From the NCBI GenBank assembly GCA_005888335.1, contig VAWY01000032.1, positions 1 through 64,000 of the forward strand: a stretch of 64,000 nt of DNA, given 5' to 3'. Under the pieces are notes generated by a model, which saw only the letters and a program-made list of their open reading frames with translations, made no database searches and was not told the origin of the DNA. Position numbers and translations under genes: made by a program. Shown piece by piece: positions 1 through 64,000 of the stretch (position 1 is its first letter; the number at the start of each line of letters is the position of its first letter). The DNA is from Actinomycetota bacterium (GTDB lineage Bacteria > Actinomycetota > Thermoleophilia > Solirubrobacterales > Solirubrobacteraceae).

Positions 1-1086
1 CGCGCGCCGCGCGGCGGGGGTCGAGCCGGTGAGCAGCGCTGCGGGCACGAGCTCGCCGGGCATGAGCGCGGCGATCGTGGCGAAGTGCTGCTCGGCGAGC
101 GTCTCGGTGGGCGCCATCAGCGCGGCCTGCATCCCGTGCTCGACCGCGCGCAGCAGCGCGTAGAGCGCGACGACGGTCTTGCCGGAGCCGACCTCGCCCA
201 TCAGCAGCCGCTGCATCGGATGCTCGCGCGCCAGGTCGGCGTCGATCGCCGCCATCGCCGCCCGCTGGTCGTCGGTCGGGGTGAAGGGCAGGACCTCGCG
301 CAGCCAGCGCGCGGTCAGCTCGCCGGGCTGGTCGAGGACGGGGGCCGCGGTGGCGGCGTGGCGCGCGCGGCGGCGCCAGAAGAGCAGCTGGACGAGCAGC
401 AGCTCGTCGAAGGCCAGCCGCCGGCGCCCCTCCTCCGAGTGCGGCCCGAAGTGCACCGCGTCCAGCGCCCCCGGGCGGTCGGGCAGCCGCTCGCCGGTGC
501 GCAGGCGGGCGGGCAGAGGCTCGACGACGTCGTGCAGCGCCCCGCGGTGCGCGTCGACCAGCGCGTGCAGCTCGCTGGAGGTGACGCCCTCGCTGGCCGC
601 GTACACGGCGACGCTGTCCGAGCCGGCGGCGAGCGCCTCGGTGACGCGGTGCTCGGCGACGCGAAAGCCGCGCCCGCCGAGGAACTTGCCGTGCAGCTGC
701 AGGCGCGTGCCCGGCCGATAGCGCGTCTCCAGCCACGGCTGGTTGAAGAACGTCGCCTTCATCACACCGGTGCCGTCGGCCACCGTCGCCTCGACGAGCG
801 GGCGCATGCCGCGCCGGCGCACCGACCGGCTGCGGATCGAGCGCACCTCGACCACGACCGTCGCGGTCTGGTCGATCTGCAGCTCGCCGATCGTCGCTCC
901 CTCGCGCCGGTCGCGGGGAAGGTGCTCGAGCAGGTCGCCGACCGTGCGCAGCTCGAGCGCCTCCAGCGCGTCGGCCGCCTTGCGATGCGGGGCGGTCAGC
1001 GGCTCGGCCAGGCGCGAGGGCCGCGGCGCGCGGAAGGGCGCGTCACCGGGCAGCGGATCGCGGCTGGCGAAGACGGTCGGCGGCAC
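1..1086 (-). CDS. recG: ATP-dependent DNA helicase RecG, N-terminal part (cut by window edge)
   Basis: This is the N-terminal 362 codons of RecG, the branched-DNA helicase that remodels stalled forks and recombination intermediates. The wedge/OB region reads HRKAADALEALELRTVGDLL, followed by LVEATVADGTGVMKATFFNQ. Walker A (GEVGSGKT) lies near residue 297 and is followed by MAPTETLAEQHF. From the GTG at 1086 the Walker A falls at the usual RecG position, so I prefer this start. The frame stays open upstream to an ATG at 1575, but that stretch translates as arginine-rich noise. No clear Shine-Dalgarno precedes the GTG. The 3' half lies outside the window. It follows rpmB and fakA as in many bacteria, but with three extra genes in between. 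Confidence 0.93.
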   Translation of the reverse strand, partial: MPPTVFASRDPLPGDAPFRAPRPSRLAEPLTAPHRKAADALEALELRTVGDLLEHLPRDRREGATIGELQIDQTATVVVEVRSIRSRSVRRRGMRPLVEATVADGTGVMKATFFNQPWLETRYRPGTRLQLHGKFLGGRGFRVAEHRVTEALAAGSDSVAVYAASEGVTSSELHALVDAHRGALHDVVEPLPARLRTGERLPDRPGALDAVHFGPHSEEGRRRLAFDELLLVQLLFWRRRARHAATAAPVLDQPGELTARWLREVLPFTPTDDQRAAMAAIDADLAREHPMQRLLMGEVGSGKTVVALYALLRAVEHGMQAALMAPTETLAEQHFATIAALMPGELVPAALLTGSTPAARRA

Positions 1087-1124
1087 ATCGACAATGGTGA
1101 CGACCGTGTGGGACGTCTCGTGCG

Positions 1125-1575
1125 TCAGGCGGCGGCGCCGAGCGCGACCGCCGACGCCTCGGCGGCCAGCAGGGCGAGCGCGCCGGCGAACCGGCGCCGC
1201 AGCCAGCGGCGCCCGCCGAGCGCGAGCAGCGCGTGGTCGAACGGGCCGGCGGCGGGAACGTGGGCTGCGAGCGTGACGATCGTGCCCGCGCCGTCGCGCG
1301 CGAGCGTCCAGCGCACGCGCCCGATGGTCCGCCGCCCGACACGCGCCTCGCCGACCATCGCGAACGGCGCGATCGCCGCGACGATCTGCGTCCGCGCCGT
1401 GCGCCGCATGCCGAGCGGCCCGCACGGTCGCCGATCGCCCGTCGCCGCCGACGTGGGCAATGTGCGCCCAGCGGTCGATCAGGCGCCAGTGGTTGGCTTT
1501 CGACCGCCTTCGGCGGTGTTGAGCTTGGGCGCCGTCCATCTGACGTCCGCCGACGCGGGCGGTGGTGGTGGCCAT
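1125..1575 (-). pseudogene. SRPBCC/cyclase-like gene, apparently frameshifted
   Basis: An ATG at 1575 has a strong Shine-Dalgarno (AGGAGGT, 5-nt spacer) 11 nt after the DUF2231 stop. Its frame gives MATTTARVGG then HWRLIDRWAHIAHVGGDG, and soon turns into arginine-rich noise. The convincing C-terminal half is in the next frame (1125 to about 1430): RVRWTLARDGAGTIVTLAAH followed by FDHALLALGGRRWLRRRFAG. That pattern resembles the end of SRPBCC (polyketide cyclase/START-like) proteins. The most economical reading is one ~150-residue protein broken by an indel near 1425-1435. It could be a decayed gene or a sequencing error. Its SRPBCC identity rests only on the C-terminal pattern, and no ligand can be inferred. 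Confidence 0.45.
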
Positions 1576-1585
1576 GACTGACCTC

Positions 1586-2113
1586 CTACTCGTGGGTCGC
1601 TTGGGTGAGCGTCGGGTCGGCGCTCGGGCGCAGCGCGCGCTCGGGCGGGGCCTGCGGCTCGCCGAGCACGCGGTGGCCGTGGACGAAGACGATGGTGCCG
1701 CCCAGGTAGCCGCCGGCGGTGAGCAGCCCCTCGGCGAGCAGGGCGGCGATCCAGCCGCCTGTGCGCACGTCACCGGCGTGGTAGCCGGGCCGCTGCAGCA
1801 GCCAGGCGAGCGCGAAGACGACCGTGGCGCCGACCATGACGAACAGGTGGTACGTCGCGGTGCGCCGGACGGATGACCCGGCCGGCATCGCGAGCCAGTC
1901 GAGCAGGCCCGTCAGGGCGGTCGGCGCGGCCATGAGCAGGCCGCCGGAGATGGCCAGCAGGCCCGCGCGGGACAACGACGGCTCGTCGACGCCCAGCGCG
2001 GCCAGGACGAGCAGCGCTGTGCCGACGGTGTACGCGCCGATGCTCACGTCGGTGAGCGGCGGATGGGAGGGGTGTCCGGGCAACCCTCTGGCCAAGGCGA
2101 GAAGTCGAGACAA
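1586..2113 (-). CDS. DUF2231 family membrane protein
   Basis: A 175-residue membrane protein beginning near GHPSHPPLTDVSIGAYTVG, the conserved opening of the DUF2231 family. About four hydrophobic segments follow (roughly 30-48, 52-70, 88-106 and 122-142). An internal HLFVMVGATVVFALAW and a short polar tail are visible. The start is TTG at 2113, with GGAGG seven bases upstream. It is transcribed divergently from the regulator at 2170 across a 56-bp gap holding an inverted repeat, so the regulator probably controls it. DUF2231 proteins often sit beside Rieske or oxidoreductase genes, but none is seen here. Function unknown. Confidence 0.8.
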   Translation of the reverse strand: MSRLLALARGLPGHPSHPPLTDVSIGAYTVGTALLVLAALGVDEPSLSRAGLLAISGGLLMAAPTALTGLLDWLAMPAGSSVRRTATYHLFVMVGATVVFALAWLLQRPGYHAGDVRTGGWIAALLAEGLLTAGGYLGGTIVFVHGHRVLGEPQAPPERALRPSADPTLTQATHE

Positions 2114-2137
2114 CGCGAGGCCTCCATTCGCTTTTTC

Positions 2138-2153
2138 CTACAACCGCTTGTAG
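2138..2153. promoter_or_regulatory. Inverted-repeat operator candidate between divergent genes
   Basis: CTACAACCGCTTGTAG is a perfect 6-bp inverted repeat (CTACAA/TTGTAG) around a 4-bp centre. It sits in an A/T-rich patch (TTTTTC to the left, TTTATTC to the right) that is unusual for this genome. It lies 24 bp upstream of the DUF2231 start and 16 bp upstream of the regulator start. It is well placed to be the shared binding site of the dimeric winged-helix protein encoded at 2170, overlapping both promoters. The protein-DNA pairing is inferred. Confidence 0.6.
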
Positions 2154-2169
2154 TTTATTCATCAACGAC

Positions 2170-2742
2170 ATGACGCGCAAGCTCGTCCGCCTTCGCCTCC
2201 TGCGCCACCTCGCCGATCGCGGGACGGCGGGCCTCGACGAGCTCGCCGACGCGGCCGACGTGCACCCCAACACCGCGCGAGCGCACGTCCAGGAGCTCGA
2301 GCGCGAGGGCGTCGTCGTCCGCGAGGACGCGCCGTCGGGGCGCCGCGGTCGTCCCGCCGCGCGGTTCCGCCTGCGGCCCGGGTGGCGGGCGCACGCGGCC
2401 TCGCTCGAGGGGCTCGCCCGGCTGCTGGCCGAGACGCTCGTGGAGCTCGACCCCGGCCAGGAGGCCCTCGAGCGCGCCGGGCGGGCGTGGGGCGCGAGCC
2501 GCGACGGCGACGTCGTCGCCGGACTCGAGCGGCTGGGCTTCGCGGCCCGCCGCGACGGCGACACGCTCGTGCTCGCCGCCTGCCCGTGCCCCCTCGTCGC
2601 GCCCGACCGCCCGGACGCGGTCTGCCGCCTCGCCCGCGCGGTCGCCGAGGGCTACGGCGTCCGCGTCGCCGAGGCGCACCACGATCCGCGCCGCCGGCAC
2701 TGCCGGCTCGAGCTCTACTCAGCTGCGAGCAGCCACCAGTAG
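2170..2742 (+). CDS. Winged-helix regulator with C-terminal cysteine cluster (SufR/ArsR-like)
   Basis: A 190-residue predicted transcription factor. Residues ~8-70 form a winged helix (LADAADVHPNTARAHVQELE is the recognition part, then a [10 protein letters not shown] wing). The C-terminal domain carries Cys138, Cys140, Cys152 and Cys178 in the arrangement CPCP-x10-VC-x25-C. It resembles the cysteine-bearing tail of SufR-type Fe-S-sensing ArsR relatives, although the spacing differs from cyanobacterial SufR. Fe-S cluster or metal binding is therefore inferred. An inverted repeat lies just upstream, and the gene faces the DUF2231 gene. Its 3' end overlaps the end of the convergent fakA-like gene by 28 bp. 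No suf genes are in the window. Confidence 0.75.
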   Translation: MTRKLVRLRLLRHLADRGTAGLDELADAADVHPNTARAHVQELEREGVVVREDAPSGRRGRPAARFRLRPGWRAHAASLEGLARLLAETLVELDPGQEALERAGRAWGASRDGDVVAGLERLGFAARRDGDTLVLAACPCPLVAPDRPDAVCRLARAVAEGYGVRVAEAHHDPRRRHCRLELYSAASSHQ

Positions 2743-4316
2743 CTCGGCTGGCCGCCGTCCTCGACCTCGACGTCGACGCCGTCGGGGACGAGCGCGCGGA
2801 CCGCGTCGTCGTCGAGCGGCGCGCCCTCGCCGGCGATGAGCGTGACGAGCTCGGCGTCGCGGGCCAGCGACTCGACCACCGCCGCCAGCGTCGGCTCGGG
2901 CTCGCCCCAGGCGACGATCTCGTCCTCGACGAAGCCGACGGCCTCGCCGACGCCGAAGCGCCCCTGGACGTCCTCGCGGGCCGCGGGCGCGACCGAGCCG
3001 ATGCGCAACGCCTCGAGCGCGTCCTCCATGGCCGCCGCGTTCGCGGCCGCCCCGCGGTCGGCGGACAGCGCGACGGCGGCGGTCAGGCCGGCCTGCGGCG
3101 AGCGCGTGGGCACGACGCGGACGACCTTGTCCGACAGCTCGGCCGCGCGCTCGGCGGCCATGATCACGTTGGGCGAGTTGGGCAGCACCACGACCTCCTC
3201 GGCCGGCACCGCGTGGATGCCCGCGAGCAGCTCGTGCGTGGACGGGTTCAGCGTCGGCCCGCCGTCGAGCACACGCACGCCGAGCGACTCGAACAGCCCG
3301 CGCATCCCCTCCCCCGCGGCGACCGCCAGCGCGCCGCAGCGCGCGTGCGGCTCGGCCAGGCGCTCCGCGCGCCCGCTGACCTGGTCGCGCATGTCGGCGA
3401 CGTCCAGGCGCGAGACCTCCCCGGCGCCGGCGAAGACGCCGGTCGCCGCCGCGGGGTCGTCGGTGTGCACGTGGACCTTGAGCGTGTGCGGATCGCCGAC
3501 GACCAGGACGCTGTCGCCGAGCGCCTCGAGCGGCGCGACGAACTCGTGCGGCTCGAGCCCGGCGCCCTCGACGACGAAGTTCGTGCAGTAGCGGAACGTC
3601 GTGCTCGCGTGCTCGGGGTGGGTGACCCGGGCGGGGGCGTGGTGCTCGAGCTCGGGCGGCGCCTCGCCGCGCAGCGCGGCGACGACGCCGGCGAAGATCA
3701 GCGTCGCGGCGTAGCCGCCGGCGTCGACGACGCCCGCGTCGCGCAGGACGGACAGCAGCTCCGGGGTCCGCTTGACCGACGCCTCGCCCGCCGTGACCGC
3801 CGGCTCGAGGATCGCCGCGATGGCCGTGTCCTGGACCTCGGGCGGCGCGTCGGGTGACAGGCGCGGGGCCGGCGTATGGGCGAGCTCGCTGGCCACGCGG
3901 TGGGCCATCTCGCGCACGACGGTCAGGATCGTCCCCTCGGCCGGGTCGCGCACCGACGCGTAGGCGCGGTCGGCCGCGCGCGCCATCGCGGCGCCGATCA
4001 GCACGGGGTCGACGAGCTCGCCGCGGCGCGAGGCCAGCTCCTCGGCCGCCCCGCGGATCAGCTGCGAGAGGATGACGCCCGAGTTGCCGCGGGCGCCGAG
4101 CAGCGCGGCGCGCGCCACGGAGTCGACGATCTCGTCGCGGCCGATCTCCTTGTCGATCTGTCCCGCCTCGGCGGCCAGGCGGTCGAGCTCGTCGAGCACC
4201 GCGCGCAGCGTGAGGACCATGTTGTCGCCCGTGTCGCCGTCGGCGACCGGGAAGACATTGAGGTCGTTGACCTCCTCCCGCCGGGCCTCGAGCGCGGCGA
4301 GCGCGCCCGCGACCAC
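2715..4316 (-). CDS. fakA: DAK2-domain protein, fatty acid kinase catalytic subunit-like
   Basis: This 533-residue protein matches the YloV/FakA architecture. An N-terminal DAK2 (dihydroxyacetone-kinase L-like) domain shows NDLNVFPVADGDTGDNM and GARGNSGVILSQ, the Mg-ATP site. A middle domain follows, and the C-terminal part ends in the typical GGQPSYWWLLAAE. FakA phosphorylates fatty acids held by FakB/DegV partners; no fakB is nearby. The GTG at 4316 is the first standard start, but DPALVRFRT upstream still looks homologous, so a CTG at 4349 is possible. It follows rpmB by 42 bp and is probably co-transcribed with it. rpmB-fakA-recG is a common order. Confidence 0.88.
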   Translation of the reverse strand: MVAGALAALEARREEVNDLNVFPVADGDTGDNMVLTLRAVLDELDRLAAEAGQIDKEIGRDEIVDSVARAALLGARGNSGVILSQLIRGAAEELASRRGELVDPVLIGAAMARAADRAYASVRDPAEGTILTVVREMAHRVASELAHTPAPRLSPDAPPEVQDTAIAAILEPAVTAGEASVKRTPELLSVLRDAGVVDAGGYAATLIFAGVVAALRGEAPPELEHHAPARVTHPEHASTTFRYCTNFVVEGAGLEPHEFVAPLEALGDSVLVVGDPHTLKVHVHTDDPAAATGVFAGAGEVSRLDVADMRDQVSGRAERLAEPHARCGALAVAAGEGMRGLFESLGVRVLDGGPTLNPSTHELLAGIHAVPAEEVVVLPNSPNVIMAAERAAELSDKVVRVVPTRSPQAGLTAAVALSADRGAAANAAAMEDALEALRIGSVAPAAREDVQGRFGVGEAVGFVEDEIVAWGEPEPTLAAVVESLARDAELVTLIAGEGAPLDDDAVRALVPDGVDVEVEDGGQPSYWWLLAAE

Positions 4317-4358
4317 GGTGCGGAAGCGGACGAGGGCGGGGTCTCTCAGGGCTCGAGG

Positions 4359-4550
4359 CTAGAGGGCTTTGGTGACCTTGCCGGCCTTCAGGCAGCGGGT
4401 GCACACGTACACCCGGCGAGGCGCGGCGCCGTCCAGGATCCTGACCTTCTGCAGGTTGGGGTTGAAGCGGCGCTTGGTCGCGACCATCGAGTGGCTGCGG
4501 CTCTGGCCGAACGCGGGACCCTTCCCGCAGGAGTGACAGACCTTGGCCAT
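4359..4550 (-). CDS. rpmB: 50S ribosomal protein L28 (zinc-ribbon form)
   Basis: The 63-residue L28 begins [20 protein letters not shown] and contains the hallmark [15 protein letters not shown]. Two CxxC pairs (Cys5/Cys8 and Cys50/Cys53) make it the zinc-binding C+ paralogue. Such genomes sometimes keep a zinc-free copy elsewhere, usually under Zur control. The ATG at 4550 is unambiguous. It is transcribed away from the kinase gene across a 75-bp gap and leads into the fakA-like gene. Confidence 0.97.
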
Positions 4551-4625
4551 GGCGCGCCAGTCTACCCTGCGGCCCCGGCGTTCCCTTGCGCAGCCGCAGG
4601 GGTACCTGCCCGAGAACCCCCCGCC

Positions 4626-6092
4626 ATGCCCGCCGCCCAGCACACCGTCAGCCTGCCCGAGCGCTACCGCGCGACCCGCCGCATCGCCGCGGGCGGCATG
4701 GCGACCGTCTACGCCTGCGAGGACCAGGTCCTCGGGCGCCTGGTGGCGGTCAAGATGCTCGCCCCCCACTTCGCCGCCGACAGCGACGCCGCCGCGCGCT
4801 TCCAGCGCGAGGCCCGCGCCGCCGCCCGTGTCTCGGACCACCCGCACGTGGTGACGATCTACGACATCGGCGAGCACGACGGCGTCGCCTTCATCGTCAT
4901 GGAGTACTTCGCCGGCGGGACGGTCAACGACCGGCTGAAGTCGGGCGAGCCGATCCCGCGGCCGACCGCGGTGCGCTGGCTCGACGAGGCCGCTTCGGCG
5001 CTCGACCACGCCCACCGCGCCGGGATCGTCCACCGCGACGTCAAGCCCGCCAACCTGCTGCTCGACGCCAACGGCCGGCTCGCGGTCGGCGACTTCGGCA
5101 TCGCCCGGATGACCGCCGACTCGGGCGTGACCGCCACCGGCGTCGTGCTCGGCACCGCCGCCTACCTCTCGCCCGAGCAGGCGCTCGGCCGGCCGACCAC
5201 CGCGGCGAGCGACCGCTACGCGCTGGCCGTCGTGGCCTACGAGCTGCTCACCGGGCGCCGGCCGTTCGTCGCCGAGCACCCGGCGGCGCAGGCCCGTGCG
5301 CACGTCGAGACGCCACCGCCCCGCCCCAGCGACCTCGCGGCCGACCTGCCCCGGAGCGTGGACCGCGTGATCTGGCGCGGCATGGAGAAGGAGCCCGACC
5401 ACCGCTGGGGGAGCGCGTGCGACATGGTCGAGGCGCTCGAGGACGCGCTGGGCGGCATCGCGGAGCCGGTCACGGCGCCGACGGCGCCGACGCCGCCGCT
5501 CCGGTCGCGCACGGCGCCCGCCGCGGCCAAGCGCCGGCGCCGCTGGGCGCCCGTGCTGGTCGCCGCGGCGGTCGCCGGCCTGCTCGCCGGCGCGGCGATC
5601 GCGGCGCTGATCGGCACCGGCGACGGCTCGCCGAAGCGCTCGGCCGCCGAGCGCCGGGCGCCGCGCACCGCGACCACGACGCCTCCCGCTACCAGCGCCC
5701 CGCCGGCCCAGAGCGCGCCGACCCAGGCACCGAGCACGTCGCCGCCCGCGCAGACCGCGCAGAGCGCGTCGCAGCTCGAGGCGCAGGGCCACGCGCTCGC
5801 CGACCAGGGCCGCTACGACGAGGCGATCGACGTCCTTCGCAAGGCGACCGACGGCTGCCCGGTCGCGACGACCAATCCGTGCGCCTACGCGCTCTACGAC
5901 CTCGGCCACGCGCTGCGGCTCGCCGGCCGCCCGCAGGAGGCCATCCCGGTCCTGCAGCAGCGCCTGCAGAACGCCGACCAGCGCGGCGCCGTCCAGGCCG
6001 AGCTCGAGCGCGCCCAGCGCGACGCCGGCGTCGCCCCCGGCAAGCCGGGCAAGGGCCGCAAGAAGGACAAGCCCAAGAAGGGCGACGACTAG
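4626..6092 (+). CDS. Membrane-anchored Ser/Thr protein kinase with TPR tail
   Basis: A PknB-type kinase of 488 residues. The glycine loop AAGGMATV (21-28), Lys43, the catalytic [12 protein letters not shown] (Asp138) and DFG (156-158) are all present, so it should be active. The activation loop is rich in Ser/Thr ([11 protein letters not shown]). After an Ala/Pro linker comes one membrane helix (about 308-330) behind a KRRRR stop-transfer cluster. An extracellular low-complexity linker and a TPR-like pair ([20 protein letters not shown] and [17 protein letters not shown]) follow, then a basic [10 protein letters not shown] end. There are no PASTA repeats, so the sensed signal is unknown. The stop codon lies inside a 65-bp palindrome. 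Confidence 0.9.
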
Positions 6093-6153
6093 TGCCGCGT
6101 CAGGCAACGTTCGCCCCGTTCGACGGGGCGAACGTCACCTGACGCAGCACTAG
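6089..6153. repeat. 65-bp near-perfect palindrome, terminator or dispersed palindromic repeat
   Basis: CTAGTGC at 6089 pairs with GCACTAG ending at 6153. The stem has 31 pairs with only three mismatches (6096/6146, 6105/6137, 6106/6136) and a TCG loop at 6120-6122. The core ACGTTCGCCCCGT/ACGGGGCGAACGT is perfect. The kinase stop TAG lies in the outer arm. No T-tract follows. It could terminate the kinase mRNA, but its length and symmetry also fit a REP/MITE-type element. No second copy was noticed in this window. Confidence 0.75.
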
Positions 6154-6198
6154 CGCGGCTTGATCCTCGCTTGAGGAAGACCGCGGAGGCTGGCGCGC

Positions 6199-7122
6199 AT
6201 GACCCACCGCCTCGCCGTGCTCGGCGCGACAGCGGCGCTCGCCGGCGCCGCCGGCTGCGGCGAGACAGACGAGGTGACGCCGACCTCCGCGCCCCCCCGG
6301 CCGCCGGCGTCGACCGGCGCCCCACCGGCGCCGCCCGCCCGGCCCAGCGACTTCGTGACGTCCACGACGACGCGACATGCCGTCGTCTGGGCGGTGGGCG
6401 ACGGCGCCGACGGCAGCGCGCCGGCAAAGGCGCTGGCCGCGCGCATCGCCGCCGACCGCCCCGCCCGCCTGCTCTACCTCGGCGACGTCTACGATGACGG
6501 CAGCGCCGGGGACTTCGTCGACAACTACCGCCCGGTGTACGGCCGACTGGACACGCGGACCGCGCCCACGCCGGGCAACCACGACTGGCCGCAGCACGAC
6601 GAGGGCTATGACCCCTACTGGCAGCGCGTCCGCGGCCGCCGCACGCCCGCCTACTACACGTTCGGCGCCGCCGGCTGGCAGCTCATCAGCCTCAACTCGG
6701 AGATCGCGCACGACGCCGGATCGCCGCAGCTTCGCTGGCTGCGCGCCACGCTGGCCCGCCGGCGCGGCACCTGTCGCCTGGCCTACTGGCACCGGCCGCG
6801 CTTCAGCGCCGGCAAGCACGGCGACCAGGACGACACCCAGCCGCTGTGGAGCGCGCTGCGCGGGCGCACGGCGATCGTCCTCACCGGCCACGACCACAAC
6901 ATGCAGCGCCTCAGGCCGATCGACGGCATCACCGAGTTCGTGTCCGGCGCCGGCGGCAAGAGCCATTACGAGCTGGACCACGGCGACGACCGGCTGGCGT
7001 TCGCCGACGACCAGACGTACGGGGCGCTGCGCCTCGAGCTCACGCCGACCGCGGCGCGCTACGCGTTCGTCAGCGCCGCCGGGCGGGTGCTCGACTCCGG
7101 CAGCGTGTCCTGCCGCCGTTAA
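6199..7122 (+). CDS. Calcineurin-like phosphoesterase lipoprotein
   Basis: The 307-residue protein starts with a lipoprotein signal (LGATAALAGAAGC, Cys ~20) and then a Pro/Ala/Thr linker, so it should be anchored outside the membrane. The metallophosphoesterase core shows the metal-binding series in order: AVGDG, LYLGDVYDD, TPGNHDW, AYWHRP and LTGHDHNM. The fold resembles purple-acid-phosphatase/alkaline phosphatase-like enzymes, but the substrate is unknown. The single-domain length of ~250 residues is normal. The stop TAA is shared, on the opposite strand, with the convergent small membrane protein. Confidence 0.85.
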   Translation: MTHRLAVLGATAALAGAAGCGETDEVTPTSAPPRPPASTGAPPAPPARPSDFVTSTTTRHAVVWAVGDGADGSAPAKALAARIAADRPARLLYLGDVYDDGSAGDFVDNYRPVYGRLDTRTAPTPGNHDWPQHDEGYDPYWQRVRGRRTPAYYTFGAAGWQLISLNSEIAHDAGSPQLRWLRATLARRRGTCRLAYWHRPRFSAGKHGDQDDTQPLWSALRGRTAIVLTGHDHNMQRLRPIDGITEFVSGAGGKSHYELDHGDDRLAFADDQTYGALRLELTPTAARYAFVSAAGRVLDSGSVSCRR

Positions 7123-7436
7123 TGCGCAGCCGGCTCGGGCGCGTGCGCCGGCTCGGGCGCGTGCGCCGGGCGGCGCGGCGGCGGCGGGTAGGCGTCGGCC
7201 AGGCGGGCCGGCTCGCGCAGGCGCAGGCGGGCGGCAGCGGCGTCGCCGAGCGGCAGGCCGTCGCCGCCGGCGGGCGGGCCGTGCGGCGCCTCGGGGGCAG
7301 GCCCGCCGTGGCCGTCGTCGTCGCCCGGCCACCAGGACCGCCAGTCGATCCCGTCGTTGCGCAGGAGCACGTAGACGAGCGTGCCGAGGCCGATGATGTG
7401 CACGAGAACCGTCAGCCCGAGCGCCAGCAGCTCCAC
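7119..7436 (-). CDS. Small membrane protein with disordered Pro-rich tail
   Basis: A 105-residue protein: one membrane helix (LALGLTVLVHIIGLGTLVYVLL), a WRSWWPGDDDGHGG turn, then a Pro/Ala-rich tail ending in a repeated PAHAPEP. The repeat reflects an 18-bp direct duplication in the DNA near 7131-7170. The start is GTG at 7436. It lies 19 bp downstream of ribH on the same strand and may be the last gene of the riboflavin operon. No family recognised. Confidence 0.6.
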   Translation of the reverse strand: MELLALGLTVLVHIIGLGTLVYVLLRNDGIDWRSWWPGDDDGHGGPAPEAPHGPPAGGDGLPLGDAAAARLRLREPARLADAYPPPPRRPAHAPEPAHAPEPAAH

Positions 7437-7455
7437 GCGTCCCAGGTTACCCCGG

Positions 7456-7884
7456 TCAGGGCAGCTGCGTGCGGATCGCAGCCATCGCCATGACGGCCTC
7501 GGCGGCGTGGCGGCCCTGGTCGCGCTTGTCGCCGCCCGCGCGCGCCAGCGCCTGCTCCATGTTCGCCACCGTCAGCACCCCGAACGCGCACGGCACGCCG
7601 GTCTCCAGCTGGACCGCCTGGATCCCGCGCGCCGACTCGGCGCAGACGTAGTCGTAGTGGTCGGTCTCGCCGCGGATGACCGCCCCCAGGCACGCGACGC
7701 CCGCGTAGCGGCCCGACTCGGCGAGGTACTTGGCGGCAAGCGGCAGCTCGAAGGCGCCGGGCACGTCGAACGTGTCGACGTCCTCGACGCCCGCCTCGGC
7801 GAACGCGGCGCGCGCCCCGCGCTCCAGGCGGGCGGCGAGATCCTCGTAGAAGCGCCCGACGGCGATCGCGTAGCGGGCCGTCAA
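7456..7884 (-). CDS. ribH: 6,7-dimethyl-8-ribityllumazine synthase
   Basis: Lumazine synthase (142 residues) condenses the ribD-derived pyrimidine with 3,4-dihydroxybutanone phosphate. Conserved blocks are GRFYEDLAARL, DVPGAFELPLAAKYL, LGAVIRGETDHYDYVC (the phosphate site) and PCAFGVLTVANMEQA. The start is a TTG whose last two bases belong to the ribBA stop (TTGA overlap), implying translational coupling. The N-terminus is slightly short, but all active-site segments are present. It is the last enzyme gene of ribD-ribE-ribBA-ribH. Confidence 0.95.
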   Translation of the reverse strand: MTARYAIAVGRFYEDLAARLERGARAAFAEAGVEDVDTFDVPGAFELPLAAKYLAESGRYAGVACLGAVIRGETDHYDYVCAESARGIQAVQLETGVPCAFGVLTVANMEQALARAGGDKRDQGRHAAEAVMAMAAIRTQLP

Positions 7885-9149
7885 CTGGCGTGCCGCTCCT
7901 CGCGGAGCATGTCCTCGTCGACGTTGAGCCCCTGGTGGTGGAGCATGTGGCCCATCCGCTCGGCCTTGGCGCGCAGGTACGCCTCGTTGTGCGCGTTGGG
8001 CACGTGCTCGATCGGGATCTGGGCGCTCACCGACAGACCGTAGCCCTCCATGCCGCGGATCTTCTTGGGGTTGTTGGTGAGGATGCGGATCGAGCTCAGG
8101 CCGAGGTCGACGAGGATCTGCGCGCCGATGCCGTAGTCGCGCAGGTCCGCCGGCAGCCCGAGGCGCAGGTTGGCGTCGACGGTGTCGAGCCCGTCCTCCT
8201 GCAGCTTGTAGGCGCGCAGCTTGTTGAGCAGGCCGATCCCGCGACCCTCCTGGGCCAGGTAGAGGAGCACGCCCTCGCCTTCGCGCTCGATCATCGCCAG
8301 CGCCGACTCGAGCTGCTCGCCGCAGTCGCAGCGCAGCGAGTGGAAGACGTCGCCGGTCAGGCACTCGGAGTGCACGCGCACCAGCACGTCCTCCTTGCCG
8401 GCCACGTCGCCCTTGACGAGCGCGACGTGATGCTTGTCGTCGATCAGCGAGCGGTAGCCGACGGCGACGAAATCGCCGAACCCGGTGGGCAGGTTGGTCG
8501 ACACGACGCGCTCGACGAGCTTGTCGTGCCGGCGCCGGTAGGCGATCAGGTCGGCGATCGTGATCATCCTCAGCCCGTGCTTGAAGCAGTAGGCGGCGAG
8601 GTCGTCGGCGCGCGCCATCGAGCCGTCCTCGTTCATGACCTCGCAGATGACGCCGGCCGGGATCAGCCCGGCCAGCCGCGCCAGGTCGACCGACGCCTCG
8701 GTGTGGCCGGTGCGCTCGAGCACGCCGCCCGCCCGCGCCTTGAGCGGGTTGACGTGGCCGCCGACGACGATGTCGTCGGGTCCCTTGAGCGGGTCGATGG
8801 CGGTCTGCATCGTGTGCGCGCGGTCGGCCGCCGAGATGCCGGTGGTCACGCCCTCGCGCGCCTCGATCGTCAGCGTGAACGGCGTCTGGTGCGGCGTCTC
8901 GTTCTTGGCCGCCATGAGCTCGAGGCCGAGCTCGTCGCAGCGCTCGGGCGTCAGCGCGAGGCAGATCCAGCCGCGCGCGTGCGTCGCCATGAAGTTGATC
9001 GCGTCGGGCGTGATGAACTGCGCCGCCATGACGAGGTCGCCCTCGTTCTCGCGGTCCTCGTCGTCGACGACGACCACCATCTTGCCCGCGGCGATGTCCT
9101 CGAGCGCCTCGTCGATGGTCGAGAACTTGATGTCAGCGCGAGTAGGCAA
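7881..9149 (-). CDS. ribBA: Bifunctional DHBP synthase / GTP cyclohydrolase II
   Basis: A 422-residue fusion. The N-terminal half is 3,4-dihydroxy-2-butanone-4-phosphate synthase (VVVDDEDRENEGDLVMAA, then RTGHTEASVDLARLAGL). The C-terminal half is GTP cyclohydrolase II with zinc ligands in HSECLTGDVFHSLRCDCGEQ and the QEGRGIGLLNKLRAYKLQ motif. It supplies both branches of riboflavin synthesis. The TTG at 9149 is chosen because it has GGAGA upstream and gives MPTRADIKFSTIDEAL. An in-frame start exists further up, at 9182. It overlaps the ribE end by 17 bp. Confidence 0.95.
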   Translation of the reverse strand: MPTRADIKFSTIDEALEDIAAGKMVVVVDDEDRENEGDLVMAAQFITPDAINFMATHARGWICLALTPERCDELGLELMAAKNETPHQTPFTLTIEAREGVTTGISAADRAHTMQTAIDPLKGPDDIVVGGHVNPLKARAGGVLERTGHTEASVDLARLAGLIPAGVICEVMNEDGSMARADDLAAYCFKHGLRMITIADLIAYRRRHDKLVERVVSTNLPTGFGDFVAVGYRSLIDDKHHVALVKGDVAGKEDVLVRVHSECLTGDVFHSLRCDCGEQLESALAMIEREGEGVLLYLAQEGRGIGLLNKLRAYKLQEDGLDTVDANLRLGLPADLRDYGIGAQILVDLGLSSIRILTNNPKKIRGMEGYGLSVSAQIPIEHVPNAHNEAYLRAKAERMGHMLHHQGLNVDEDMLREERHAS

Positions 9150-9726
9150 CGAGCTTCTCCAGGTGCTTGGCGAGGACGTCAACCTCGAGGTTGACCGGGT
9201 TCCCGGGCCGCGCCGCGCCGAGCGTCGTGCGCTCCAGCGTCTCCGGGATCAGCGAGACCGCGAACCAGTCCTCGCCGATCTCGGCGACGGTGAGCGAGAC
9301 GCCGTCGACGGCGATCGAGCCCTTCTCCACCACGTAGCGCAGCAGCGACGGGTCGGCGTCGATCGACACCACCCGCGCGAACCCCTCCTCCCGGGCCTCG
9401 CGGACGACCCCGAGGCCGTCGACGTGACCCTGCACGATGTGGCCGCCGAGCCGGTCGGCGGCGCGCAGCGGCAGCTCGAGGTTGACCTGCGACCCCGGCT
9501 GCACCTCCCCGAGCGACGAGCGGCGCAGCGTCTCGTGCATGACATCCGCGCCGAACAGGTCTCCTCCGCACAGCCCCACCGCGGTCAGGCACACGCCGTT
9601 GACCGCGATCGAATCTCCCTCCGACAGCTCGGCCGCAAGGGGCGAGCGCACGCTCAGGCGCACGCCGCCGGCGTTCTGGTCGACGCGGTCCACGGTGCCG
9701 AGGTCCTGGACGAGGCCGGTGAACAC
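9133..9726 (-). CDS. ribE: Riboflavin synthase alpha subunit
   Basis: Riboflavin synthase (197 residues) dismutates two lumazines to riboflavin. The two tandem lumazine-binding barrels are visible: repeat 1 starts MFTGLVQDLGTV and has DSIAVNGVCLTAV; repeat 2 follows GGHIVQGHVDGLG and has GSIAVDGVSLTVAEI. The GTG at 9726 lies one base after the ribD stop, with GGAG inside the ribD 3' end. The length is standard. Confidence 0.96.
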   Translation of the reverse strand: MFTGLVQDLGTVDRVDQNAGGVRLSVRSPLAAELSEGDSIAVNGVCLTAVGLCGGDLFGADVMHETLRRSSLGEVQPGSQVNLELPLRAADRLGGHIVQGHVDGLGVVREAREEGFARVVSIDADPSLLRYVVEKGSIAVDGVSLTVAEIGEDWFAVSLIPETLERTTLGAARPGNPVNLEVDVLAKHLEKLVAYSR

Positions 9727-9727
9727 C

Positions 9728-10846
9728 TCACCACTCCCGCAGGCGCGCGCTGACCAGCAGGTCGTCGCCGATGCGGTCGCAGTCCAGCGTGAGCGCGCGC
9801 ACGGCGTCGGCGATGCGCTCGACGCCGCCGCCCTCCAGCGGGTCGCGCGACGCGCGCCCGCCGACGATCAGCGGCGCAAGGAACAGGCGGACCTCGTCGA
9901 TCTCGCCGGCGTCGAAGAACGCGCCGGCGAGGTGCGGACCGCCCTCGAGCAGGATCGACGTCACCTCGCGGTCGCCGAGCTGGTCGAGCGCCGAGCGGAC
10001 GCGCGCGTGCTCGTTCTCCCCGGCGGCGACGACGATCTCCGCCCCGGCCGCCTCGAGCGCGTTGGTCTCCTGGCGCGGCGCCGCGCGCGACACGACGACG
10101 GTCAGCGGCGTCTCGCTGGCTGCGCGGACGAGCTGGCTCGACAGCGGCAGCCGGGCCAGCGAGTCGAACACGACGCGCCGCGGCTGGCGGTGCACGCCGT
10201 CGACGCGCGCGGTCAGCTGCGGGTCGTCGGTGAGCGCCGTGCCGATGCCGACGACGACCGCGTCGACGGCGGCGCGCCAGCGGTGCGCGCGCTCGCGGCT
10301 CAGCTCGCTGGAGATCCACTTCGAGTCGCCGGTCGACGTGGCGACCTTGCCGTCGAGCGTCATCGCGGACTTGAAGAGCACCCACGGCCGCCCGGTGCGC
10401 GCGTGCTTGCGAAACGCCTGGTTGGCCAGCCGTGCGCGGGTGGCCAGGTCGCCATCGGCCACCGCGACGTCGACGCCCTCGTCGCGCAGGATCCCGAGCC
10501 CGCGCCCGGACGCCTTCTCCGACGGGTCGTCGCAGGCCACGACGACGCGCGCGATGCCGGCCGCGACGATCGCGTCCGTGCACGGCGGCGTCTTGCCGTG
10601 GTGGCAGCACGGCTCGAGCGAGACGTACAGCGTCGCGCCGCGCGCGGCCTCGCCGGCGGCCGCGAGCGCGTTGACCTCGGCGTGCGGGCCGCCGTAGGCC
10701 TCGTGCCAGCCCTCTCCCACGATCTCGCCGTCGCGCGCCACGACCGCCCCGACGTTCGGGTTCGGCGTGACCTGGCCGACGCCGCGCTGGGCCAGCTCGA
10801 TCGCGCGCGCCAGCAGCGGGGCGTCGGTGGTGGTGAGGGCGTTCAT
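9728..10846 (-). CDS. ribD: Bifunctional diaminohydroxyphosphoribosylaminopyrimidine deaminase / uracil reductase
   Basis: RibD, 372 residues. The N-terminal deaminase carries the zinc motifs GGPHAEVNAL and SLEPCCHHGKTPPC. The C-terminal RibC-like reductase carries RPWVLFKSAMTLDGKVAT and SILLEGGPHLAGAFF. It is the first gene of the rib operon. Its ATG at 10846 is only 38 bp from the upstream glycosyltransferase stop, and that gap is filled by a hairpin. There is no room for an FMN riboswitch, so another control is needed. Confidence 0.96.
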   Translation of the reverse strand: MNALTTTDAPLLARAIELAQRGVGQVTPNPNVGAVVARDGEIVGEGWHEAYGGPHAEVNALAAAGEAARGATLYVSLEPCCHHGKTPPCTDAIVAAGIARVVVACDDPSEKASGRGLGILRDEGVDVAVADGDLATRARLANQAFRKHARTGRPWVLFKSAMTLDGKVATSTGDSKWISSELSRERAHRWRAAVDAVVVGIGTALTDDPQLTARVDGVHRQPRRVVFDSLARLPLSSQLVRAASETPLTVVVSRAAPRQETNALEAAGAEIVVAAGENEHARVRSALDQLGDREVTSILLEGGPHLAGAFFDAGEIDEVRLFLAPLIVGGRASRDPLEGGGVERIADAVRALTLDCDRIGDDLLVSARLREW

Positions 10847-10848
10847 GT

Positions 10849-10873
10849 GGCGGGCGTATGAGGATACGCCGCC
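10849..10873 (-). terminator. Hairpin between glycosyltransferase gene and ribD
   Basis: GCGTAT and ATACGC form a 6-bp stem around GAGG. It is extended by GGCG/CGCC with one bulge, and sits in the 38-bp gap after the glycosyltransferase stop and before the ribD ATG. There is no T-tract. It may end the upstream transcript or shape the ribD 5' leader. Confidence 0.5.
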
Positions 10874-10884
10874 GTTCAGGCCCG

Positions 10885-12636
10885 CTACCGGGCGCAGACC
10901 TTGCGGTCCAGACGGTAGATCGTCATGACCGGCCCGGGGCGCTCGTAGGCGAGCGGGTAGTAGTCGAACGACCAGTCGAAATTGAAGGGCACCGGCGCGG
11001 CGCCGTGGCGGTAGGGCGAGGCGCGGAAGGCGATCGCGCCGCGGGCGCGCAGCCGGCGGTAGTAGGTGATCGCGTCGGGCACCGCCTCGGGCTGGGCGAA
11101 GGCGCGGCCGGACTGCGTCGAGCCGCTGACGATCCAGCAGTAGCCGCCGCGCTCGAACTCGTCGATGAGGTCGGAGCGCAGCGTGCGCTCGTAGTCCTCG
11201 ATGTTGACCACGCCGTCGGGGCCGCGGCTCGTCGGGTACTTGATCCAGCGGTTGCCGTTGGAGGTCAGCGGCGACGGCGCGCCGACGTCCTGCGCCCAGC
11301 CGTCGGGCACGACGCCGGGCTCGACGACGATCTTCGACCCGGCCGGCGCGTGGTCGATCAGCCAGGCACGCGCGACGTTGCGGGTGTCGTCGCGCGACAG
11401 CACCAGGTCGCCGTGGACGCTGAAGAGCAGCCCCTGGACGCACAGGGCGGCGACCGCCAGCGCCGTGAGCGTCGGGCGCAGCACGGCGCGCCGGGCGGCG
11501 AGGGCGTCGACCGCCCGCATCGCCGCGTAGGCGGCCACCAGGCAGACGATCGGGAAGACGGGCAGCAGCCAGCGCCCGAAGTAGCGGCCCTGCGTCCCCA
11601 TGAAGAGCAGGAACAGCACCGGCGCGGGGACGAGGACCCAGAACAGCCGGGGGCGCTGCCAGGCGAGCACCACGGCGCCGGCGGCGGCGGCCAGCGCGGG
11701 CACCCAGCCCAGCCCCCACGTCAGCGTCCACAGGTAGTACCAGACGCCGCTGCGCTGGGTGAGCCCGAGCTTGCCGCCCACCTCGTCGGCGGCCGTCGAC
11801 TGGTGGTTGAGGCCGTCGACGAAGCCGGAGAAGTCCAGCAGCGCGTAGGGGTTGGCGACGATGAAGGTGCCGAGCGCGACGGCGCCGGACAGGGCGAGCC
11901 GCCCGAGCGGCGGGCGCCCGCGGGCGAAGGCCGCGGCGACGAGCGGCAGCAGCACGATGCCCGCCGTGTACTTGGTCGCGCAGCCGAGGCCGAGCCCGAC
12001 GCCGGCGAGCACGTAGTCCGCGGTCGCGCCGCGGCGCACGATGCCCCCGATGCCGATCAGCGCCAGGCACACGCCGACGAGCGTCGGAACGTCGTTGAGC
12101 GCGAGGTGCGAGTAGAAGACCGGCAAGAAGCCGACGGCGAGCAGCCCCGCGGCGAGCAGGCCGACGCGGCGGTCGAACAGCCGCGCGCCTGCCGCGTAGA
12201 GCAGCCCGACGCCGACCGCGCCGAGCAGCGCGGCGATGACCCGGGCGAGCAGGAAGACGCTGGTCGGGTCCGTCGCGAAGGTCCGCGAGACGCCCGCGCG
12301 CCCGCCGTACCAGACCGCGAACACGAGGTGCAGCAGGTACGTGAAGGCGGGCGGGTTGACGAAGTAGTCCGGGTTCCAGCTGTGCCCGAAGAAGCCGATC
12401 GCCTTGGGCACGAAGTGGGCGTTCTCGTCGGCGTTGTAGGCGTACGGGAGCCCGTGCGACGCGCCCCACACGCGCAGGACGAACGCCCCGGCGAGCAGTA
12501 CGCCGAGCGCCGCGGCCCAGCGGCGGTCGCTGCGCCGGTGCGGCGCGCGCTCCAGCGCGGCGGCCGCCCAGCCCGAGGGCGCCGGCCCGGGCCGCTCGAC
12601 GGCGGCCGCTGTCGGCGGGCTCTCAACAGCGGACAT
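10885..12636 (-). CDS. GT-C family membrane glycosyltransferase (GT39/ArnT-like)
   Basis: A 583-residue polytopic protein with about eleven hydrophobic helices. After the first helix comes LPYAYNADENAHFVPKAIGF, whose acidic DEN fits the GT-C catalytic loop that takes a polyprenyl-phosphate sugar. AVGFLPVFYSHLALNDVPTL resembles the PMT/ArnT second loop. A soluble C-terminal domain (from about residue 430) is outside. The ATG at 12636 overlaps the stop of the preceding GT-C gene by 14 bp, so the two form one transcript. Donor and acceptor are unknown. A hairpin follows the stop. Confidence 0.78.
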   Translation of the reverse strand: MSAVESPPTAAAVERPGPAPSGWAAAALERAPHRRSDRRWAAALGVLLAGAFVLRVWGASHGLPYAYNADENAHFVPKAIGFFGHSWNPDYFVNPPAFTYLLHLVFAVWYGGRAGVSRTFATDPTSVFLLARVIAALLGAVGVGLLYAAGARLFDRRVGLLAAGLLAVGFLPVFYSHLALNDVPTLVGVCLALIGIGGIVRRGATADYVLAGVGLGLGCATKYTAGIVLLPLVAAAFARGRPPLGRLALSGAVALGTFIVANPYALLDFSGFVDGLNHQSTAADEVGGKLGLTQRSGVWYYLWTLTWGLGWVPALAAAAGAVVLAWQRPRLFWVLVPAPVLFLLFMGTQGRYFGRWLLPVFPIVCLVAAYAAMRAVDALAARRAVLRPTLTALAVAALCVQGLLFSVHGDLVLSRDDTRNVARAWLIDHAPAGSKIVVEPGVVPDGWAQDVGAPSPLTSNGNRWIKYPTSRGPDGVVNIEDYERTLRSDLIDEFERGGYCWIVSGSTQSGRAFAQPEAVPDAITYYRRLRARGAIAFRASPYRHGAAPVPFNFDWSFDYYPLAYERPGPVMTIYRLDRKVCAR

Positions 12637-14113
12637 AGGCGGCGTAGTAGGCGCTCGTGGCGACACGGCGGAAGCCGGCGGGAGGGAGGTTGACCAGAGG
12701 GTCCACGGTGGAGTCGACGAACACCTGGCGCGCCAAGGCGCCCCGGCCGGTGACGACCAGCGCCACGCCGCGGCGCGCCGCCTGCTGCGCCGCTCGCGAG
12801 GTGTCGGCGCGCGCGACGACGCGCCCGGCGCCCAGGTCGGCCACCCACCGCACGTCCGGGATGAGCTTATGGGTCGGCGTGGAGACCGCGCCGCAGCGGA
12901 TGCCCGCCTTGACGGCGGGGGTTCGCAGCACGCGCTCGAGCGCGGCGTGGGCGTCCCCGCGGAAGCGCAGCTCGGAGTCGAGCTTGCTGACGTTCACGCG
13001 CAGGGCGGTGAAGAGCACGCCGAAGATCACGAGCGCCACCGCGCCCACCGCCCAGACGGTCCGCACCCGCGAGCCGCGGCGCAGCATCGTCCAGCCGGCC
13101 AGCGCCACCCCGCAGAACACCATGACGACCAGCGAGGGCACCAGCAGGTAGCGCTGGATGACCGACAGGCCGGCGACGGCCACCGCAACGAACGTCCCGA
13201 CACCGCTGAGGAACAGGACGATCAGCATCGGCGTGCGCCGCGGGGCGTACCACAGCGCGAGGGCGCCGCCGGCGATGCCGCCCGCGACGACGGGGAGCTT
13301 GTCGAGCCGGATGAGGAACTCCTGCGTCGAGCTCGGCACCGCCGCCAGGCCGGCGGCGCGGCCGAGCTCCTCGGCGGTGTCGCCGGTGTGGTGCAGCGAG
13401 AACAGCGGGTCGCCGGTCACCCGCCAGTCGAGCAGCGCCCAGGCGAGCGGGCCGATCGCGGCCAGCGCGGCGTAGCCGAACCGCGCGCGCCACGGCGCCC
13501 GCCACGCGAACCACAGCCAGTACAGGCCGATGAGGATCCAGGCCTCCGGGCGCAGCAGGGCCGCGGCGGTCAGCAGCAGGAAGACCGGCAGCCCGCGCCG
13601 CGGGCGCTCGACCTCGAACGCCGCCGCCCAGACGACGAGCGCCAGGTACGGGATGTCGATGTAGCCGCGTACGGCGAGGAACGGGAAGTCGAAGCGCGTG
13701 CACAGCAGCGCGGCGCCGACGCCGCCCACAAGCGGGCCGAAGGACAGCCGGCCAAGCCGGTAGAGGCCGGCGGCGAGCGCCACGAACGAGGCGACCGTGA
13801 AGAAGACCAGCACTCGGTCGCCGCCGTCGCCGAGCAGCACGAGCGGGATCGCGAACAGGATGCCCAGCGGGTGCTCGGTCGGCGTGCGGTAGCCGTCGAA
13901 GGACAGCGGCTGCAGGTGGAGCACCTCGCGCGCCCACAGCATCGAGTAATACGAGTCGTAATTGGGGAAGGTCGGATAGACCAGATAGCCGGCCAGAGCG
14001 GCCGCCGCGAGCACGGCCAGGCCGCCGGCCGCCCAGCCGGTCGCGGGCACGGCTCGCAGCCGCGCCGCCCAGCCGGTTCCCGTCCCGGGTCGCGTGAGCG
14101 TGGCGCTTTCCAT
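12623..14113 (-). CDS. GT-C family membrane glycosyltransferase
   Basis: A 496-residue membrane protein with ~11 helices. The first periplasmic loop (YPTFPNYDSYYSMLWAREVL) contains the Asp expected in GT-C enzymes, followed by TEHPLGILFAIPLVLLG. The soluble C-terminal domain (from ~380) includes GIRCGAVSTPTHKLIPD. It is co-transcribed with the second GT-C gene. Its ATG at 14113 is only 25 bp from the divergent GT2 gene, so both promoters must overlap this gap or lie inside the coding sequences. Its role in surface-glycan assembly is inferred from the neighbours. Confidence 0.75.
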   Translation of the reverse strand: MESATLTRPGTGTGWAARLRAVPATGWAAGGLAVLAAAALAGYLVYPTFPNYDSYYSMLWAREVLHLQPLSFDGYRTPTEHPLGILFAIPLVLLGDGGDRVLVFFTVASFVALAAGLYRLGRLSFGPLVGGVGAALLCTRFDFPFLAVRGYIDIPYLALVVWAAAFEVERPRRGLPVFLLLTAAALLRPEAWILIGLYWLWFAWRAPWRARFGYAALAAIGPLAWALLDWRVTGDPLFSLHHTGDTAEELGRAAGLAAVPSSTQEFLIRLDKLPVVAGGIAGGALALWYAPRRTPMLIVLFLSGVGTFVAVAVAGLSVIQRYLLVPSLVVMVFCGVALAGWTMLRRGSRVRTVWAVGAVALVIFGVLFTALRVNVSKLDSELRFRGDAHAALERVLRTPAVKAGIRCGAVSTPTHKLIPDVRWVADLGAGRVVARADTSRAAQQAARRGVALVVTGRGALARQVFVDSTVDPLVNLPPAGFRRVATSAYYAAYVRC

Positions 14114-14138
14114 CTACACTCGGCGGCCAGTATTGCCC

Positions 14139-15197
14139 ATGGCCGGACGCAAGCTCATCATTCAGATCCCCTGCTTCAACGAGGAGGAGCAGCTCCCCGC
14201 GACGCTCGCCGAGCTGCCCCGGCACGTCCCGGGGTTCGACGTCGTCGAGTGGCTGATCGTCGATGACGGCTCGACCGACCGCACGATAGAGGTCGCCCGC
14301 GAGCACGGCGTCGACCACATCGTCCGGCTGACCAACAACAAGGGCCTGGCCACCGGCTTCCAGGCCGGTCTGGACGCCGCGCTGAAGCTCCGCGCCGACG
14401 TCATCGTCAACACCGACGCCGACAACCAGTACTGCGCCGACGACATCCCCAAGCTCGTCGCCCCGATCCTCGAGGGGCGCGCCGACCTCGTGGTCGGCGA
14501 CCGCGAGGTCGAGAAGATCGCGCACTTCTCGCCGCTGAAGGTCACGCTCCAGAAGCTGGGCTCGTGGGTGGTGCGCCAGGCGTCGAACACGTCGGTGCCC
14601 GACACGACGTCGGGATTTCGCGCCTATAACCGCGAGGCCGCCCTGCAGGTCGCGGTCGTCTCGAAGTTCACCTACACGCTCGAGACGATCATCCAGGCGG
14701 GCAAGTTCTTCGTCGCCACCGACCACGTCGCGATCCGCACGAATCCCAAGACGCGGGAGTCGCGGCTGTTTCCGTCGATGTGGTCCTACGTGCGGCGCAA
14801 CGGCGTCTCGATCCTGCGCATCTACTCGCAGTACGAGCCGCTGCGGGTCTTCATGACCGCCGCGATGATCGTCGCGCTGCTGGCGCTCGGGACCTGGACG
14901 CGCTGGCTGGTCAGCTGGATCCAGGGCAGCGGCGCCGGCCACGTGCAGTCGCTGATCCTCGGCGCGGTGCTCTTCAACGCCGCCGTCGTGCTCGCCGCGC
15001 TGGGCATCCTCGGCGATCTCCTCTACGCGCAGCGCGTCATGGCGCAGCGCACCTTCGAGCGCGTGCGGCGCATCGAGCTGCAGCTCGGGATCCCGCCGTC
15101 GCACTACGAGCCGGGCGCGCGCCCGACCGGCCAGGAGCGCACGACGGGCGCCGACGCCGGCCCGCGCACCGAGGAGCACGAGGTCATCCCGGCATGA
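14139..15197 (+). CDS. GT2 family glycosyltransferase (polyprenyl-phosphate sugar synthase-like)
   Basis: A 352-residue GT-A enzyme. IIQIPCFNEEEQLPATLAEL is the nucleotide-sugar strand, LIVDDGSTDRTIEV follows, and VNTDADNQY contains the DxD metal motif. DTTSGFRAYNREA is typical of DPM1/GT2 dolichyl-phosphate transferases. Two C-terminal membrane helices (about 240-262 and 275-300) place it at the membrane, where it may make the lipid-linked sugars used by the two GT-C proteins opposite. The ATG at 14139 (MAGRKLIIQIP) is preferred to an in-frame start at 14094. It overlaps the methyltransferase by ATGA. Confidence 0.85.
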   Translation: MAGRKLIIQIPCFNEEEQLPATLAELPRHVPGFDVVEWLIVDDGSTDRTIEVAREHGVDHIVRLTNNKGLATGFQAGLDAALKLRADVIVNTDADNQYCADDIPKLVAPILEGRADLVVGDREVEKIAHFSPLKVTLQKLGSWVVRQASNTSVPDTTSGFRAYNREAALQVAVVSKFTYTLETIIQAGKFFVATDHVAIRTNPKTRESRLFPSMWSYVRRNGVSILRIYSQYEPLRVFMTAAMIVALLALGTWTRWLVSWIQGSGAGHVQSLILGAVLFNAAVVLAALGILGDLLYAQRVMAQRTFERVRRIELQLGIPPSHYEPGARPTGQERTTGADAGPRTEEHEVIPA

Positions 15198-15820
15198 CGC
15201 CCCCGAGCGTGACGGTCGACCGCGAGGGCACGGTCACCGGCAACACCTACGACAAGTACGGCTCGACGAACTCCGTCGTCAAGCGGCTCATGGCGCGCTT
15301 CGAGGGCACGCTCGAGGAGCTGTTCCGCACGGCCGCGCCGCAGTCGCTGCTCGACGTGGGCTGCGGCGAGGGCGTGCTCACGGCGAAGTGGGCGCCGCGG
15401 ATCGAGGGGCGCGTGGTCGGGATCGACCTCGACGACCCGCAGCTGCACGCCGAGTGGGCCAAGCGCCAGGCGCCCAACCTCGAGTACAGGGTCATGAAGG
15501 CCGAGAACCTCCCGTTCGCCGACGACGAGTTCGACGTGGCGACGGCGATCGAGGTCCTCGAGCACGTGCCGGATCCCGAGCACACGGTGTCCGAGATGGC
15601 GCGCGTCGCGCGCCGGTGGCTGATCGTCAGCGTTCCGCGCGAGCCGCTGTGGCGGGGGCTCAACATGGCGCGCGGCGCCTACCTGAAGGACCTCGGCAAC
15701 ACGCCGGGGCACCTCAACCACTGGTCGAAGCGCGGCTTCGTCCAGCTCCTGTCGCGCTACGGGACGGTGGCCGAGCCCCGGTCCCCCTTCCCGTGGACGA
15801 TGCTGCTTGTCCGGCTCTGA
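15194..15820 (+). CDS. Class I SAM-dependent methyltransferase
   Basis: This 208-residue methyltransferase has motif I LLDVGCGEGVLTAKWA, the acidic end of strand 2 VVGIDLDDP, and AENLPFADDEFDVATAIEVLEHV (motifs II/III) of the Methyltransf_11 type. The target is unknown; a sugar or lipid-linked glycan is inferred from its place between a GT2 and a flippase. The ATG overlaps the preceding stop (ATGA), and the 3' end overlaps the flippase start by 14 bp, so translation is coupled. Confidence 0.85.
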   Translation: MTPPSVTVDREGTVTGNTYDKYGSTNSVVKRLMARFEGTLEELFRTAAPQSLLDVGCGEGVLTAKWAPRIEGRVVGIDLDDPQLHAEWAKRQAPNLEYRVMKAENLPFADDEFDVATAIEVLEHVPDPEHTVSEMARVARRWLIVSVPREPLWRGLNMARGAYLKDLGNTPGHLNHWSKRGFVQLLSRYGTVAEPRSPFPWTMLLVRL

Positions 15821-17105
15821 GGCCACCCTCGAGCGCGCGATCGACGAGCAGGTCGAGGCCCCGGGCTACGGACGGGGCGCGCGAATCCTGTCGATCGGCA
15901 TCGCGACGACCGGGCTGTTCACGTTCGCGTACTTCTCGGTCGCCTCGCACGTGCTGGGCGAGGTCGCGGCGAAGCGGATCGACCTGCTGTGGTCGGTGAT
16001 GTTCGTGATCATCTCGGTGATCTACCGGCCGATCGAGCAGCTGCTCTCGCGCACGATCGCCGAGCGCCGGGCCCTGGGCCACGAGGCGCACCCGCTGCGC
16101 ACGCCGCTGCTCATCCAGGCGGGCTTCGCGACGGCGTTCCTGGCAGTCGCGCTGGCGTTCCGCGGCCCGCTGCGCGACGACGTCTTCGACGGCTCGTCGA
16201 CGCTGTACTGGGTCCTGGTCGTCGGGATCCTCTTCTACGCGGCCAGTTACTTCGCGCGGGGCTGGCTGGCCGGGCACCAGTGGTTCGGGCTCTACGGCGG
16301 ACTGGTGCTGATGGAGTCGCTGTCGCGCTTCGTGTTCCCGGTGCTCGTTGCGGTGGGGATCGCCGACGGCCAGTCGTTCGTCGCGCTCGGGATCGCCGCG
16401 GCGCCGTTCGTCTCGCTGCTGGTGATCCCGTGGGCGCTGGGGCGCCGGGCGGCGGCGGGCGGAGGCGCGGCGGCGGCCGCGTCGGCACGGGAATCGACGG
16501 GCTTCGCGCTCGCCGTGGCCGGGATCATGCTCGCCGAGCAGACGCTGCTCAACGCCCCGGTCCTGACGGTCGACGCGACGGCGGCCGACGCCGCGCTGGC
16601 GGGCATCGTCTTCAACGTCCTGCTGATCGCGCGGGCGCCGCTGCAGCTCTTCCAGTCGATCCAGACATCGCTGCTCCCGCATCTGGCCGGGCTGGAGGCG
16701 ACAGAGGGGCACGCCGCCTTCGCGCGCGCGATCCGCGTGACCGTGATGGCCATCGCCGCGTTCGCCGGGGCGGTCGCGCTCGGCCTGCTCGCCGTCGGGC
16801 CGTTCGCCATGAGCCACGTCTTCGGGCAGGACTTCGCGTACGGGCGGGTCGGCCTGGCGCTGGTCGGCGTCGGCATGGGGCTGCACCTCGTGGCCGGGAC
16901 GCTCAACCAGGCGGCGCTGGCCCGCGGCCAGGCGGGCCGGGCCGGGGCGGCGTGGCTCGGCGTCGCGGCGCTCTACGTGGCGTGGACGGTCGTGCCGCTG
17001 ATCGGCGATCAGCTGCTGCGGGTGGAGGCCGGCTATGCACTGGCTACGGGTGTGCTGTCCGGCTGGTTACTGGTGATCTACAGGACCGGGATGCGGATCC
17101 GATGA
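15807..17105 (+). CDS. Wzx-like polysaccharide flippase / oligosaccharide transporter
   Basis: A 432-residue protein with 12 predicted membrane helices in the MATE/MVF style. Helix-loop signatures such as [21 protein letters not shown] and [20 protein letters not shown] match oligosaccharide flippases of actinobacteria. It probably moves lipid-linked glycan across the membrane for this locus. The start is TTG at 15807, inside the methyltransferase gene. It is the third gene of the GT2-methyltransferase-flippase run. Confidence 0.75.
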
Positions 17106-17112
17106 CCGGTGG

Positions 17113-18477
17113 GTGCTTCGGCGCGTCCTGGTCGTCTTCGCGACGCTCTCCCTCACCCTCTTCCTCGCCTCGGCCGCCTCGGGCCGGGCGCTCGCCGGCA
17201 GCGCCCTCGCCGACCACCTGAACGGCTCTGCCGCCGCCGACAAGCTGTCGGGCGCCGGCTCGTCCGACGTGCTCAACGGGCTCGGCGGCGACGACGTGGT
17301 CTCGGGCGGCACCGCGGCCGACAAGCTCTTCGGCGGCGACGGCAACGACACCCTCGACGGCGGCTCGGGCGACGACCAGCTCGGCGGCGGCGCGGGCAAC
17401 GACCGCGCCGACGGCGGGACCGGCAACGACACCGTCGACGGCGGCCTCGGCGACGACCTGCTCGACGGCAACGACGGCGACGACACGCTCACCGGCGGCG
17501 ACGGCAACGACGCCCTGGTCGAGACGCGTTTCGGCGACGACAAGCTGCTCGACGGCGGCGCCGGCGACGACTACGTCGACGGCAATCGCGGCTCGGACCG
17601 GATGGTCGGCGGCGACGGCAACGACGTCATGCGCGGCGGCAACGGCGAGGACGCCATCGACGGCGGCTCGGGCAACGACGTCACCGACGGCGGGGCGGGC
17701 AACGACCGCCTCGCGGGCGGCGCCGGCGACGACGTGCTCGCGGGCGGCGAGGCCGGCGAGGACACGATCGCCGGCGGCGAGGGCGACGACACGATCTACA
17801 CGGGCTCGGCGGTCGACGATGTCGACTGCGGGCCGGGCGACGACACCGTCTACGTCTCGTCGATGGGCGAGGCCGAGCAGACCACCGGCTGCGAGAAGAT
17901 CGTCAAGGGCGATCCCACCGACGGCGGCGGCTTCGACGTCGTTGAGGGCGTCGTCAACGCCGGGCTGCAGCGCGCCGGCGCCATGGCGCAGCAGGGCTCC
18001 GCGGCCGGCAACTTCGACCGCAACGCCCCCAAGGGGACCGACGGCGCCGACCACCTCTCGGGCGGCGACGGCGTCGACCAGCTGCTCGGCAAGGACGGCG
18101 CCGACGTCCTCGGCGGCGGCGGCGGCAACGACGACCTCGACGGCGGCGACGGAAACGACGTCCTGCGCGGCGGGTCGGGCGACGACCGGCTCTTCGGCCG
18201 CTTCGGGAACGACAGGATCTTCGGCGACGCGGGCAACGACGAGCTCGAGGGCGGCCGTGGCGCCGACACGCTGGTCGGCGGCGCGGGCGACGACAGCCTC
18301 AACGGCGGCTACGGCAACGACCGCCTCCAGGCCGGCGCGGGCAACGACACGGTCCGCGCCGTCGGCGGCGGCCGCGACCGCGTCTCCTGCGGTCCTGGGC
18401 GCGATCGCGTCTTCAAGGACCGCATCGACGTCGTCTCCGGCGACTGCGAAGTCGTCAACGGCAAGTCGCGCTCCTAG
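17113..18477 (+). CDS. Secreted RTX-type (nonapeptide) calcium-binding repeat protein
   Basis: 454 residues: a signal peptide ([19 protein letters not shown]), then two blocks of GGxGxDxLx nonapeptides (about residues 38-230 and 312-425). A linker with cysteines ([14 protein letters not shown]) separates them. Repeats such as [17 protein letters not shown] form calcium-filled beta-rolls. It lacks a type I secretion C-terminus and a sortase signal, so Sec export and calcium-driven folding outside the cell are inferred. The GTG start is 7 bp after the flippase stop. The repeat DNA is also open on the other strand, which is an artefact. Confidence 0.85.
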
Positions 18478-18522
18478 GCTCAGCGGCGCCGTGGCGCTCC
18501 GGCGCCGGGTACGCTCGGCGCC

Positions 18523-19746
18523 ATGAGGCGGTCAGCGCTGGCGATCCTGCTGGCGCTGGCCTTCCCGTCCCCCGCAGTCGCCATGATCGGGCTGGGCATC
18601 GCGGACTCCGACAGCGCGACATTCTCCGACCCCGCGTGGCCCGGGCTGAACGTCCGGCTGGTGCGGGCGGTCGCGCCGTGGGACGTCGCGCTGACCGACC
18701 CGGCGGCGGGCACCCCGGCGGGCGACCGGCGCGCGGAGTTCGACCGTTGGGTGGCCGGTGCGGCTGCGGTGGGCGCGCGCCCGCTCGTCACCTTCGAGCA
18801 GAGCCTCGACCCGGCGCGGCCGGGAGCGCCGAGTCTCGACGACTACACCGCGGCGATGCGCGCCTTCGCTGCGACGTATCCATCGGTGCGCGACGTCGCC
18901 CCGTGGAACGAGCCGAACTTTCGCGACCCGGCGGTCAACCCGTACCTGGACCGCCCCGCCGACGCCGCCGCGCTGTGGGGCGCCTTGAGCGCCGCGTGCC
19001 CTGATTGCACGGTGGCCGCCGGGGAGTTCGCCGGGATTCCGGGCGACCCGTACGTGGCGGCCTACCGCGCGGCCCTGGGTACGGCGCAGCCGGCGGTCTG
19101 GTCGTTTCATGCGCACCTCGACACGAGCGACCCGACCGCCCCGGCGACCCGGTTCTTCCTCGGCGCCCTTCCGCCCGACGCGCGGCTGTGGATCGACGAG
19201 GCGGGCTCGTACTTCCGGGACGCGACCGGCGCGATCCGCGGCGACGCGGCCCAGCGCGCGGGCGTCTCGCTCCTGCTCGGCCTGCCCGCGATCGGGCCGC
19301 GCATCGCGCGGATCTACTACTACAACCTCGACAACCAGTGCTCGACCGCCGCGCGCTGCGCGGTCCAGGACCGGGGGCTGGTGGCGCCGAGCCCGTTCGA
19401 CGGCAGCGCGCTGGACTACGACGTCGCCGGTCGCGTCCGGCCGGCGTATGCGGTGGTTCGGGACCGCGGGCCCGTCGCCGTGCCCGCGGCGCCGCGCGGG
19501 TTTGGCCTGCGGGTGACGCCGAGGGCGCGGGCGGTCCGTCCTGGTCGCGCGGCGCGGTTCGTCGTGCGCGTCACGCCGCCGGGGTCGGTCGCGCTGCGCG
19601 TGCGAGGGGCGCGGGTCGCCGCCGCGCGGCTGCCGGCCGTCTGGGTGCGGGCGGCGCGGCCGGGGCGGCACCGTGTGACGGTGACGGCCGAGAGTGCGGG
19701 GACGCGGCGGAGGGCGCGGGTGGTGTTGGTGGTGCGGGGGCGGTAG
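18523..19746 (+). CDS. Secreted glycoside hydrolase-like protein (clan GH-A pattern)
   Basis: A 407-residue exported protein. The signal peptide (ALAILLALAFPSPAVA) precedes a TIM-barrel-like domain with DVAPWNEPNF (candidate acid/base Glu130) and RLWIDEAGSYF (candidate nucleophile Glu226), the spacing seen in clan GH-A. A beta-rich Arg/Val C-terminal domain (~330-407) may bind carbohydrate or wall. It follows the RTX gene by 45 bp. Trimming of the glycan made by the locus is a reasonable guess, but the substrate is unknown. Similar actinobacterial proteins are usually unassigned. Confidence 0.7.
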   Translation: MRRSALAILLALAFPSPAVAMIGLGIADSDSATFSDPAWPGLNVRLVRAVAPWDVALTDPAAGTPAGDRRAEFDRWVAGAAAVGARPLVTFEQSLDPARPGAPSLDDYTAAMRAFAATYPSVRDVAPWNEPNFRDPAVNPYLDRPADAAALWGALSAACPDCTVAAGEFAGIPGDPYVAAYRAALGTAQPAVWSFHAHLDTSDPTAPATRFFLGALPPDARLWIDEAGSYFRDATGAIRGDAAQRAGVSLLLGLPAIGPRIARIYYYNLDNQCSTAARCAVQDRGLVAPSPFDGSALDYDVAGRVRPAYAVVRDRGPVAVPAAPRGFGLRVTPRARAVRPGRAARFVVRVTPPGSVALRVRGARVAAARLPAVWVRAARPGRHRVTVTAESAGTRRRARVVLVVRGR

Positions 19747-20266
19747 GCGGGGGCGTGGCGGTGGCGCGTGGCGCGTGGTGCTCCGCGCCTTTGGCGTGGC
19801 GGGTCGCAGCCGCGCTCGTGGCACCGAGGGGAAGTGAGCCTGGTCTGCGCCCGGGCCGGAGCGGCAACGTGCCAGGCGCGGTGACCCGGGCATCGAAAGT
19901 GCGATCGACCGCGCATATCGCGGTCGATCGCACCCTCGACGCGGCCGGAGCGGCAACACGCCAGGCGGGGGCGCGCGCGGCACGAGTGTCGGATTGGGTC
20001 CCGATATGGGGGCGAATCCGACACTCGTCGCGAGCCCGGAGCGGCAACACGCCAGGCTCGGTGACCCGGAGCAGCGAGAGTCAAGAAGGGATCCGTAGCG
20101 GATCTCTTCTCGACACACGCGCGCGAAACCCTCCCAGGGAGGCGCTGCGGAGCGCGCCCGACAGGTGCGGTCACAAGGACAAACCGCTCCTTCCCCTCGG
20201 TGCCATCCGACCGGGCGGCGACCCGGGACCAGGCCCGAGCGGAGCGCAAGCAGCCAGGAACAAGCC
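19747..20266. repeat. Gene-free block: 90-bp tandem repeats carrying different hairpins, flanked by 16-bp inverted repeats
   Basis: There is no plausible gene here. GGAGCGGCAACRYGCCAGGC occurs at 19858-19877, 19947-19966 and 20038-20057 (89- and 91-bp steps), with a degenerate copy near 20241-20258. Each copy is followed by a different hairpin. The first is 19899-19933 (15-bp perfect stem, CATAT loop). The second is 19982-20028 (14-bp perfect stem). The third is 20084-20110 (12 bp with one G-T). The 16-mer TGGCACCGAGGGGAAG at 19819-19834 recurs inverted at 20190-20205. Part of this block recurs upstream of priA. It lies between convergent genes. Confidence 0.7.
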
Positions 20267-20746
20267 CTAAAACGCCCCCACCCTCCGCTCCTCCCTCTCG
20301 AGCCGCCCCTCCTCTGCCGCCTCACGCGACTCCGCATCCAACGAGACGGCATACAACGTCGCCTCGACCCGCTCCAGCGTCGTCGCCGACAACCCCCGGC
20401 CGCGCCCGTCGAGCAGCCCAGAAGCCGCCGCCAGCAGCTCCCGCAACGCCGCCCGGTGCCGGGCAGTCGCGGCACGAAGGGCGTCGCCTCCCGCCCGCCG
20501 CGCGATCACATCCTGGTGCGCCGCCAGCAACCCATCCCCCGCCGCCCACAGCTCCCGCGCCGCCTTCGGCTGGGACCGCACCGCCTGATTCGCCGCCCAC
20601 GCCGCGACCGACGGCTTGCGCAGCGCCGCGACGGCCTTCCCCTCGTCCCGCCGGCCGGCGGCGCGCAGCTCCCGTACCAGCGCATCCCGCGCCGGCACGA
20701 ACTCCTCGAGCGGCAGCCCGTAGAGCTCGTCGGCGGCGTCACTCAT
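20267..20746 (-). CDS. Conserved helical protein of unknown function
   Basis: A 159-residue, almost entirely helical soluble protein. It starts MSDAADELYGLPLEEFVPARDALVRELR and continues AVAALRKPSVAAWAANQAVR. I have seen this opening in actinobacterial hypothetical proteins but know of no assigned function. The ATG at 20746 lies inside the permease stop region (overlap 8 bp), so it is the last gene of the two-component/ABC operon. The gene-free repeat block begins right after its stop. Confidence 0.65.
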   Translation of the reverse strand: MSDAADELYGLPLEEFVPARDALVRELRAAGRRDEGKAVAALRKPSVAAWAANQAVRSQPKAARELWAAGDGLLAAHQDVIARRAGGDALRAATARHRAALRELLAAASGLLDGRGRGLSATTLERVEATLYAVSLDAESREAAEEGRLEREERRVGAF

Positions 20747-23285
20747 AGGCCAGCGCCCGCAACACATCGAGCCGCGCGGCCCGCCGCGCCGGGCCGATCG
20801 CCATGACGACGCCCGCCAGCCCCGACAGCACCACGAGCACGACGAGGGTGCCGATCGGGAACGACAGCGTGAAGCCGTCGTCGCGCAGCGGCTGCGCCAC
20901 CGCCACCGCGAGGACGCAGCCGACGGCGATCCCGAGCACCGCCCCGATCACGGACGTGATCACCGCCTCGTAGCGCACCATCCGCCGCACCTGGCGCCGC
21001 GACGCGCCGATCGCGCGCAGCATCCCCAGCTCGCGCGTGCGCTCGTGGATCGCCAGCGCCAGCGTGTTGACGATCCCGAACAGCGACACGATCAGGCTCA
21101 GCGCGAGCAGGACGTAGATCAGCGTCAGCAGCTGCGTGATGCCGCCCGCCTGGCGGTCCTTGAACTGCTTGGCGGTGAGCACCTCGGCGACCGGGAAGCG
21201 CGTCTTGAGCACGCGCTCGACCGTCTTCTGCGTGCGCCCGGCGTCCGCGCCCGGCCGCAGCGCGACGAAGACGAGCGCGACCTCGCGCTCGCCGAACGCG
21301 GTCAGGGCCAGCCTGTCGGTCACCGTGAGGTCGGCGAGCAGCCCGCTGCGGTCGTCGGCGATCCCGCTGACGGTCAGCGAGACCCGGTGCCCGGTGGGCG
21401 TCGTCAGCCGCACCGCGTCGCCGACCGCGAGATGCCGGTCGTCGGCGTACTTCTTGGCGACGACGACGCCGCGGTCGTGCAGCGCGCGCAGCGAGCCCTG
21501 CTTGAGCCTCGGCTTGTAGACGTCGGGGAAGGTCGCGGGGTCGATCGCCGAGACGGACGCCGTGCCCCGCGTGCCGGCGACCCTCGCCCGCGAGAAGACC
21601 ACCGGCGAGACCTCGCGCACCCCGCGAAGGTGGACCGCCGCCGCGCCCGCTCCGCGCGGGATCGCCGAGTAGCTGTCGGTGTTCTCGATGATCAGGACGT
21701 TCGACACGAGCGCCGTGTCGACCGCGCGGGCGATCGACGACCGGGCGCTGTCGGCGAAGATCGAGGCGAAGGCGACGAGGGCGAGGCCGACCATGAGCGC
21801 GGCCGCGGTGACCGCCGTGCGCCCGGGCTGGCGTACCGCGTTCTCGCGCGCCAGGCGGCCGGTCAGGCCGGGCAGCGGCGCTCCGACCGCGGAGGCCAGC
21901 GGCGGCACCAGCCGCGGCGTCAGCAGCGCGACGCCGAGGAACACCGCGCCCGCGCCCGCCCCGATGAGCGACAGCGCGCCGTTCGTGCTCAGCCCGCCGA
22001 ACAGCCCGACGCCGAGCGCGACCGCGCCCGCCGCCGTCAGGAAGACGGCGAGCGGCGTGGTGAAGCGGGCAAGGCGCCCGCGCGGCAGGACCGCGCCCTC
22101 GCGCAGCGCGGCGATCGGCGGCACGCGCGTCGCCCGCAGCGCCGGCGCGAGGCTCGACAGCACCGTCACGAGCACACCGACGACGAGCGCGACGATCACC
22201 GTCCGCGCCGCGATCACCGTCCCCGCGGCCGGCAGGTCGGCGCCGAAGAGCCTGAACAGCGCCTTCAGCCCGGGCGCGAGTGCGATGCCCAGCCCCAGAC
22301 CCGCGAGCGCGCCGCCGGTCCCGAGGACGAGGCTCTCGGCCAGCACCGAGCGCAGCACCTGGCGGCGCTTGGCGCCGAGCGTGCGCAGCAGGGCGAGCTC
22401 GCGCGTGCGCTGGGCGATCGTGATCGAGAAGGTGTTGAAGATCAGGAACGCGCCGACGAACAGCGCGATCCCCGCGAAGGCCAGCAGCCCGATGCGCAGG
22501 AAGCTCAGGTTGTCGCGGATCTCGCGTGACTGGCGATCGGCCTCCTCCGAGCCGGTGCGGACCTCGACCGAGCGCGGCGTGGCCGCGCGGATGCGGCGCT
22601 TGAGCTCCGCGGGCGCGACACCGGGCCGGCCGGCGACGTCGATCGTGTCGAAGCGCCCCGCCTTGCCGGTGATGCGCTGCGCCTCGCGCAGCGTCGTGAC
22701 CGCGGCGACCGCGCCGCCGAAGGTCGAGCCGCCGAACTCCGTCAGCCCGACGATCCGCAGCGTCTGCGCCGGCCCGGTGCCGACGACCCGGATCCTGTCG
22801 CCCACGCCGAGCCCCGCGCGCTTGGCAGCCGCCCGGTCCAGCGCCACCTCGCGGTCGTTGGCCGGCTTGCGCCCCACTGGGAACGAGAACGCCTCGAAGC
22901 GCCGCGAGCGCAGCGAGGAGACGAAGTTCGGCGGCCCGGCGATCCCCAGCCGCTTGCCGTCGGTCTTGAGGATGACGACCTGCGAGAACAGCCCGCCTTC
23001 GGCCTCCTGCACGCCCGGGACGCCCTGGATCCGCCGCAGGACGGACTCGCGGATAGACGGGCTCGAGCTCGAGCCGCCATGGTCGCCCTTGATCGTCTCG
23101 TGCGGCGTGACGGCGACGTCGGTGCGGCTGTTGGCCTGCTGGAAGATCTTGTCGAACGACCGGTTGATCGTGTCGGTGAGCACGTACGTGCCGGCGATCA
23201 GCGCCACGCCGAGCGCGACGGCCAGCGCGGTCAGCGCGAGGCGCAGCTTGCGCGCGCGAAAGCCCTTGAGCGCGACCCGGATCAT
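20739..23285 (-). CDS. ABC transporter permease, MacB/FtsX type (duplicated)
   Basis: An 848-residue permease: an N-terminal helix (LRLALTALAVALGVALIAGTY), a large extracytoplasmic MacB-PCD-like domain, and an FtsX segment (SITIAQRTRELALLRTLGAKRRQV) with three helices. A second external domain and a second FtsX segment (LALAIHERTRELGMLRAIGASRRQV) follow. Type VII ABC systems of this shape drive lipoprotein or peptide movement rather than simple import. The ATG at 23285 shares one base with the ATPase stop (TGATG). It is controlled by the adjacent two-component genes by inference. Confidence 0.9.
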   Translation of the reverse strand: MIRVALKGFRARKLRLALTALAVALGVALIAGTYVLTDTINRSFDKIFQQANSRTDVAVTPHETIKGDHGGSSSSPSIRESVLRRIQGVPGVQEAEGGLFSQVVILKTDGKRLGIAGPPNFVSSLRSRRFEAFSFPVGRKPANDREVALDRAAAKRAGLGVGDRIRVVGTGPAQTLRIVGLTEFGGSTFGGAVAAVTTLREAQRITGKAGRFDTIDVAGRPGVAPAELKRRIRAATPRSVEVRTGSEEADRQSREIRDNLSFLRIGLLAFAGIALFVGAFLIFNTFSITIAQRTRELALLRTLGAKRRQVLRSVLAESLVLGTGGALAGLGLGIALAPGLKALFRLFGADLPAAGTVIAARTVIVALVVGVLVTVLSSLAPALRATRVPPIAALREGAVLPRGRLARFTTPLAVFLTAAGAVALGVGLFGGLSTNGALSLIGAGAGAVFLGVALLTPRLVPPLASAVGAPLPGLTGRLARENAVRQPGRTAVTAAALMVGLALVAFASIFADSARSSIARAVDTALVSNVLIIENTDSYSAIPRGAGAAAVHLRGVREVSPVVFSRARVAGTRGTASVSAIDPATFPDVYKPRLKQGSLRALHDRGVVVAKKYADDRHLAVGDAVRLTTPTGHRVSLTVSGIADDRSGLLADLTVTDRLALTAFGEREVALVFVALRPGADAGRTQKTVERVLKTRFPVAEVLTAKQFKDRQAGGITQLLTLIYVLLALSLIVSLFGIVNTLALAIHERTRELGMLRAIGASRRQVRRMVRYEAVITSVIGAVLGIAVGCVLAVAVAQPLRDDGFTLSFPIGTLVVLVVLSGLAGVVMAIGPARRAARLDVLRALAYE

Positions 23286-23983
23286 CAGGCGGCCGCCTGT
23301 TGGCGACGATCGTCGACGACGCAGCCATCGGCGAGCTCGATGACGCGGTCGGCGTAGGCCGCCGCGTCGGGGTCGTGGGTGACCATGATCACCGTCTGGC
23401 CGAGGTCGTCGACCGAGGCGCGCAGCAGGTCGAGCACCTCCGTGGAGGCGTGCGAGTCCAGGTTGCCGGTCGGCTCGTCGGCGAAGACGACCGCCGGGCG
23501 CGAGACCAGCGCCCGCGCCAGCGCGACGCGCTGCTGCTGGCCGCCTGACAGCTCCGCCGGGCGGTGGCTGAGCCGGTCGCCCAGGCCGACGGTCGCGACC
23601 AGCCGCTCCAGCCACGCCCGCTCGGGCCGGCGGCCGGCGATCGACAGCGGCAGCACGATGTTCTCCTCGGCGTTGAGGACCGGCAGGAGATTGAAGGCCT
23701 GGAAGACGAACCCGATCTTCTCGCGGCGCAGCTCGGTGAGCGCGTCGTCGTCGAGCGCGCCCAGCTCGGTCCCGTCGACGGTCACGGTCCCGCTCGTCGG
23801 CCGGTCGAGCCCCGCCAGCAGGTGCATGAGCGTCGACTTGCCCGAGCCCGACGGCCCCATGATCGCCGTCAGCTCCCCGGCGGGGAAGGCGACGGTCACC
23901 CCGGCGAGGGCGTGCACCGCGGCCTCCCCCTCGCCGTAGGTGCGGCGAAGGTCCTTCGACGAGACGATGGGCGTAGGTGTCAT
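23285..23983 (-). CDS. ABC transporter ATP-binding protein (MacB/LolD type)
   Basis: A 232-residue ATPase with Walker A GPSGSGKSTLMHLLAG, the Q-loop FVFQAFNLLPVL, signature LSGGQQQRVALARALV, Walker B AVVFADEPTGNLDS and the H-loop MVTHD. The NLDS form is typical of MacB/LolD ATPases paired with FtsX permeases. The ATG overlaps the response-regulator stop (ATGA). It pairs with the 848-residue permease downstream. Confidence 0.95.
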   Translation of the reverse strand: MTPTPIVSSKDLRRTYGEGEAAVHALAGVTVAFPAGELTAIMGPSGSGKSTLMHLLAGLDRPTSGTVTVDGTELGALDDDALTELRREKIGFVFQAFNLLPVLNAEENIVLPLSIAGRRPERAWLERLVATVGLGDRLSHRPAELSGGQQQRVALARALVSRPAVVFADEPTGNLDSHASTEVLDLLRASVDDLGQTVIMVTHDPDAAAYADRVIELADGCVVDDRRQQAAA

Positions 23984-24627
23984 CCGGCCTCCAGGTAGCG
24001 CAGAACCGCGAGCACGCGGCGATGGTCCTCGGCCGCTGGGGCGAGGCCGAGCTTTCCGAAGATCGAGGTCACGTGCTTCTCGACCGCCCGCTCGGTGACC
24101 ACGAGCTGCTCGGCGATCGCGATGTTGGAGCGGCCCTCGGCCATCAGCCCGAGCACCTCGCGCTCGCGCGGCGTCAGGACGCCGAGCGGGTCCTCGCGCC
24201 GGCGGCGCCCGAGCAGCAGCGAGACGACCTCGGGGTCGAGCGCCGAGCCGCCCTCGGCGACGCGGCGTACGGCGTCGGTGAAGCGATCGATGTCGGCGAC
24301 GCGATCCTTGAGCAGGTAGCCCAGGCCGCCGGCGCCGTCGGCGAACAGCTCGAGCGCCGAGCCCGCCTCGACGACCTGCGAGAGCACCAGCACGCCCGTC
24401 TCAGGTCGCGACCGGCGGATCTCCGCGGCGGCGCGCAGCCCCTCGTCGGTCTGCGTGGGCGGCATGCGCACGTCGACCACCGCGACGTCGGGCTTGTGGG
24501 CGCCGACCTTGCGCAGCAGGTCCTCGGCGTCCCCCGCCTGGGCGACGACGTCGAAGCCCGCCTCCTGCAGCAGGCGCACGACGCCCTCGCGCAGCAGCAC
24601 GCTGTCGTCGGCGACTACGACGCGCAT
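23980..24627 (-). CDS. NarL/LuxR-type response regulator
   Basis: 215 residues. The receiver domain begins MRVVVADDSVLLREGVV, with acidic pocket Asp7/Asp8 and phospho-acceptor Asp52 in VAVVDVRMPP, then LSQVVEAG and the YLLKD lysine. The LuxR-type DNA-binding domain (TPREREVLGLMAEGRSNIAIAEQL then ERAVEKHVTSIFGKLGL) closes the protein. It overlaps the kinase stop by 13 bp and the ATPase start by 4 bp, making this a tightly coupled kinase-regulator-transporter unit. Confidence 0.93.
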   Translation of the reverse strand: MRVVVADDSVLLREGVVRLLQEAGFDVVAQAGDAEDLLRKVGAHKPDVAVVDVRMPPTQTDEGLRAAAEIRRSRPETGVLVLSQVVEAGSALELFADGAGGLGYLLKDRVADIDRFTDAVRRVAEGGSALDPEVVSLLLGRRRREDPLGVLTPREREVLGLMAEGRSNIAIAEQLVVTERAVEKHVTSIFGKLGLAPAAEDHRRVLAVLRYLEAG

Positions 24628-26342
24628 GGAATCGTGGCGCGGACGAGCGTGCCCTCGCCCGGCGGGGAGTGGACTTCGAGGCGACCGTCGAGCGCGGCGA
24701 GGCGGTCGGCCAGGCCGCGCAGGCCGGTCCCGGCGGCGGCGTCGGCGCCGCCCACGCCGTCGTCGCGGACCTCGACGACCGCGGCGCCGTCGCGGCGCGC
24801 CACGCGCACGTGCGCCTCCTGGGCGCGCGCGTACTTGGCCACGTTGGTCAGCGACTCCGCGACGACGAAGTAGGCGGCGGCCTCGACGGCGGCGGGCAGG
24901 CGCTCGCCGGGCAGCTCGTCGAGCGCCACGGGCACGGTCGCGCGGTCGGCGAGCGCCTCGAGCGCCGGCTCCAGCCCGCGGTCGGTGAGCACTGCCGGGT
25001 GAATCCCGCGCGCGAGCTCGCGCAGCTCCTCGAGCGCATGGCGGAGCTCGTCGCGCGCCGCGTCGAGCAGACGCGTCGCCGTCGCCGGGTCGGCGGCGAC
25101 CTTGGCCCGCGCGAGCCCCAGCTGCAGCGACAGCGCGACCAGCCGCTGCTGCGCGCCGTCGTGCAGATCGCGCTCCAGGCTGCGGCGCTCGGCCAGGCCG
25201 GCCAGGACCAGCCGCTGGCGCGAGTCCTGCAGCTCGGCCACGCGGGCGCGCAGCTCGGCGGCGAGGCGCTCGTTCTCCAGGGCGAGCGCGGCGGCGCCCG
25301 CGGCGGCGCGGAGCAGCTCGGGCTCCTCCGCGAGCGCCGGGTCGTGCACGATCGCGCCGATCTGCTCGCCGTCGCGCTCCAGGAGCGTCACGCCGGCGGC
25401 GGGCAGCGCGGCCGCGTGCCCCTCGGCGTCGACCCACGCCTCGCGTCCCGGCCGGCGGTAGAGCAGGCGCAGCGAGGGGTCGCCCAGCGCGTCGGCCAGC
25501 GCATCGCGCAGGCCCTCGGTGTCCTGAAGGCGGCCGACGAGCGCGGCCACCGCCCCGGTGCGCGAGTGCCGGGAGCGCATCAGCCCGACCAGGTAGGCGT
25601 AGGGCACGGCGAGGAGGAACGCCAGCGCCGGGCCGCCGGTGACGGGGCCGCCGCTGCTGCCGGCGATGTCGGTCAGCGAGCCCACGGCGAGGCCGATCGC
25701 GAACAGCAGCCCGGTCCACAGCACGGGAGCCAGCGAGCGGCGCTGGATGCGCGTCGCGTGCCGCCAGCGCCGGAAGAGCGTCACTGCGACCGCGATGGTG
25801 AGCGCGATTGCGAACGCGTTGCCGCCGATGTCGATGACGTCGGCCGCGACCTTCTGCTCGCTGAGCAGGAGGGCGTTGGCCGGAGCGTTGTGGATGCCGC
25901 AGTCGCAGCCGGCGCGAAACAGCGAGATGCCGAGCGGGATGGCGATGACCGCCGCGTAGCCGGAGGCGGCGAGCCCTCGCGCCCAGCGGCCCTCCAGGCG
26001 ACCGGACGGGAAGGCGAGCAGCAGGTGGACGATCACCGCCGCCCACACGCTGTTGAGCACGATGCCCACCGTGTAGACGGCGGACGTGTTGGACTCCGAC
26101 AGGGCGCCCAGAAACCACGTGAAGCCGACCGCGGTCATGAGCGCGCCGACGCGGTTCTCGGGGCGGCGCCACCACGCGAACAGCCCGACGCCGACGAAGC
26201 TCAGGCCGATGAACGGCGGGAAGATGAGCGTGACGGTCTTGTTCGGCTCGTGCGCGCTCGTCGCGACGAGCGCGCACGCCACCGCGGCCAGCGCGAGGCC
26301 CGCGCCCCCGATCATCCACAGCGCCCGCTTGAGTCCGGTCAT
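24615..26342 (-). CDS. Membrane histidine kinase, HisKA_3 (NarX/DesK-like)
   Basis: 575 residues: about seven to eight membrane helices in the first 255 residues, a GAF-like segment (~265-360), then HisKA_3 with RDLHDGAQQ (phospho-His394) and an HATPase domain ending TGLRGLADRLAALDGRLEV and GTLVRATIP. Two cysteines in a CDC motif (146/148) sit between helices. The multi-helix sensor suggests a membrane or lipid-borne signal, as in LiaS/DesK-like systems. The ATG at 26342 overlaps the upstream receiver stop (ATGA). Confidence 0.92.
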   Translation of the reverse strand: MTGLKRALWMIGGAGLALAAVACALVATSAHEPNKTVTLIFPPFIGLSFVGVGLFAWWRRPENRVGALMTAVGFTWFLGALSESNTSAVYTVGIVLNSVWAAVIVHLLLAFPSGRLEGRWARGLAASGYAAVIAIPLGISLFRAGCDCGIHNAPANALLLSEQKVAADVIDIGGNAFAIALTIAVAVTLFRRWRHATRIQRRSLAPVLWTGLLFAIGLAVGSLTDIAGSSGGPVTGGPALAFLLAVPYAYLVGLMRSRHSRTGAVAALVGRLQDTEGLRDALADALGDPSLRLLYRRPGREAWVDAEGHAAALPAAGVTLLERDGEQIGAIVHDPALAEEPELLRAAAGAAALALENERLAAELRARVAELQDSRQRLVLAGLAERRSLERDLHDGAQQRLVALSLQLGLARAKVAADPATATRLLDAARDELRHALEELRELARGIHPAVLTDRGLEPALEALADRATVPVALDELPGERLPAAVEAAAYFVVAESLTNVAKYARAQEAHVRVARRDGAAVVEVRDDGVGGADAAAGTGLRGLADRLAALDGRLEVHSPPGEGTLVRATIPCAS

Positions 26343-26701
26343 CGCTCGAGCAGCGCGGCCAGCGCCGCGCCGGACAGCTCGCCCTTGCTGATGAAGCCCC
26401 GCGCGCCGCTGCGCGCCACGAGCGGGCCGAAGTCCGAGGAGTCGCGGCTGGAGACGAGGACGACGGTGGGGCCGTTGCCGTTGGTCAGGCGCGCGGCGAC
26501 GTCGAAGCCGTCGATGTCGGGCAGGTTGACGTCGAGCAGCACGAGGTCGGGACGCAGGTCGAGCGCGGCAGTGATGCCGCTCAGGCCGTCGGGCGCCTCG
26601 CCGACGACCTCGTAGCCCTCCGCCTCGAGCAGCAGCCGGGCGGTCGCCCGGAAGCTCGGGTGGTCGTCGACGATGAGGACGGACGTGGCCACGGGATCCA
26701 A
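26339..26701 (-). CDS. Stand-alone receiver domain protein (CheY-like)
   Basis: A 120-residue receiver with no output domain. It has acidic pocket Asp12/Asp13 (LIVDDHPSF), phospho-acceptor Asp57 (VLLDVNLPD), VLVSSRDS and the conserved Lys in GFISKGEL. It is the first gene of the operon and overlaps the kinase by ATGA, so the kinase may split phosphate between this protein and the NarL regulator (phosphate sink or feedback), by inference. The 33-bp gap to rpe contains a C-run/G-run hairpin at 26711-26722. Confidence 0.9.
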   Translation of the reverse strand: MDPVATSVLIVDDHPSFRATARLLLEAEGYEVVGEAPDGLSGITAALDLRPDLVLLDVNLPDIDGFDVAARLTNGNGPTVVLVSSRDSSDFGPLVARSGARGFISKGELSGAALAALLER

Positions 26702-26734
26702 GTGTGGCGACCCCCTGGGGGGCCTGAGGTACGG

Positions 26735-27391
26735 CTATCCCCCCGACGCGGCGGCGGTGAGCTCCCTGAACGCCCGCGCGGGGTCGTCGGCGCCGAACAC
26801 CGCGGTCCCGGCCACGAACACCGACGCGCCCGCCTGCGCGCACGGCGCGATCGTCTCGAGGTCGACGCCGCCGTCCACCTCGATCGCCGCCTTCTCGCCG
26901 ACGACGGCCTTCAGGCGGCGCAGCTTGTCGAGCGACTGCGGGATGAACGGCTGGCCGCCCCAGCCCGGGTTGACCGTCATGCACAGCACGAGCTCGACCT
27001 CGTCGAGCACCTCGGCGACCGCCTCGACCGGCGTGCCCGGGTTGACGACGACCCCGGCGGCGACGTCGCGCCGGCGGATCGCGTCGACCGCGTAGCGCAG
27101 GTTGGGCGTGGCCTCGACCTGGGCGAGGATGCGGTCGGCGCCCGCGTCGGCGAACGCGTCGACGTGGCGCTCGGGGCGCTCGACCATCAGGTGGACCTCG
27201 AGCATCGCGCCGGCGCCGTGGACCTGCTCGCGCAGCGCGCCGACGACGATCGGCCCCATCGTGATCGGCGGCACGAAGTGCCCGTCCATGACGTCGACGT
27301 GGATGAGCCGCGCGCCCGCGTCGAGGACCTCCCCCACCTGCTCGCCGAGCCGCGCGAAGTCCGCGCTGAGGATCGAGGGGGCGACCGTCAT
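26735..27391 (-). CDS. rpe: Ribulose-phosphate 3-epimerase
   Basis: This 218-residue TIM-barrel enzyme interconverts ribulose-5-P and xylulose-5-P in the pentose-phosphate pathway. Signatures are APSILSADFARLGEQ, HVDVMDGHFVPPITMGP (metal ligands), EVHLMVERPE, MTVNPGWGGQPFIP and EVDGGVDLETI. The ATG overlaps the zinc-ribbon stop (ATGA). It is the last housekeeping gene of the priA-def-fmt-rsmB run. Confidence 0.97.
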   Translation of the reverse strand: MTVAPSILSADFARLGEQVGEVLDAGARLIHVDVMDGHFVPPITMGPIVVGALREQVHGAGAMLEVHLMVERPERHVDAFADAGADRILAQVEATPNLRYAVDAIRRRDVAAGVVVNPGTPVEAVAEVLDEVELVLCMTVNPGWGGQPFIPQSLDKLRRLKAVVGEKAAIEVDGGVDLETIAPCAQAGASVFVAGTAVFGADDPARAFRELTAAASGG

Positions 27392-27618
27392 ATCGGCAGG
27401 AGCATCGAGTCGCCGCAGCTCTGGCAGGTGACCGTGGCGGTCGACGACATCCGCACGATGGTCGAGTGCTGGCCGCAGTTCGGGCACACCGAGCGCAGCT
27501 CGTAGCGGTGCAGGCAGTTCACGCAGCGGTAGCGCCCGGCGAGGTTCGTCGGGCGCAGCCACGGCTCGCCGCAGTGCGGGCAGGCGGGGCGCGGCAGGAC
27601 GGGCGGATCCTCAGGCAC
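27388..27618 (-). CDS. Small zinc-ribbon protein
   Basis: A 76-residue protein holding three CxxC pairs: CPHCGEP, CVNC with CPNCGQH, and CQSCGDS. It is probably a pair of zinc ribbons of the YfgJ/rubredoxin-like type. The GTG at 27618 overlaps the rsmB stop by 8 bp and gives MPEDPPVLPRPACPHCG. An in-frame GTG at 27657 would add 13 residues from inside rsmB. Function unknown; its place between rsmB and rpe suggests co-expression with translation genes. Confidence 0.78.
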   Translation of the reverse strand: MPEDPPVLPRPACPHCGEPWLRPTNLAGRYRCVNCLHRYELRSVCPNCGQHSTIVRMSSTATVTCQSCGDSMLLPI

Positions 27619-28879
27619 GGTCCAGCGTCGCGAGGTAGAAGCCGTCGGTTCGGTCACGATGGGGCAGCGTGACGTGGGTGGCGGACAGCGTGAAGTCCGG
27701 GTGGCGCTCCAGGAATGCCGCGACCTGGTCCTCGTTCTCGGCGCGGGAGATCGTGCACGTCGAGTAGACCAGACGCCGCGCGGTCACCGCGGCCGCGGCG
27801 TCGAGGATCGCCGCCTGCAGCTCGAGCGGCGCGTCGGGACCGGCGCGCCAGCGCCGGTCGGGGCGCGACTGCAGGGTGCCCAGGCCGCTGCACGGCGGAT
27901 CGACCAGGACGCGGTCGAACGGGCCGTCGCTGCGCGCGTCGGTCGCGTCGGCGTTCTCGACCCGCACGACGCCGTCGGCGCGCAGCCGCGCGACGGTCCG
28001 CACGAGCGCATTGGCGCGGCCGGTGTGGCGCTCGACGGCCACGACCTCGCCCTCGCCGTCCATGAGCGCGGCGAGGTGCGTCGTCTTGCCGCCGGGCGCG
28101 GCGCACAGGTCGAGGACGCGCTCGCCCGCGCGCGGGTCCACGGCCCGCCCGACGCGCTGGGACGCGCGCGACTGCGGGTGATACGCGCCGGCGTCGAAGA
28201 GCGGGTGGCCGTGGGCGTCGAACGGCGCGTCGAGGACGACCGCGTCGGGGTCGGCCGGCGCGGCGTGCCCGGGCAGGCGGGACAGCAGCGCGTCGCGCGT
28301 GGTCACCAGCGTGTTGACGCGCAGCGCGGCCTCGGCGGGCTCGTTGATCGCGGCGAGCAGCGCGCGCGCCTCGGCGGGCCCGAGCTCGGCGAACCAGCGC
28401 TCGGCCAGCCAGCGCGGGACCGAGTGCCTGAGCGCGGCGCCCTCCGGCGTCCCGTCATCGAAGGCGAACTCCTCCCGCGTCGCGCGGCGCAGCACCGCGT
28501 TGACGAGCCCGGTCGCGCGCGGGGCGTCGGCGCGGGCGAGCGCGACCGACGAGTCCACGGCGGCGTGGTCGGGGATGCCGTCGAGGTAGAGCAGCTGGAA
28601 GAGGCCGAGCCGGAGCGCAGCGCGCACGGGCGGGTCGAGCCGGTCGACCGGGCGGCCGGCGAGGCGCTCGGCGACGTGATCAAGCGTGCCGGCGCGCTGG
28701 ACGGCGCCGTAGGCGAGCTGGGTGGCCAGCGCGCGCTCGCGCGCGTCCAGGCCGCCGGCCGCGGCGTGCAGCGCGCGGTCGGCCCAGGCTCCGTCCTCGA
28801 AGACCCGGCGCAGGACGGCGTAGGCGGCCCGGCGAGCGGGGGTGGCCGGCCGCCGGCGGGCGGCGGTGGCGGCGGGCAT
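27611..28879 (-). CDS. rsmB: 16S rRNA (cytosine-967) C5-methyltransferase
   Basis: RsmB/Sun, 422 residues. The N-terminal NusB-like helical domain (AAYAVLRRVFEDGAWADRAL) is followed by the Rossmann methyltransferase: LDLCAAPGGKTTHLA (SAM site), DRVLVDPPCSGLGTLQ (motif IV Cys) and LVYSTCTISRAENEDQV (motif VI catalytic Cys). Both catalytic cysteines are present. The ATG at 28879 shares a base with the fmt stop (TGATG). fmt-rsmB adjacency is classical. Confidence 0.96.
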   Translation of the reverse strand: MPAATAARRRPATPARRAAYAVLRRVFEDGAWADRALHAAAGGLDARERALATQLAYGAVQRAGTLDHVAERLAGRPVDRLDPPVRAALRLGLFQLLYLDGIPDHAAVDSSVALARADAPRATGLVNAVLRRATREEFAFDDGTPEGAALRHSVPRWLAERWFAELGPAEARALLAAINEPAEAALRVNTLVTTRDALLSRLPGHAAPADPDAVVLDAPFDAHGHPLFDAGAYHPQSRASQRVGRAVDPRAGERVLDLCAAPGGKTTHLAALMDGEGEVVAVERHTGRANALVRTVARLRADGVVRVENADATDARSDGPFDRVLVDPPCSGLGTLQSRPDRRWRAGPDAPLELQAAILDAAAAVTARRLVYSTCTISRAENEDQVAAFLERHPDFTLSATHVTLPHRDRTDGFYLATLDRA

Positions 28880-29757
28880 CACGCCGTGAGTCTATGACCG
28901 CGCACGTAGGCGGCCGCGTCCATCGGGCGCCCGCCCGGCGGCTGGACCTCGAGCAGCTCGAGCGCGCCGGCGGCGCAGCCGAGCAGCAGGCGCCCGTCGG
29001 CGGCGGCCAGGCGGCCGGCCGGGAGCTCGTCGTCGACCGGGCGCGCGCGGCGGACGCGCAGGTCGTCGAGCCGCGCGCCGATGTGCGGGTGCAGCGCGCG
29101 CACGACGCGGTCGAGCTCGACCGCCGGGCGGGCGACCGGGTCCAGCCGGCGGTCGTCGGGGCCGATCTTCTCCGCGTAGGTGGCGCCCTCGGCGGGCTGC
29201 TCGACGAACGGCGGGCGCTCCTCGAGCGCGCGGATCAGCAGATCGGCGCCCAGGGGCTCCAGGCGAGCCGACAGGGTGCCGTAGTCGTCCTGCGGCGTGA
29301 TGGGCTCGTGATCCACCGCGCAGACCGGGCCCTCGTCGAAGCCCGCGGTCGGGCGCATGATCGCGACGCCGGTCTCCTCGTCGCCGGTCATGATCGCCCG
29401 CTCGATCGGCGCCGCCCCGCGCCAGCGCGGCAGCAGCGACGGGTGGACGTTGAGCATGAAGTGCTCGCTGAGCAGCGGTTCCTTGAGCAGCGCGCCGAAC
29501 GCGCAGACGGCGACGGCCTCGGGGTTCTCGGCGGCGATCCGGGCGCGCGCCTCGTCGCTGTTGACGCTGTCGGGCTGGTCGACGGCGATGCCGAGCTCGC
29601 GCGCCTTCTCGGCGACGGGGGGCGGCGTGAGGCGCCGCCCGCGTCCGGCCGGGCGGTCGGGCCGGGTGACCACGAGCGAGGGGCGGTGCGGCGAGGCGGC
29701 CAGCCGCTCGAGCACGGCGGCGGCGAACTCGCTCGTGCCGAGGAAGACCGTCCTCAC
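28879..29757 (-). CDS. fmt: Methionyl-tRNA formyltransferase
   Basis: Fmt formylates initiator Met-tRNA. The 292-residue protein starts MRTVFLGTSEFAAAVLERL from GTG 29757. It shows ARIAAENPEAVAVCAFGALL, then LNVHPSLLPRWRGAAPIERAI (catalytic Asn/His with SLLPRWRG) and ATYAEKIGPDDRRLD. The frame is open to 29832, but the added residues (RSAPGIRDPEASG) look non-coding. No clear ribosome-binding site is seen, because the start abuts a 13-bp inverted repeat. C-terminal domain present. Confidence 0.94.
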   Translation of the reverse strand: MRTVFLGTSEFAAAVLERLAASPHRPSLVVTRPDRPAGRGRRLTPPPVAEKARELGIAVDQPDSVNSDEARARIAAENPEAVAVCAFGALLKEPLLSEHFMLNVHPSLLPRWRGAAPIERAIMTGDEETGVAIMRPTAGFDEGPVCAVDHEPITPQDDYGTLSARLEPLGADLLIRALEERPPFVEQPAEGATYAEKIGPDDRRLDPVARPAVELDRVVRALHPHIGARLDDLRVRRARPVDDELPAGRLAAADGRLLLGCAAGALELLEVQPPGGRPMDAAAYVRGHRLTA

Positions 29758-29948
29758 GTGGCTGGACCGGTGGCCCGCGCGTCCGCTCGCCTCCGGATCG
29801 CGGATGCCAGGCGCCGACCGGCGGACCGGCACAGTGGCAGCGAGGGCACCGCCGGCACGGACGCCGGTGGTCTTGGCCGGTCCCGGCGGGTGGCGGCTGG
29901 CGCCGCGAGACGGCGGCGAGCGGGCGTGGGGGTCGCCGGTCCAGCCAC
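29758..29948. repeat. 191-bp spacer bounded by 13-bp inverted repeats, between def and fmt
   Basis: GTGGCTGGACCGG at 29758-29770 is mirrored exactly by CCGGTCCAGCCAC at 29936-29948, whose last base is in the def stop codon. The 165 bp inside hold no convincing ORF but are internally GC-palindromic. In this tightly packed operon the gap is unusual. It may be a small insertion (MITE-like) or a large RNA hairpin. No target-site duplication is evident. Confidence 0.5.
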
Positions 29949-30532
29949 TAGGCCGCGCTGTCTTGCGGTTCGCGCAGGGCCCGCACCGCCTCCTTGCGCT
30001 GGTCGCGCGTGGTGCGGTCGAGGATGAGCACGCCGTCGAGGTGGTCGACCTCGTGCTGGATGACGCGCGCCTCGAGCCCGCTGGCCTCGATCTCGATCGG
30101 CTCGCCGTCCTCGTCGCGCGCGCTGACGCGGACGTGGACCGGCCGCTCGACGTCGACGACCACGCCGGGCAGCGACAGGCACCCCTCCTCCATGACCTCG
30201 GTCTCCTTGCCGCGCCACTCGATGACCGGGTTGATGAGCGCGTTGACGGGGCTCTCGGGCTGGACGCGGTAGACGAGCACGCGGTTGAGGGTGCCGACCT
30301 GGGTGGCCGCCAGGCCGATCCCGATGGACTCGTGCATGAGCCGGCTCATGCGCGCGACCTCCTCGCGCAGCGCGTCGTCGAAGGTGTCGATCTCGCGCGC
30401 CCTCGCGCGCAGGACGGGGTCGCCGAACTTGCGGATCTGGCGCAGCGCGGCCTCGCGACGCGCGCGCTGCTCCTCGGTCAGCGCCGCGGGCGGCGCGGCC
30501 TGTTCCTCGACGATCTCCTGCTGCTGGGCCAC
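29948..30532 (-). CDS. def: Peptide deformylase
   Basis: Def removes the N-formyl group from nascent proteins. In 194 residues all three motifs are intact: GIGLAATQVG (motif 1), EGCLSLPG (motif 2, metal Cys) and QHEVDHLDG (motif 3, HExxH). An N-terminal extension (~35 residues, Gln/Glu-rich) precedes the usual start of the domain at RQIRKFGDPVLR. The GTG at 30532 has CGGAG upstream. It works with fmt next door. Confidence 0.96.
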   Translation of the reverse strand: MAQQQEIVEEQAAPPAALTEEQRARREAALRQIRKFGDPVLRARAREIDTFDDALREEVARMSRLMHESIGIGLAATQVGTLNRVLVYRVQPESPVNALINPVIEWRGKETEVMEEGCLSLPGVVVDVERPVHVRVSARDEDGEPIEIEASGLEARVIQHEVDHLDGVLILDRTTRDQRKEAVRALREPQDSAA

Positions 30533-30551
30533 GGCTCCGAGGTTACTGCGG

Positions 30552-32591
30552 CTACTGCGGGTCCACGTCGACGCTGAAGGCCGCGTGGCGGTGCGTGCGG
30601 TCGGCGGCGGCGGCGCGCACGGCGGCGTCGACGGCGGCCACGGCGGCGGCGCGCTCGGTCGCCTTGACGACGACCTGCGAGCGCTCGCGGCCGCGCAGGC
30701 GGAACAGGGGCGCCGGGCCGAGGGCGCCGGCGCCGAGGCGCCCGCGCACCGCGGCGGCGGCCGCGTGCGCCGCGCCCGCGCGCTCGGACGAGCACACGAT
30801 GCGGATGAGCGTCGAGAACGGCGGATAGCGCAGCGCGCGGCGGCGGGCGAGCTCGGCGGCCAGGAAGCCGTCGGCGTCGTGGCGGGCGGCGAAGCGGATG
30901 GCGTCCGCCTCGGGCGCGAGCGTCTGGACCAGGACGCGGCCACCGCCGCTGCCGCGCCCGGCGCGACCGGCGAGCTGGGCGACGAGCGCGAAGGTGCGCT
31001 CCTCGGCCCGGAAGTCGGGGAAGCGCAGCGTCGCGTCGGCGTCGAGGACGACGCCGAGCGTGACGTCCGGGAAGTCGTGCCCCTTGGCCACGAGCTGCGT
31101 GCCGACGAGCACGCCCCGCGCCGCTTGCTCGAAGGCACGCAGGACCTCGGCGGCGCGGGCGACGTCGGCGTCCAGGCGGAAGGCGCTGAGCCCGGCCTCG
31201 CGCAACTCGGCCTCCAGGCGCTCGGTGCCCGTCCCGTGCCGGGCGACCGACACGCTCCCGCACGCGCCGCAGCGCGCCGGCACGCGCTCGCGGTGCCCGC
31301 AGTGGTGGCACGCGAGCAGCCCCTGCGCACGGTGCAGGACGAGCGTCACGTCGCACGACGGGCAGCCCCAGACGTGCCCGCAGCTGCGGCACGTCAGGAA
31401 GTTCGACCATCCGCGGCGGTTGAGCAGCAGGACGGCCTTGGGCGCGTCGAGCAGCGCGGCGTAGGTCCGCGGATGCAGGACCTCGCGGCGCTCGCGCATG
31501 TCGACCACCTCGACCGGCGGGAGCGGGCGGGCGTCCACGCGCTCGGGCAGCGTGACGCGGCGCATGGCGTGGAAGGACTCCGGGCGCGGTGTCGCGCTGC
31601 CTGCGACGACCAGCGCGCCGCGCCGCTCGGCGACCGCCCGGGCGTCGTAGCGGGGATCGCCCTCGTGCTTGTAGGACGCGTCGTGCTCCTCGTCGACGAC
31701 GACGAGGCCGAGGCGCTCGACCGGTGCGAAGACCGCGCTGCGCGGGCCGACGCAGACGCGCGCCTCGCCGCGACGCAGGCGCAGCCACTCGTCGAAGCGC
31801 TCGCCGTCGGACAGCCGCGAGTGCAGGACGGCGACCGTGTCGCCGAAGCGCTCGACGAAGCGCGCGACGATCTGCGGCGTCAGGCCGATCTCGGGGACGA
31901 GCACGATCGCCCCCTCGCCGCGCTCGAGCGCCGCGCCCACGGCGCGCAGGTAGACCTCGGTCTTGCCCGAGCCGGTCACGCCGTGCAGGAGCAGCCGGTC
32001 GCCCGGCCCGGCGGCGGCGATCGCCTCCAGCGCCGCGCGCTGGGCGGCGGTCAGCGGCGGCGGGTCGGGGCGCGGGGCGCCCACCACCGTGTGCACGGGC
32101 GCGCGCCGCTGCGCGCGCGGGGCGATGCGCACGACCCCGCGGCGCTCGAGGCGGCGCAGCGCGGCGAGGTCGGCGCTGGCGGCGCGGGGCAGCGTCGCCA
32201 GCAGCGCGCGCTGGCGGTCGGTGAGCCCGTGCTCGGCGGCCGCGCCGGTCGGGTGCGCCCACAGCGCCGTCCGCTCCTTGACGCGGGCGGGCGGCAGGAC
32301 GAGCTGCAACGCACGGGCGAACGTCGAGCAGTACTCCCGCGCCATCCAGCGCGCGAGCGCGACGAGCTCGGCGGGGACCGAGTGCGGCAGGACGTCGCGG
32401 GCCTCGGCGAGCCGGTCGGGCGCGATCTGGCTGGTGTCCGCCAGGCCGACGACGACGCCCGTGATCTCGCGGCGGCCGAACGGCACGACGAGGAGCTGGC
32501 CGACGGCGGCGTTCGGGGGTGCGAGGTAGTCGAACGGCCCGTGCAGCGCACGGGCCGTCGTCAGCGGCTCGACCTGGGCGATGGCGGGCAC
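30552..32591 (-). CDS. priA: Primosomal protein N' (replication restart helicase)
   Basis: PriA, 679 residues. An N-terminal 3'BD domain (ARALHGPFDYLAPPN) is followed by the helicase with Walker A HGVTGSGKTEVYLRAV, DEEHD, and GSATPRPESF. A zinc-binding region has eight cysteines (CRSCGHVWGCPSCD, CHHCGH, CGACGS). Motif VI-like QLAGRAGRGSGGG follows. Actinobacterial PriA proteins often lack intact helicase motifs; here Walker A and DEEH appear intact. The GTG at 32591 is just downstream of the second repeat block. Confidence 0.95.
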   Translation of the reverse strand: MPAIAQVEPLTTARALHGPFDYLAPPNAAVGQLLVVPFGRREITGVVVGLADTSQIAPDRLAEARDVLPHSVPAELVALARWMAREYCSTFARALQLVLPPARVKERTALWAHPTGAAAEHGLTDRQRALLATLPRAASADLAALRRLERRGVVRIAPRAQRRAPVHTVVGAPRPDPPPLTAAQRAALEAIAAAGPGDRLLLHGVTGSGKTEVYLRAVGAALERGEGAIVLVPEIGLTPQIVARFVERFGDTVAVLHSRLSDGERFDEWLRLRRGEARVCVGPRSAVFAPVERLGLVVVDEEHDASYKHEGDPRYDARAVAERRGALVVAGSATPRPESFHAMRRVTLPERVDARPLPPVEVVDMRERREVLHPRTYAALLDAPKAVLLLNRRGWSNFLTCRSCGHVWGCPSCDVTLVLHRAQGLLACHHCGHRERVPARCGACGSVSVARHGTGTERLEAELREAGLSAFRLDADVARAAEVLRAFEQAARGVLVGTQLVAKGHDFPDVTLGVVLDADATLRFPDFRAEERTFALVAQLAGRAGRGSGGGRVLVQTLAPEADAIRFAARHDADGFLAAELARRRALRYPPFSTLIRIVCSSERAGAAHAAAAAVRGRLGAGALGPAPLFRLRGRERSQVVVKATERAAAVAAVDAAVRAAAADRTHRHAAFSVDVDPQ

Positions 32592-33006
32592 GGTCGTGGG
32601 AGTCTGGCGCTCCGCTCAGACGGTGTTCCGGGTTGGGACCGGCCGGTGGCCGTGTGGCCCGCTCGAACGGTGTTCCGGCTTGCGGTGGGGTCTGTGGCCG
32701 TGGCGCTCCGCTCAGACGGCGCTGTGGTTTGGAACGTGGTCCGTGGCTGGCGAGGGGGTGGGTGCCCTCGCCACGCCACGCCGCGCAGGCCCCGCGCGGA
32801 CGGGCCGCCGCACGCGTCAAGAAGAGATCCACTACGGATCCGTTCTCGCCGCATGCGTCGAGAACCGCACGACTGTCATGCGCTTCTTGACGCAAGCGGA
32901 GAGCGGCGCGGTCACACGGACCGACCACCCCCTTCCCCTCGGTGCCATCCAGCGCGGCCGCGGCCCGAAGCCACGGCCGCGCGGAGCGAACCGCCCCGAA
33001 CCGCCC
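32592..33006. repeat. Gene-free block related to the 19.7-20.3 kb repeat block
   Basis: No gene is visible between metK and priA. A ~48-bp unit is tandemly repeated three times (32605, 32655, 32701; core TGGCGCTCCGCTCAGACGG, with the middle copy more diverged). GCGTCAAGAAG (32814-32824) is inverted at 32883-32893, and the same TCAAGAAGRGATCC hairpin sequence occurs at 20081. CTTCCCCTCGGTGCCATCC (32932-32950) equals 20190-20208. GCGGTCACACGGAC (32908-32921) matches 20167-20180 with one change. The priA promoter must lie here or upstream. Confidence 0.7.
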
Positions 33007-34242
33007 CTACGGCCGCAGCGACGCCACCTCCGGCTCGCCGGCCAGCCCCGCGGCCTGGCGCAGCGCCGCCGCCTTGTCGGTCTTCTCCCACGTGAAGTCG
33101 TGGTCCTCGCGGCCGAAGTGGCCGTAGGCCGCCGTCTTCTGGAAGATCGGCCGGTGGAGCCGCAGCTCCTCGCGGAACGCGCCCGGGCGCAGGTCGAAGT
33201 GCTCGAGCACGAGGTCGAGGATGTGCGCGCGGCCAATGTTCTCGGTGCCGAACGTCTCGATCATCACCGACACCGGATGCGCGACGCCGATCGCGTAGGC
33301 GACCTGCACCTCGGCGCGGTCCGCGAGCCCCGCGGCCACGACGTTCTTGGCCACGTAGCGGGCCGCGTAGGCCGCGCTGCGGTCGACCTTCGAGGGATCC
33401 TTGCCGCTGAACGCGCCGCCGCCGTGGCGGGCCATGCCGCCGTACGTGTCGACGATGATCTTGCGCCCGGTCAGCCCGCAGTCGCCCACCGGCCCGCCGA
33501 TCACGAAGCGCCCGGTCGGGTTGACCAGGAAGTTCTTGCGCAGCTTCTTGGCGTCGTAGAGCTCGCGCGGCAGGACGGGCTCGACGACGTGCTCCCAGAG
33601 GTCGTGCGGCAGCAGCGACTCGGCGCCCTCGCGGTGCTGGGTGGAGATCAGCAGCTTCTCGATCTCCGCCGGGCGGCCGTCGATGTAGCGCACCGAGACC
33701 TGCGTCTTGCCATCCGGGCGCAGGTACGGGATCACGTCGCCGTGGCGCACGTCGGCCAGCCGCTTGGCCAGCTTGTGGGCAAGCGAGATCGGCAGCGGCA
33801 TGAGCTCCTCGGTCTCGCGCGTCGCGTAGCCGAACATCATGCCCTGGTCGCCCGCCCCGGCGACGTCGAGTTGATCGTCGTCGGCCGGGTCGGTGCGCGT
33901 CTCGTAGGCCTGGTCGACGCCCTGCGCGATGTCGGGCGACTGCTTGTCGATCGCGTTGATGACCGCGCACGAGTCGGCGCTGAAGCCCAGGTCGGCGTCC
34001 GTGTAGCCGATCTTGCGGATCGTCTCGCGCGCCACCTCCTGGATGTCGACGTACGTCGTGGTCGAGATCTCGCCCGACACGACCACCAGGCCGGTGTTGA
34101 CGAGCGTCTCGCACGCCACACGGCCGTACGGGTCGTCGCGCAGGACAGCGTCGAGGACGCCGTCTGAGATCTGGTCGGCGATCTTGTCCGGGTGGCCCTC
34201 GGTGACGGACTCCGAGGTGAAGAGGTACTCGTTGTCGTTCAT
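33007..34242 (-). CDS. metK: S-adenosylmethionine synthase
   Basis: MetK, 411 residues, makes SAM from methionine and ATP. Signatures: [20 protein letters not shown] (ATP/metal site), [32 protein letters not shown], and [19 protein letters not shown] (P-loop). All are intact. The ATG overlaps the DUF3352 stop (ATGA). No SAM riboswitch can precede it because it is fully coupled to the upstream genes. Confidence 0.98.
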
Positions 34243-35741
34243 GAGATGTCGAAGCGGATCTCCGCGGTCGTGTTGCCCTGCCTGCCGGACGAGCTGAACC
34301 CGACCGCGCGCACTCGGGTGAGGTCCGCGCGGACCTGCCGGTAGGCGCGCGAGTCGTTGAGGCCAGTCCGCTCGGCGAGCTGCAGGAGCTGGTCGAAGTC
34401 GAGGAAGACTACTGTGGTCACCTTCGTACCCGTCTCAGGCACGACGCGGCGGAAGGCTTCCTCGTCCTTCAGCCGGGCCCGGTTCGCGCGCAGCAGGGCG
34501 ATGCCCTCGGGCGCGGTGGCGATCACCAGCTTGCCGCCGAAGAGCGCGGCGTCGAGCTGGAAGGCGGGGCCCGAGCGCAGGACGGTCGCGGGCACGCCCG
34601 CGACGGTCGCGTGGCGCGTCCGCAGCCGCGGCAGCACCTTGCGCAGCGCGCCGGGGAGGCGCCCGAGCGCGGCGCGCGTGCGGCGCTCGTCGCCGGCGCG
34701 GGCCAGCACGGTGAGCACGGTGCGGTCGCCCTGCGCGGTGAGCAGCAGCGCGACCTCGCCCTGCAGCGGCGTGATGAGCTCGCGGGGGATGGCCGCGATC
34801 ACGCGCCCGAGCGTGCTGGACTGCTCGCCGGTCGCCGCGAGCAGCCGGGCGGCGGTGCGGTCGAAGCCCCGGACGCCCATGTAGGCGAGCGCCCCCTGCG
34901 GCACGTCGCCGAGCAGCCGCGGCGTGAACGGCTCGTAGGGGCCCGAGCCGCCGAGCGCGTGGACGACGAGCCGCGCGCCCGGGTCTTCGGCGCTGAGCGC
35001 CACACCGGTCGCCTGCAGGCCCGGGCGGTCGAGCAGCGCGCCGACCACGCCGAGCAGCCCGCCGGCCGGCACGAGCAGGCGGTGCACGCCGCCGCCGGTG
35101 ACGTAGGCGTCGGCGACGCGGTCGGCCGGCAGCCCGGCGACCGCGCTGCGGTACTCGCCGTCGTCGGCCAGCGACCGGCCGCGGCCCTGCGCGAGGTCGA
35201 TGGCCTGGTGGACGCTCGCCTCCTGCCCGATGACCACGTAGCGCGCGCCGCCGGCCGCTCGCACGAATGCGCCCATCACGTCGCCGTAGTGGTCGATGCG
35301 CACGCCGCGGTAGCGCTCCGGCGACGCGCCGCCGCGGCCCTCGGCGAGGAAGCGCCGCGCGCCCTCCTCGTCGCGCACGCCGATGACGACGAGCGATCCG
35401 GCGATCGTGCCCGACGTGTCCAGCAGCGCGAGCGCCGCCTCCGGGCCCAGCCAGTGGGCCATCTCCGAGGCGTCGCCGTTGACGGACAGCCTGCGCAGGA
35501 TCGAGTCGCGCAGCCGGCCGAAGCTCGGAAACCTGCCGGCGAGCTTGACGGCGCGGCGCACCGCCGCGCGGCGCGGGTCGGTCGACAGGTGCACGTAGAC
35601 GAGCGCGTCGGCGGGCACGAGCCGCGCCGCGCCGGTGGCGATCGGCGGGTTGCCCGAGCGGCCGACCAGCAGGATGCCGACCGCGGCGAGGACCGCCAGC
35701 GCTGTGGCCGCGAGCGCCCTACGCCGCCCGACGACGCTCAC
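34239..35741 (-). CDS. DUF3352 domain membrane-anchored protein
   Basis: A 500-residue protein with one N-terminal helix ([19 protein letters not shown]) and a large exported DUF3352-type domain ([20 protein letters not shown] ... [20 protein letters not shown] ... [18 protein letters not shown]). Function of the family is unknown. It starts with GTG 35741 inside the der 3' end (23-bp overlap) and overlaps metK by ATGA, so it is embedded in an essential operon. Confidence 0.8.
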
Positions 35742-37026
35742 GGCGCTCCACGAAGTCGATGACGAGCGGCACGCCGTCCAGGCCGTAGCGCGCGCGCAGC
35801 CGGTTCTCGAGGAAGTAGGCGTAGTCGCGCGTCACGCGCTTGCGCTGGTTGACCTGGACGGCAAAGCGCGGCGGGTTGGTGCCGATCTGCGCCATGTAGA
35901 GCAGCTTCAGGCGGTGGCCCTGGCGGGCCGGCGGCTGGCGCGCCTGGACGACCTCGCCGAGGAAGCGGTTGAGGTCGGGCGTCGGGATCCGGCCGTGCAT
36001 GCGGTCGCCGAGCGCGAGCGCCTCGGTGAGCAGCCGGCGCACGTTGCGGCCGGTCTTCGCGCTCCCGGTCAGGACCTTGGGCCGCAGCCGCAGCTTCTGC
36101 GCCACGCGCGCGCGCTCGTAGTCGAGGTCCAGTTCCTCGGCGAGATCCCACTTGTTGAGCACCAGCGCGGTCGCGCACTTGGCCTCCATCGCGAGCTCGG
36201 CGATGCGGAGGTCCTGACTCGTCACCCCGTCGGTGGCGTCGCAGACCACGAGCGCGACGTCGGCGCGCTCGGCCGCCCGCCGCGAGCGCAGCGCCGTGTA
36301 GTACTCGACGGCCTCGGACACCTTGGCCTGGCGGCGCAGCCCGGCGGTGTCGATGAGGACCACCTCGCGCCCGTCGACCTCGAGCGGCAGGTCGATCGCG
36401 TCGCGCGTGGTGCCCGCGACCTCGAAGACGATCACGCGCTCCTGGCCGAGGAAGCGGTTGACCAGCGACGACTTGCCGACGTTCGGGCGCCCGATGATCG
36501 CCAGGCGCACGACGTCTTCGTCCTCCACTTCCTCGGCGAGCGGCATCTGCTCGGTCAACCGGTCGAGCAGGTCGCCGGTGCCGAGCCCCTGCGCGGCGGA
36601 GACCGGCATGGGCTCGCCGAGGCCGAGCGCGTGGAACTCGGCGGCCAGCGGCTCGTCCTCGACGCGGTCGATCTTGTTGGCCGCCACCACGACCGGCCCC
36701 TCGAAGCGGCGCAGCAGGTCGGCGATCTCCTCGTCGCCGGGCCGCAGCCCCGCCTTGGCGTCGACGACGAGCACGGCGACGCCGGCGTCGGCCAGCGCGG
36801 CGCGCGCCTGATCGCGGATCGAGCCGGCGAGCGGATCCGCGTCGGCGAAGTCGACGCCGCCGGTGTCGATGAGGTCGAAGCGCCGGCCGTTCCACTCGGC
36901 CTCGACCTCGTTGCGGTCGCGCGTGACGCCCGGGCGCTCGTGCACGACCGCCGTGCGCCGGCCCGCCAGCCGGTTGACGAGCGAGCTCTTGCCCACGTTG
37001 GGATAGCCGACGACCGCGACCTTCAC
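35719..37026 (-). CDS. der: Ribosome biogenesis GTPase Der (EngA)
   Basis: Der, 435 residues, has two tandem G domains: G1 [17 protein letters not shown] and [18 protein letters not shown]3 DTGG and DTAGLRRQ, and G4 NKID and NKWD. The C-terminal KH-like domain includes [19 protein letters not shown]. It acts in 50S assembly. The GTG at 37026 overlaps the cmk stop (GTGA). cmk-der is a classical pair. Confidence 0.97.
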
Positions 37027-37604
37027 AGCAGCTCCCGGATCCTCGCAACGACCTCGTCGACGCTCAGCCCCGTCGTGTCGATCTTCACCGCGCCAGGCGC
37101 CGGCGCGTCGATCGTGCGGCCGTAGCCGCTGTCGCGCTCGTCGCGCTCGCGCTGCTCGGCGAGCACCTGCTCGACGGGCAGGCCGAGCTCCTCGGCGCGC
37201 CGGCGCGCCCGCTCCTCGGGCGAGGCGGTGAGGAACACCTTCAGCTCGGCGTCGGGGGCGACGACCGTGGCGATGTCTCGCCCGTCGGCCACCCAGTCGC
37301 CCTCGGCGATGAGCTGGCGCTGCTTGGCGACGAGCGCGGCGCGCACCTCGGGCCGCGTGGCCACCTGCGAGGCGGCTTCGCTGACCTCGGCCGTGCGGAT
37401 CGCCTCGGTGACGTCCTCGCCGTCGAGCAGCACGCGGTCGTCGCCCACCTCGATGCGCAGCGCGCTGACGTCGTCGGCGCCCGCCAGCGCCGCGGCACGG
37501 TACATCGCCCCGGTATCGAGATAGGTGAAGCCGAGCGCGCGCGCGACGGCGCGCGCCACGGTCGACTTGCCGGCCCCCGCGGGCCCGTCGATCGCGACGA
37601 TCAT
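37023..37604 (-). CDS. cmk: Cytidylate kinase
   Basis: Cmk, 193 residues, phosphorylates (d)CMP. P-loop: [21 protein letters not shown]; then [36 protein letters not shown] and [13 protein letters not shown]. It is about 30 residues shorter than usual in the CMP-binding insert, which is within the known range. The ATG at 37604 gives the standard N-terminus; an in-frame GTG at 37616 would add four residues. The divergent MFS gene starts 23 bp away. Confidence 0.95.
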
Positions 37605-37627
37605 GACGTTCGCCACGATAGGGGGCC

Positions 37628-38860
37628 GTGCGCCTGCTCCAGCCGTTCCGCCGCCGCGACTTCGCCGTGCTCTGGCTCGGCCAGGCGACGTCGCTGGTCG
37701 GCGACGGCATCTTCGTGGTGGCCATCACGTTCCAGATCCTCGAGCTGCGCAACTCGCCCGGCGCGCTGTCGGTGGTGATGCTGGCCGGCTCGGTCGGGCT
37801 CGTCGCCTGCCTGCTGGCGGGCGGCGTGGTCAGCGACCGCGTCGAGCGCCGGCGCGTGCTGATCGCGTCGGACCTCGTGCGCCTCGCCGCCGTGGCGGGC
37901 ATCGGCGCGCTCTCGGTGGCCGGCGCGCTCGAGGTCTGGCACGCCGTGGCGCTCATGCTGGTCTACGGCGCCGGCGAGGCGTTCTTCCAGCCGGCCTTCG
38001 GCGCCCTGCTGCCGGCCGTGGTGCCGGCCGAGGAGCTCGTGCAAGCCAACGCCGTCCACGGCGTCGTGCGGCCGCTGGCCCTGCGCTTCGCCGGGCCCGC
38101 GCTCGGCGGGGTGCTCGTCGCCGCCGCCGGCGCCGGGCCGGCCCTGCTGGCCGACGCCGCGACCTTCGGCGTGTCCGCGGCGTGCGTCTTCGGGCTGCGC
38201 GCGCGGTCATGGGCCGGGGTGGAGCCCGAGGGCGCGCGGCGCGAGCTGGCGGCGGGGTGGCGGTACGTGCGCTCGCAGCCGTGGCTGTGGGCGACGCTGG
38301 CCTCGGCCGGTCTCGCCGTGCTGTTCGTCCTCGGCCCGTTCCAGGTCCTGCTCCCCTACCTCATCCGCAACGACCTCGGCGGCGACGCCGGCACGTACGG
38401 CGCGGTCCTCGCGGTCAGCGGCCTCGGGGCCGTGACCGCCGCCGCGCTCGTCGGCCAGGTCGGCCTCGGACGGCGGCCGGTCTCGCTCATGTACGCCGTC
38501 TGGTCGGTCTCGCCGCTGGCGCTCTGCGGCTTCGCGGCGGCGACCGCGACGTGGCAGCTGCTGCCGCTCGCCGCCGCGGAAGGCGCGTGCCTGGCGGCGG
38601 GAAACGTCGTGTGGAGCACGCTCATGCAGACACGGGTTCCGCCCGCGCTGCTGGGTCGCGTCACGAGCGTCGACTTCCTCGCCTCGCTCGGGCTGACGCC
38701 GGTGTCCTACGCGCTCACCGCTCCGGCGGCCGCCGCGCTGGGCGCGTCGACCACCCTGGTCGCCGCCGGCCTGCTCGCCGCCGCCGCCGGGCTCGCCTTC
38801 TGGCCGCTCGCCGTGCGTCAGGCGCCCAGCGCGGCCAGATCGGCGGCGAACCCGGGGTAG
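37628..38860 (+). CDS. MFS transporter (MFS_3 / enterobactin-exporter-like)
   Basis: A 410-residue protein with 12 helices. The cytoplasmic loop after helix 2 is [19 protein letters not shown], the A-motif of the major facilitator family. [24 protein letters not shown] is typical of the MFS_3 (EntS-like) subgroup. It starts with GTG and runs against the minus-strand aromatic/cmk cluster, overlapping the aroA 3' end by 43 bp. Substrate unknown; a drug or metabolite exporter is likely. Confidence 0.85.
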
Positions 38861-40110
38861 CTGATCGCCGCCGCGTCCATCCCGACGACCTCGACGCCCT
38901 CGCGCGAGGCCAGGCCGGCGACCGCGCCGAGCATGGCCAGCCGGTGGTCGCCACACGAGTCGAGCACCCCGCCGCGCAGCCCGCCCGTGCCGCGCACGAC
39001 GAAGCCGTCGTCGGTCGCCTCGGCGTCGCCGCCCAGCCCACGCAGGCCGTCGACGACGGCGGCGATCCGGTCGGACTCCTTGAGGCGCAGCTCGGCGGCG
39101 CCGCGCACGACGGTCTCGCCCTCGGCGAAGCAGCCGAGCAGGCCGACGAGCGGCAGCTCGTCGATGGCCAGCGGCACCTCGCCGGGCTCGACGGTGGTGC
39201 CGACGAGCGGGGCGGCGGTGACGTCGAGGTCGCTCACCGGCTCGTGCGGGATGACCTGCTCGTCGTCGGGCTCCTCGAGGTCGCCGACGACGATGGCGCC
39301 CATGCGCTCCACGATGCGCAGAAACCCGGCGCGCGTCCAGTTGACGCCGACGCCGCGCAGCAGCAGGCGCGACTGCGGGACGAGCAGCCCGGCGGCGACG
39401 TGGAAGGCCGCCGAGCTCAGGTCGCCCGGGATGTCGATGACCTCGAGCCCGAGCTCGTCGCAGTTCAGGACGGTGACGTGGCGGCCGTTGCGCCGCACGG
39501 TCGCCCCGCCGGCGACGAGCAGGCGCTCGGTGTGGTCGCGGCTGTGGGCCGGCTCGGTCACCGTGGTGGCGCCGTCGGCGGACAGGCCGGCGAGCAGCAC
39601 GCACGACTTGACCTGCGCGCTGGCGACCGGCAGCTCGTGGTGGGCCGAGCGCAGGTGCGCCCCGTAGACGGTGAACGGCGCGAAGCGCCCCTCGCGCGCG
39701 ACCACGCGCGCGCCCATGCGCTCCAGCGGCTCGGCGATGCGGTCGACCGGGCGCCGGCGGATCGACTCGTCGCCGTCGAGCGTGTACGCGCGGCCCTCCT
39801 GCCCGGCGAGCCAGCCGGGCAGCAGCCGCAGCAGCGTCCCGGCGTTGCCGACGTCGATCGGCAGCGACGGCTCGCGCGCCTCGCGCATGCCGCTGCCGCG
39901 GACGACGAGCTCGTCCGGGCGCTCCTCGACCAGCGTGCCGAGCGCGCGCACCGCGTTGAGCGTCGAGTTCGTGTCGGCGGCGTCGAGGTAGTTGCGGATG
40001 CGGACCGGCTCGTCGCCCATCGCGGCGACGATCGCCGCGCGGTGCGACAGCGACTTGTCGGGCGGCGGCGTCAGCTCGCCGCGCAGGCGGGTGGCCGGGG
40101 CGAAGCGCAT
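38818..40110 (-). CDS. aroA: 3-phosphoshikimate 1-carboxyvinyltransferase (EPSP synthase)
   Basis: AroA, 430 residues, is step six of the shikimate pathway. PPDKSLSHRAAIVAAM (catalytic Lys), VGNAGTLLRLLPGWLAGQ, DGDESIRRRPVDRIAEPL, ASAQVKSCVLLAGL, AIDELPLVGLLGCFAEG, ELRLKESDRIAAV and CGDHRLAM are all present. The ATG shares a base with the tyrA stop (TGATG). Motif details alone do not tell me the inhibitor sensitivity class. Confidence 0.97.
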   Translation of the reverse strand: MRFAPATRLRGELTPPPDKSLSHRAAIVAAMGDEPVRIRNYLDAADTNSTLNAVRALGTLVEERPDELVVRGSGMREAREPSLPIDVGNAGTLLRLLPGWLAGQEGRAYTLDGDESIRRRPVDRIAEPLERMGARVVAREGRFAPFTVYGAHLRSAHHELPVASAQVKSCVLLAGLSADGATTVTEPAHSRDHTERLLVAGGATVRRNGRHVTVLNCDELGLEVIDIPGDLSSAAFHVAAGLLVPQSRLLLRGVGVNWTRAGFLRIVERMGAIVVGDLEEPDDEQVIPHEPVSDLDVTAAPLVGTTVEPGEVPLAIDELPLVGLLGCFAEGETVVRGAAELRLKESDRIAAVVDGLRGLGGDAEATDDGFVVRGTGGLRGGVLDSCGDHRLAMLGAVAGLASREGVEVVGMDAAAISYPGFAADLAALGA

Positions 40111-41111
40111 CAGAGCTCGCGCACCAGCGCCTGCGCGCGCTCGTAGTCGGCCTCGGGGACCCAGAGCGCGATCTCGCCGCGGGTGTTGTCGGGCGCCGGG
40201 GTCAGGCTCATGTCGGAGATGTTGATGCCCGCGCGGCCGAGGGCAAGGGTCAGCTCGGCGACCACCCCCGGCCGGTTGGGCACCGGGACGCGCAGCTCGC
40301 GCGTCGGGCCGGTGTGCAGGGCGGCCTGCACGAGCGCCTCGCGGCGCGCGGCGGCGGCCGCCTGCCAGCGCGCCAGCGCGTCGCGATCGCCGCTGTCGAG
40401 CGCCGCGCGGACCTCGCCCAGGCGCTCGGCGGCGGCGTCGAGCTGCGCGCTCAGCGCGTCGCGGTTGGCGAGCAGGATGTCCGGCCACAGCCCCGGGTTG
40501 GCGCCGGCGACGCGCGTGGCGTCGCGGAAGCTCGGGCCGATCGCGGGCTCGCCGAGCGCCGCGGCCTGCTCGACGAGCACGTTGGCCACCACGTGGGGCA
40601 GGTGCGAGACCGTGGCCATGAGCCGGTCGTGCAGGCCGGCATCGATGGTGACGGGGCGGGCGCCGAGGTCGGACACGAAGCGATAGAGGCGGTCGAGCAG
40701 CACGCCGGAGCTGCGCGGCGTGGGCACGAGGTACCACGTCGCGCCGTCGAAGAGGTCCTCGCGGGCGTGCTCGACGCCGCCGAGCTCGGAGCCGGCCAGC
40801 GGGTGGCCGCCGACGAAGCGCTCGTCGTCGCGCATGGCCACGCGCTTGGCCGAGCCGACGTCGGTGACGCCGCACGCCGCCGGGGCGGCCTCCAGCACCG
40901 CGTCGAGCGTCGCCGGCAGCACGCCCAGCGGCGTGGCCACGACCGCGACGTCGGCGCCGTCGAGCGCCTCGCCCACCGACGCGCATGCCTCGTCGAGCAC
41001 CGCCGCCGCCTCGGGCCGCGGGTCGACGCCGCGGACGACGGCGCCGGCGCGGCGGGCGGCCAGCGCGACCGACCCGCCGATCAGCCCGACGCCGACGACG
41101 GCGACTCTCAG
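40110..41111 (-). CDS. tyrA: Prephenate dehydrogenase with ACT domain (probable CTG start)
   Basis: TyrA, 333 residues, makes 4-hydroxyphenylpyruvate for tyrosine. The Rossmann motif VAVVGVGLIGGSVALAARR requires translation upstream of the first standard start (41000). The only start next to it is CTG 41111-41109, which overlaps the aroF stop as CTGA. GGHPLAGSELGGVEHA and SHLPHVVANVLVEQAA mark the catalytic domain. The C-terminal ACT domain (RVPVPNRPGVVAELTLALGR) suggests feedback control by an amino acid. It is coupled to aroF and aroA. Confidence 0.92.
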   Translation of the reverse strand: MRVAVVGVGLIGGSVALAARRAGAVVRGVDPRPEAAAVLDEACASVGEALDGADVAVVATPLGVLPATLDAVLEAAPAACGVTDVGSAKRVAMRDDERFVGGHPLAGSELGGVEHAREDLFDGATWYLVPTPRSSGVLLDRLYRFVSDLGARPVTIDAGLHDRLMATVSHLPHVVANVLVEQAAALGEPAIGPSFRDATRVAGANPGLWPDILLANRDALSAQLDAAAERLGEVRAALDSGDRDALARWQAAAAARREALVQAALHTGPTRELRVPVPNRPGVVAELTLALGRAGINISDMSLTPAPDNTRGEIALWVPEADYERAQALVREL

Positions 41112-42136
41112 GCGCCGACTCCGACGACCTTGCCCGCCACGGCCGCCGCCGCCTCGACCCGCGCCGCGTAGACGGCGAAGTCATCGGTGCGGATGGCCTG
41201 CGGGCCGTCGCAGATGGCCTCCTCGGGCGCCGGGTGCGTCTCGACGATGATCCCGTCCGCGCCGGCGGCCGCCGCGGCGAGCGACAGCGGCGTGACGAGA
41301 TCGCGCCGCCCGGCCGCGTGGCTGGGATCGACGATGACCGGCAGGTGCGAGAGCTCCTTGAGCACCGGTACCGCCGTGATGTCGAGCGTGAAGCGGTACG
41401 AGCCCTCGAACGTGCGGATCCCGCGCTCGCAGAGCATCACGTTCGGGTTGCCCTCCTTGAGGACGTACTCGGCGCTCATCAGCAGCTCCTCGAGCGTGGC
41501 CGACAGCCCGCGCTTGAGCAGGACCGGTACGCCGGAGCGGCCGATCTCGGTGAGCAGCGTGTAGTTCTGCATGTTGCGCGCGCCGACCTGGAAGACGTCG
41601 GCGACCTCGGCGACGGCCTCGATGTCGCGGACGTCCATCAGCTCGGTGACGATCGGCAGGCCGGTCTGCGCCTTGGCCTCTTCGAGCAGTCGCAGCCCCT
41701 CCTGGCCGAGGCCCTGGAACGAGTACGGCGACGTGCGCGGCTTGTACGCGCCGCCGCGGTACATCGCCGCGCCGGCCGACGCGACTGCGTGCGCGGCGGT
41801 CAGCACCTGGTCGCGCGACTCGACGGTGCACGGGCCGGCGATCAGCGTGAAGTGGTCGCCGCCGACGCTGCGGCCGGCGATGTCGAGCACGCTGGGCCGG
41901 CCGCCGGTCACCTGGGCGGAGGCCAGCTTGTAGGGCTTGAGGATCGGCACGACGTGGTCGACGCCGCGCATCGCGTCGGGCTCGATGCGGGCGACGTGCT
42001 CGCGGTCGCCGATCGCGCCGATGAGCGTCAGCTCCTCGCCGCGCGACACGTGGACGCGCGCGCCGGCGCTCTCTACTCGCTCGATGACGGCCGCGATGTC
42101 GTCATCGGTGGCCGTCTGCTTCATCACAATCAACAT
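41108..42136 (-). CDS. aroF: 3-deoxy-7-phosphoheptulonate (DAHP) synthase, type I-beta
   Basis: The entry enzyme of the shikimate pathway, 342 residues. An N-terminal ferredoxin-like regulatory domain ([20 protein letters not shown]), as in Thermotoga-type enzymes, precedes the barrel: [59 protein letters not shown], and [14 protein letters not shown]. The metal ligands (Cys in GPC, His in PSH) are present. It lies just after a leader-peptide attenuator, so its transcription is probably tied to aromatic aminoacyl-tRNA supply. The Shine-Dalgarno AAGGA is rather far (12 nt). Confidence 0.96.
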
Positions 42137-42185
42137 GGGAGATCCGGGTCCTTGGTACGGGCGTTCAACGGGGAGCTGGTGATGA

Positions 42186-42228
42186 GCGCCCGGCTAGCCG
42201 ACCTGGTCGGCAAGGTGCGGCCGGACGC
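42186..42228 (-). terminator. Attenuator terminator stem upstream of aroF
   Basis: On the minus-strand RNA, GCGUCCGGC (42228-42220) pairs with GCCGGGCGC (42194-42186) over nine base pairs with one G-U. It encloses a perfect hairpin GCCGAC/GUCGGC (42211-42197, CUG/CAG loop). The 5' arm begins three bases after the leader stop codon. No U-run follows, so it would need factor help or act as a pausing/translation-blocking structure. Confidence 0.6.
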
Positions 42229-42247
42229 CTAGCGAAATCGCCAGGCG
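42226..42247 (-). promoter_or_regulatory. Antiterminator hairpin overlapping the end of the leader ORF
   Basis: CGCCUGGCG and CGCUAGGCG form a nine-base-pair stem (one G-U) with an AUUU loop. It spans leader codons 15 to stop plus four bases and shares three bases with the 5' arm of the terminator stem. A separate perfect 8-bp pairing, GCGUAGCC (42289-42282) with GGCUACGC (42258-42251), covers codons 1-14. That one would be opened by a ribosome on the Phe codons. Confidence 0.6.
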
Positions 42248-42291
42248 AACGCGTAGCCGAAGGCAAAGAAGCTGTGGGTCTGGCTACGCAT
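42229..42291 (-). CDS. Aromatic leader peptide (attenuator of aroF-tyrA-aroA)
   Basis: A 21-codon ORF reading MRSQTHSFFAFGYAFAWRFR. Seven of 20 residues are aromatic (Phe8, 9, 11, 15, 19; Tyr13; Trp17). It lies between hisC and aroF, starts with ATG 13 bp after the hisC stop, and is followed by the hairpins described above. An AGGG sits upstream as a weak ribosome-binding site. By analogy with pheL/trpL-type leaders, ribosome stalling on Phe (also Tyr/Trp) codons would let the antiterminator form. Phe-rich leaders upstream of DAHP synthase genes are known in other actinobacteria. Confidence 0.8.
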   Translation of the reverse strand: MRSQTHSFFAFGYAFAWRFR

Positions 42292-42303
42292 GTTCGCGCG
42301 ACC

Positions 42304-43380
42304 CTACAGCAAGTCACGGAGCGCGTGCAGAAACCTGTCGTTCTGGGCCGCCGTGCCGTAGGTGACCCGCAGCGCCCCCGGCTTGCCCAGCGCGCTGCCC
42401 GCCCGGACCAGCACGCCGCGCTCGGACAGGCCGCGGACCACGTCGTCCTCGACCTCCGGACTGGGCAGGTCGAACCAGGCGAAGTTGGCCTGCGACTCGG
42501 CCGGCTCCAGGCCGAGGTCGCGCAGGCCCGCGTCGATCTGCAGGCGCCGGGCGACGTTGCGCTCGACGCGCTCGGCCACCTCGTCCTGGTGGCGCAGCGC
42601 CTCGAGCGCCGCCGCCTGCGCGGCCGCGTTGCAGAAGAACGGCTGGCGGACCTGGTCGACGGCGCGCTTGAACTCCGCCGAGCCGCAGAGCCCGAAGCCG
42701 ACACGCAGGCCGCAGAGCCCGTAGACCTTCGAGAACGTCCGCAGCAGGACCAGGTTGGGGAACTGCGGCAGCAGGTCGAGCGTCGCGTCGGGGTCGTCGA
42801 GCAGGTTGAACTCGCAGTAGGCCTCGTCGAGGATCACGGCGACGTGTCGCGGGACGCGCTCGAGGAAGGCGCCGATCTCCTCGACGGAGACCGCCGTGGA
42901 GGTCGGGTTGTTCGGGTTGCAGACGACGACCAGGCGGGTGGCGACGGTGATCTCGGTGGCCATCGCGTCGAGGTCGTGCCGCTCGCGCTCGTCGAGCCCG
43001 ACGACGATCGCCCGCGCGCCCGAGGCCGCGGCGAGGTGCGGGTAGACGCTGAAGCTCGGCCACGCGTAGACCAGCTCGGCGCCGGGCTCGAGCAGCGCCT
43101 CGCCGGCGGCGAGCAGCACGTCGCACGAGCCGTTGCCCAGGGCGATGCGCTCGGCGGGGACGCCGTAGCGGTCGGCGAGCACGCGGCGCAGCTTCGTGCC
43201 CGCGGGGTCGGGATAGCGGTTGAGCGTCGGCAGTGCGCGCGTGATGGCGTCGATCACCGCCGGGAGCGGCGGGTCGGGCGTCTCGTTGGAGGCCATCAGC
43301 GCCACGTCCTCGGGCAGCTGGTAGCCGCCGGCGACGGGATAGACCGGGATGCGCCGGATGCGCTCGGAGAACTCGATCAC
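42304..43380 (-). CDS. hisC: Histidinol-phosphate/aromatic aminotransferase
   Basis: A 358-residue class I/II PLP aminotransferase of the HisC family: LMASNETPDPPLPAV, LNRYPDPAGTKLRRVLA, LGNGSCDVLL, VVCNPNNPTSTAV, ILDEAYCEF (Asp/Tyr for PLP) and RTFSKVYGLCGLRVGF (Schiff-base Lys). Sitting between chorismate mutase and DAHP synthase, it most likely transaminates phenylpyruvate or hydroxyphenylpyruvate. HisC-like enzymes can serve either pathway. The GTG overlaps the aroH stop (GTGA). Confidence 0.88.
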   Translation of the reverse strand: MIEFSERIRRIPVYPVAGGYQLPEDVALMASNETPDPPLPAVIDAITRALPTLNRYPDPAGTKLRRVLADRYGVPAERIALGNGSCDVLLAAGEALLEPGAELVYAWPSFSVYPHLAAASGARAIVVGLDERERHDLDAMATEITVATRLVVVCNPNNPTSTAVSVEEIGAFLERVPRHVAVILDEAYCEFNLLDDPDATLDLLPQFPNLVLLRTFSKVYGLCGLRVGFGLCGSAEFKRAVDQVRQPFFCNAAAQAAALEALRHQDEVAERVERNVARRLQIDAGLRDLGLEPAESQANFAWFDLPSPEVEDDVVRGLSERGVLVRAGSALGKPGALRVTYGTAAQNDRFLHALRDLL

Positions 43381-43745
43381 TGGGCGGCCTCCAGGTCGGA
43401 GCGCAGGCCGCGCGCGTCGCCGAGGTAGACGTGCTTGGTCTCGTGCTCGTCGTCGGCGTAGTAGTGCATGAGCACGCGGATCACGCGGGGAAGCGAGCCC
43501 GGCACCGGGATCTCGCGGGCGCACAGCAGCGGCACGCGGTTGAGGCCGAGCCGGCGCGCGGCCACGGCGGGGAACTCGGCGTTGAGGTCATCGGTCAGCG
43601 TGAAGATGCAGCTGACCACGTTGTCAACCTCGAGTGCGTTTCGCTTCATGATCTCGCGCATGAGCCACTCCGTCGCCCCAACGATCGCCTCGGCCTCGTT
43701 GCGGTCGACAGTCGTGGCCCCGCGCAGGGCGTGGAGCCGGGCCAT
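43377..43745 (-). CDS. aroH: Chorismate mutase, AroH type
   Basis: A 122-residue monofunctional chorismate mutase of the Bacillus AroH (trimeric barrel) class. It has LHALRGATTVDRNEAEAIVG, CIFTLTDDLNAEFPAVAARR and VPLLCAREIPVPGSLPRVIRVLMHYY, with the active-site Arg, Glu and Cys positions typical of the class. It directs chorismate to prephenate for tyrA. The 5' end overlaps, head to head, the start of the lipoprotein gene on the other strand by 32 bp. Confidence 0.94.
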   Translation of the reverse strand: MARLHALRGATTVDRNEAEAIVGATEWLMREIMKRNALEVDNVVSCIFTLTDDLNAEFPAVAARRLGLNRVPLLCAREIPVPGSLPRVIRVLMHYYADDEHETKHVYLGDARGLRSDLEAAQ

Positions 43746-44259
43746 CGCGCTGGGATGCTGCCAGATCGCCCTGCTCGCCCTCGGTTGCGGGGGTGACTCG
43801 GGGGCGCCGGCGCCGCCGGCGGCGCCCGCCCGGATCGTCGTGACGAGCGCCTGGCGCGACGGCGCGACGATCCCGGTGCGCTTCACGTGCTCGGGCGCGG
43901 GCGCCCGGCCGCCGGTCGCCTGGCGGGGCGTGCCGCGGGGCGCCCGCGAGCTGGTCCTCGTCGTGACCGATCCCGACGCGCCCGGCGGGCGCTTCGTGCA
44001 CTGGACCGCGTACGGGATCGCGCCGGACGCGCGCTCGGTGCCCCGGCGCGTGCGCGAGGGGCGCAACTCGGCGGGCAAGACCGGGTGGACGCCGCCGTGC
44101 CCGCCGAAGGGCGACCGGCCGCACCGCTACGTCTTCGCGCTCTACGCGCTGGGGAGGCGATCGGGCCTCGCGGCGGGCGCCGAGCCCGATCGGGTCATCG
44201 GCGCGCTGCGCGGCGCCCTCGCGCGCGGGGCGATGACGGGGCGCTTCGGCCGGCGCTGA
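43714..44259 (+). CDS. PEBP/YbhB-like lipoprotein (Raf kinase inhibitor-like)
   Basis: 181 residues from GTG 43714. A lipoprotein signal (APRRAWSRAIALG, then IALLALGC) precedes the PEBP domain: ATIPVRFTCSGAGARPPVAW, VLVVTDPDAPGGRFVHWTAY (DPDAP phosphate-binding motif with His), GKTGWTPPCPPKGDRPHRY (GxRP/PPxGxHR region), and YVFALYAL. The start inside the aroH 5' end is chosen because it gives a complete signal peptide. The 3' end overlaps the convergent rluB by 65 bp. Ligand unknown. Confidence 0.8.
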   Translation: MAPRRAWSRAIALGCCQIALLALGCGGDSGAPAPPAAPARIVVTSAWRDGATIPVRFTCSGAGARPPVAWRGVPRGARELVLVVTDPDAPGGRFVHWTAYGIAPDARSVPRRVREGRNSAGKTGWTPPCPPKGDRPHRYVFALYALGRRSGLAAGAEPDRVIGALRGALARGAMTGRFGRR

Positions 44260-44941
44260 GGCGCTCGACCTCCTCGCGGCGCAGGCGCCGGGCGGCGCCG
44301 GGCGCCAGGTCGCCGAGGCGCAGCGGCCCGAAGGCGATGCGCTGCAGCTCGACGACGGGGTGGCCGACCGCCTCGCACATCCGCCGGACCTGGCGCTTGC
44401 GGCCCTCGTGGATCGTGAGCTCGAGGAGGTCGGCGCCCAGGCGCCGCACGCGAGCGGGCGCCGTGCTGCCGTCGTCGAGCTCGACGCCCTGGCGCAGGCG
44501 GCGGACCGCGTCGTCGCCGACCGGCCCCCTCGCCACGCGGGCTCGGTAGGTCTTGGGCACCTCGAAGCTCGGGTGGGTCAGCCGGTGCGCGAGCTCGCCG
44601 TCGTTGGTGAGCAGGATCAGCCCGGTGCTGTCGGCGTCCAGGCGCCCGACCGGGTACAGCCGCCCCGCGCCGCGCGGAGCCAGCTCGACGACGGTGGGCC
44701 GGGCGTGGGTGTCGCGCGCCGTGGAGACCACGCCCCTGGGCTTGTGCACCGCGTAGACGACGCGCTCGCGCGGCGCGCGCAGCGGCTCGCCGTCGAGCGC
44801 GACGCCGCTCGCGTCGTCGACGTCGCGCGCCGGGTCGGTGACGACCTCCCCGCCCACGCTGACCCGTCCCGCGCGGACGATGTCCTCGGAGGCGCGCCGG
44901 GAGGCGACGCCGTTGTGGGCGAGGTACTTGGCCAGGCGCAT
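44195..44941 (-). CDS. rluB: 23S rRNA pseudouridine synthase, RsuA/RluB family
   Basis: 248 residues: an S4 domain (RLAKYLAHNGVASRRASEDIVR) and a catalytic domain with GRLDADSTGLILLTNDGELAH (catalytic Asp), KTYRARV and EGRKRQVRRMCEAVGHPV. The C-terminus ends in a basic GRRAARR tail. In the usual Gram-positive order it follows scpB; here a LysM/SLT gene and plus-strand rlmN intervene. RluB is preferred over RluE/F because of the scpAB-aroH context. Confidence 0.9.
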   Translation of the reverse strand: MRLAKYLAHNGVASRRASEDIVRAGRVSVGGEVVTDPARDVDDASGVALDGEPLRAPRERVVYAVHKPRGVVSTARDTHARPTVVELAPRGAGRLYPVGRLDADSTGLILLTNDGELAHRLTHPSFEVPKTYRARVARGPVGDDAVRRLRQGVELDDGSTAPARVRRLGADLLELTIHEGRKRQVRRMCEAVGHPVVELQRIAFGPLRLGDLAPGAARRLRREEVERLSAGRSAPSSPRARGRRAARR

Positions 44942-44953
44942 ACCCTGACCAGC

Positions 44954-45943
44954 ATGGACCTCGAGGCGCTGCAGCGCACCCTTGACGAGCTCGGTCAGCC
45001 CCGCTTCCGGGCCGGCCAGGTGTGGGCGTGGGCGGCGCGCGGCGCGCAAGGCTACGGCGAGATGACCAACGTCCCGGCGGGCCTGCGCGAGCAGCTCGCG
45101 ACGCGCGTGCCGTTCTCGACGCTCGCCCTCGAGGACGAGGCCCACTCGCGCGACGGGACCGTCAAGGCGCTGTTTCGCACGCACGACGGCCGCCCCGTCG
45201 AGGCGGTGTTGATGCGCTACCGCGACGGCCGGCACTCGGTCTGCGTCTCGTCACAGTCCGGCTGCCCGCTGACGTGCACGTTCTGCGCGACCGGGTCGAT
45301 GCGCTTCGGCCGCAACCTGACGGGGAGCGAGATCCTCGACCAGGTCCTGCACTTCCGGCGCATGGAGCCCCTCGACCACCTGGTGTTCATGGGGATGGGC
45401 GAGCCGCTGATGAACGTCGACGCGGTGCTCGCGGCGGCGCGCCGGCTGCCCGACGCCGGCATCACGCACCGCCGCACGACGGTCTCGACGGTCGGCTGGC
45501 TGCCCGGGCTTGAAGCGTTCGCTGCGTGCGGTATGCCGCTGCGCCTCGCCTTCTCGCTCCATGCCCCAGACGACGAGCTGCGCTCGCGGATCATGCCCGT
45601 CAACGAGCGCTATCCGCTCGCCGACGTGCTCGCCGCCTGCCGCGCGCACTTCGAGCGCACCAACCGGACGGTGTTCATCGAGTACGTCATGCTCGCCGGC
45701 GTCAACGACGCGCCGGCGCAGGCGCGGGCGGTCGCCGAGCTGCTCGGGCCCGGACGCGCGTTTCGCGTCAACCTCATCCCGTACAACCCGACTGGGATGT
45801 ACGAGGGCTCCTCGCGCGAGGCGATCGCCGCGTTCAAGGCGGTGCTCGAGGAGCACGGCGTCCGCGCGACGGTCCGGCTGACGCGCGGGCGCGACATCGA
45901 GGCGGCCTGCGGGCAGCTGGCGGCGCACGCGGCCGCGGCGTAG
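44954..45943 (+). CDS. rlmN: Dual-specificity 23S rRNA/tRNA A2 methyltransferase RlmN
   Basis: A 329-residue radical-SAM enzyme with the CxxxCxxC cluster at Cys104, Cys108 and Cys111 (GCPLTCTFCATG). The methyl-carrying Cys seven residues earlier (Cys97) and the second catalytic Cys near 319 (EAACGQ) match the RlmN mechanism. FMGMGEPLMN and LIPYNPTG are also present. The ATG is 12 bp from the divergent rluB start, so the two promoters overlap. Confidence 0.95.
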   Translation: MDLEALQRTLDELGQPRFRAGQVWAWAARGAQGYGEMTNVPAGLREQLATRVPFSTLALEDEAHSRDGTVKALFRTHDGRPVEAVLMRYRDGRHSVCVSSQSGCPLTCTFCATGSMRFGRNLTGSEILDQVLHFRRMEPLDHLVFMGMGEPLMNVDAVLAAARRLPDAGITHRRTTVSTVGWLPGLEAFAACGMPLRLAFSLHAPDDELRSRIMPVNERYPLADVLAACRAHFERTNRTVFIEYVMLAGVNDAPAQARAVAELLGPGRAFRVNLIPYNPTGMYEGSSREAIAAFKAVLEEHGVRATVRLTRGRDIEAACGQLAAHAAAA

Positions 45944-45946
45944 CGC

Positions 45947-46618
45947 GTGCTGCTCGCGGCGGACACCCATCCGTTGCGCGTCTCCGAGATGGTCACGATC
46001 GCCAGGCTGAGCGTGCCGCGCTGGGTGATCGCCTCCGGCCAGGGCCTCACCCGCGCCCAGCGCCTCCCGTTGGGCTACGTCGCCCGCGAAACGCGCAACG
46101 GCCGCGGCCCGTCGCTGTACCTGGCCATCAACCGCGACCACTACGAGCGCGACTGGTTCAGCGCCGACGGGCGGCGCATCCACTGGCGCGTGCACGCGTG
46201 GCGGCACGGCCGCCCCGGCCGGCTGCTGCACGACGTGGCCTTCGGGCCGGGATACCGGGAGTGGGCGATCCCCTCGCTCGGTGTCGTGCGCCGCCGGCAC
46301 GGTGCGTCGGCGAGCGACGGCGGCACGCCCTCCGCGCCGTTGACGCCGCTGGAGGCGTTCCGTCGCGAGCGGGCGCTCGGGACGGCGCGGCGGGTGGGGA
46401 CGGTGCGGGGGTTGCGCCGCTACGTCACGCGCGACCCGGGCCACACGATCGTCTGGCTCGTCAGCCCGCGCACCGGGCGGTTGCGCGAGGAGGCGTTGAC
46501 GGAGCGGGGTGTGCGCGACGGACGGCGGTTCGTGATGGTGCACCGGATCCGGGTTGTGTCGTATCGGCGTTTGGGGGCCGGCGCGGCTGCTTTGCGTCGG
46601 CTCCACGTGGCCGGGTGA
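45947..46618 (+). CDS. Hypothetical protein downstream of rlmN
   Basis: A 223-residue protein starting with GTG 3 bp after the rlmN stop, with strongly coding third-position GC. It is basic and beta-rich (WVIASGQGLTRAQRLPLGYV, SLYLAINRDHYERDWFSADG, YREWAIPSLGVVRRRHG, HTIVWLVSPRTGRLREEAL). There is no membrane segment, signal peptide or cysteine motif. I do not recognise a family. Co-transcription with rlmN is likely. A perfect hairpin starts in its stop codon. Confidence 0.6.
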   Translation: MLLAADTHPLRVSEMVTIARLSVPRWVIASGQGLTRAQRLPLGYVARETRNGRGPSLYLAINRDHYERDWFSADGRRIHWRVHAWRHGRPGRLLHDVAFGPGYREWAIPSLGVVRRRHGASASDGGTPSAPLTPLEAFRRERALGTARRVGTVRGLRRYVTRDPGHTIVWLVSPRTGRLREEALTERGVRDGRRFVMVHRIRVVSYRRLGAGAAALRRLHVAG

Positions 46619-46645
46619 GCGGCGACGGCTTCGCCGTCGCCGCTC
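46617..46645. terminator. Bidirectional terminator hairpin between convergent genes
   Basis: GAGCGGCGACGGC (46617-46629) and GCCGTCGCCGCTC (46633-46645) form a perfect 13-bp stem with a TTC loop. It starts inside the stop codon of the rlmN-linked gene and ends 3 bp before the stop of the convergent LysM/SLT gene, so it can serve both strands. There is no T-tract on either side. Confidence 0.75.
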
Positions 46646-46648
46646 GCG

Positions 46649-47557
46649 CTACCCCCCGTACCTCCCCCGCAACGCCAGCACGTTCGCCACGTACCGCTGC
46701 GTCTCGGGCAACATCCCGATCCGGCGCACAGACGCGAGCCCCTGGTAGTAGCCCGCCGCGGCCATCGCGGGGTCGCCGCCGGTCTCGCGCAGCAGGCGCC
46801 CGAGATAGAGCACGCCCGCGCCCACGTTGTCGATCGGGTTGGCCGGGTCGAGCTTGCGCAGCGCGAGGTTCTGCTGGACCCAGTCCCACGTGCCGGGCAG
46901 GACCTGCATGACGCCGCGCGCGTTGGCCGCCGAGACCATCGCGTTGTTGAAGCCGCTCTCCTGCCAGGCGATGGCCGACGCGAGCGACGCCGGGACGCCG
47001 TTGCGGTTGGCGACCATCGCGATGTCGGCCGGCGACACGCGGCCCGGCGTCGGCGCCGGCGGGGCGGACGACACGACCGTCGGGCGGGCCGCCGTCGTCG
47101 GCAGCGGCGCGCCGGTCGGCAGCTTCAGCGCGGTGCCCGCGACGAGCACGCCGTTCGGGTCGAGGCCGTTCATGAAGGCCATCTGCTGGACGGACACGCC
47201 CGAGCGCGCGGCCAGCGCGGTCAGGGTGTCGCCCGAGCGCACGATGTAGCCGCCCATGGGCTCGGGCGCGGTCGCGGCGGTCGCGACCGCGGGCGCGCCC
47301 GCGGCGACGCCGGCGGCCGGCGCCGCGCCGAGCGCGGCGGACGCCTCGGCCACGCTCGGGATCTTCAGCGTGGTCCCCGCGACGACCGGCGAGGTCTCCG
47401 ACAGGCCGTTGGCCGCCGCGAACGAGCGCGTCGTGAAGTTGTTGGCGGCGGCGATCGACCACAGGGTCTCGCCGGGCTGGACGACGTGCGGTACGGCGGC
47501 CGCGGCAGGAGTTGCGGCCGCGGCGAAGAACGTGAGCGAGGTCAGGAGGAAGCGCAT
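46649..47557 (-). CDS. Secreted LysM-LysM-SLT lytic transglycosylase
   Basis: 302 residues: signal peptide (FLLTSLTFFAAAATPAAAA), LysM 1 (HVVQPGETLWSIAAANNFTT), an Ala-rich linker, LysM 2 (YIVRSGDTLTALAARSGVSV), and a C-terminal SLT domain with AIAWQESGFNN (catalytic Glu), ARGVMQVLPGTWDWV and NVGAGVLYLGRLL. It should cleave peptidoglycan at the cell surface. It lies downstream of scpB on the same strand. The ATG at 47557 is 66 bp from the scpB stop. Confidence 0.92.
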   Translation of the reverse strand: MRFLLTSLTFFAAAATPAAAAVPHVVQPGETLWSIAAANNFTTRSFAAANGLSETSPVVAGTTLKIPSVAEASAALGAAPAAGVAAGAPAVATAATAPEPMGGYIVRSGDTLTALAARSGVSVQQMAFMNGLDPNGVLVAGTALKLPTGAPLPTTAARPTVVSSAPPAPTPGRVSPADIAMVANRNGVPASLASAIAWQESGFNNAMVSAANARGVMQVLPGTWDWVQQNLALRKLDPANPIDNVGAGVLYLGRLLRETGGDPAMAAAGYYQGLASVRRIGMLPETQRYVANVLALRGRYGG

Positions 47558-47623
47558 GCGAGCACGGTCCCCGGCGCCGGGGGGCGGGGCAACTGAGCGC
47601 GCGCGATTACGGTTCCTTGCAGG

Positions 47624-48232
47624 CTAATTGTCGCCGGTGCGGGCGTCCCCGGCGCGCAGGAGGCGCTCGCGCAGCTCGGCCTCGTCCTCAGGCGAGGGAT
47701 CCCACTGCGCGACGTCGGGCAGCTCGTCGAGCGAGCGCAGCCCGAAGAGCTTGAGGAAGCGCGGCGTCGTGCGGTACAGCACGGCGCCGAACTGCGAGCG
47801 GCCCGCCTCCTCGATGAGCCCGCGCTCGAGCAGCGTCGCCGTCGCCGAATCCGACGCGACCCCGCGGATGCGTGCCATCTCGGGCCGCGACACGGGCTGC
47901 AGGTAGGCCACGATCGACAGCGCCTCGGCCTGCGCGGGCGTCAGCGGCGGCGTCCGCGGGCGCGCGAGCAGCCGCCGCGCTGCCTCCTCGGCGACGGGAT
48001 CGGTGGCCAGCGTCCAGCCGCCGGCGACCTCGCGCAGCGCGACGCCGCGCCCCGCGCACGCCTCGCGCAGCTCTCCCAGCGCCGCCTCGACCTCCTCGGC
48101 GGTCGCCTCGCACGCCTCGGCCAGCTCGGCCGCCGGCACCGGCTCGGCCGACAGGAACAGCAGCGCCTCGACGATCCGCGCCAGCTCGGTCACGCTGCCA
48201 ACATCGGCACGGATGCCATCGTCGGCATTCAT
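47624..48232 (-). CDS. scpB: Segregation and condensation protein ScpB
   Basis: ScpB, 202 residues, has two winged-helix units: IVEALLFLSAEPVPAAELAE, then LTPAQAEALSIVAYLQPVSRPEMARIRG with LLERGLIEEAGRSQFGAVLY and TTPRFLKLFGLRSLDELPD. It bridges SMC and the kleisin ScpA. The ATG overlaps the scpA stop (ATGA). Confidence 0.95.
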   Translation of the reverse strand: MNADDGIRADVGSVTELARIVEALLFLSAEPVPAAELAEACEATAEEVEAALGELREACAGRGVALREVAGGWTLATDPVAEEAARRLLARPRTPPLTPAQAEALSIVAYLQPVSRPEMARIRGVASDSATATLLERGLIEEAGRSQFGAVLYRTTPRFLKLFGLRSLDELPDVAQWDPSPEDEAELRERLLRAGDARTGDN

Positions 48233-48969
48233 GCCGCATCGACCTCCGCCGCCCGCGCCCGCGGCGCGACGGTGATGTCGCCGAACGGCTCGTCCTGCTC
48301 CCACGTCGCCTCGCCGCGCTTGTAGAGCTCGAGCAGCGCCCACAAGGTCACCGCGACCGTCACCCGGTCGGCGCCGCGCACGGCTTCGTCGAAGGACACC
48401 GCCCCGCGGCGCAGCAGCGACCGCAGCACCGCGAGGCGCTCGCCGACCGTCACCTTGGCGATCGTCAGATGGCGCAGGTCGATGCGCTCGGGCGCGCGCA
48501 GGAGCCCGCCCAGCGCCGCGCCCAGCCGCGCGGGGTCGTAGACGGCCTCGAGGTCGTCGAGCGAGGCGCGCCGCGCCCACGCCGGCGGCGGCACGCTGCG
48601 GTAGCGCACGCCCTCCTCGGTGGCCAGCCGCTCGCGCAGGTACGCGCTGGCGGCCCGGTAGCGCCGCGCCTCGAGCATCCGCGCGAGCAGCTCCTCGGCG
48701 GCGACGTCGGGCTCGACGTCGAGCAGCTCCTCCTCCTCGCGCGGGAGCATGAGCCGCGACTTGAGCTCCAGCAGCGCAGCGATCAGCACGAGGAACTCGG
48801 TCGCCACCTCGAGGTCCAGCTCGCCGCGTGCCTCGAGGTGGTCCAGGTAGGCGAGCACGACGTCGGCGAGCTCCACCTCCAGCAGGTCGACCTCCTCGCG
48901 CAGGACGAGCGTCAGCAGCAGGTCGAACGGCCCCGAGAAGACCTCGAGGTCGAGCTCCAGGTCGCGCAT
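48229..48969 (-). CDS. scpA: Segregation and condensation protein ScpA (kleisin)
   Basis: ScpA, 246 residues: LEVFSGPFDLLLTLVLREEVDLLEV, then ATEFLVLIAALLELKSRLML (kleisin N-terminal motif) and a C-terminal winged helix (ITVAPRARAAEV region preceded by LWALLELYKRGE). With ScpB it forms the SMC complex that compacts DNA. The ATG is 11 bp from the trpS stop, so trpS-scpA-scpB is one transcript. Confidence 0.94.
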   Translation of the reverse strand: MRDLELDLEVFSGPFDLLLTLVLREEVDLLEVELADVVLAYLDHLEARGELDLEVATEFLVLIAALLELKSRLMLPREEEELLDVEPDVAAEELLARMLEARRYRAASAYLRERLATEEGVRYRSVPPPAWARRASLDDLEAVYDPARLGAALGGLLRAPERIDLRHLTIAKVTVGERLAVLRSLLRRGAVSFDEAVRGADRVTVAVTLWALLELYKRGEATWEQDEPFGDITVAPRARAAEVDAA

Positions 48970-48980
48970 GCCCCGGGAAG

Positions 48981-49970
48981 CTAGCGGGGCGGCCCGACGC
49001 CCATGCGTTCGCGGACGTCCGCGACGACGGGACCCGCGATGGCGCGGGCCTTCTCGGCGCCCTCGGCGAGGATCGCCTCCAGGCGCGCCTCGTCGGCGCG
49101 CAGCTCGCCGTAGCGCTCGCGCACGGGGGCGAGGTACGCGACGACCTCCTCGGCGACCGCCTGCTTGAGGTCGCCGTACCCGCGCGCGCCCGCCATCGAG
49201 GCCTCCGCGTCGGCGACGCTCGTGCCGCGGACCGCCGCGAGGATCTCGAGCAGGTTCGAGATCCCCGGCTTGTCCGGCGCCGCACGGATCTCGGTGCCCG
49301 AGTCGGTCACGGCGCGCTTGAACTTCTTGGTGACCACCGCCGGCTCGTCGAGCACGTAGACGGTCCCCTCCTCGCTGCCGCCGGTCGTCGACATCTTCCC
49401 GTACGGATCCTGGAGGTCCATGATTCGCGCCCCGACTGGCGGGATCCGGTGCTCGGGCACGACGAGCGTCTCGCCGAAGCGGGCGTTGAAGCGCTTGGCG
49501 ACGTCGCGCATCAGCTCGAGGTGCTCGCGCTGGTCCTCGCCGACCGGGACCTCGTCGGCGCGGTACGCGAGCACGTCGGCCGCCTGCAGGACCGGATAGA
49601 AGAGCAGGCCCGCGGAGACGAGCTCGCGCTGGGCGATCGACTTGTCGCGGAACTGGTGCATGCGGTTGAGCTCGCCGAGCGCGGTCACCGAGCACAGCAG
49701 CCAGCACAGCTCGGTGTGCTCCTGCACGTCGCCCTGGCGGAACAGGAGGCAGCGCGCGGGATCGAGCCCGGCGGCGATGAGGATCGCCGCGGTGTCGTAC
49801 AGGCGCTCGCGCAGCTCACCGGGCTCGTAGGGCACGGTGGTCGCGTGAAGGTCCACGATGCAGAAGATCGCCTCACCACGCTCCTGTGAGGCCACGTACT
49901 GCGTGATCGCGCCGATGTAGTTGCCCAGGTGCTTGCGACCTGTGGGCTGGATGCCGCTGAAGATGCGCAC
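48981..49970 (-). CDS. trpS: Tryptophanyl-tRNA synthetase
   Basis: TrpRS, 329 residues from GTG 49970 (MRIFSGIQPTGRKHLGNYIG, the HIGH-like HLGN). FCIVDLHATT, PVLQAADVLAYRADEVPVGEDQ and the signature DPYGKMSTTGG (KMSKS variant) complete it. An in-frame TTG at 50012 would add 14 unlikely residues. The 86-bp divergent gap to the secreted-protein gene contains no Trp-rich leader ORF. Confidence 0.96.
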   Translation of the reverse strand: MRIFSGIQPTGRKHLGNYIGAITQYVASQERGEAIFCIVDLHATTVPYEPGELRERLYDTAAILIAAGLDPARCLLFRQGDVQEHTELCWLLCSVTALGELNRMHQFRDKSIAQRELVSAGLLFYPVLQAADVLAYRADEVPVGEDQREHLELMRDVAKRFNARFGETLVVPEHRIPPVGARIMDLQDPYGKMSTTGGSEEGTVYVLDEPAVVTKKFKRAVTDSGTEIRAAPDKPGISNLLEILAAVRGTSVADAEASMAGARGYGDLKQAVAEEVVAYLAPVRERYGELRADEARLEAILAEGAEKARAIAGPVVADVRERMGVGPPR

Positions 49971-50056
49971 GGGCGCGGCAGCGTAGTGGCCGTTGCGCGA
50001 ACTTTTTCCCAACGCTGCGGTAAAGCGCCATATTCTCGTCCTCCCCCGTCAACAAC

Positions 50057-51013
50057 ATGCCGGAGCAGATGAGCATGGAAGCCCCCCGGGTCCTTCGGGC
50101 AAGAACTGCCCTTCTCCGCCTTGCGCCCCTCGCGTGCGCCGCCGCCCTTCTCCCAGCCGCACCCGCCTCCGCGGCGTTTGCGCCCCAGCTGTCGATCAAC
50201 TTCAGCCCGGCGACGCCCGGCGCGCCGACAGCGATCACGGCGACCCAGACCCAGCAGCCCGGCGAGACGCCGGCCAAGACGGTCATCGTCTCGTTCCCCG
50301 TCGGCTTCGCGCCGAACCCGGGTGCGAAGGCGACGATCTGCCCGCCGCCTGACTCTGACTCGCCGCTGCGCTGCCCGCCCTCCAGCCAGCTCGGCACCGC
50401 GACAGCGGACGCCGACGCCTTCGGATACCAGCCGCACTACCAGGGCTGGGTCTACTTCGGCGGCCCGATCGCCGGCAAGATCGGCGCCTTCGGGCTCGAC
50501 ATCCTGCTCATCAGCGACCAGTTCGGCGAGCAGAACATCTTCGCCACCGCGCAGCTGCGCCCCGACGGCGGCTACGACAACGTCTTCGACAACCTGCCCA
50601 ACGCGCTGGTGACCTCGTTCACGCTGTCGCTGCAGGGCGGTGACCTCGCGCTGCTGCAGACGCCGCAGAAGTGCGGCACCTACAACATCGGCGCCCAGTA
50701 CGTCAGCCAGAATGGCGACACGTCGAGCCAGTCGATCCCGTTCAACATCACGTGCAAGCCGACCGCGCCGGCGAAGCCCAAGGTCAGCGCCGCCGGCCTC
50801 GCACGCACCGGGGTCGCGAGCTTCACGCTCAGCAAGGCCTCCAAGGTGACGGTGACGATCACGCGCGGCGGACAGCGCGTGAAGCGCCGCACGGTCCAGG
50901 GCACCAAGGGCGCCAACAAGGTGAAGATGGGCACCCTGCGCGCGGGCCGCTACACGGTCACGATCGCGGCGGCCGGCGGCAACACCGTCCGGCGCACGGT
51001 CAAGATCGGGTAG
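50057..51013 (+). CDS. Secreted protein of unknown function
   Basis: 318 residues: a signal peptide (LRLAPLACAAALLPAAPASA), then a beta-rich domain (PQLSINFSPATPGAPTAITA; VIVSFPVGFAPNPGAKATIC; PKCG-type cysteines in QTPQKCGTYNIG and NITCKP), and a C-terminal Ig-like segment (ASKVTVTITRGGQRVKRRTV). The order suggests an exported adhesin-like or envelope protein. The start lies ~20 bp after a TATTCT box at 50031-50036 in an unusually A/T-rich patch. Family not recognised. The 3' end overlaps the Crp-like gene by 14 bp. Confidence 0.65.
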   Translation: MPEQMSMEAPRVLRARTALLRLAPLACAAALLPAAPASAAFAPQLSINFSPATPGAPTAITATQTQQPGETPAKTVIVSFPVGFAPNPGAKATICPPPDSDSPLRCPPSSQLGTATADADAFGYQPHYQGWVYFGGPIAGKIGAFGLDILLISDQFGEQNIFATAQLRPDGGYDNVFDNLPNALVTSFTLSLQGGDLALLQTPQKCGTYNIGAQYVSQNGDTSSQSIPFNITCKPTAPAKPKVSAAGLARTGVASFTLSKASKVTVTITRGGQRVKRRTVQGTKGANKVKMGTLRAGRYTVTIAAAGGNTVRRTVKIG

Positions 51014-51875
51014 CCGGACTCGGATGGCGCGCGCGGCGGAGGGCCGCGCGCGCCGTCCCGCCGTCATCGGCGGCGTGCAGCCCGTCGTCGCGCAGCTGGG
51101 CGAGTCCCGGCGCTCCCGTGCGCCCCTCGCCCCACGGCGACGCCGTCGCCGGCAAGCTGCGCATCGACTCAGGCGGCGGGCCTCGCAGCAGCCAGGCGCC
51201 GTCCGCGCGACGTTCGACGAGCCCGCGGCGCGCGAGCACGCCGATCGCCGTCGTGACCGACGGGCGCCGCGCGCCGACCAGCCGCGCGATCGCCTTGTGG
51301 GTCAGCCGCACGGGCACGACGATCTCGTCGGTCCGCACCCGGCCCCAGCGCTCGGCCAGATGCCAGAGCAGCGTCAGCACGCGGTCGTCGACGCGGGTGA
51401 ACTGCCCGATCGCCTGCAGGACGGCAAGCCGGCTGAAGCGGCGCTCGGAGCGCTCGAGCAGGGCGGCTCCCAGCTCCGGCCAGCGGCGCAACGCGGCGGC
51501 GAACGGCGCGTCGAGCCAGGCGACCCGCGTCGGCTCCAGCGCGGTCCACGCCGTTTGCGTCCCGACGAACGGCACGGTCTGGTCGGCGTCCTCGGGCAGC
51601 ACGAGATCGCCCGCCCCGAGCAGCTCCGCGCTGACCGAGCCGGCGATCGTCAGCTCGCGGACGAGCAGCCCGTCGAGCACCAGGCCGCCGAACAGGCACT
51701 TCCCGTGCGCCACGGGAATCGGGCGCCACGAGCCCGGTCGGACCGACTCGAGGATGCCGACGGTCTGGCGCGCCGCCACCTGCGCCTCGTGCTCGTCGAG
51801 GCGATGCGCCAGATCGGGGTCCTCGTCGAGCACGCGGACGAGGCGTGGGCGCTGCTGGACCGGAGGCTCATCCAT
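51000..51875 (-). CDS. Crp/Fnr family transcriptional regulator
   Basis: 291 residues: a cyclic-nucleotide-binding-like barrel (KCLFGGLVLDGLLVRELTIAGSVSAELLGAGDLVLP, with no obvious cAMP Arg/Ser pair), a dimer helix (LERSERRFSRLAVLQAIGQF), and a Crp-type winged helix (VRLTHKAIARLVGARRPSVTTAIGVLARRGLVERR). A ~55-residue disordered tail follows. ATG 51875 is preferred to a start at 51938. Effector and targets are unknown. Its promoter region is shared with the divergent sigma factor gene. Confidence 0.85.
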   Translation of the reverse strand: MDEPPVQQRPRLVRVLDEDPDLAHRLDEHEAQVAARQTVGILESVRPGSWRPIPVAHGKCLFGGLVLDGLLVRELTIAGSVSAELLGAGDLVLPEDADQTVPFVGTQTAWTALEPTRVAWLDAPFAAALRRWPELGAALLERSERRFSRLAVLQAIGQFTRVDDRVLTLLWHLAERWGRVRTDEIVVPVRLTHKAIARLVGARRPSVTTAIGVLARRGLVERRADGAWLLRGPPPESMRSLPATASPWGEGRTGAPGLAQLRDDGLHAADDGGTARAALRRARHPSPATRS

Positions 51876-51952
51876 GAGGCGTTCGCATTCTGACGCGGAA
51901 TCCTGCTCGTGTGTGTACCCAAGCCGCCGACCGGTCACGCTCCAAAGCGAAC

Positions 51953-52738
51953 ATGGCGGCTGAGCCCATTCCCTGCGACCCCACCGAGCGCCCTTGCCCA
52001 GGGCCGTCGGAGGCCTGGCTGCTGGCTCGCTACCACCGCCAGCACGACGGCACGGCGCGCGAGGAGCTCGTGCGGCGGATGATGCCGCTCGTCCGTCGCG
52101 TGGCGACCTCCTACGGCGCGCGCGGGCACGGCGACGACCTCGAGCAGGTGGCGGCGCTCGGGCTCTTCAAGGCCATCGAGCGCTACGACCCCGCGTACCA
52201 CGTGCCCCTGCGCACCTACGCGATCCCGACGATGTTCGGCGAGGTGCGCCGCTACCTGCGCGACCACGCCTGGGCCGTGCGTGTGCCGCGCCCTCTGCAG
52301 GAGCGCGTGCTCGAGGCGACCAAGGCGGTCGACCGCCTGAGCGCCCGGGTCGGCCGAGCGCCGACGCCCGGCGAGGTGGCCGGCGAGATGGGCTGCGAGC
52401 TCGAGGACGCGCTCGAGGCGCTGCAGGCCGGCTCCGCCTACTCGGCGGTCTCGCTCGACGCCCCGGCCGGGGCGATCGAGGACGGCGAGCGGACGCTGGG
52501 CGACACGGTCGGCTACGACGACGAGCGCATCGAGCTCGCCGAGGAGGTCGCGGCGCTGCGCGCCCTGCGCGACGTCCTCGACGACCGCGACCGGCGCGTG
52601 CTGTACCTGCGCTTCGTCGAGGACCTCACGCAGACCGAGATCGCCAAGCGCATCGGCGTCTCGCAGATGCAGGTCTCGCGGCTCATCCGCAAGGCGCTCG
52701 AGCGCCTGAGCGAGCGAGCCGAGTGCGCCGCCGCCTGA
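51953..52738 (+). CDS. RNA polymerase sigma factor, SigB/SigF type
   Basis: A 261-residue group 3 sigma factor. Region 2 (EELVRRMMPLVRRVATSYGARGHGDDLEQVAALGLFKAIERYDP, then LRTYAIPTMFGEVRRYLRDHAWAVRVPRPLQE) is the SigB/SigF pattern. Region 3 (LSARVGRAPTPGEVAGEMG) and region 4 (RVLYLRFVEDLTQTEIAKRIGVSQMQVSRLIRKAL) follow. The ATG at 51953 fits family length. It is a stress or developmental sigma factor by family. A candidate anti-sigma kinase gene lies 350 bp downstream on the other strand. Confidence 0.92.
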   Translation: MAAEPIPCDPTERPCPGPSEAWLLARYHRQHDGTAREELVRRMMPLVRRVATSYGARGHGDDLEQVAALGLFKAIERYDPAYHVPLRTYAIPTMFGEVRRYLRDHAWAVRVPRPLQERVLEATKAVDRLSARVGRAPTPGEVAGEMGCELEDALEALQAGSAYSAVSLDAPAGAIEDGERTLGDTVGYDDERIELAEEVAALRALRDVLDDRDRRVLYLRFVEDLTQTEIAKRIGVSQMQVSRLIRKALERLSERAECAAA

Positions 52739-52756
52739 TCCGGTTACGCTGCGCGC

Positions 52757-53086
52757 ATGGACCCCCAGGGCGAGCGGATCGCTCGCAACGAGGCCGCCTA
52801 CCGCGAGGTCAACGAGGCCATCCGGGCCGGTCGGGCCGACCAGGCGGCCGACGCTCCGCGCCCGTTCGTCTGCGAGTGCGGCCGGCTCGGGTGCAACGAG
52901 CTCGTCGAGCTCACCCTCGGCGAGTACGAGGCGGTCCGCGCCAACCCGCGCCGCTTCCTCATGCTCCCCGGCCACGAGATCCCCGAAGTGGAGCACGTCG
53001 AGCGCCACGACGGCTATGTCGTCGCCGAGAAGCGCCAGGAGGCGGCGGCGGTCGCCGAGGACACCGACCCCCGAACCGGCGGCTGA
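52757..53086 (+). CDS. Conserved small protein with CxCxxxxC motif
   Basis: 109 residues. A coiled N-terminus (IARNEAAYREVNEAIRAG) precedes FVCECGRLGCNELVELTLGEYEAVRANPRRFLMLPGHEIPE. The three cysteines might bind zinc. Similar short proteins are seen in actinobacteria without a known role. It follows the sigma gene by 18 bp and may be co-expressed. It ends next to the stop of the convergent RsbW-like gene. Confidence 0.65.
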   Translation: MDPQGERIARNEAAYREVNEAIRAGRADQAADAPRPFVCECGRLGCNELVELTLGEYEAVRANPRRFLMLPGHEIPEVEHVERHDGYVVAEKRQEAAAVAEDTDPRTGG

Positions 53087-53473
53087 TCAGCCGCTCAGGC
53101 GAAAGCCCATCCGGATCTCGACGCCGCCGCCCTCGGCGTCGCGCAGCTCGAGCTCGTCGGCGAGCTGCGCGATGATCGCGAACCCCAGCCCGAGGCCGGG
53201 GCTGCTGCGGCGCGGGCGCAGGCCGCCGCCGCGATCGGCCACCGTGAAGTGCAGCCAGCCGGCGTCGAGCTCGTAGCCCACCCAGACCCGCGCGTCCTCC
53301 GCGCCGCCGTCGTACGCGTGCACGACGGCGTTCGCCGCCGCCTCGTTGACGGCGCTGACCATGGCGGCCACCTGAGGTGCGGGCGCGCCCGCGCGCTGCG
53401 CGCACGCCGCGACCCCGCGCCGAATCGAGCTCAGCGACGAGGCCACTGCGGGAAAGGCGCCGGGCAGCTCCAC
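53087..53473 (-). CDS. RsbW/SpoIIAB-like anti-sigma serine kinase
   Basis: 128 residues from GTG 53473. An HATPase_c_2 domain has the N-box VSAVNEAAANAVVHAYD, then VADRGGGLRPRR (G1) and GLGLGFAIIAQLADELEL (G2). This is the GHKL fold of anti-sigma kinases such as RsbW and SpoIIAB. It probably controls the SigB/SigF-type factor nearby, but no anti-anti-sigma (STAS) partner is in the window. The frame is open to 53584, where it would run antisense to a decayed gene. Confidence 0.82.
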   Translation of the reverse strand: MELPGAFPAVASSLSSIRRGVAACAQRAGAPAPQVAAMVSAVNEAAANAVVHAYDGGAEDARVWVGYELDAGWLHFTVADRGGGLRPRRSSPGLGLGFAIIAQLADELELRDAEGGGVEIRMGFRLSG

Positions 53474-53526
53474 CCCCGCCCCATTGCCCCCTGTCCGGCC
53501 CGCTACACCGGCCGGCCGGCGGCAGC

Positions 53527-53763
53527 GGCCTCGAGCGCGTCCGTCTGGTGGCCAGGACGCGGTGGCGATCTTCGACGAGGACACGCCGGCCGAGGCGCTG
53601 CGCCGGCTACGGCCTCACCTGTTCGTCAAGGGCGGCGACTACCGCCGATCTGCCCGAGACCCCCGTGCTCGCCGAGTGGGGCGGGCGACCGGTTACCGTG
53701 CCGTTCGTGGACGGCAGGTCGACCACGAGGATCCTGGAGCAGGCGATGGCGCGTGGCGGCTGA
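53527..53763 (+). pseudogene. Remnant of heptose-1-phosphate adenylyltransferase (RfaE/HldE C-terminal domain)
   Basis: Three frame segments add up to the end of an HldE/RfaE2 protein. They are GLERVRLVA (frame of 53527), DAVAIFDEDTPAEALRRLRP with HLFVKGGDY (53556 to 53642), and ADLPETPVLAEWGGRPVTV followed by FVDGRSTTRILEQAMARGG (from 53644 to the stop). FDEDTP, VKGGDY and GRSTTRI are family hallmarks. Two compensating indels (near 53554 and 53643) and loss of the whole nucleotide-binding N-terminus (GxFDxxHxGH) show decay. The following SDR starts inside its end. Confidence 0.75.
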
Positions 53764-54454
53764 GCCGGGGGCCCTCGGCGCCGTCCTCGTGACCGGCGGC
53801 GCCTCGGGGCTGGGCAAGGCGGTGGCCGAGGCGGTGGCGCAGGCCGGCGGGACGCCGATCGTGCTCGACCGCCGGCCCGCCGAGCAGGAGCGCTTCGAGC
53901 ACCTCGAGGTGGACCTCGACGCGCCGCGCTTCAGCGAAGACGTCGTCCGCGCGATCGCGGAGCGCCACCCCGACCTGCGCGGCGTCGTGACGGCGGCGGG
54001 CATCGACGCCTGCGGGCCGCTGGGCGAGGTCGATGCCGAGGCCTGGGACCGCGTCATCCGCGTCAACCTCATCGGCACCGCCGCGGTCGTCCGCGCGGCG
54101 CTCCCCGCGCTCGAGCGCAACCGCGGGCGCATCGTGACCGTCGCCTCGACGCTCGGCTACCGCGCGCTGCCCGACGCGACCGCCTACTGCGCGAGCAAGT
54201 TCGGCGTCGTAGGCTTCACGCGCGCGCTGCAGGTCGAGCTCGCCGGCCGCGTCGGCGTCACGCTGCTCGTGCCCGGCGGGATGGCCACGCCCTTCTTCGA
54301 CGGCCGGCCCGAGCAGTACCGCCCGGGCCCTGACGCGCAGCTCGCCGACCCTGCCGACGTGGCGCGCGCCGTCGTCTTCGCGCTCACCCAGCCCGCGGGC
54401 TTCGAGCTGCGCGAGCTCGTGGCCACCCCGTCGACGGAGCCGTCCTGGCCCTGA
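53753..54454 (+). CDS. SDR family oxidoreductase
   Basis: 233 residues from GTG 53753, coupled to the end of the decayed heptose gene. It has VLVTGGASGLGKAVAEAVAQ (TGxxxGxG NAD(P) site), VVTAAGIDACG (the NAG-like strand), IVTVASTLGYRALPDATAYCASK (Ser, YxxxK) and VTLLVPGGMATPF. All catalytic residues are present. An SDR next to hldE recurs in actinobacterial heptose/surface-sugar clusters, so this may be the survivor of such a cluster. Substrate unknown. Confidence 0.85.
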   Translation: MAAEPGALGAVLVTGGASGLGKAVAEAVAQAGGTPIVLDRRPAEQERFEHLEVDLDAPRFSEDVVRAIAERHPDLRGVVTAAGIDACGPLGEVDAEAWDRVIRVNLIGTAAVVRAALPALERNRGRIVTVASTLGYRALPDATAYCASKFGVVGFTRALQVELAGRVGVTLLVPGGMATPFFDGRPEQYRPGPDAQLADPADVARAVVFALTQPAGFELRELVATPSTEPSWP

Positions 54455-54609
54455 CCGGCCCGCGGGGCGACACGACGCTCTCGTGAGAGCAACGACGCTG
54501 CGCGGTGCGGGCCGGCGGCCAGGTCTGGGATGTGACTGGGATCCTGCCGGTGCTTGTTTTGCCGCGGCTCAAGCGAATCCTTCCTGCAGCTAAGGGGTAG
54601 CGCCCGCGA

Positions 54610-55131
54610 GTGGACCCCGTCGGCGAGACCCCCACCGAGCCGGTCGACTACGCGGCGATCAGCGCGACCTACGGCGCACTGCTCGGCACGCTGGTCCTGG
54701 CCGCGCGTCAGCGCGGCGACGAGCCGGTGCGCCCGGCGGAGTTCGTGCCGCTCGGCGTCGCGGCGTTCGCGCTGACCAAGGTCGTCTCGCGCGAGAAGAT
54801 CGAGACGTGGGTCCGGCGGCCGTTCGTCGAGGAGGAGGAGGGCGGGCGCCCGAAGGGCCGCCGGCTGCGCTTCGCCGTCGGCGAGCTGCTGACCTGCACG
54901 CGCTGCATGGGCGCATGGAGCGCGCTGGGGCTGACCGCCCTCAGAGTCACGCGCCCGAGGGAATCACGGGTCGTCACGACGGCGCTGGCGACCAGCGCCG
55001 TCAACGACTTCCTGTTCGCCGCGTTCGCCTGGCTGTGCGCGGGCTCCGACACGACCGAGCGGGCCGCCGAGCCGCCTCAGTCGCCGGCGGCGGCCACCTC
55101 CTCGGGCTTGCGCCCCGCGCGCAGCGGCTGA
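54610..55131 (+). CDS. DUF1360-like membrane protein
   Basis: 173 residues starting with GTG 54610 behind AAGGGG. It has YAAISATYGALLGTLVLAAR, FVPLGVAAFALTKVVSREKI, and the signature GELLTCTRCMGAWSALGLTAL, typical of DUF1360 proteins. There are three membrane helices; function unknown. The 155-bp gap before it contains no other gene. The 3' end overlaps the convergent GMC oxidoreductase by 55 bp. Confidence 0.78.
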   Translation: MDPVGETPTEPVDYAAISATYGALLGTLVLAARQRGDEPVRPAEFVPLGVAAFALTKVVSREKIETWVRRPFVEEEEGGRPKGRRLRFAVGELLTCTRCMGAWSALGLTALRVTRPRESRVVTTALATSAVNDFLFAAFAWLCAGSDTTERAAEPPQSPAAATSSGLRPARSG

Positions 55132-56669
55132 CGGCCGCGGATCACGTCGCTGGCGCGCTCGGCGAGCGCGATCGTCGGCGCGTTGGTGTTGCCGCGCGGC
55201 ACGACCGGCATGACCGATGCGTCGACCACGCGAAGCCCCTCAACGCCCAGCACGCGCAGCTCGGCGTCGACGACGCTGTCCATCGCGCACGTGCCGACGG
55301 GGTGGTACAGCGTCGTGGTGTTGCGCGCCGCGTGCGCGCGCAGCGCCTCGTCGGAGTCGCCGTCGGGCACGGTGAACGGCTCGGCGCAGTACTTGGCCAG
55401 CGCCGCCTGGCGCGCGACCTCGAGCAGCTTGCGCATGCCCGCGATCTGGCGCGGCATGTCCGCCTCGGCCGCGTAGTAGTTGTGGCGGATGATCGGCTTC
55501 GCGCTCGGGTCACTGGAGGCCAGGCGCACGCTGCCGCGACTCTCGGGGGTCAGCAGGCACGGGCCCATCCACATGCCGTGGTCGAGCGGATCGGTGGTCC
55601 CCTCGTCGACGATCTGCACCGGCACCGCGTGGTACTGGATGTCGGGCGCCGGCACGTCGTCGCGCGTGCGCCAGAACGCCCCCGACTCGGCGAGGTTGGA
55701 AGCGAAGGGACCGGTCTGCGACGCCTCGAACTCCTCGAGCGCCGCCGGCTCGAGCGCGAGCAGCAGCGAGACGGGCTCGGTCGACGTGTAGACGAACGTC
55801 ACCGCCGGGTGGTCGCCCAGGTTCTCGCCCACCTCGGGCTGGTCGAGCAGCACCTCGACCTCGCGCATCTCGAGGTGCTCGGCCGGGCCGATCCCCGACA
55901 GCTGCAGCAGCTGCGGCGAGTTGTAGGCGCCGCCGCAGAGCAGGACCTCGCGCTCTGCACGGAACTCGAAGGTCTCCCCCAGCCGCGACGCCTCGACGCC
56001 CACGGCGCGCGTGCCGTCGAAGAGCACGCGGTGCGTGAGCATCCACGGCTCGACGACGAGGTTGGGCCGCTCCATCGCCGGGTGCAGGTAGGCGACCGCG
56101 GCCGAGCAGCGCATGCCGCCGCGCTGGGTGACCTGGTACGTCCCGGCGCCGTCCTGCGTCGGGCCATTGAAGTCGTCGTTGCGCGGCAGGCCGGCCTGGA
56201 CAGCCGCCTCGACCCAGGCGCGGCACATCGGGTTGTTCGAGCGGCTCTCGCACACGCTCAGCGGGCCGCCCGCGCCGTGCCACTCCGACGCGCCGCGCTG
56301 GTTGTCCTCGGCGCGCAGGAAGTACGGGAACAGGTCGTCCCAGGTCCAGCCCGGGATCCCCCAGTCGTCGTAGTCGCGCGGGTTGCCGCGGATGTAGACC
56401 ATCGCGTTGATCGACGACGAGCCGCCGTACGTCTTGCCGCGCGGCAGGTAGATGCGCCGCCCGTCGCAGAACGGCTCCGGGGCTGTCGAGAAGTCCCAGT
56501 CGACGTCGGTCTTCGCCAGCTGCAGGTAGCCGAGCGGGACGTGCAGGTTGTCCTTGGCGTCCGGCGGGCCGGCCTCGATGAGCAGGACCTTGACGTCGGG
56601 ATCCTCGGTGAGGCGGTTGGCCAGCACGCAGCCCGCGGAGCCCGCGCCGACGATGACGTAGTCGTACAT
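55077..56669 (-). CDS. GMC family FAD oxidoreductase (choline dehydrogenase-like)
   Basis: 530 residues: FAD motif YDYVIVGAGSAGCVLANRL, GMC signature 1 LPRGKTYGGSSSINAMVYIRG, signature 2 VLLCGGAYNSPQLLQLSGIGP, and the C-terminal catalytic His in LYHPVGTCAMD with GLRVVDASVMPVVPRGNTNA. It oxidises an alcohol group; choline or a polyethylene-glycol/alcohol-like substrate is possible. Its ATG overlaps the ATG of the divergent lactate-monooxygenase-like gene, suggesting related metabolism and shared control. Confidence 0.9.
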   Translation of the reverse strand: MYDYVIVGAGSAGCVLANRLTEDPDVKVLLIEAGPPDAKDNLHVPLGYLQLAKTDVDWDFSTAPEPFCDGRRIYLPRGKTYGGSSSINAMVYIRGNPRDYDDWGIPGWTWDDLFPYFLRAEDNQRGASEWHGAGGPLSVCESRSNNPMCRAWVEAAVQAGLPRNDDFNGPTQDGAGTYQVTQRGGMRCSAAVAYLHPAMERPNLVVEPWMLTHRVLFDGTRAVGVEASRLGETFEFRAEREVLLCGGAYNSPQLLQLSGIGPAEHLEMREVEVLLDQPEVGENLGDHPAVTFVYTSTEPVSLLLALEPAALEEFEASQTGPFASNLAESGAFWRTRDDVPAPDIQYHAVPVQIVDEGTTDPLDHGMWMGPCLLTPESRGSVRLASSDPSAKPIIRHNYYAAEADMPRQIAGMRKLLEVARQAALAKYCAEPFTVPDGDSDEALRAHAARNTTTLYHPVGTCAMDSVVDAELRVLGVEGLRVVDASVMPVVPRGNTNAPTIALAERASDVIRGRQPLRAGRKPEEVAAAGD

Positions 56670-57855
56670 GATGCGCAGCGTGACCGATCAGCAGCCGTTC
56701 GCCAACTACCAGTACGAGATCTACCTGGCCGGGGTGACCGGGCAGCGCCCCGAGCTGCCGTTCTCGTCCGAGGAGTGGGAGCGCCGGGCGCGGGAGATCC
56801 TCGGCGCGGGCGCCTACGGCTACGTGGCGGGCGGCGCGGGCGCGGAGGACACGATGCGCGCCAACCTCGCGGCGTTCCGCCGCTGGCGGATCGTGCCGCG
56901 CATGCTGCGCGACGTCGGCGTGCGCGACCTGCGCGTGTCGCTGTTCGGCAGCGAGCTGGCGGCGCCGCTGCTGCTCGCGCCCGTCGGCGTGCAGGCGATC
57001 GTCCACGAGGACGGCGAGCTCGCGACGGCGCGGGCGGCGGCCGCGCTTGGGCTACCGATGGTGCTGAGCACGGCGGCGTCGCGCACGATGGAGGACGTTG
57101 CCGAGGCGCTGGGCGAAGCGCCGGGGTGGTACCAGCTCTACTGGCCGAACGACCGCGAGCTCGCGGCGAGCTTCCTGCACCGCGCCGAGGCCGCCGGGTA
57201 CGGCGCGATCGTCGTCACGCTCGACACGTTCATGCTCGCTTGGCGCCCGCGCGACCTGTCCGGCGCCTACCTGCCGTTCCTCAAGGGCGTCGGCATCGCC
57301 AACTACCTCGCCGACCCGACGTTCCGCGCCGCCCTCGAGCGCCCCCCCGAGGAGGACCCGCAGGCCGCGGTCGGCCGCTGGGCGCTGAGCTACTCCGACC
57401 CGACGCTCACCTGGGACGACCTGCGCTTCCTGCGCGAGAACACGAGCCTGCCCGTGCTGCTGAAGGGCATCCTCCATCCCGACGACGCACGCAAGGCCGT
57501 CGAGCACGGCGTGGACGGCATCGTCGTCTCCAACCACGGCGGCCGCCAGGTCGACGGCTCGATCGCCGCGCTCGACGCCCTCCCGCGCGTGATGAGCGCC
57601 GTTCCCGACGACTTCCCGGTCCTCCTCGACAGCGGCGTCCGCACCGGCGCCGACGTCGTCAAGGCCCTCGCCCTCGGCGCCCGCGCGGTACTCATCGGGC
57701 GTCCCTACGTCTGGGGGCTGGCCGTCGGCGGCGAGGCCGGCGTGCGCCACGTGATGCGCTCCCTGCTCGCCGAGCTCGACCTGACGATCGCGCTCTGCGG
57801 CGTGCGCTCCGTCCGCGACCTGTCGCCCGACATCCTTCTGCGCGAGGCCTCCTAG
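56668..57855 (+). CDS. FMN-dependent alpha-hydroxy acid oxidase, lactate 2-monooxygenase-like
   Basis: 395 residues of the (S)-2-hydroxy-acid oxidase family. It shows AYGYVAGGAGAEDTMRAN (FMN/Tyr), LLLAPVGVQAIVHEDGELA, YQLYWPNDRELAASFLHRAE, TLDTFMLAWRPRDLSGAYLP, LLKGILHPDDARKAVEHGVDGIVVSNHGGRQVDG (catalytic His, substrate Arg) and DSGVRTGADVVKAL. Length and the long loop 4 fit lactate 2-monooxygenase. Position 56668 overlaps the opposite gene's ATG; a GTG at 56680 is an alternative. Confidence 0.88.
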   Translation: MMRSVTDQQPFANYQYEIYLAGVTGQRPELPFSSEEWERRAREILGAGAYGYVAGGAGAEDTMRANLAAFRRWRIVPRMLRDVGVRDLRVSLFGSELAAPLLLAPVGVQAIVHEDGELATARAAAALGLPMVLSTAASRTMEDVAEALGEAPGWYQLYWPNDRELAASFLHRAEAAGYGAIVVTLDTFMLAWRPRDLSGAYLPFLKGVGIANYLADPTFRAALERPPEEDPQAAVGRWALSYSDPTLTWDDLRFLRENTSLPVLLKGILHPDDARKAVEHGVDGIVVSNHGGRQVDGSIAALDALPRVMSAVPDDFPVLLDSGVRTGADVVKALALGARAVLIGRPYVWGLAVGGEAGVRHVMRSLLAELDLTIALCGVRSVRDLSPDILLREAS

Positions 57856-58269
57856 GACGCCGTTGCTCCAGAGCCGCAGCTGCGCGGGCACGTCGCCGGG
57901 GTGGCTGACGCGGTACTCGAGCGTCGACGCCGGGCCGGAGGCGCGCACCGGCGGGCGCAGCGAGCATCCGGCCAGGGTCAGCTCGCCCCCGGGGCCCTGG
58001 AGCACGAGATCGAGCGGGTGCACCGCGGCCTCGGCGGCGGGGTCGGCGAGCGTCTCGAGGTCGCTCTCGAGCCCGGGGTGCAGCGCGCCGTAGAACCAGG
58101 CGGTCAGGTCGTCGCGCGGCTCCCGGCCCAGCCCGCCGGGGCGACCGTGCACGACGACGAGCACCGCCGGACACAGCACGAGCCCGTCGCGCTCGGCGCG
58201 CGCGACGGTGGTCGTCGGGCGTTGGACCGCCTCGCGGGGTCGGTGGGTGTCCTGCACGTCTTCACCCAT
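57856..58269 (-). CDS. Hypothetical protein with no stop at its apparent end
   Basis: From ATG 58269 the frame has clear coding bias for ~138 codons: LVLCPAVLVVVHGRPGGLG, DDLTAWFYGALHPGLESDLE, HPLDLVLQGPGGELTLAGCS, ASTLEYRVSHPGDVPAQLRL. Bias stops near 57860, where the convergent oxidase gene ends, yet the frame stays open to 57052. A TAG sits in the next frame at the CCTAGG, so a single indel may have removed the stop. The given lower limit is therefore approximate. Family unrecognised. It follows gcvPB by 32 bp. Confidence 0.45.
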
Positions 58270-58301
58270 CGCCGCGCGAGCGCGGGGGGTTGAGCGCCGG
58301 C

Positions 58302-59900
58302 CTACACCGGTTGACGGATGACGGGCCGCTTGGCCGCCGCGGCCTCGTCGAGCCGGCGCACCGGCGTGGAGTACGGCGCGTTGCGGGCGATCTCGGGGTC
58401 GGACTCCGCCTCGCGCAGGATCTCGGCGACCGCTTCGGCGAACGCGTCGAGCGTCTCGCGCGTCTCGGTCTCGGTCGGCTCGACGAGCAGCGCCTCGTCG
58501 ACGAGCAGCGGGAAGTAGACGGTCGGCGGGTGGAAGCCGTAGTCGAGCAGCCGCTTGGCCAGGTCGAGCGTCTTGATCTGCAGCTCGCGCTTCATCGGCG
58601 CGCCGGACAGCACGAACTCGTGCATGCACAGCTTCCCGTAGGCCAGCGGGAGCCTGTCGGCCACGCCGAGCGCGCGCAGCCGGGCGAGCAGGTAGTTGGC
58701 GTTCAGCACGGCGACCTGCGAGGCGTCCTTGAGCCCCTCGGCGCCGAGCGAGCGGATGTACGCGTACGAGCGCACGAACGTGCCGTAGTTGCCCTGGAAG
58801 CCGCGCAGGCGGCCGATCGTCTTGGGGCGGTCGGTGTCGAGGTCGAACGTGCCGTCGTCGGCTCGCACGACCCGCGGCACCATCAGGTACGGCTCGATCC
58901 GGTCGCTGACCGCGATCGGGCCGCTGCCCGGCCCGCCGCCGCCGTGCGGCTGCGTGAACGTCTTGTGCAGGTTGAAGTGGACGATGTCGAAGCCCATGTC
59001 GCCGGGCCGCGTCACGCCCATCACCGCGTTGAGGTTCGCGCCGTCGTAGTAGAGCGTCGCGCCGACGCCGTGGACGATCCGCGCGATCTCCTCGATGTTG
59101 GCGTCGAAGATGCCCAGGACGATCCGCGCGATCTCCTCGATGTTGGCGTCGAAGATGCCCAGTGTGTTGGGGTTGGTGAGCATCAGGCACGCGGTGTCCT
59201 CGTCGGCCTTGGCGCGCAGGTCGTCGAGGTCCACCCCGCCGTCCGCATTGGTCCCGACCTTGACGACTTCCAGCCCGGCCATCGTCACCGTCGCGGGGTT
59301 GGTCCCGTGCGCCGTGTCGGGCGTGAGGACCTTCGTGCGCCGCTCGCCGCGGTCCTCGTGGTAGGCGCGCGTCAGCAGGACGCCGGCCAACTCGCCGTGC
59401 GAGCCCGCGCTCGGCTGCAGCGAGACGTGCGGCAGGCCGGCGATCTCGCTCAGCGCCCGCTCGAGGTTCCACATCAGCTCGAGCGCGCCCTGCGCGCGCG
59501 CCGGGTCCTGCAGCGGGTGCAGCCGCGCGTGGCCGGGCAGCGCCGCGACGCGCTCGTGCAGGCGCGGGTTGTGCTTCATCGTGCACGAGCCGAGCGGGTA
59601 GAAGCCCGAGTCGAGGTCGAAGTTGCGCTTCGACAGGTTCACGTAGTGGCGCACGATCTCGGGCTCCGAGAGCTCGGGCAGCCGCGGCGGCTCGGCGCGG
59701 CGGAAGCGCTCGGACAGCAGGCCGTCGCGGGCGGGGACGTCGAGCTCCGGGCAGACGAACGCGCGGCGACCGGGCGCGCCCTTCTCGAAGACCGTGCGCG
59801 TCTCGCGCTCGGTGCGCACCTTGCGCCCCGCGTGCGCGTGGATCTCGATGCCCGGGTCGGCGTGCAGCTCGTTGTCGCTGAGCTTCCCGTTGCGACTCAT
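58302..59900 (-). CDS. gcvPB: Glycine dehydrogenase (decarboxylating) subunit 2
   Basis: The P-protein C-terminal half, 532 residues, carries PLP: SGFYPLGSCTMKHNPRL, LQPSAGSHGELAG, DTAHGTNPA, YYDGANLNAVMG and HFNLHKTFTQPHGGGGPG (Schiff-base Lys313). With GcvPA it decarboxylates glycine onto the GcvH lipoyl arm. Residues 247-261 (LGIFDANIEEIARIV) are duplicated exactly as 262-276. The ATG overlaps the gcvPA stop (ATGA). Confidence 0.93.
   Translation of the reverse strand: MSRNGKLSDNELHADPGIEIHAHAGRKVRTERETRTVFEKGAPGRRAFVCPELDVPARDGLLSERFRRAEPPRLPELSEPEIVRHYVNLSKRNFDLDSGFYPLGSCTMKHNPRLHERVAALPGHARLHPLQDPARAQGALELMWNLERALSEIAGLPHVSLQPSAGSHGELAGVLLTRAYHEDRGERRTKVLTPDTAHGTNPATVTMAGLEVVKVGTNADGGVDLDDLRAKADEDTACLMLTNPNTLGIFDANIEEIARIVLGIFDANIEEIARIVHGVGATLYYDGANLNAVMGVTRPGDMGFDIVHFNLHKTFTQPHGGGGPGSGPIAVSDRIEPYLMVPRVVRADDGTFDLDTDRPKTIGRLRGFQGNYGTFVRSYAYIRSLGAEGLKDASQVAVLNANYLLARLRALGVADRLPLAYGKLCMHEFVLSGAPMKRELQIKTLDLAKRLLDYGFHPPTVYFPLLVDEALLVEPTETETRETLDAFAEAVAEILREAESDPEIARNAPYSTPVRRLDEAAAAKRPVIRQPV
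59073..59162 (-). repeat. Perfect 45-bp in-frame tandem duplication inside gcvPB
   Basis: Positions 59073-59117 and 59118-59162 are identical, base for base. They encode residues 262-276 and 247-261 of GcvPB. Identity of all 45 bases, including wobble positions, points to a recent event. In normal GcvPB one copy of this helix precedes the YYDGAN strand. Confidence 0.97.
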
Positions 59901-61249
59901 GCCCGCACCACCGCGCCCCGCTCCGCCGCCACCGCGGCGCCGACGACCTCGACCAGCCGGTCGATGTCCGCGCGCGTGCGGCGCTCGGTGATGGCGACCA
60001 GCAGGCCGTCGTCCTCGATCGGCAGGCCGGGGTTGACGCCCTGCTCGCGGCAGCGCTCGACAACGCGCTCGGCCGGCGCATCGAGGCGGACCGCGAACTC
60101 GCGGATCACCGGCTGGGTGTGCCACGGCTCGACGCCGTCGAGCGCGCACAGCGCGTCGCGCGCGTAGGCGGTGCGCTGCAGCAGCAGCTCGCCGAGCTCG
60201 ACGATCCCCTGCCGGCCCAGCCACGTGAGGTAGACGACGCCGCCGAGCGCGTTGAGCGCCTGCGCCGTGCAGATGTTCGACGTCGCCTTCTCGCGGCGGA
60301 TGTGCTGCTCGCGCGTCTGCAGCGTCAGCACGAACCCGCGGCGGCCGTCGACGTCGCGCGTCTCGCCGGCGATGCGCCCGGGCATCCGGCGCAGGTAGGG
60401 CTCGGTGGCGGCGAACCAGCCGAACGACGGCCCGCCGAAGTCCAGGCGGTTGCCCAGCGGCTGGCCCTCGCCGACGGCGACGTCGACGCCGCACTCGCCG
60501 GGCGGCTTGAGCACGCCGAGGGTGATCGCGTCGTAGGAGCCGACGACGATCGCGTCCTGGGCCGCCGCGGCCAGCGTCTCCGCGTCCTCGACCGCGCCGT
60601 AGAAGTTGGGGTTCTGGAAGAAGACGGCGCCGGTCCGGTCGTCCATGGCGCGCGCCCAGGCGCCCGGGTCGGTGACGCCGTCGCGCAGCGGCACCTCGAC
60701 GAGCTCGGCGCCGTAGCCGTGCGCCATCGTGCGCAGCGTCTCGCGCGAGTGCGGGTGCAGGCCCGCCGAGACGACGAACCGCGGCCGGCCGTTGGCGAGC
60801 TTGGCGAGGTAGCCGGCGGCCGCCACCGCGCTGGGGCCCTCGTAGACGCTCGCGTTGGAGACGGGCAGCGCGGTCAGCTCGCAGATGGCGGTCTGGTACT
60901 CGAACATCACCTGCAGCCCGCCCTGCGAGATCTCCGGCTGGTAGGGCGTGTACGGCGTCAGGAACTCCGACCGCTCGATGAGCATGTCGATGAGCGCCGG
61001 GACGTAGTGGTCGTACATGCCGCCGCCGAGGAACGAGAGCTCGTCCTCGACCGAGACGTTGCGCTCGGCCAGCTCGCGCAGGTGGGCGTAGACGTCCTGC
61101 TCGGGCAGCCCGGCGGGGAGGTCGAGCTCGCGGCCCAGGCGCACCCCCTCGGGGACCTGCGCGGCGAAGAGCTCGTCGAGGGAGCCCACCCCGATCTCGG
61201 CGAGCATCGCCTCGAGGTCGGCGGGGGTGACGGCGGTGTATCGGCTCAA
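59897..61249 (-). CDS. gcvPA: Glycine dehydrogenase (decarboxylating) subunit 1
   Basis: The P-protein N-terminal half, 450 residues from TTG 61249 (MSRYTAVTPADLEAMLAEIG). ELSFLGGGMYDHYVPALID, TPYTPYQPEISQGGLQVMFEYQT, SVYEGPSAVAAAGYLA, DAITLGVLKPPGECGVDVAVGEGQPLG, FGGPSFGWFAA and REKATSNICTAQAL are typical. TTGA overlaps the gcvH stop; this start removes the unlikely N-terminus that an earlier start at 61330 would add. Confidence 0.95.
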   Translation of the reverse strand: MSRYTAVTPADLEAMLAEIGVGSLDELFAAQVPEGVRLGRELDLPAGLPEQDVYAHLRELAERNVSVEDELSFLGGGMYDHYVPALIDMLIERSEFLTPYTPYQPEISQGGLQVMFEYQTAICELTALPVSNASVYEGPSAVAAAGYLAKLANGRPRFVVSAGLHPHSRETLRTMAHGYGAELVEVPLRDGVTDPGAWARAMDDRTGAVFFQNPNFYGAVEDAETLAAAAQDAIVVGSYDAITLGVLKPPGECGVDVAVGEGQPLGNRLDFGGPSFGWFAATEPYLRRMPGRIAGETRDVDGRRGFVLTLQTREQHIRREKATSNICTAQALNALGGVVYLTWLGRQGIVELGELLLQRTAYARDALCALDGVEPWHTQPVIREFAVRLDAPAERVVERCREQGVNPGLPIEDDGLLVAITERRTRADIDRLVEVVGAAVAAERGAVVRA

Positions 61250-61632
61250 GGCAAGGAGGCGGTGTAGGCGGCGGCGTCCATGAGCTGGTCGGTCTCCGAC
61301 GGGTCGGACAGCCGGACCTTGACCAGCCACCCCTCACCATAGGGGTCGTCGTTGATGGCCTCGGGCTTGTCGCCCAGCGCGGTGTTGACCTCGACGATCT
61401 CGCCCGAAAGCGGCGCGTAGACGTCGGAGACGGCCTTGACGGACTCGACCTCCGCGTAGGGCTCGTCCTTGGTCACGGTCGAGCCGACCTCGGGCGGATC
61501 GAAGAACACGATCTCCCCGAGCGAGTCCTGGGCGTACCAGGTGATCCCGAACGTCGCGACGTCGCCGTCGATGCGCACCCAGTCGTGCTCGGTGTGGTAG
61601 AGCAGGTCGTCGGGGTAGTTGGCGTCGGCCAA
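61246..61632 (-). CDS. gcvH: Glycine cleavage system H protein
   Basis: GcvH, 128 residues: LLYHTEHDWVRIDGDVATFG, ITWYAQDSLGEIVFFDPPEVG, and the lipoylated Lys in ESVKAVSDVYAPLSGEIVEVN. It shuttles the aminomethyl group between P, T and L proteins. It starts with TTG 61632, 4 bp after the gcvT stop. The dihydrolipoamide dehydrogenase gene is not in this window. Confidence 0.97.
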   Translation of the reverse strand: MADANYPDDLLYHTEHDWVRIDGDVATFGITWYAQDSLGEIVFFDPPEVGSTVTKDEPYAEVESVKAVSDVYAPLSGEIVEVNTALGDKPEAINDDPYGEGWLVKVRLSDPSETDQLMDAAAYTASLP

Positions 61633-61636
61633 GGGT

Positions 61637-62713
61637 TCAGCTCCTTGAGTACAGGGGCTTGGGCTTCACGGTCGCGGCGCGCACCTTGCCACGGACGTCG
61701 ACCTCGAGGCGCGTGCCCGGCTCGGCGCGGGCGGCCGGGACGTAGCCCATCCCGATCCCGACCCCCAGCGAGGGCGACATCGTCCCGCTCGTGACCTCGC
61801 CGCCGCGGACGATGGGATTGCCCTGACGCGGGATGCCCTCCTCCATCGTGAAGGCGACGAGCTTCTCGCGCGGTCCCGCCTCGCGGACGGCGCGCACGGC
61901 GTCGGACCCGACGAAGCCCGTGTCCTCCTTGCACGCCCACCCGAGCCCGGCCTCGATCGGCCCGCGCGACTCCATCAGGTCGTTGCCGTAGAGGTGGTAG
62001 CAGACCTCGAGGCGCAGGGTGTCGCGGGCGCCGAGCCCCGCGGGGACGGCGCCGCGGCCGACGATCGCGTCCCAGACCCCGCCCGCGTCCTCGGGCGCGA
62101 CGAGCAGCTCGACGCCCTCCTCGCCCGTGTAGCCCGTGCCGCAGACGAGCACGCGCGTCGTGCCGATCTGCTGCTCGCGTGCGGTGAAGCGCGGCGGCAG
62201 CGGCCCGTCGGCGAGCGCCTGGACGATCTCGCGGGCGAGCGGCCCCTGGACGGCGAGCATCGCGAAGTCGTCGAGGCGGTCCTCGATCTCGACGTCGAAG
62301 TCGCCGGCGTTGCGGCGAAACCACTCGAGGTCGCGGTGGTGGTTGGCGGCGTTGGTGACCGTCAGCCAGCGGTCGGGCTCCAGCCGGTAGGAGAAGAGGT
62401 CGTCCAGCACGCCGCCGTCCTCGCGGCAGAGGAGCGAGTACTGCGCCCCGCCGATCGTCGCGACCTTCTCGACGTCGTTGCTGAGGACGTGCTGCAGGAA
62501 GCGCGTGGCGTCGGCGCCGCGTGTCTCGATCTCGCCCATGTGCGAGACGTCGAAGACGCCGCATGACCCGCGCACGGCCAGATGCTCGGCCTTGACGGAC
62601 TCGTACTGGACGGGCATCTCCCAGCCCGCGAAGGGGACGAGCCGGGCGCCGGCGGCGACGTGGCGGTCGTAGAGCGGCGTGCGGCGCAGGGCCGTGTCGG
62701 CGGCGGGCGGCAT
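61637..62713 (-). CDS. gcvT: Glycine cleavage system T protein (aminomethyltransferase)
   Basis: GcvT, 358 residues: RTPLYDRHVAAGARLVPFAGWEMPVQY, VFDVSHMGEIETRG, LLCREDGGVLDDLFSYRL, GTGYTGEEGVELLV, ARDTLRLEVCYHLYGNDL and EKLVAF. It transfers the one-carbon unit to tetrahydrofolate. It is the first gene of gcvT-H-PA-PB. The 63-bp gap to the divergent baeRF gene is too short for a glycine riboswitch. Confidence 0.97.
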   Translation of the reverse strand: MPPAADTALRRTPLYDRHVAAGARLVPFAGWEMPVQYESVKAEHLAVRGSCGVFDVSHMGEIETRGADATRFLQHVLSNDVEKVATIGGAQYSLLCREDGGVLDDLFSYRLEPDRWLTVTNAANHHRDLEWFRRNAGDFDVEIEDRLDDFAMLAVQGPLAREIVQALADGPLPPRFTAREQQIGTTRVLVCGTGYTGEEGVELLVAPEDAGGVWDAIVGRGAVPAGLGARDTLRLEVCYHLYGNDLMESRGPIEAGLGWACKEDTGFVGSDAVRAVREAGPREKLVAFTMEEGIPRQGNPIVRGGEVTSGTMSPSLGVGIGMGYVPAARAEPGTRLEVDVRGKVRAATVKPKPLYSRS

Positions 62714-62776
62714 CGGCCGTCCGACGGTACCAGCGCCCTCCGTTAGCCCCGGCGCGCCCCGGGTAGGTCCCCGGGC

Positions 62777-63925
62777 ATGCTGGTCAACGACGTCGACGCG
62801 TCCCGGCTGCGGCGCCTCGCCGCGCTCAAGCCGCAGGGCGCCAGGGTGCTCAGCCTCTACCTCGATCTCGAGCCGACGGAGTTCGCCACGCCGCCCGCGC
62901 GCGAGAGCGAGCTGACCTCGGCGCTCGACGCCGCCGCGCGGATGGCCGACGAGGCCGGTCTCGAGCACGACGCGCGGGTCGCGATCCGCGAGGACATCGA
63001 GCGCGCGCGGGCAGCGCTGCTCGACGACGGTCTCGACGCCAAGGGCGCGCGCGCCGTCGCGGTCTTCGTGTGCGGGCCCGCCGACCTGTTCGAGGTGGTC
63101 AAGCTGCCGCGGCCGGTCGCCACCCACGTGACGATCGACGACTCGCCGTGGATCGAGCCGCTCGTGCGGCTGGGCGCGGCGCAGCACGTGGCCGTCGCGC
63201 TCATCGACCGCCACAACCTGCGCCTGTTCCACGGCACCGCCGAGTCGCTGGAAGAGCTCGACCCCGACGCTCCCGAGCTACGCCCGCCGCGCGACGCGGG
63301 ACATGTCCACGAGCGCCGGCATCGCACCGCCACCGACGACGAGGCCAGGGCGCACTTCGAGCACGCGGGGCATGCGCTCCTCGCGCTGCTCAAGACGCGC
63401 GGCTACGACGCGCTCGTGCTCGACGTCCGCGACGAATACCGCTCGGCGATCGTCGACCGCCTGCACCCGTACGTGCGCGAGCGCCTCGTCGGCGAGATCG
63501 ACGTCGACGTGTCCTCGGCGACGGCCGACGCCGTCCGCCGGGCGGCCGCCGAGGTCCTGGCCGAGGTCCACGCGCGCAAGGTCGGCGAGGCGCTCGAGCG
63601 CCTGCGCGAGGGCCTCGGCCGCGGCGTGCGCGCGGCCGCCGGCCTCAACGACGTGCTGGCCGCGCTCAACGAGCGCCGCGTCGAGGTGCTGCTCTACGAG
63701 CAGGGTCGCGCGCTGACCGGCGTGGTCTGCCCGGCCGACGGCTGGTTCGGCGTCGGCGAGGACGAGTGCCCCATCGACGGCACGCCCCTCGAGCGGCGCG
63801 ACGACATCCTCGAGAACGCGGCCGAGGCGGCGGTGCTGCAGGACGCCGAGGTGCTGGTCATCGACCCCGTCGAGCACCCGGACCTCGGGCCGCACGGCGG
63901 CGTCGGCGCCGTGCTGCGCTTCTAG
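62777..63925 (+). CDS. Bacterial eRF1-like (baeRF/Vms1-type) protein
   Basis: 382 residues resembling the archaeo-eukaryotic release-factor superfamily in bacteria. The N-terminal part (ARVLSLYLDLEPTEFATPPA) is followed by RNase-H-like strands (AVAVFVCGPADLFEVVKLPR; HVAVALIDRHNLRLFHGTAE), a His/Asp-rich loop, and the YDALVLDVRDEYRSAIVDRLHPYVRERLVGEIDVD / AAGLNDVLAALNERRVEVLLYEQG section. A CxxD-CPIDG turn (CPADGWFGVGEDECPIDG) resembles the zinc region of the same group. A role in ribosome rescue or RNA cleavage is inferred from family. Divergent from gcvT. Confidence 0.72.
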   Translation: MLVNDVDASRLRRLAALKPQGARVLSLYLDLEPTEFATPPARESELTSALDAAARMADEAGLEHDARVAIREDIERARAALLDDGLDAKGARAVAVFVCGPADLFEVVKLPRPVATHVTIDDSPWIEPLVRLGAAQHVAVALIDRHNLRLFHGTAESLEELDPDAPELRPPRDAGHVHERRHRTATDDEARAHFEHAGHALLALLKTRGYDALVLDVRDEYRSAIVDRLHPYVRERLVGEIDVDVSSATADAVRRAAAEVLAEVHARKVGEALERLREGLGRGVRAAAGLNDVLAALNERRVEVLLYEQGRALTGVVCPADGWFGVGEDECPIDGTPLERRDDILENAAEAAVLQDAEVLVIDPVEHPDLGPHGGVGAVLRF

Positions 63926-64000
63926 ACCTGCGCGGCGGGGCTAACGGATAACGGGCAGCCCGACGAGAGCTTGACCTGCCACCAGCCGGCGAGCATGCCG
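63926..64000. other. Window end, no gene resolved
   Basis: The last 75 bp hold only open fragments on the minus strand (ending RHARRLVAGQALVGLPVIR with TAG at 63941-63943, or GWWQVKLSSGCPLS in another frame). Either could be the C-terminus of a gene outside the window. I cannot choose. Confidence 0.3.

Follow-up and report, generated by a model that had tools for sequence, protein, structure and literature searches.

A conserved aromatic leader element upstream of DAHP synthase genes in Solirubrobacterales and their kin, with candidate control by translational attenuation

The DAHP synthase gene in this actinobacterial DNA is preceded by a short reading frame rich in aromatic codons, and the same kind of frame, ending in nearly invariant nucleotides, stands before the DAHP synthase genes of related genomes. 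The initial annotation had noticed the frame between hisC and aroF; it is present on the minus strand with five Phe, one Tyr and one Trp, and the observation is both confirmed and bigger than had been seen. The comparison of genomes supports four components: a short ORF that carries codons for Tyr, Phe and Trp, an end that hardly varies (UGG CGA UUU ANC UAG GCG), a covarying hairpin (P2) and, at the level of the group, a base stem between leader codons and the Shine-Dalgarno region. From these we consider it rather probable that the conserved leader acts in cis and controls DAHP synthase by translational attenuation, and we favour sequestration of the Shine-Dalgarno sequence over a Phe-specific terminator. 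For the first step of the shikimate pathway, this provides a regulatory element that is defined well enough to be checked, in Actinomycetota that have received little study.

The leader in the window

The window is the whole stretch of DNA analysed (64 kb). Its relevant features are the following, in the order in which the minus strand is read.

42304..43386 (start approximate), minus strand: hisC, the gene preceding the leader (family models)
42229..42291, minus strand: leader ORF, MRSQTHSFFAFGYAFAWRFR followed by a stop, with aromatic codons at positions 8, 9, 11, 13, 15, 17 and 19 (ORF reading)
42251..42289, minus strand: 8-bp stem GCGUAGCC/GGCUACGC within the leader ORF (read in the sequence; part of the minimum-energy fold)
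42252..42263, minus strand: candidate 5' strand of the base stem, CCUUCGGCUACG, codons 10-14; its partner is CGUACCAAGG at 42150..42159 (not individually significant)
42226..42247, minus strand: hairpin P1, CGCCUGGCG-AUUU-CGCUAGGCG, 9 bp with one G-U (read in the sequence)
42226..42243, minus strand: near-invariant element TGGCGATTTCGCTAGGCG, consensus TGG CGA TTT ANC TAG GCG, encoding W-R-F-x-stop (conserved in relatives)
42185..42229, minus strand: hairpin P2, GGCGUCCGGC/GCCGGGCGCU, 10 bp with two G-U and an inner hairpin (read in the sequence; covaries in relatives)
42149..42153, minus strand: Shine-Dalgarno-like AAGGA of aroF (in relatives the counterpart region pairs with the leader aromatic codons, by a group test)
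41108..42136, minus strand: aroF, DAHP synthase with an N-terminal ferredoxin-like domain (PRK08673, TIGR01361, PF00793, PF18152)
38818..41120 (tyrA start approximate), minus strand: aroA and tyrA, the next genes on the same strand (family models)

The aromatic residues make up seven of the 20 positions of the leader peptide. The ORF starts 12 nt past the end of hisC (42304), and 92 nt separate its stop from the ATG of aroF (42136), which is presumably the gene under leader control. The three pairings of the initial annotation can all be read in the sequence (8, 9 and 10 bp). As it stated, the last two share bases: GGCG is common to P1 and P2, so that P1 excludes P2. The third stem exists with its inner hairpin; it can begin at the G of the stop codon and not, as described, 3 nt after it. 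A shorter version of the 8-bp stem can be drawn in the leader L081, the only relative read for it. Folding of the hisC-aroF gap reaches z -2.16 against shuffles, 6 of 200 of which are equally good; the fold only modestly beats shuffles, and the window by itself would therefore be weak evidence. No Rfam family matched at its gathering score across the 64-kb window, and the four matches to the gap area (E 3.1 to 7.8) lie far under theirs. A terminator scan of 42700 to 41900 found no intrinsic terminator.

A near-invariant core before DAHP synthase genes

Relatives were taken from a protein scan of named genomes and from a class-wide search of 299 genomes. The near relatives among the named ones are mostly Solirubrobacterales, and the group label (Solirubrobacterales and kin) rests on the named loci of the protein scan. 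One of these, L007, is labelled Chlamydiae bacterium, yet its hisC groups with Solirubrobacterales loci; it is probably a misbinned contig. The aroF genes of the relatives are preceded by a short ORF with an identical end (W-R-F-x-stop). Among loci fetched by protein similarity, with presence scored by the strings CTAGGCG or TGGCGNTT, the element occurs in 16 of 19 (L001-L019) and 28 of 30 (L081-L110); L085, L089 and L103 duplicate L003, L004 and L008. In the five loci that lack it, no further ORF within 420 nt ends with 4 or more aromatic residues in 12 codons. The pattern TGGCGATTTNNCTAGGCG, with at most one mismatch, was found in 80 of the 299 class genomes, as a single copy in 78 and as two copies in 2, and the same pattern read backwards matched 9 genomes.

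Pooling the searches and removing duplicates left 99 distinct sites within two mismatches of the consensus. A DAHP synthase gene follows all 90 sites with at most one mismatch, which bears out the proposed tie between aromatic leader and DAHP synthase, and 3 of the 9 sites with two mismatches; the other 6 are not followed by one. L111, L141, L142, L153 and L160, which have two mismatches and no DAHP synthase downstream, were taken as chance, and the sixth such site, L119, as a relic (see below). W-R-F-x-stop terminates 90 of the 93 leaders upstream of DAHP synthase. Trp is replaced by Tyr in L093 and by Pro in L098, with the core unchanged in both. At L176 (genome G217) the leader stop TAG has become CAG and the ORF extends; P1 is fully paired there, and the synthase downstream has no N-terminal domain. 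The position after hisC, initially thought unusual, is the usual place of the leader (hisC upstream in 76 of 89 sites).

Aromatic codons are concentrated directly before the conserved end. Over the 90 sites, their share at codons -1 to -9 before the Trp codon is 38, 53, 58, 34, 28, 20, 23, 12 and 23%; it is 0-12% further upstream, and 0-16% in the other two frames over those nine codons. The initial annotation had suggested aligning this gap in relatives, and the aromatic codons prove conserved there, directly ahead of the motif and in a constant frame; their conservation in one frame of 90 sites is more than chance. A Phe-specific sensor, as had been proposed, is not supported: the 12 codons preceding the Trp codon hold 166 Tyr, 62 Phe and 47 Trp codons over the 90 sites, and since Tyr codons outnumber Phe codons, the Phe-rich form is local. 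Where Tyr stands immediately before the Trp codon, it is written TAT in 24 sites and TAC in 7 (90 sites), whereas in six genes of the window TAC supplies 28 of the 33 Tyr codons.

The core is fixed at the level of nucleotides. CGATTT is present in all 41 distinct element sites among the protein-similarity loci and, together with the stop TAG, in 90 of 90 sites of the wider set, the latter partly by construction because that set was collected partly through the motif itself (at most one mismatch). Both codons are rare in six window genes (CGA, 4 of 155 Arg codons; TTT, 2 of 40 Phe codons). Neither the 41 distinct protein-similarity sites nor the 90-site set has any synonymous variation at the core Arg, Phe or stop, the mark of selection on the RNA (or DNA) and not on the peptide. 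The codon preceding the stop is variable (AGC, ATC, CGC, ACC, AGT, ATG), and the amino acid changes with it. When the sites are folded locally, AUUUA stays largely unpaired (mean probability 0.77-0.96). Three candidate partners of the core were rejected: pairing with the stretch after P2 shows no excess (z -1.1), nor does pairing to 16S rRNA (-15.0 vs shuffled means of -15.8 and -16.0), and in two whole genomes the exact complement occurs only at the element itself.

Three forms of synthase lie downstream of the leader: the window's type with the ferredoxin-like N-terminal domain, the same core without this domain, and the AroFGH type. All three belong to Pfam DAHP_synth_1 and fall in different NCBIfam subfamilies (one or two examples of each were scanned). 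hisC lies upstream in 26 of 27 AroFGH-type sites. A tree of 57 HisC proteins, inferred by a quick method without bootstrap, requires 4 changes if AroFGH is set against the other core, each of the 4 imposed by branches with good support, and 6 if the three forms are distinguished. The simplest reading of this tree is that hisC and the leader stayed put through four or more in-place exchanges of the enzyme. Such a replacement by a distant relative of another subfamily, with the leader left as it was, amounts to a natural experiment on regulation outliving genes. In one genome (G011; L119 and L224 are the same site), hisC is followed by a decayed element and then by tyrA, and aroF is missing. This element reads WRFV and has TTC in place of TTT and few aromatic codons; the RNA model still gives it 34 bits. 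It has the look of a relic at a locus that lost aroF, in a single case; if so, the element possibly decays once the synthase gene is lost.

The RNA model, R1, gave 11 strong matches (E 1.2e-6 or lower) plus the G011 relic in 386 phylum genomes, all of them in genomes also present in the class sample. Ten more genomes had weak matches (E 0.005-0.1), four loci of which (L225-L228) were dropped, their long ORFs starting like other genes. An exact 15-letter search of 396 phylum genomes matched 12, of which 10 are from the class sample, in agreement with the R1 search. Among distant aroF relatives (55-65% identity), 22 of 24 have no aromatic leader by the measure of at least 4 aromatic residues per 12 codons, and two, L193 and L198, carry an unrelated one. 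The ORF of L193 ends FSVFYWR-stop just upstream of the ATG, with its last codons overlapping the Shine-Dalgarno sequence; it is perhaps an independent aromatic leader, or chance.

Hairpins, base stem and promoter in the relatives

P2 is the hairpin with covariation. It was studied in an alignment (A1) of the window and 52 of 59 sites, which had been preselected because their P2 arm was good and their leaders differed from one another, a choice that favours P2. In these 53 sites, the 10-bp hairpin begins at the G of the stop codon, 97.9% of the cells are paired and 38 cells are changed on both sides, a result matched by none of 500 shuffles; on two weaker measures, 19 and 32 of the 500 did as well. 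Slid registers pair in 35-51%, and RNAalifold recovers the identical helix. The P2 arm score used is reached by 86 of 92 sites, and 48 of 92 score at least 10, vs 6.5% of shuffles. A second test located the 3' arm through constant letters only, for which 79 of 90 sites qualify, the window being among the 11 without the string. At the two free positions, 144 of 158 cells are paired (permuted mean 125, highest of 5000 permutations 137) and 110 are Watson-Crick (permuted mean 73, highest 97). The two tests agree, and the hairpin placed after the stop by the initial annotation is supported. The inner six pairs of P1 form in 78.3% of cells, so that the 9-bp stem drawn over the end of the ORF does pair in relatives, but without covariation; P1 was rejected as a proven structure. 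The compensatory stem changes that had been suggested as a check are thus found in P2 and absent from P1. Outside the P2 arms, alignment A1 contains no second conserved stretch.

The base stem was assessed by pairing positions -24 to +6 of the leader, relative to the Trp codon, with positions -24 to -2 of the synthase start, in the 73 of 90 sites with refined starts. Native pairs reach -15.02 kcal/mol vs -13.09 for permuted ones (z -6.33). Strict dereplication gives z -3.55 (p 0.001, 43 sites) and, within the window's core type, z -3.98 (36 sites); with a narrower leader window the three values are -6.02, -3.46 and -3.96. Control window pairs, 14 per set, range from z -2.56 to +2.08. Some of them reach low p (0.0055 and 0.0155 in the full set, one at 0.021 in the dereplicated set), so relatedness is not fully removed from the test. 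Earlier pairing tests were mixed: in one, native partners barely outdid swapped ones, and the other gave permutation p of 0.002 and 0.0085. Examples are GCUACGCCUGG with CCAGGCGUAGU in L095, CUACGCCUGG with CCAGGUGUAG in L081, UACUGG with CCAGUA in L130, and UGGUCCU with AGGACCA in L003 and L088. The window taken alone does no better than chance, 57% of the regions compared pairing better, and for the window itself the base stem is therefore unproven.

A simulated ribosome had modest consequences. When it covers codons -8 to +2, mean predicted openness of the Shine-Dalgarno sequence rises from 0.416 to at most 0.484 over the 73 sites, with an increase in 63 to 68% of them; masking codons -20 to -10 changes it by -0.04 to +0.01. 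For the window, openness is 0.47 when free, 0.37 to 0.58 with codons 6-22 masked and 0.17 to 0.23 with codons 3-5 masked, with no clear switch. The predicted average effect on Shine-Dalgarno openness is small.

A sigma-70-like promoter, consisting of a -35-like hexamer and TGYTAYAA at fitting spacing, can be recognised in 20 of 90 sites in the gap that separates hisC from the leader. No shuffle matched this pattern, nor did any of 62 sites in the hisC control region; TGYTAYAA was picked after an enriched 8-mer had been seen, and a strict general promoter scan gave no excess over shuffles. A Shine-Dalgarno match of at least 4 letters precedes 27 of 90 leader ORFs and is absent in the window and in 63 of 90. 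If the promoter is right, the transcript begins near the leader start codon, which fits the missing match in those 63. About 30 nt before the aroF start, L086, L092, L096, L173 and others carry a TAGATT-like string. It is compatible with a -10 box, and pairing with the conserved GAUUUA core is a further possibility.

Candidate mechanisms and known systems

Under translational attenuation, ample charged aromatic tRNAs would let the ribosome complete the leader and depart, after which the base stem and P2 would close, the Shine-Dalgarno sequence would be hidden and little synthase would be made. With Tyr, Trp or Phe in short supply, the ribosome would stall at the corresponding codons, the base stem would not form and the synthase would be translated. 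The CGAUUUA core would lie mostly unpaired between the base stem and P2, and its strict role is left unexplained by this mechanism. An invariant CGA-TTT in a GC-rich leader raises the question of what reads the RNA. One tentative answer, which we hold possible without leaning towards it, is a composite RNA regulator of a new class, in which the aromatic leader ORF is joined to a strictly conserved core, CGAUUUANCUAGGCG, that serves as a recognition site for a ligand, a protein or the terminating ribosome. Its output would integrate tRNA charging with a second signal, and the module would be tied to the reaction and not to one gene.

A dedicated protein or small molecule might instead bind the invariant core, in the manner of a riboswitch or of protein-controlled RNAs, and the leader peptide would then supply a second signal. 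This would suit the constancy of CGATTT at the 41 protein-similarity sites and the 90 of the wider set, where the stop is always TAG, the open AUUUA, the lack of an exact complement beyond the element in two whole genomes and the lack of excess pairing to 16S rRNA. However, A1 offers nothing else conserved, apart from the P2 arms, that could complete a pocket, the wider set was chosen partly by motif, and the frame and its aromatic codons show that translation matters; we regard such binding as unlikely.

Translational attenuation also has to be weighed against a classical transcription attenuator of the trpL/pheL type, in which P2 or a downstream hairpin terminates and P1 is the alternative. 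A leader peptide with pathway codons and two mutually exclusive hairpins are what this arrangement calls for, and the similar aroR of C. glutamicum is described as transcriptional in one review (PMC11802643). Yet P2 is not followed by a U-tract at any of 84 sites, only 4 of 80 have any hairpin with a U-tract before the start codon, P1 does not covary, and the pairing of the Shine-Dalgarno region is left without a role. The transcription terminator first proposed for the window therefore finds no backing in the relatives, and the caveat attached to it, that a U-tract is missing, holds there as well; we judge this explanation quite improbable. Rho-dependent or U-less termination may occur at the leader. 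A TnaC-like arrest peptide, whose nascent end WRF(S/I/T/R) would stall the ribosome at UAG, matches the W-R-F-x-stop of 90 of 93 leaders before DAHP synthase but is very improbable, as peptide selection cannot explain zero synonymous variation at Arg, Phe and stop, and the Trp is lost in L093 (Tyr) and L098 (Pro) and the stop in L176.

The literature search, over open-licence full texts, returned no paper describing the element among the matches listed. The closest known systems are the LEU element of actinobacterial leuA genes, in kind, and aroR of C. glutamicum, by gene. In the trpL and pheL attenuators, the position of the ribosome on regulatory codons selects between RNA structures. Ribosome position on regulatory codons is also what we propose here; unlike in those attenuators, there is no U-tract terminator, one leader contains all three aromatic residues and control seems to fall on the start of translation. 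In the translational attenuation of erm and cat genes, a ribosome stalled on the leader frees a hidden Shine-Dalgarno sequence. The leader-stalled ribosome proposed here would do the same, but amino acid shortage (assumed), and not an antibiotic, would stall it, and it is the regulatory codons that form the pairing with the Shine-Dalgarno region.

An aroR leader of aroF in Corynebacterium glutamicum was reportedly described by Neshat et al. in 2014. According to passages of three papers, it is a short Phe-Tyr-Phe leader before a DAHP synthase gene and responds to Phe shortage (PMC4046766, PMC7356990, PMC11802643); its control is transcriptional in the passage of PMC11802643 and translational in that of PMC7356990. 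Both leaders are short, aromatic and placed before a DAHP synthase gene. The same passages of PMC4046766, PMC7356990 and PMC11802643 mention no core element like ours for aroR, and strong R1 matches, among 386 phylum genomes, are confined to genomes of the window's class sample.

The LEU element upstream of leuA in Actinobacteria has, in the portion of the survey consulted, a base stem between codons and the Shine-Dalgarno sequence, a compact internal structure and a pseudoknot, with no conserved unpaired nucleotides according to its authors and no terminator described (Seliverstov et al. 2005, PMC1262725). According to the same portion, the genomes used showed no conserved RNA structure upstream of Phe or Tyr operons; it also cites evidence that leucine codon mutations were without effect on leuA regulation (PMC1262725), a warning for the translational-attenuation model here. 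Regulatory codons pair with the Shine-Dalgarno sequence of the target in both systems, here as a group result that the window does not show individually. As far as that portion describes LEU, the two differ in that LEU has a pseudoknot, leucine codons and leuA, whereas our element has a long hairpin with a strictly conserved, mostly unpaired core, aromatic codons and DAHP synthase. The leuA type of base stem between codons and Shine-Dalgarno sequence would thereby extend to a second amino acid family, which suggests a wider terminator-free design in Actinobacteria.
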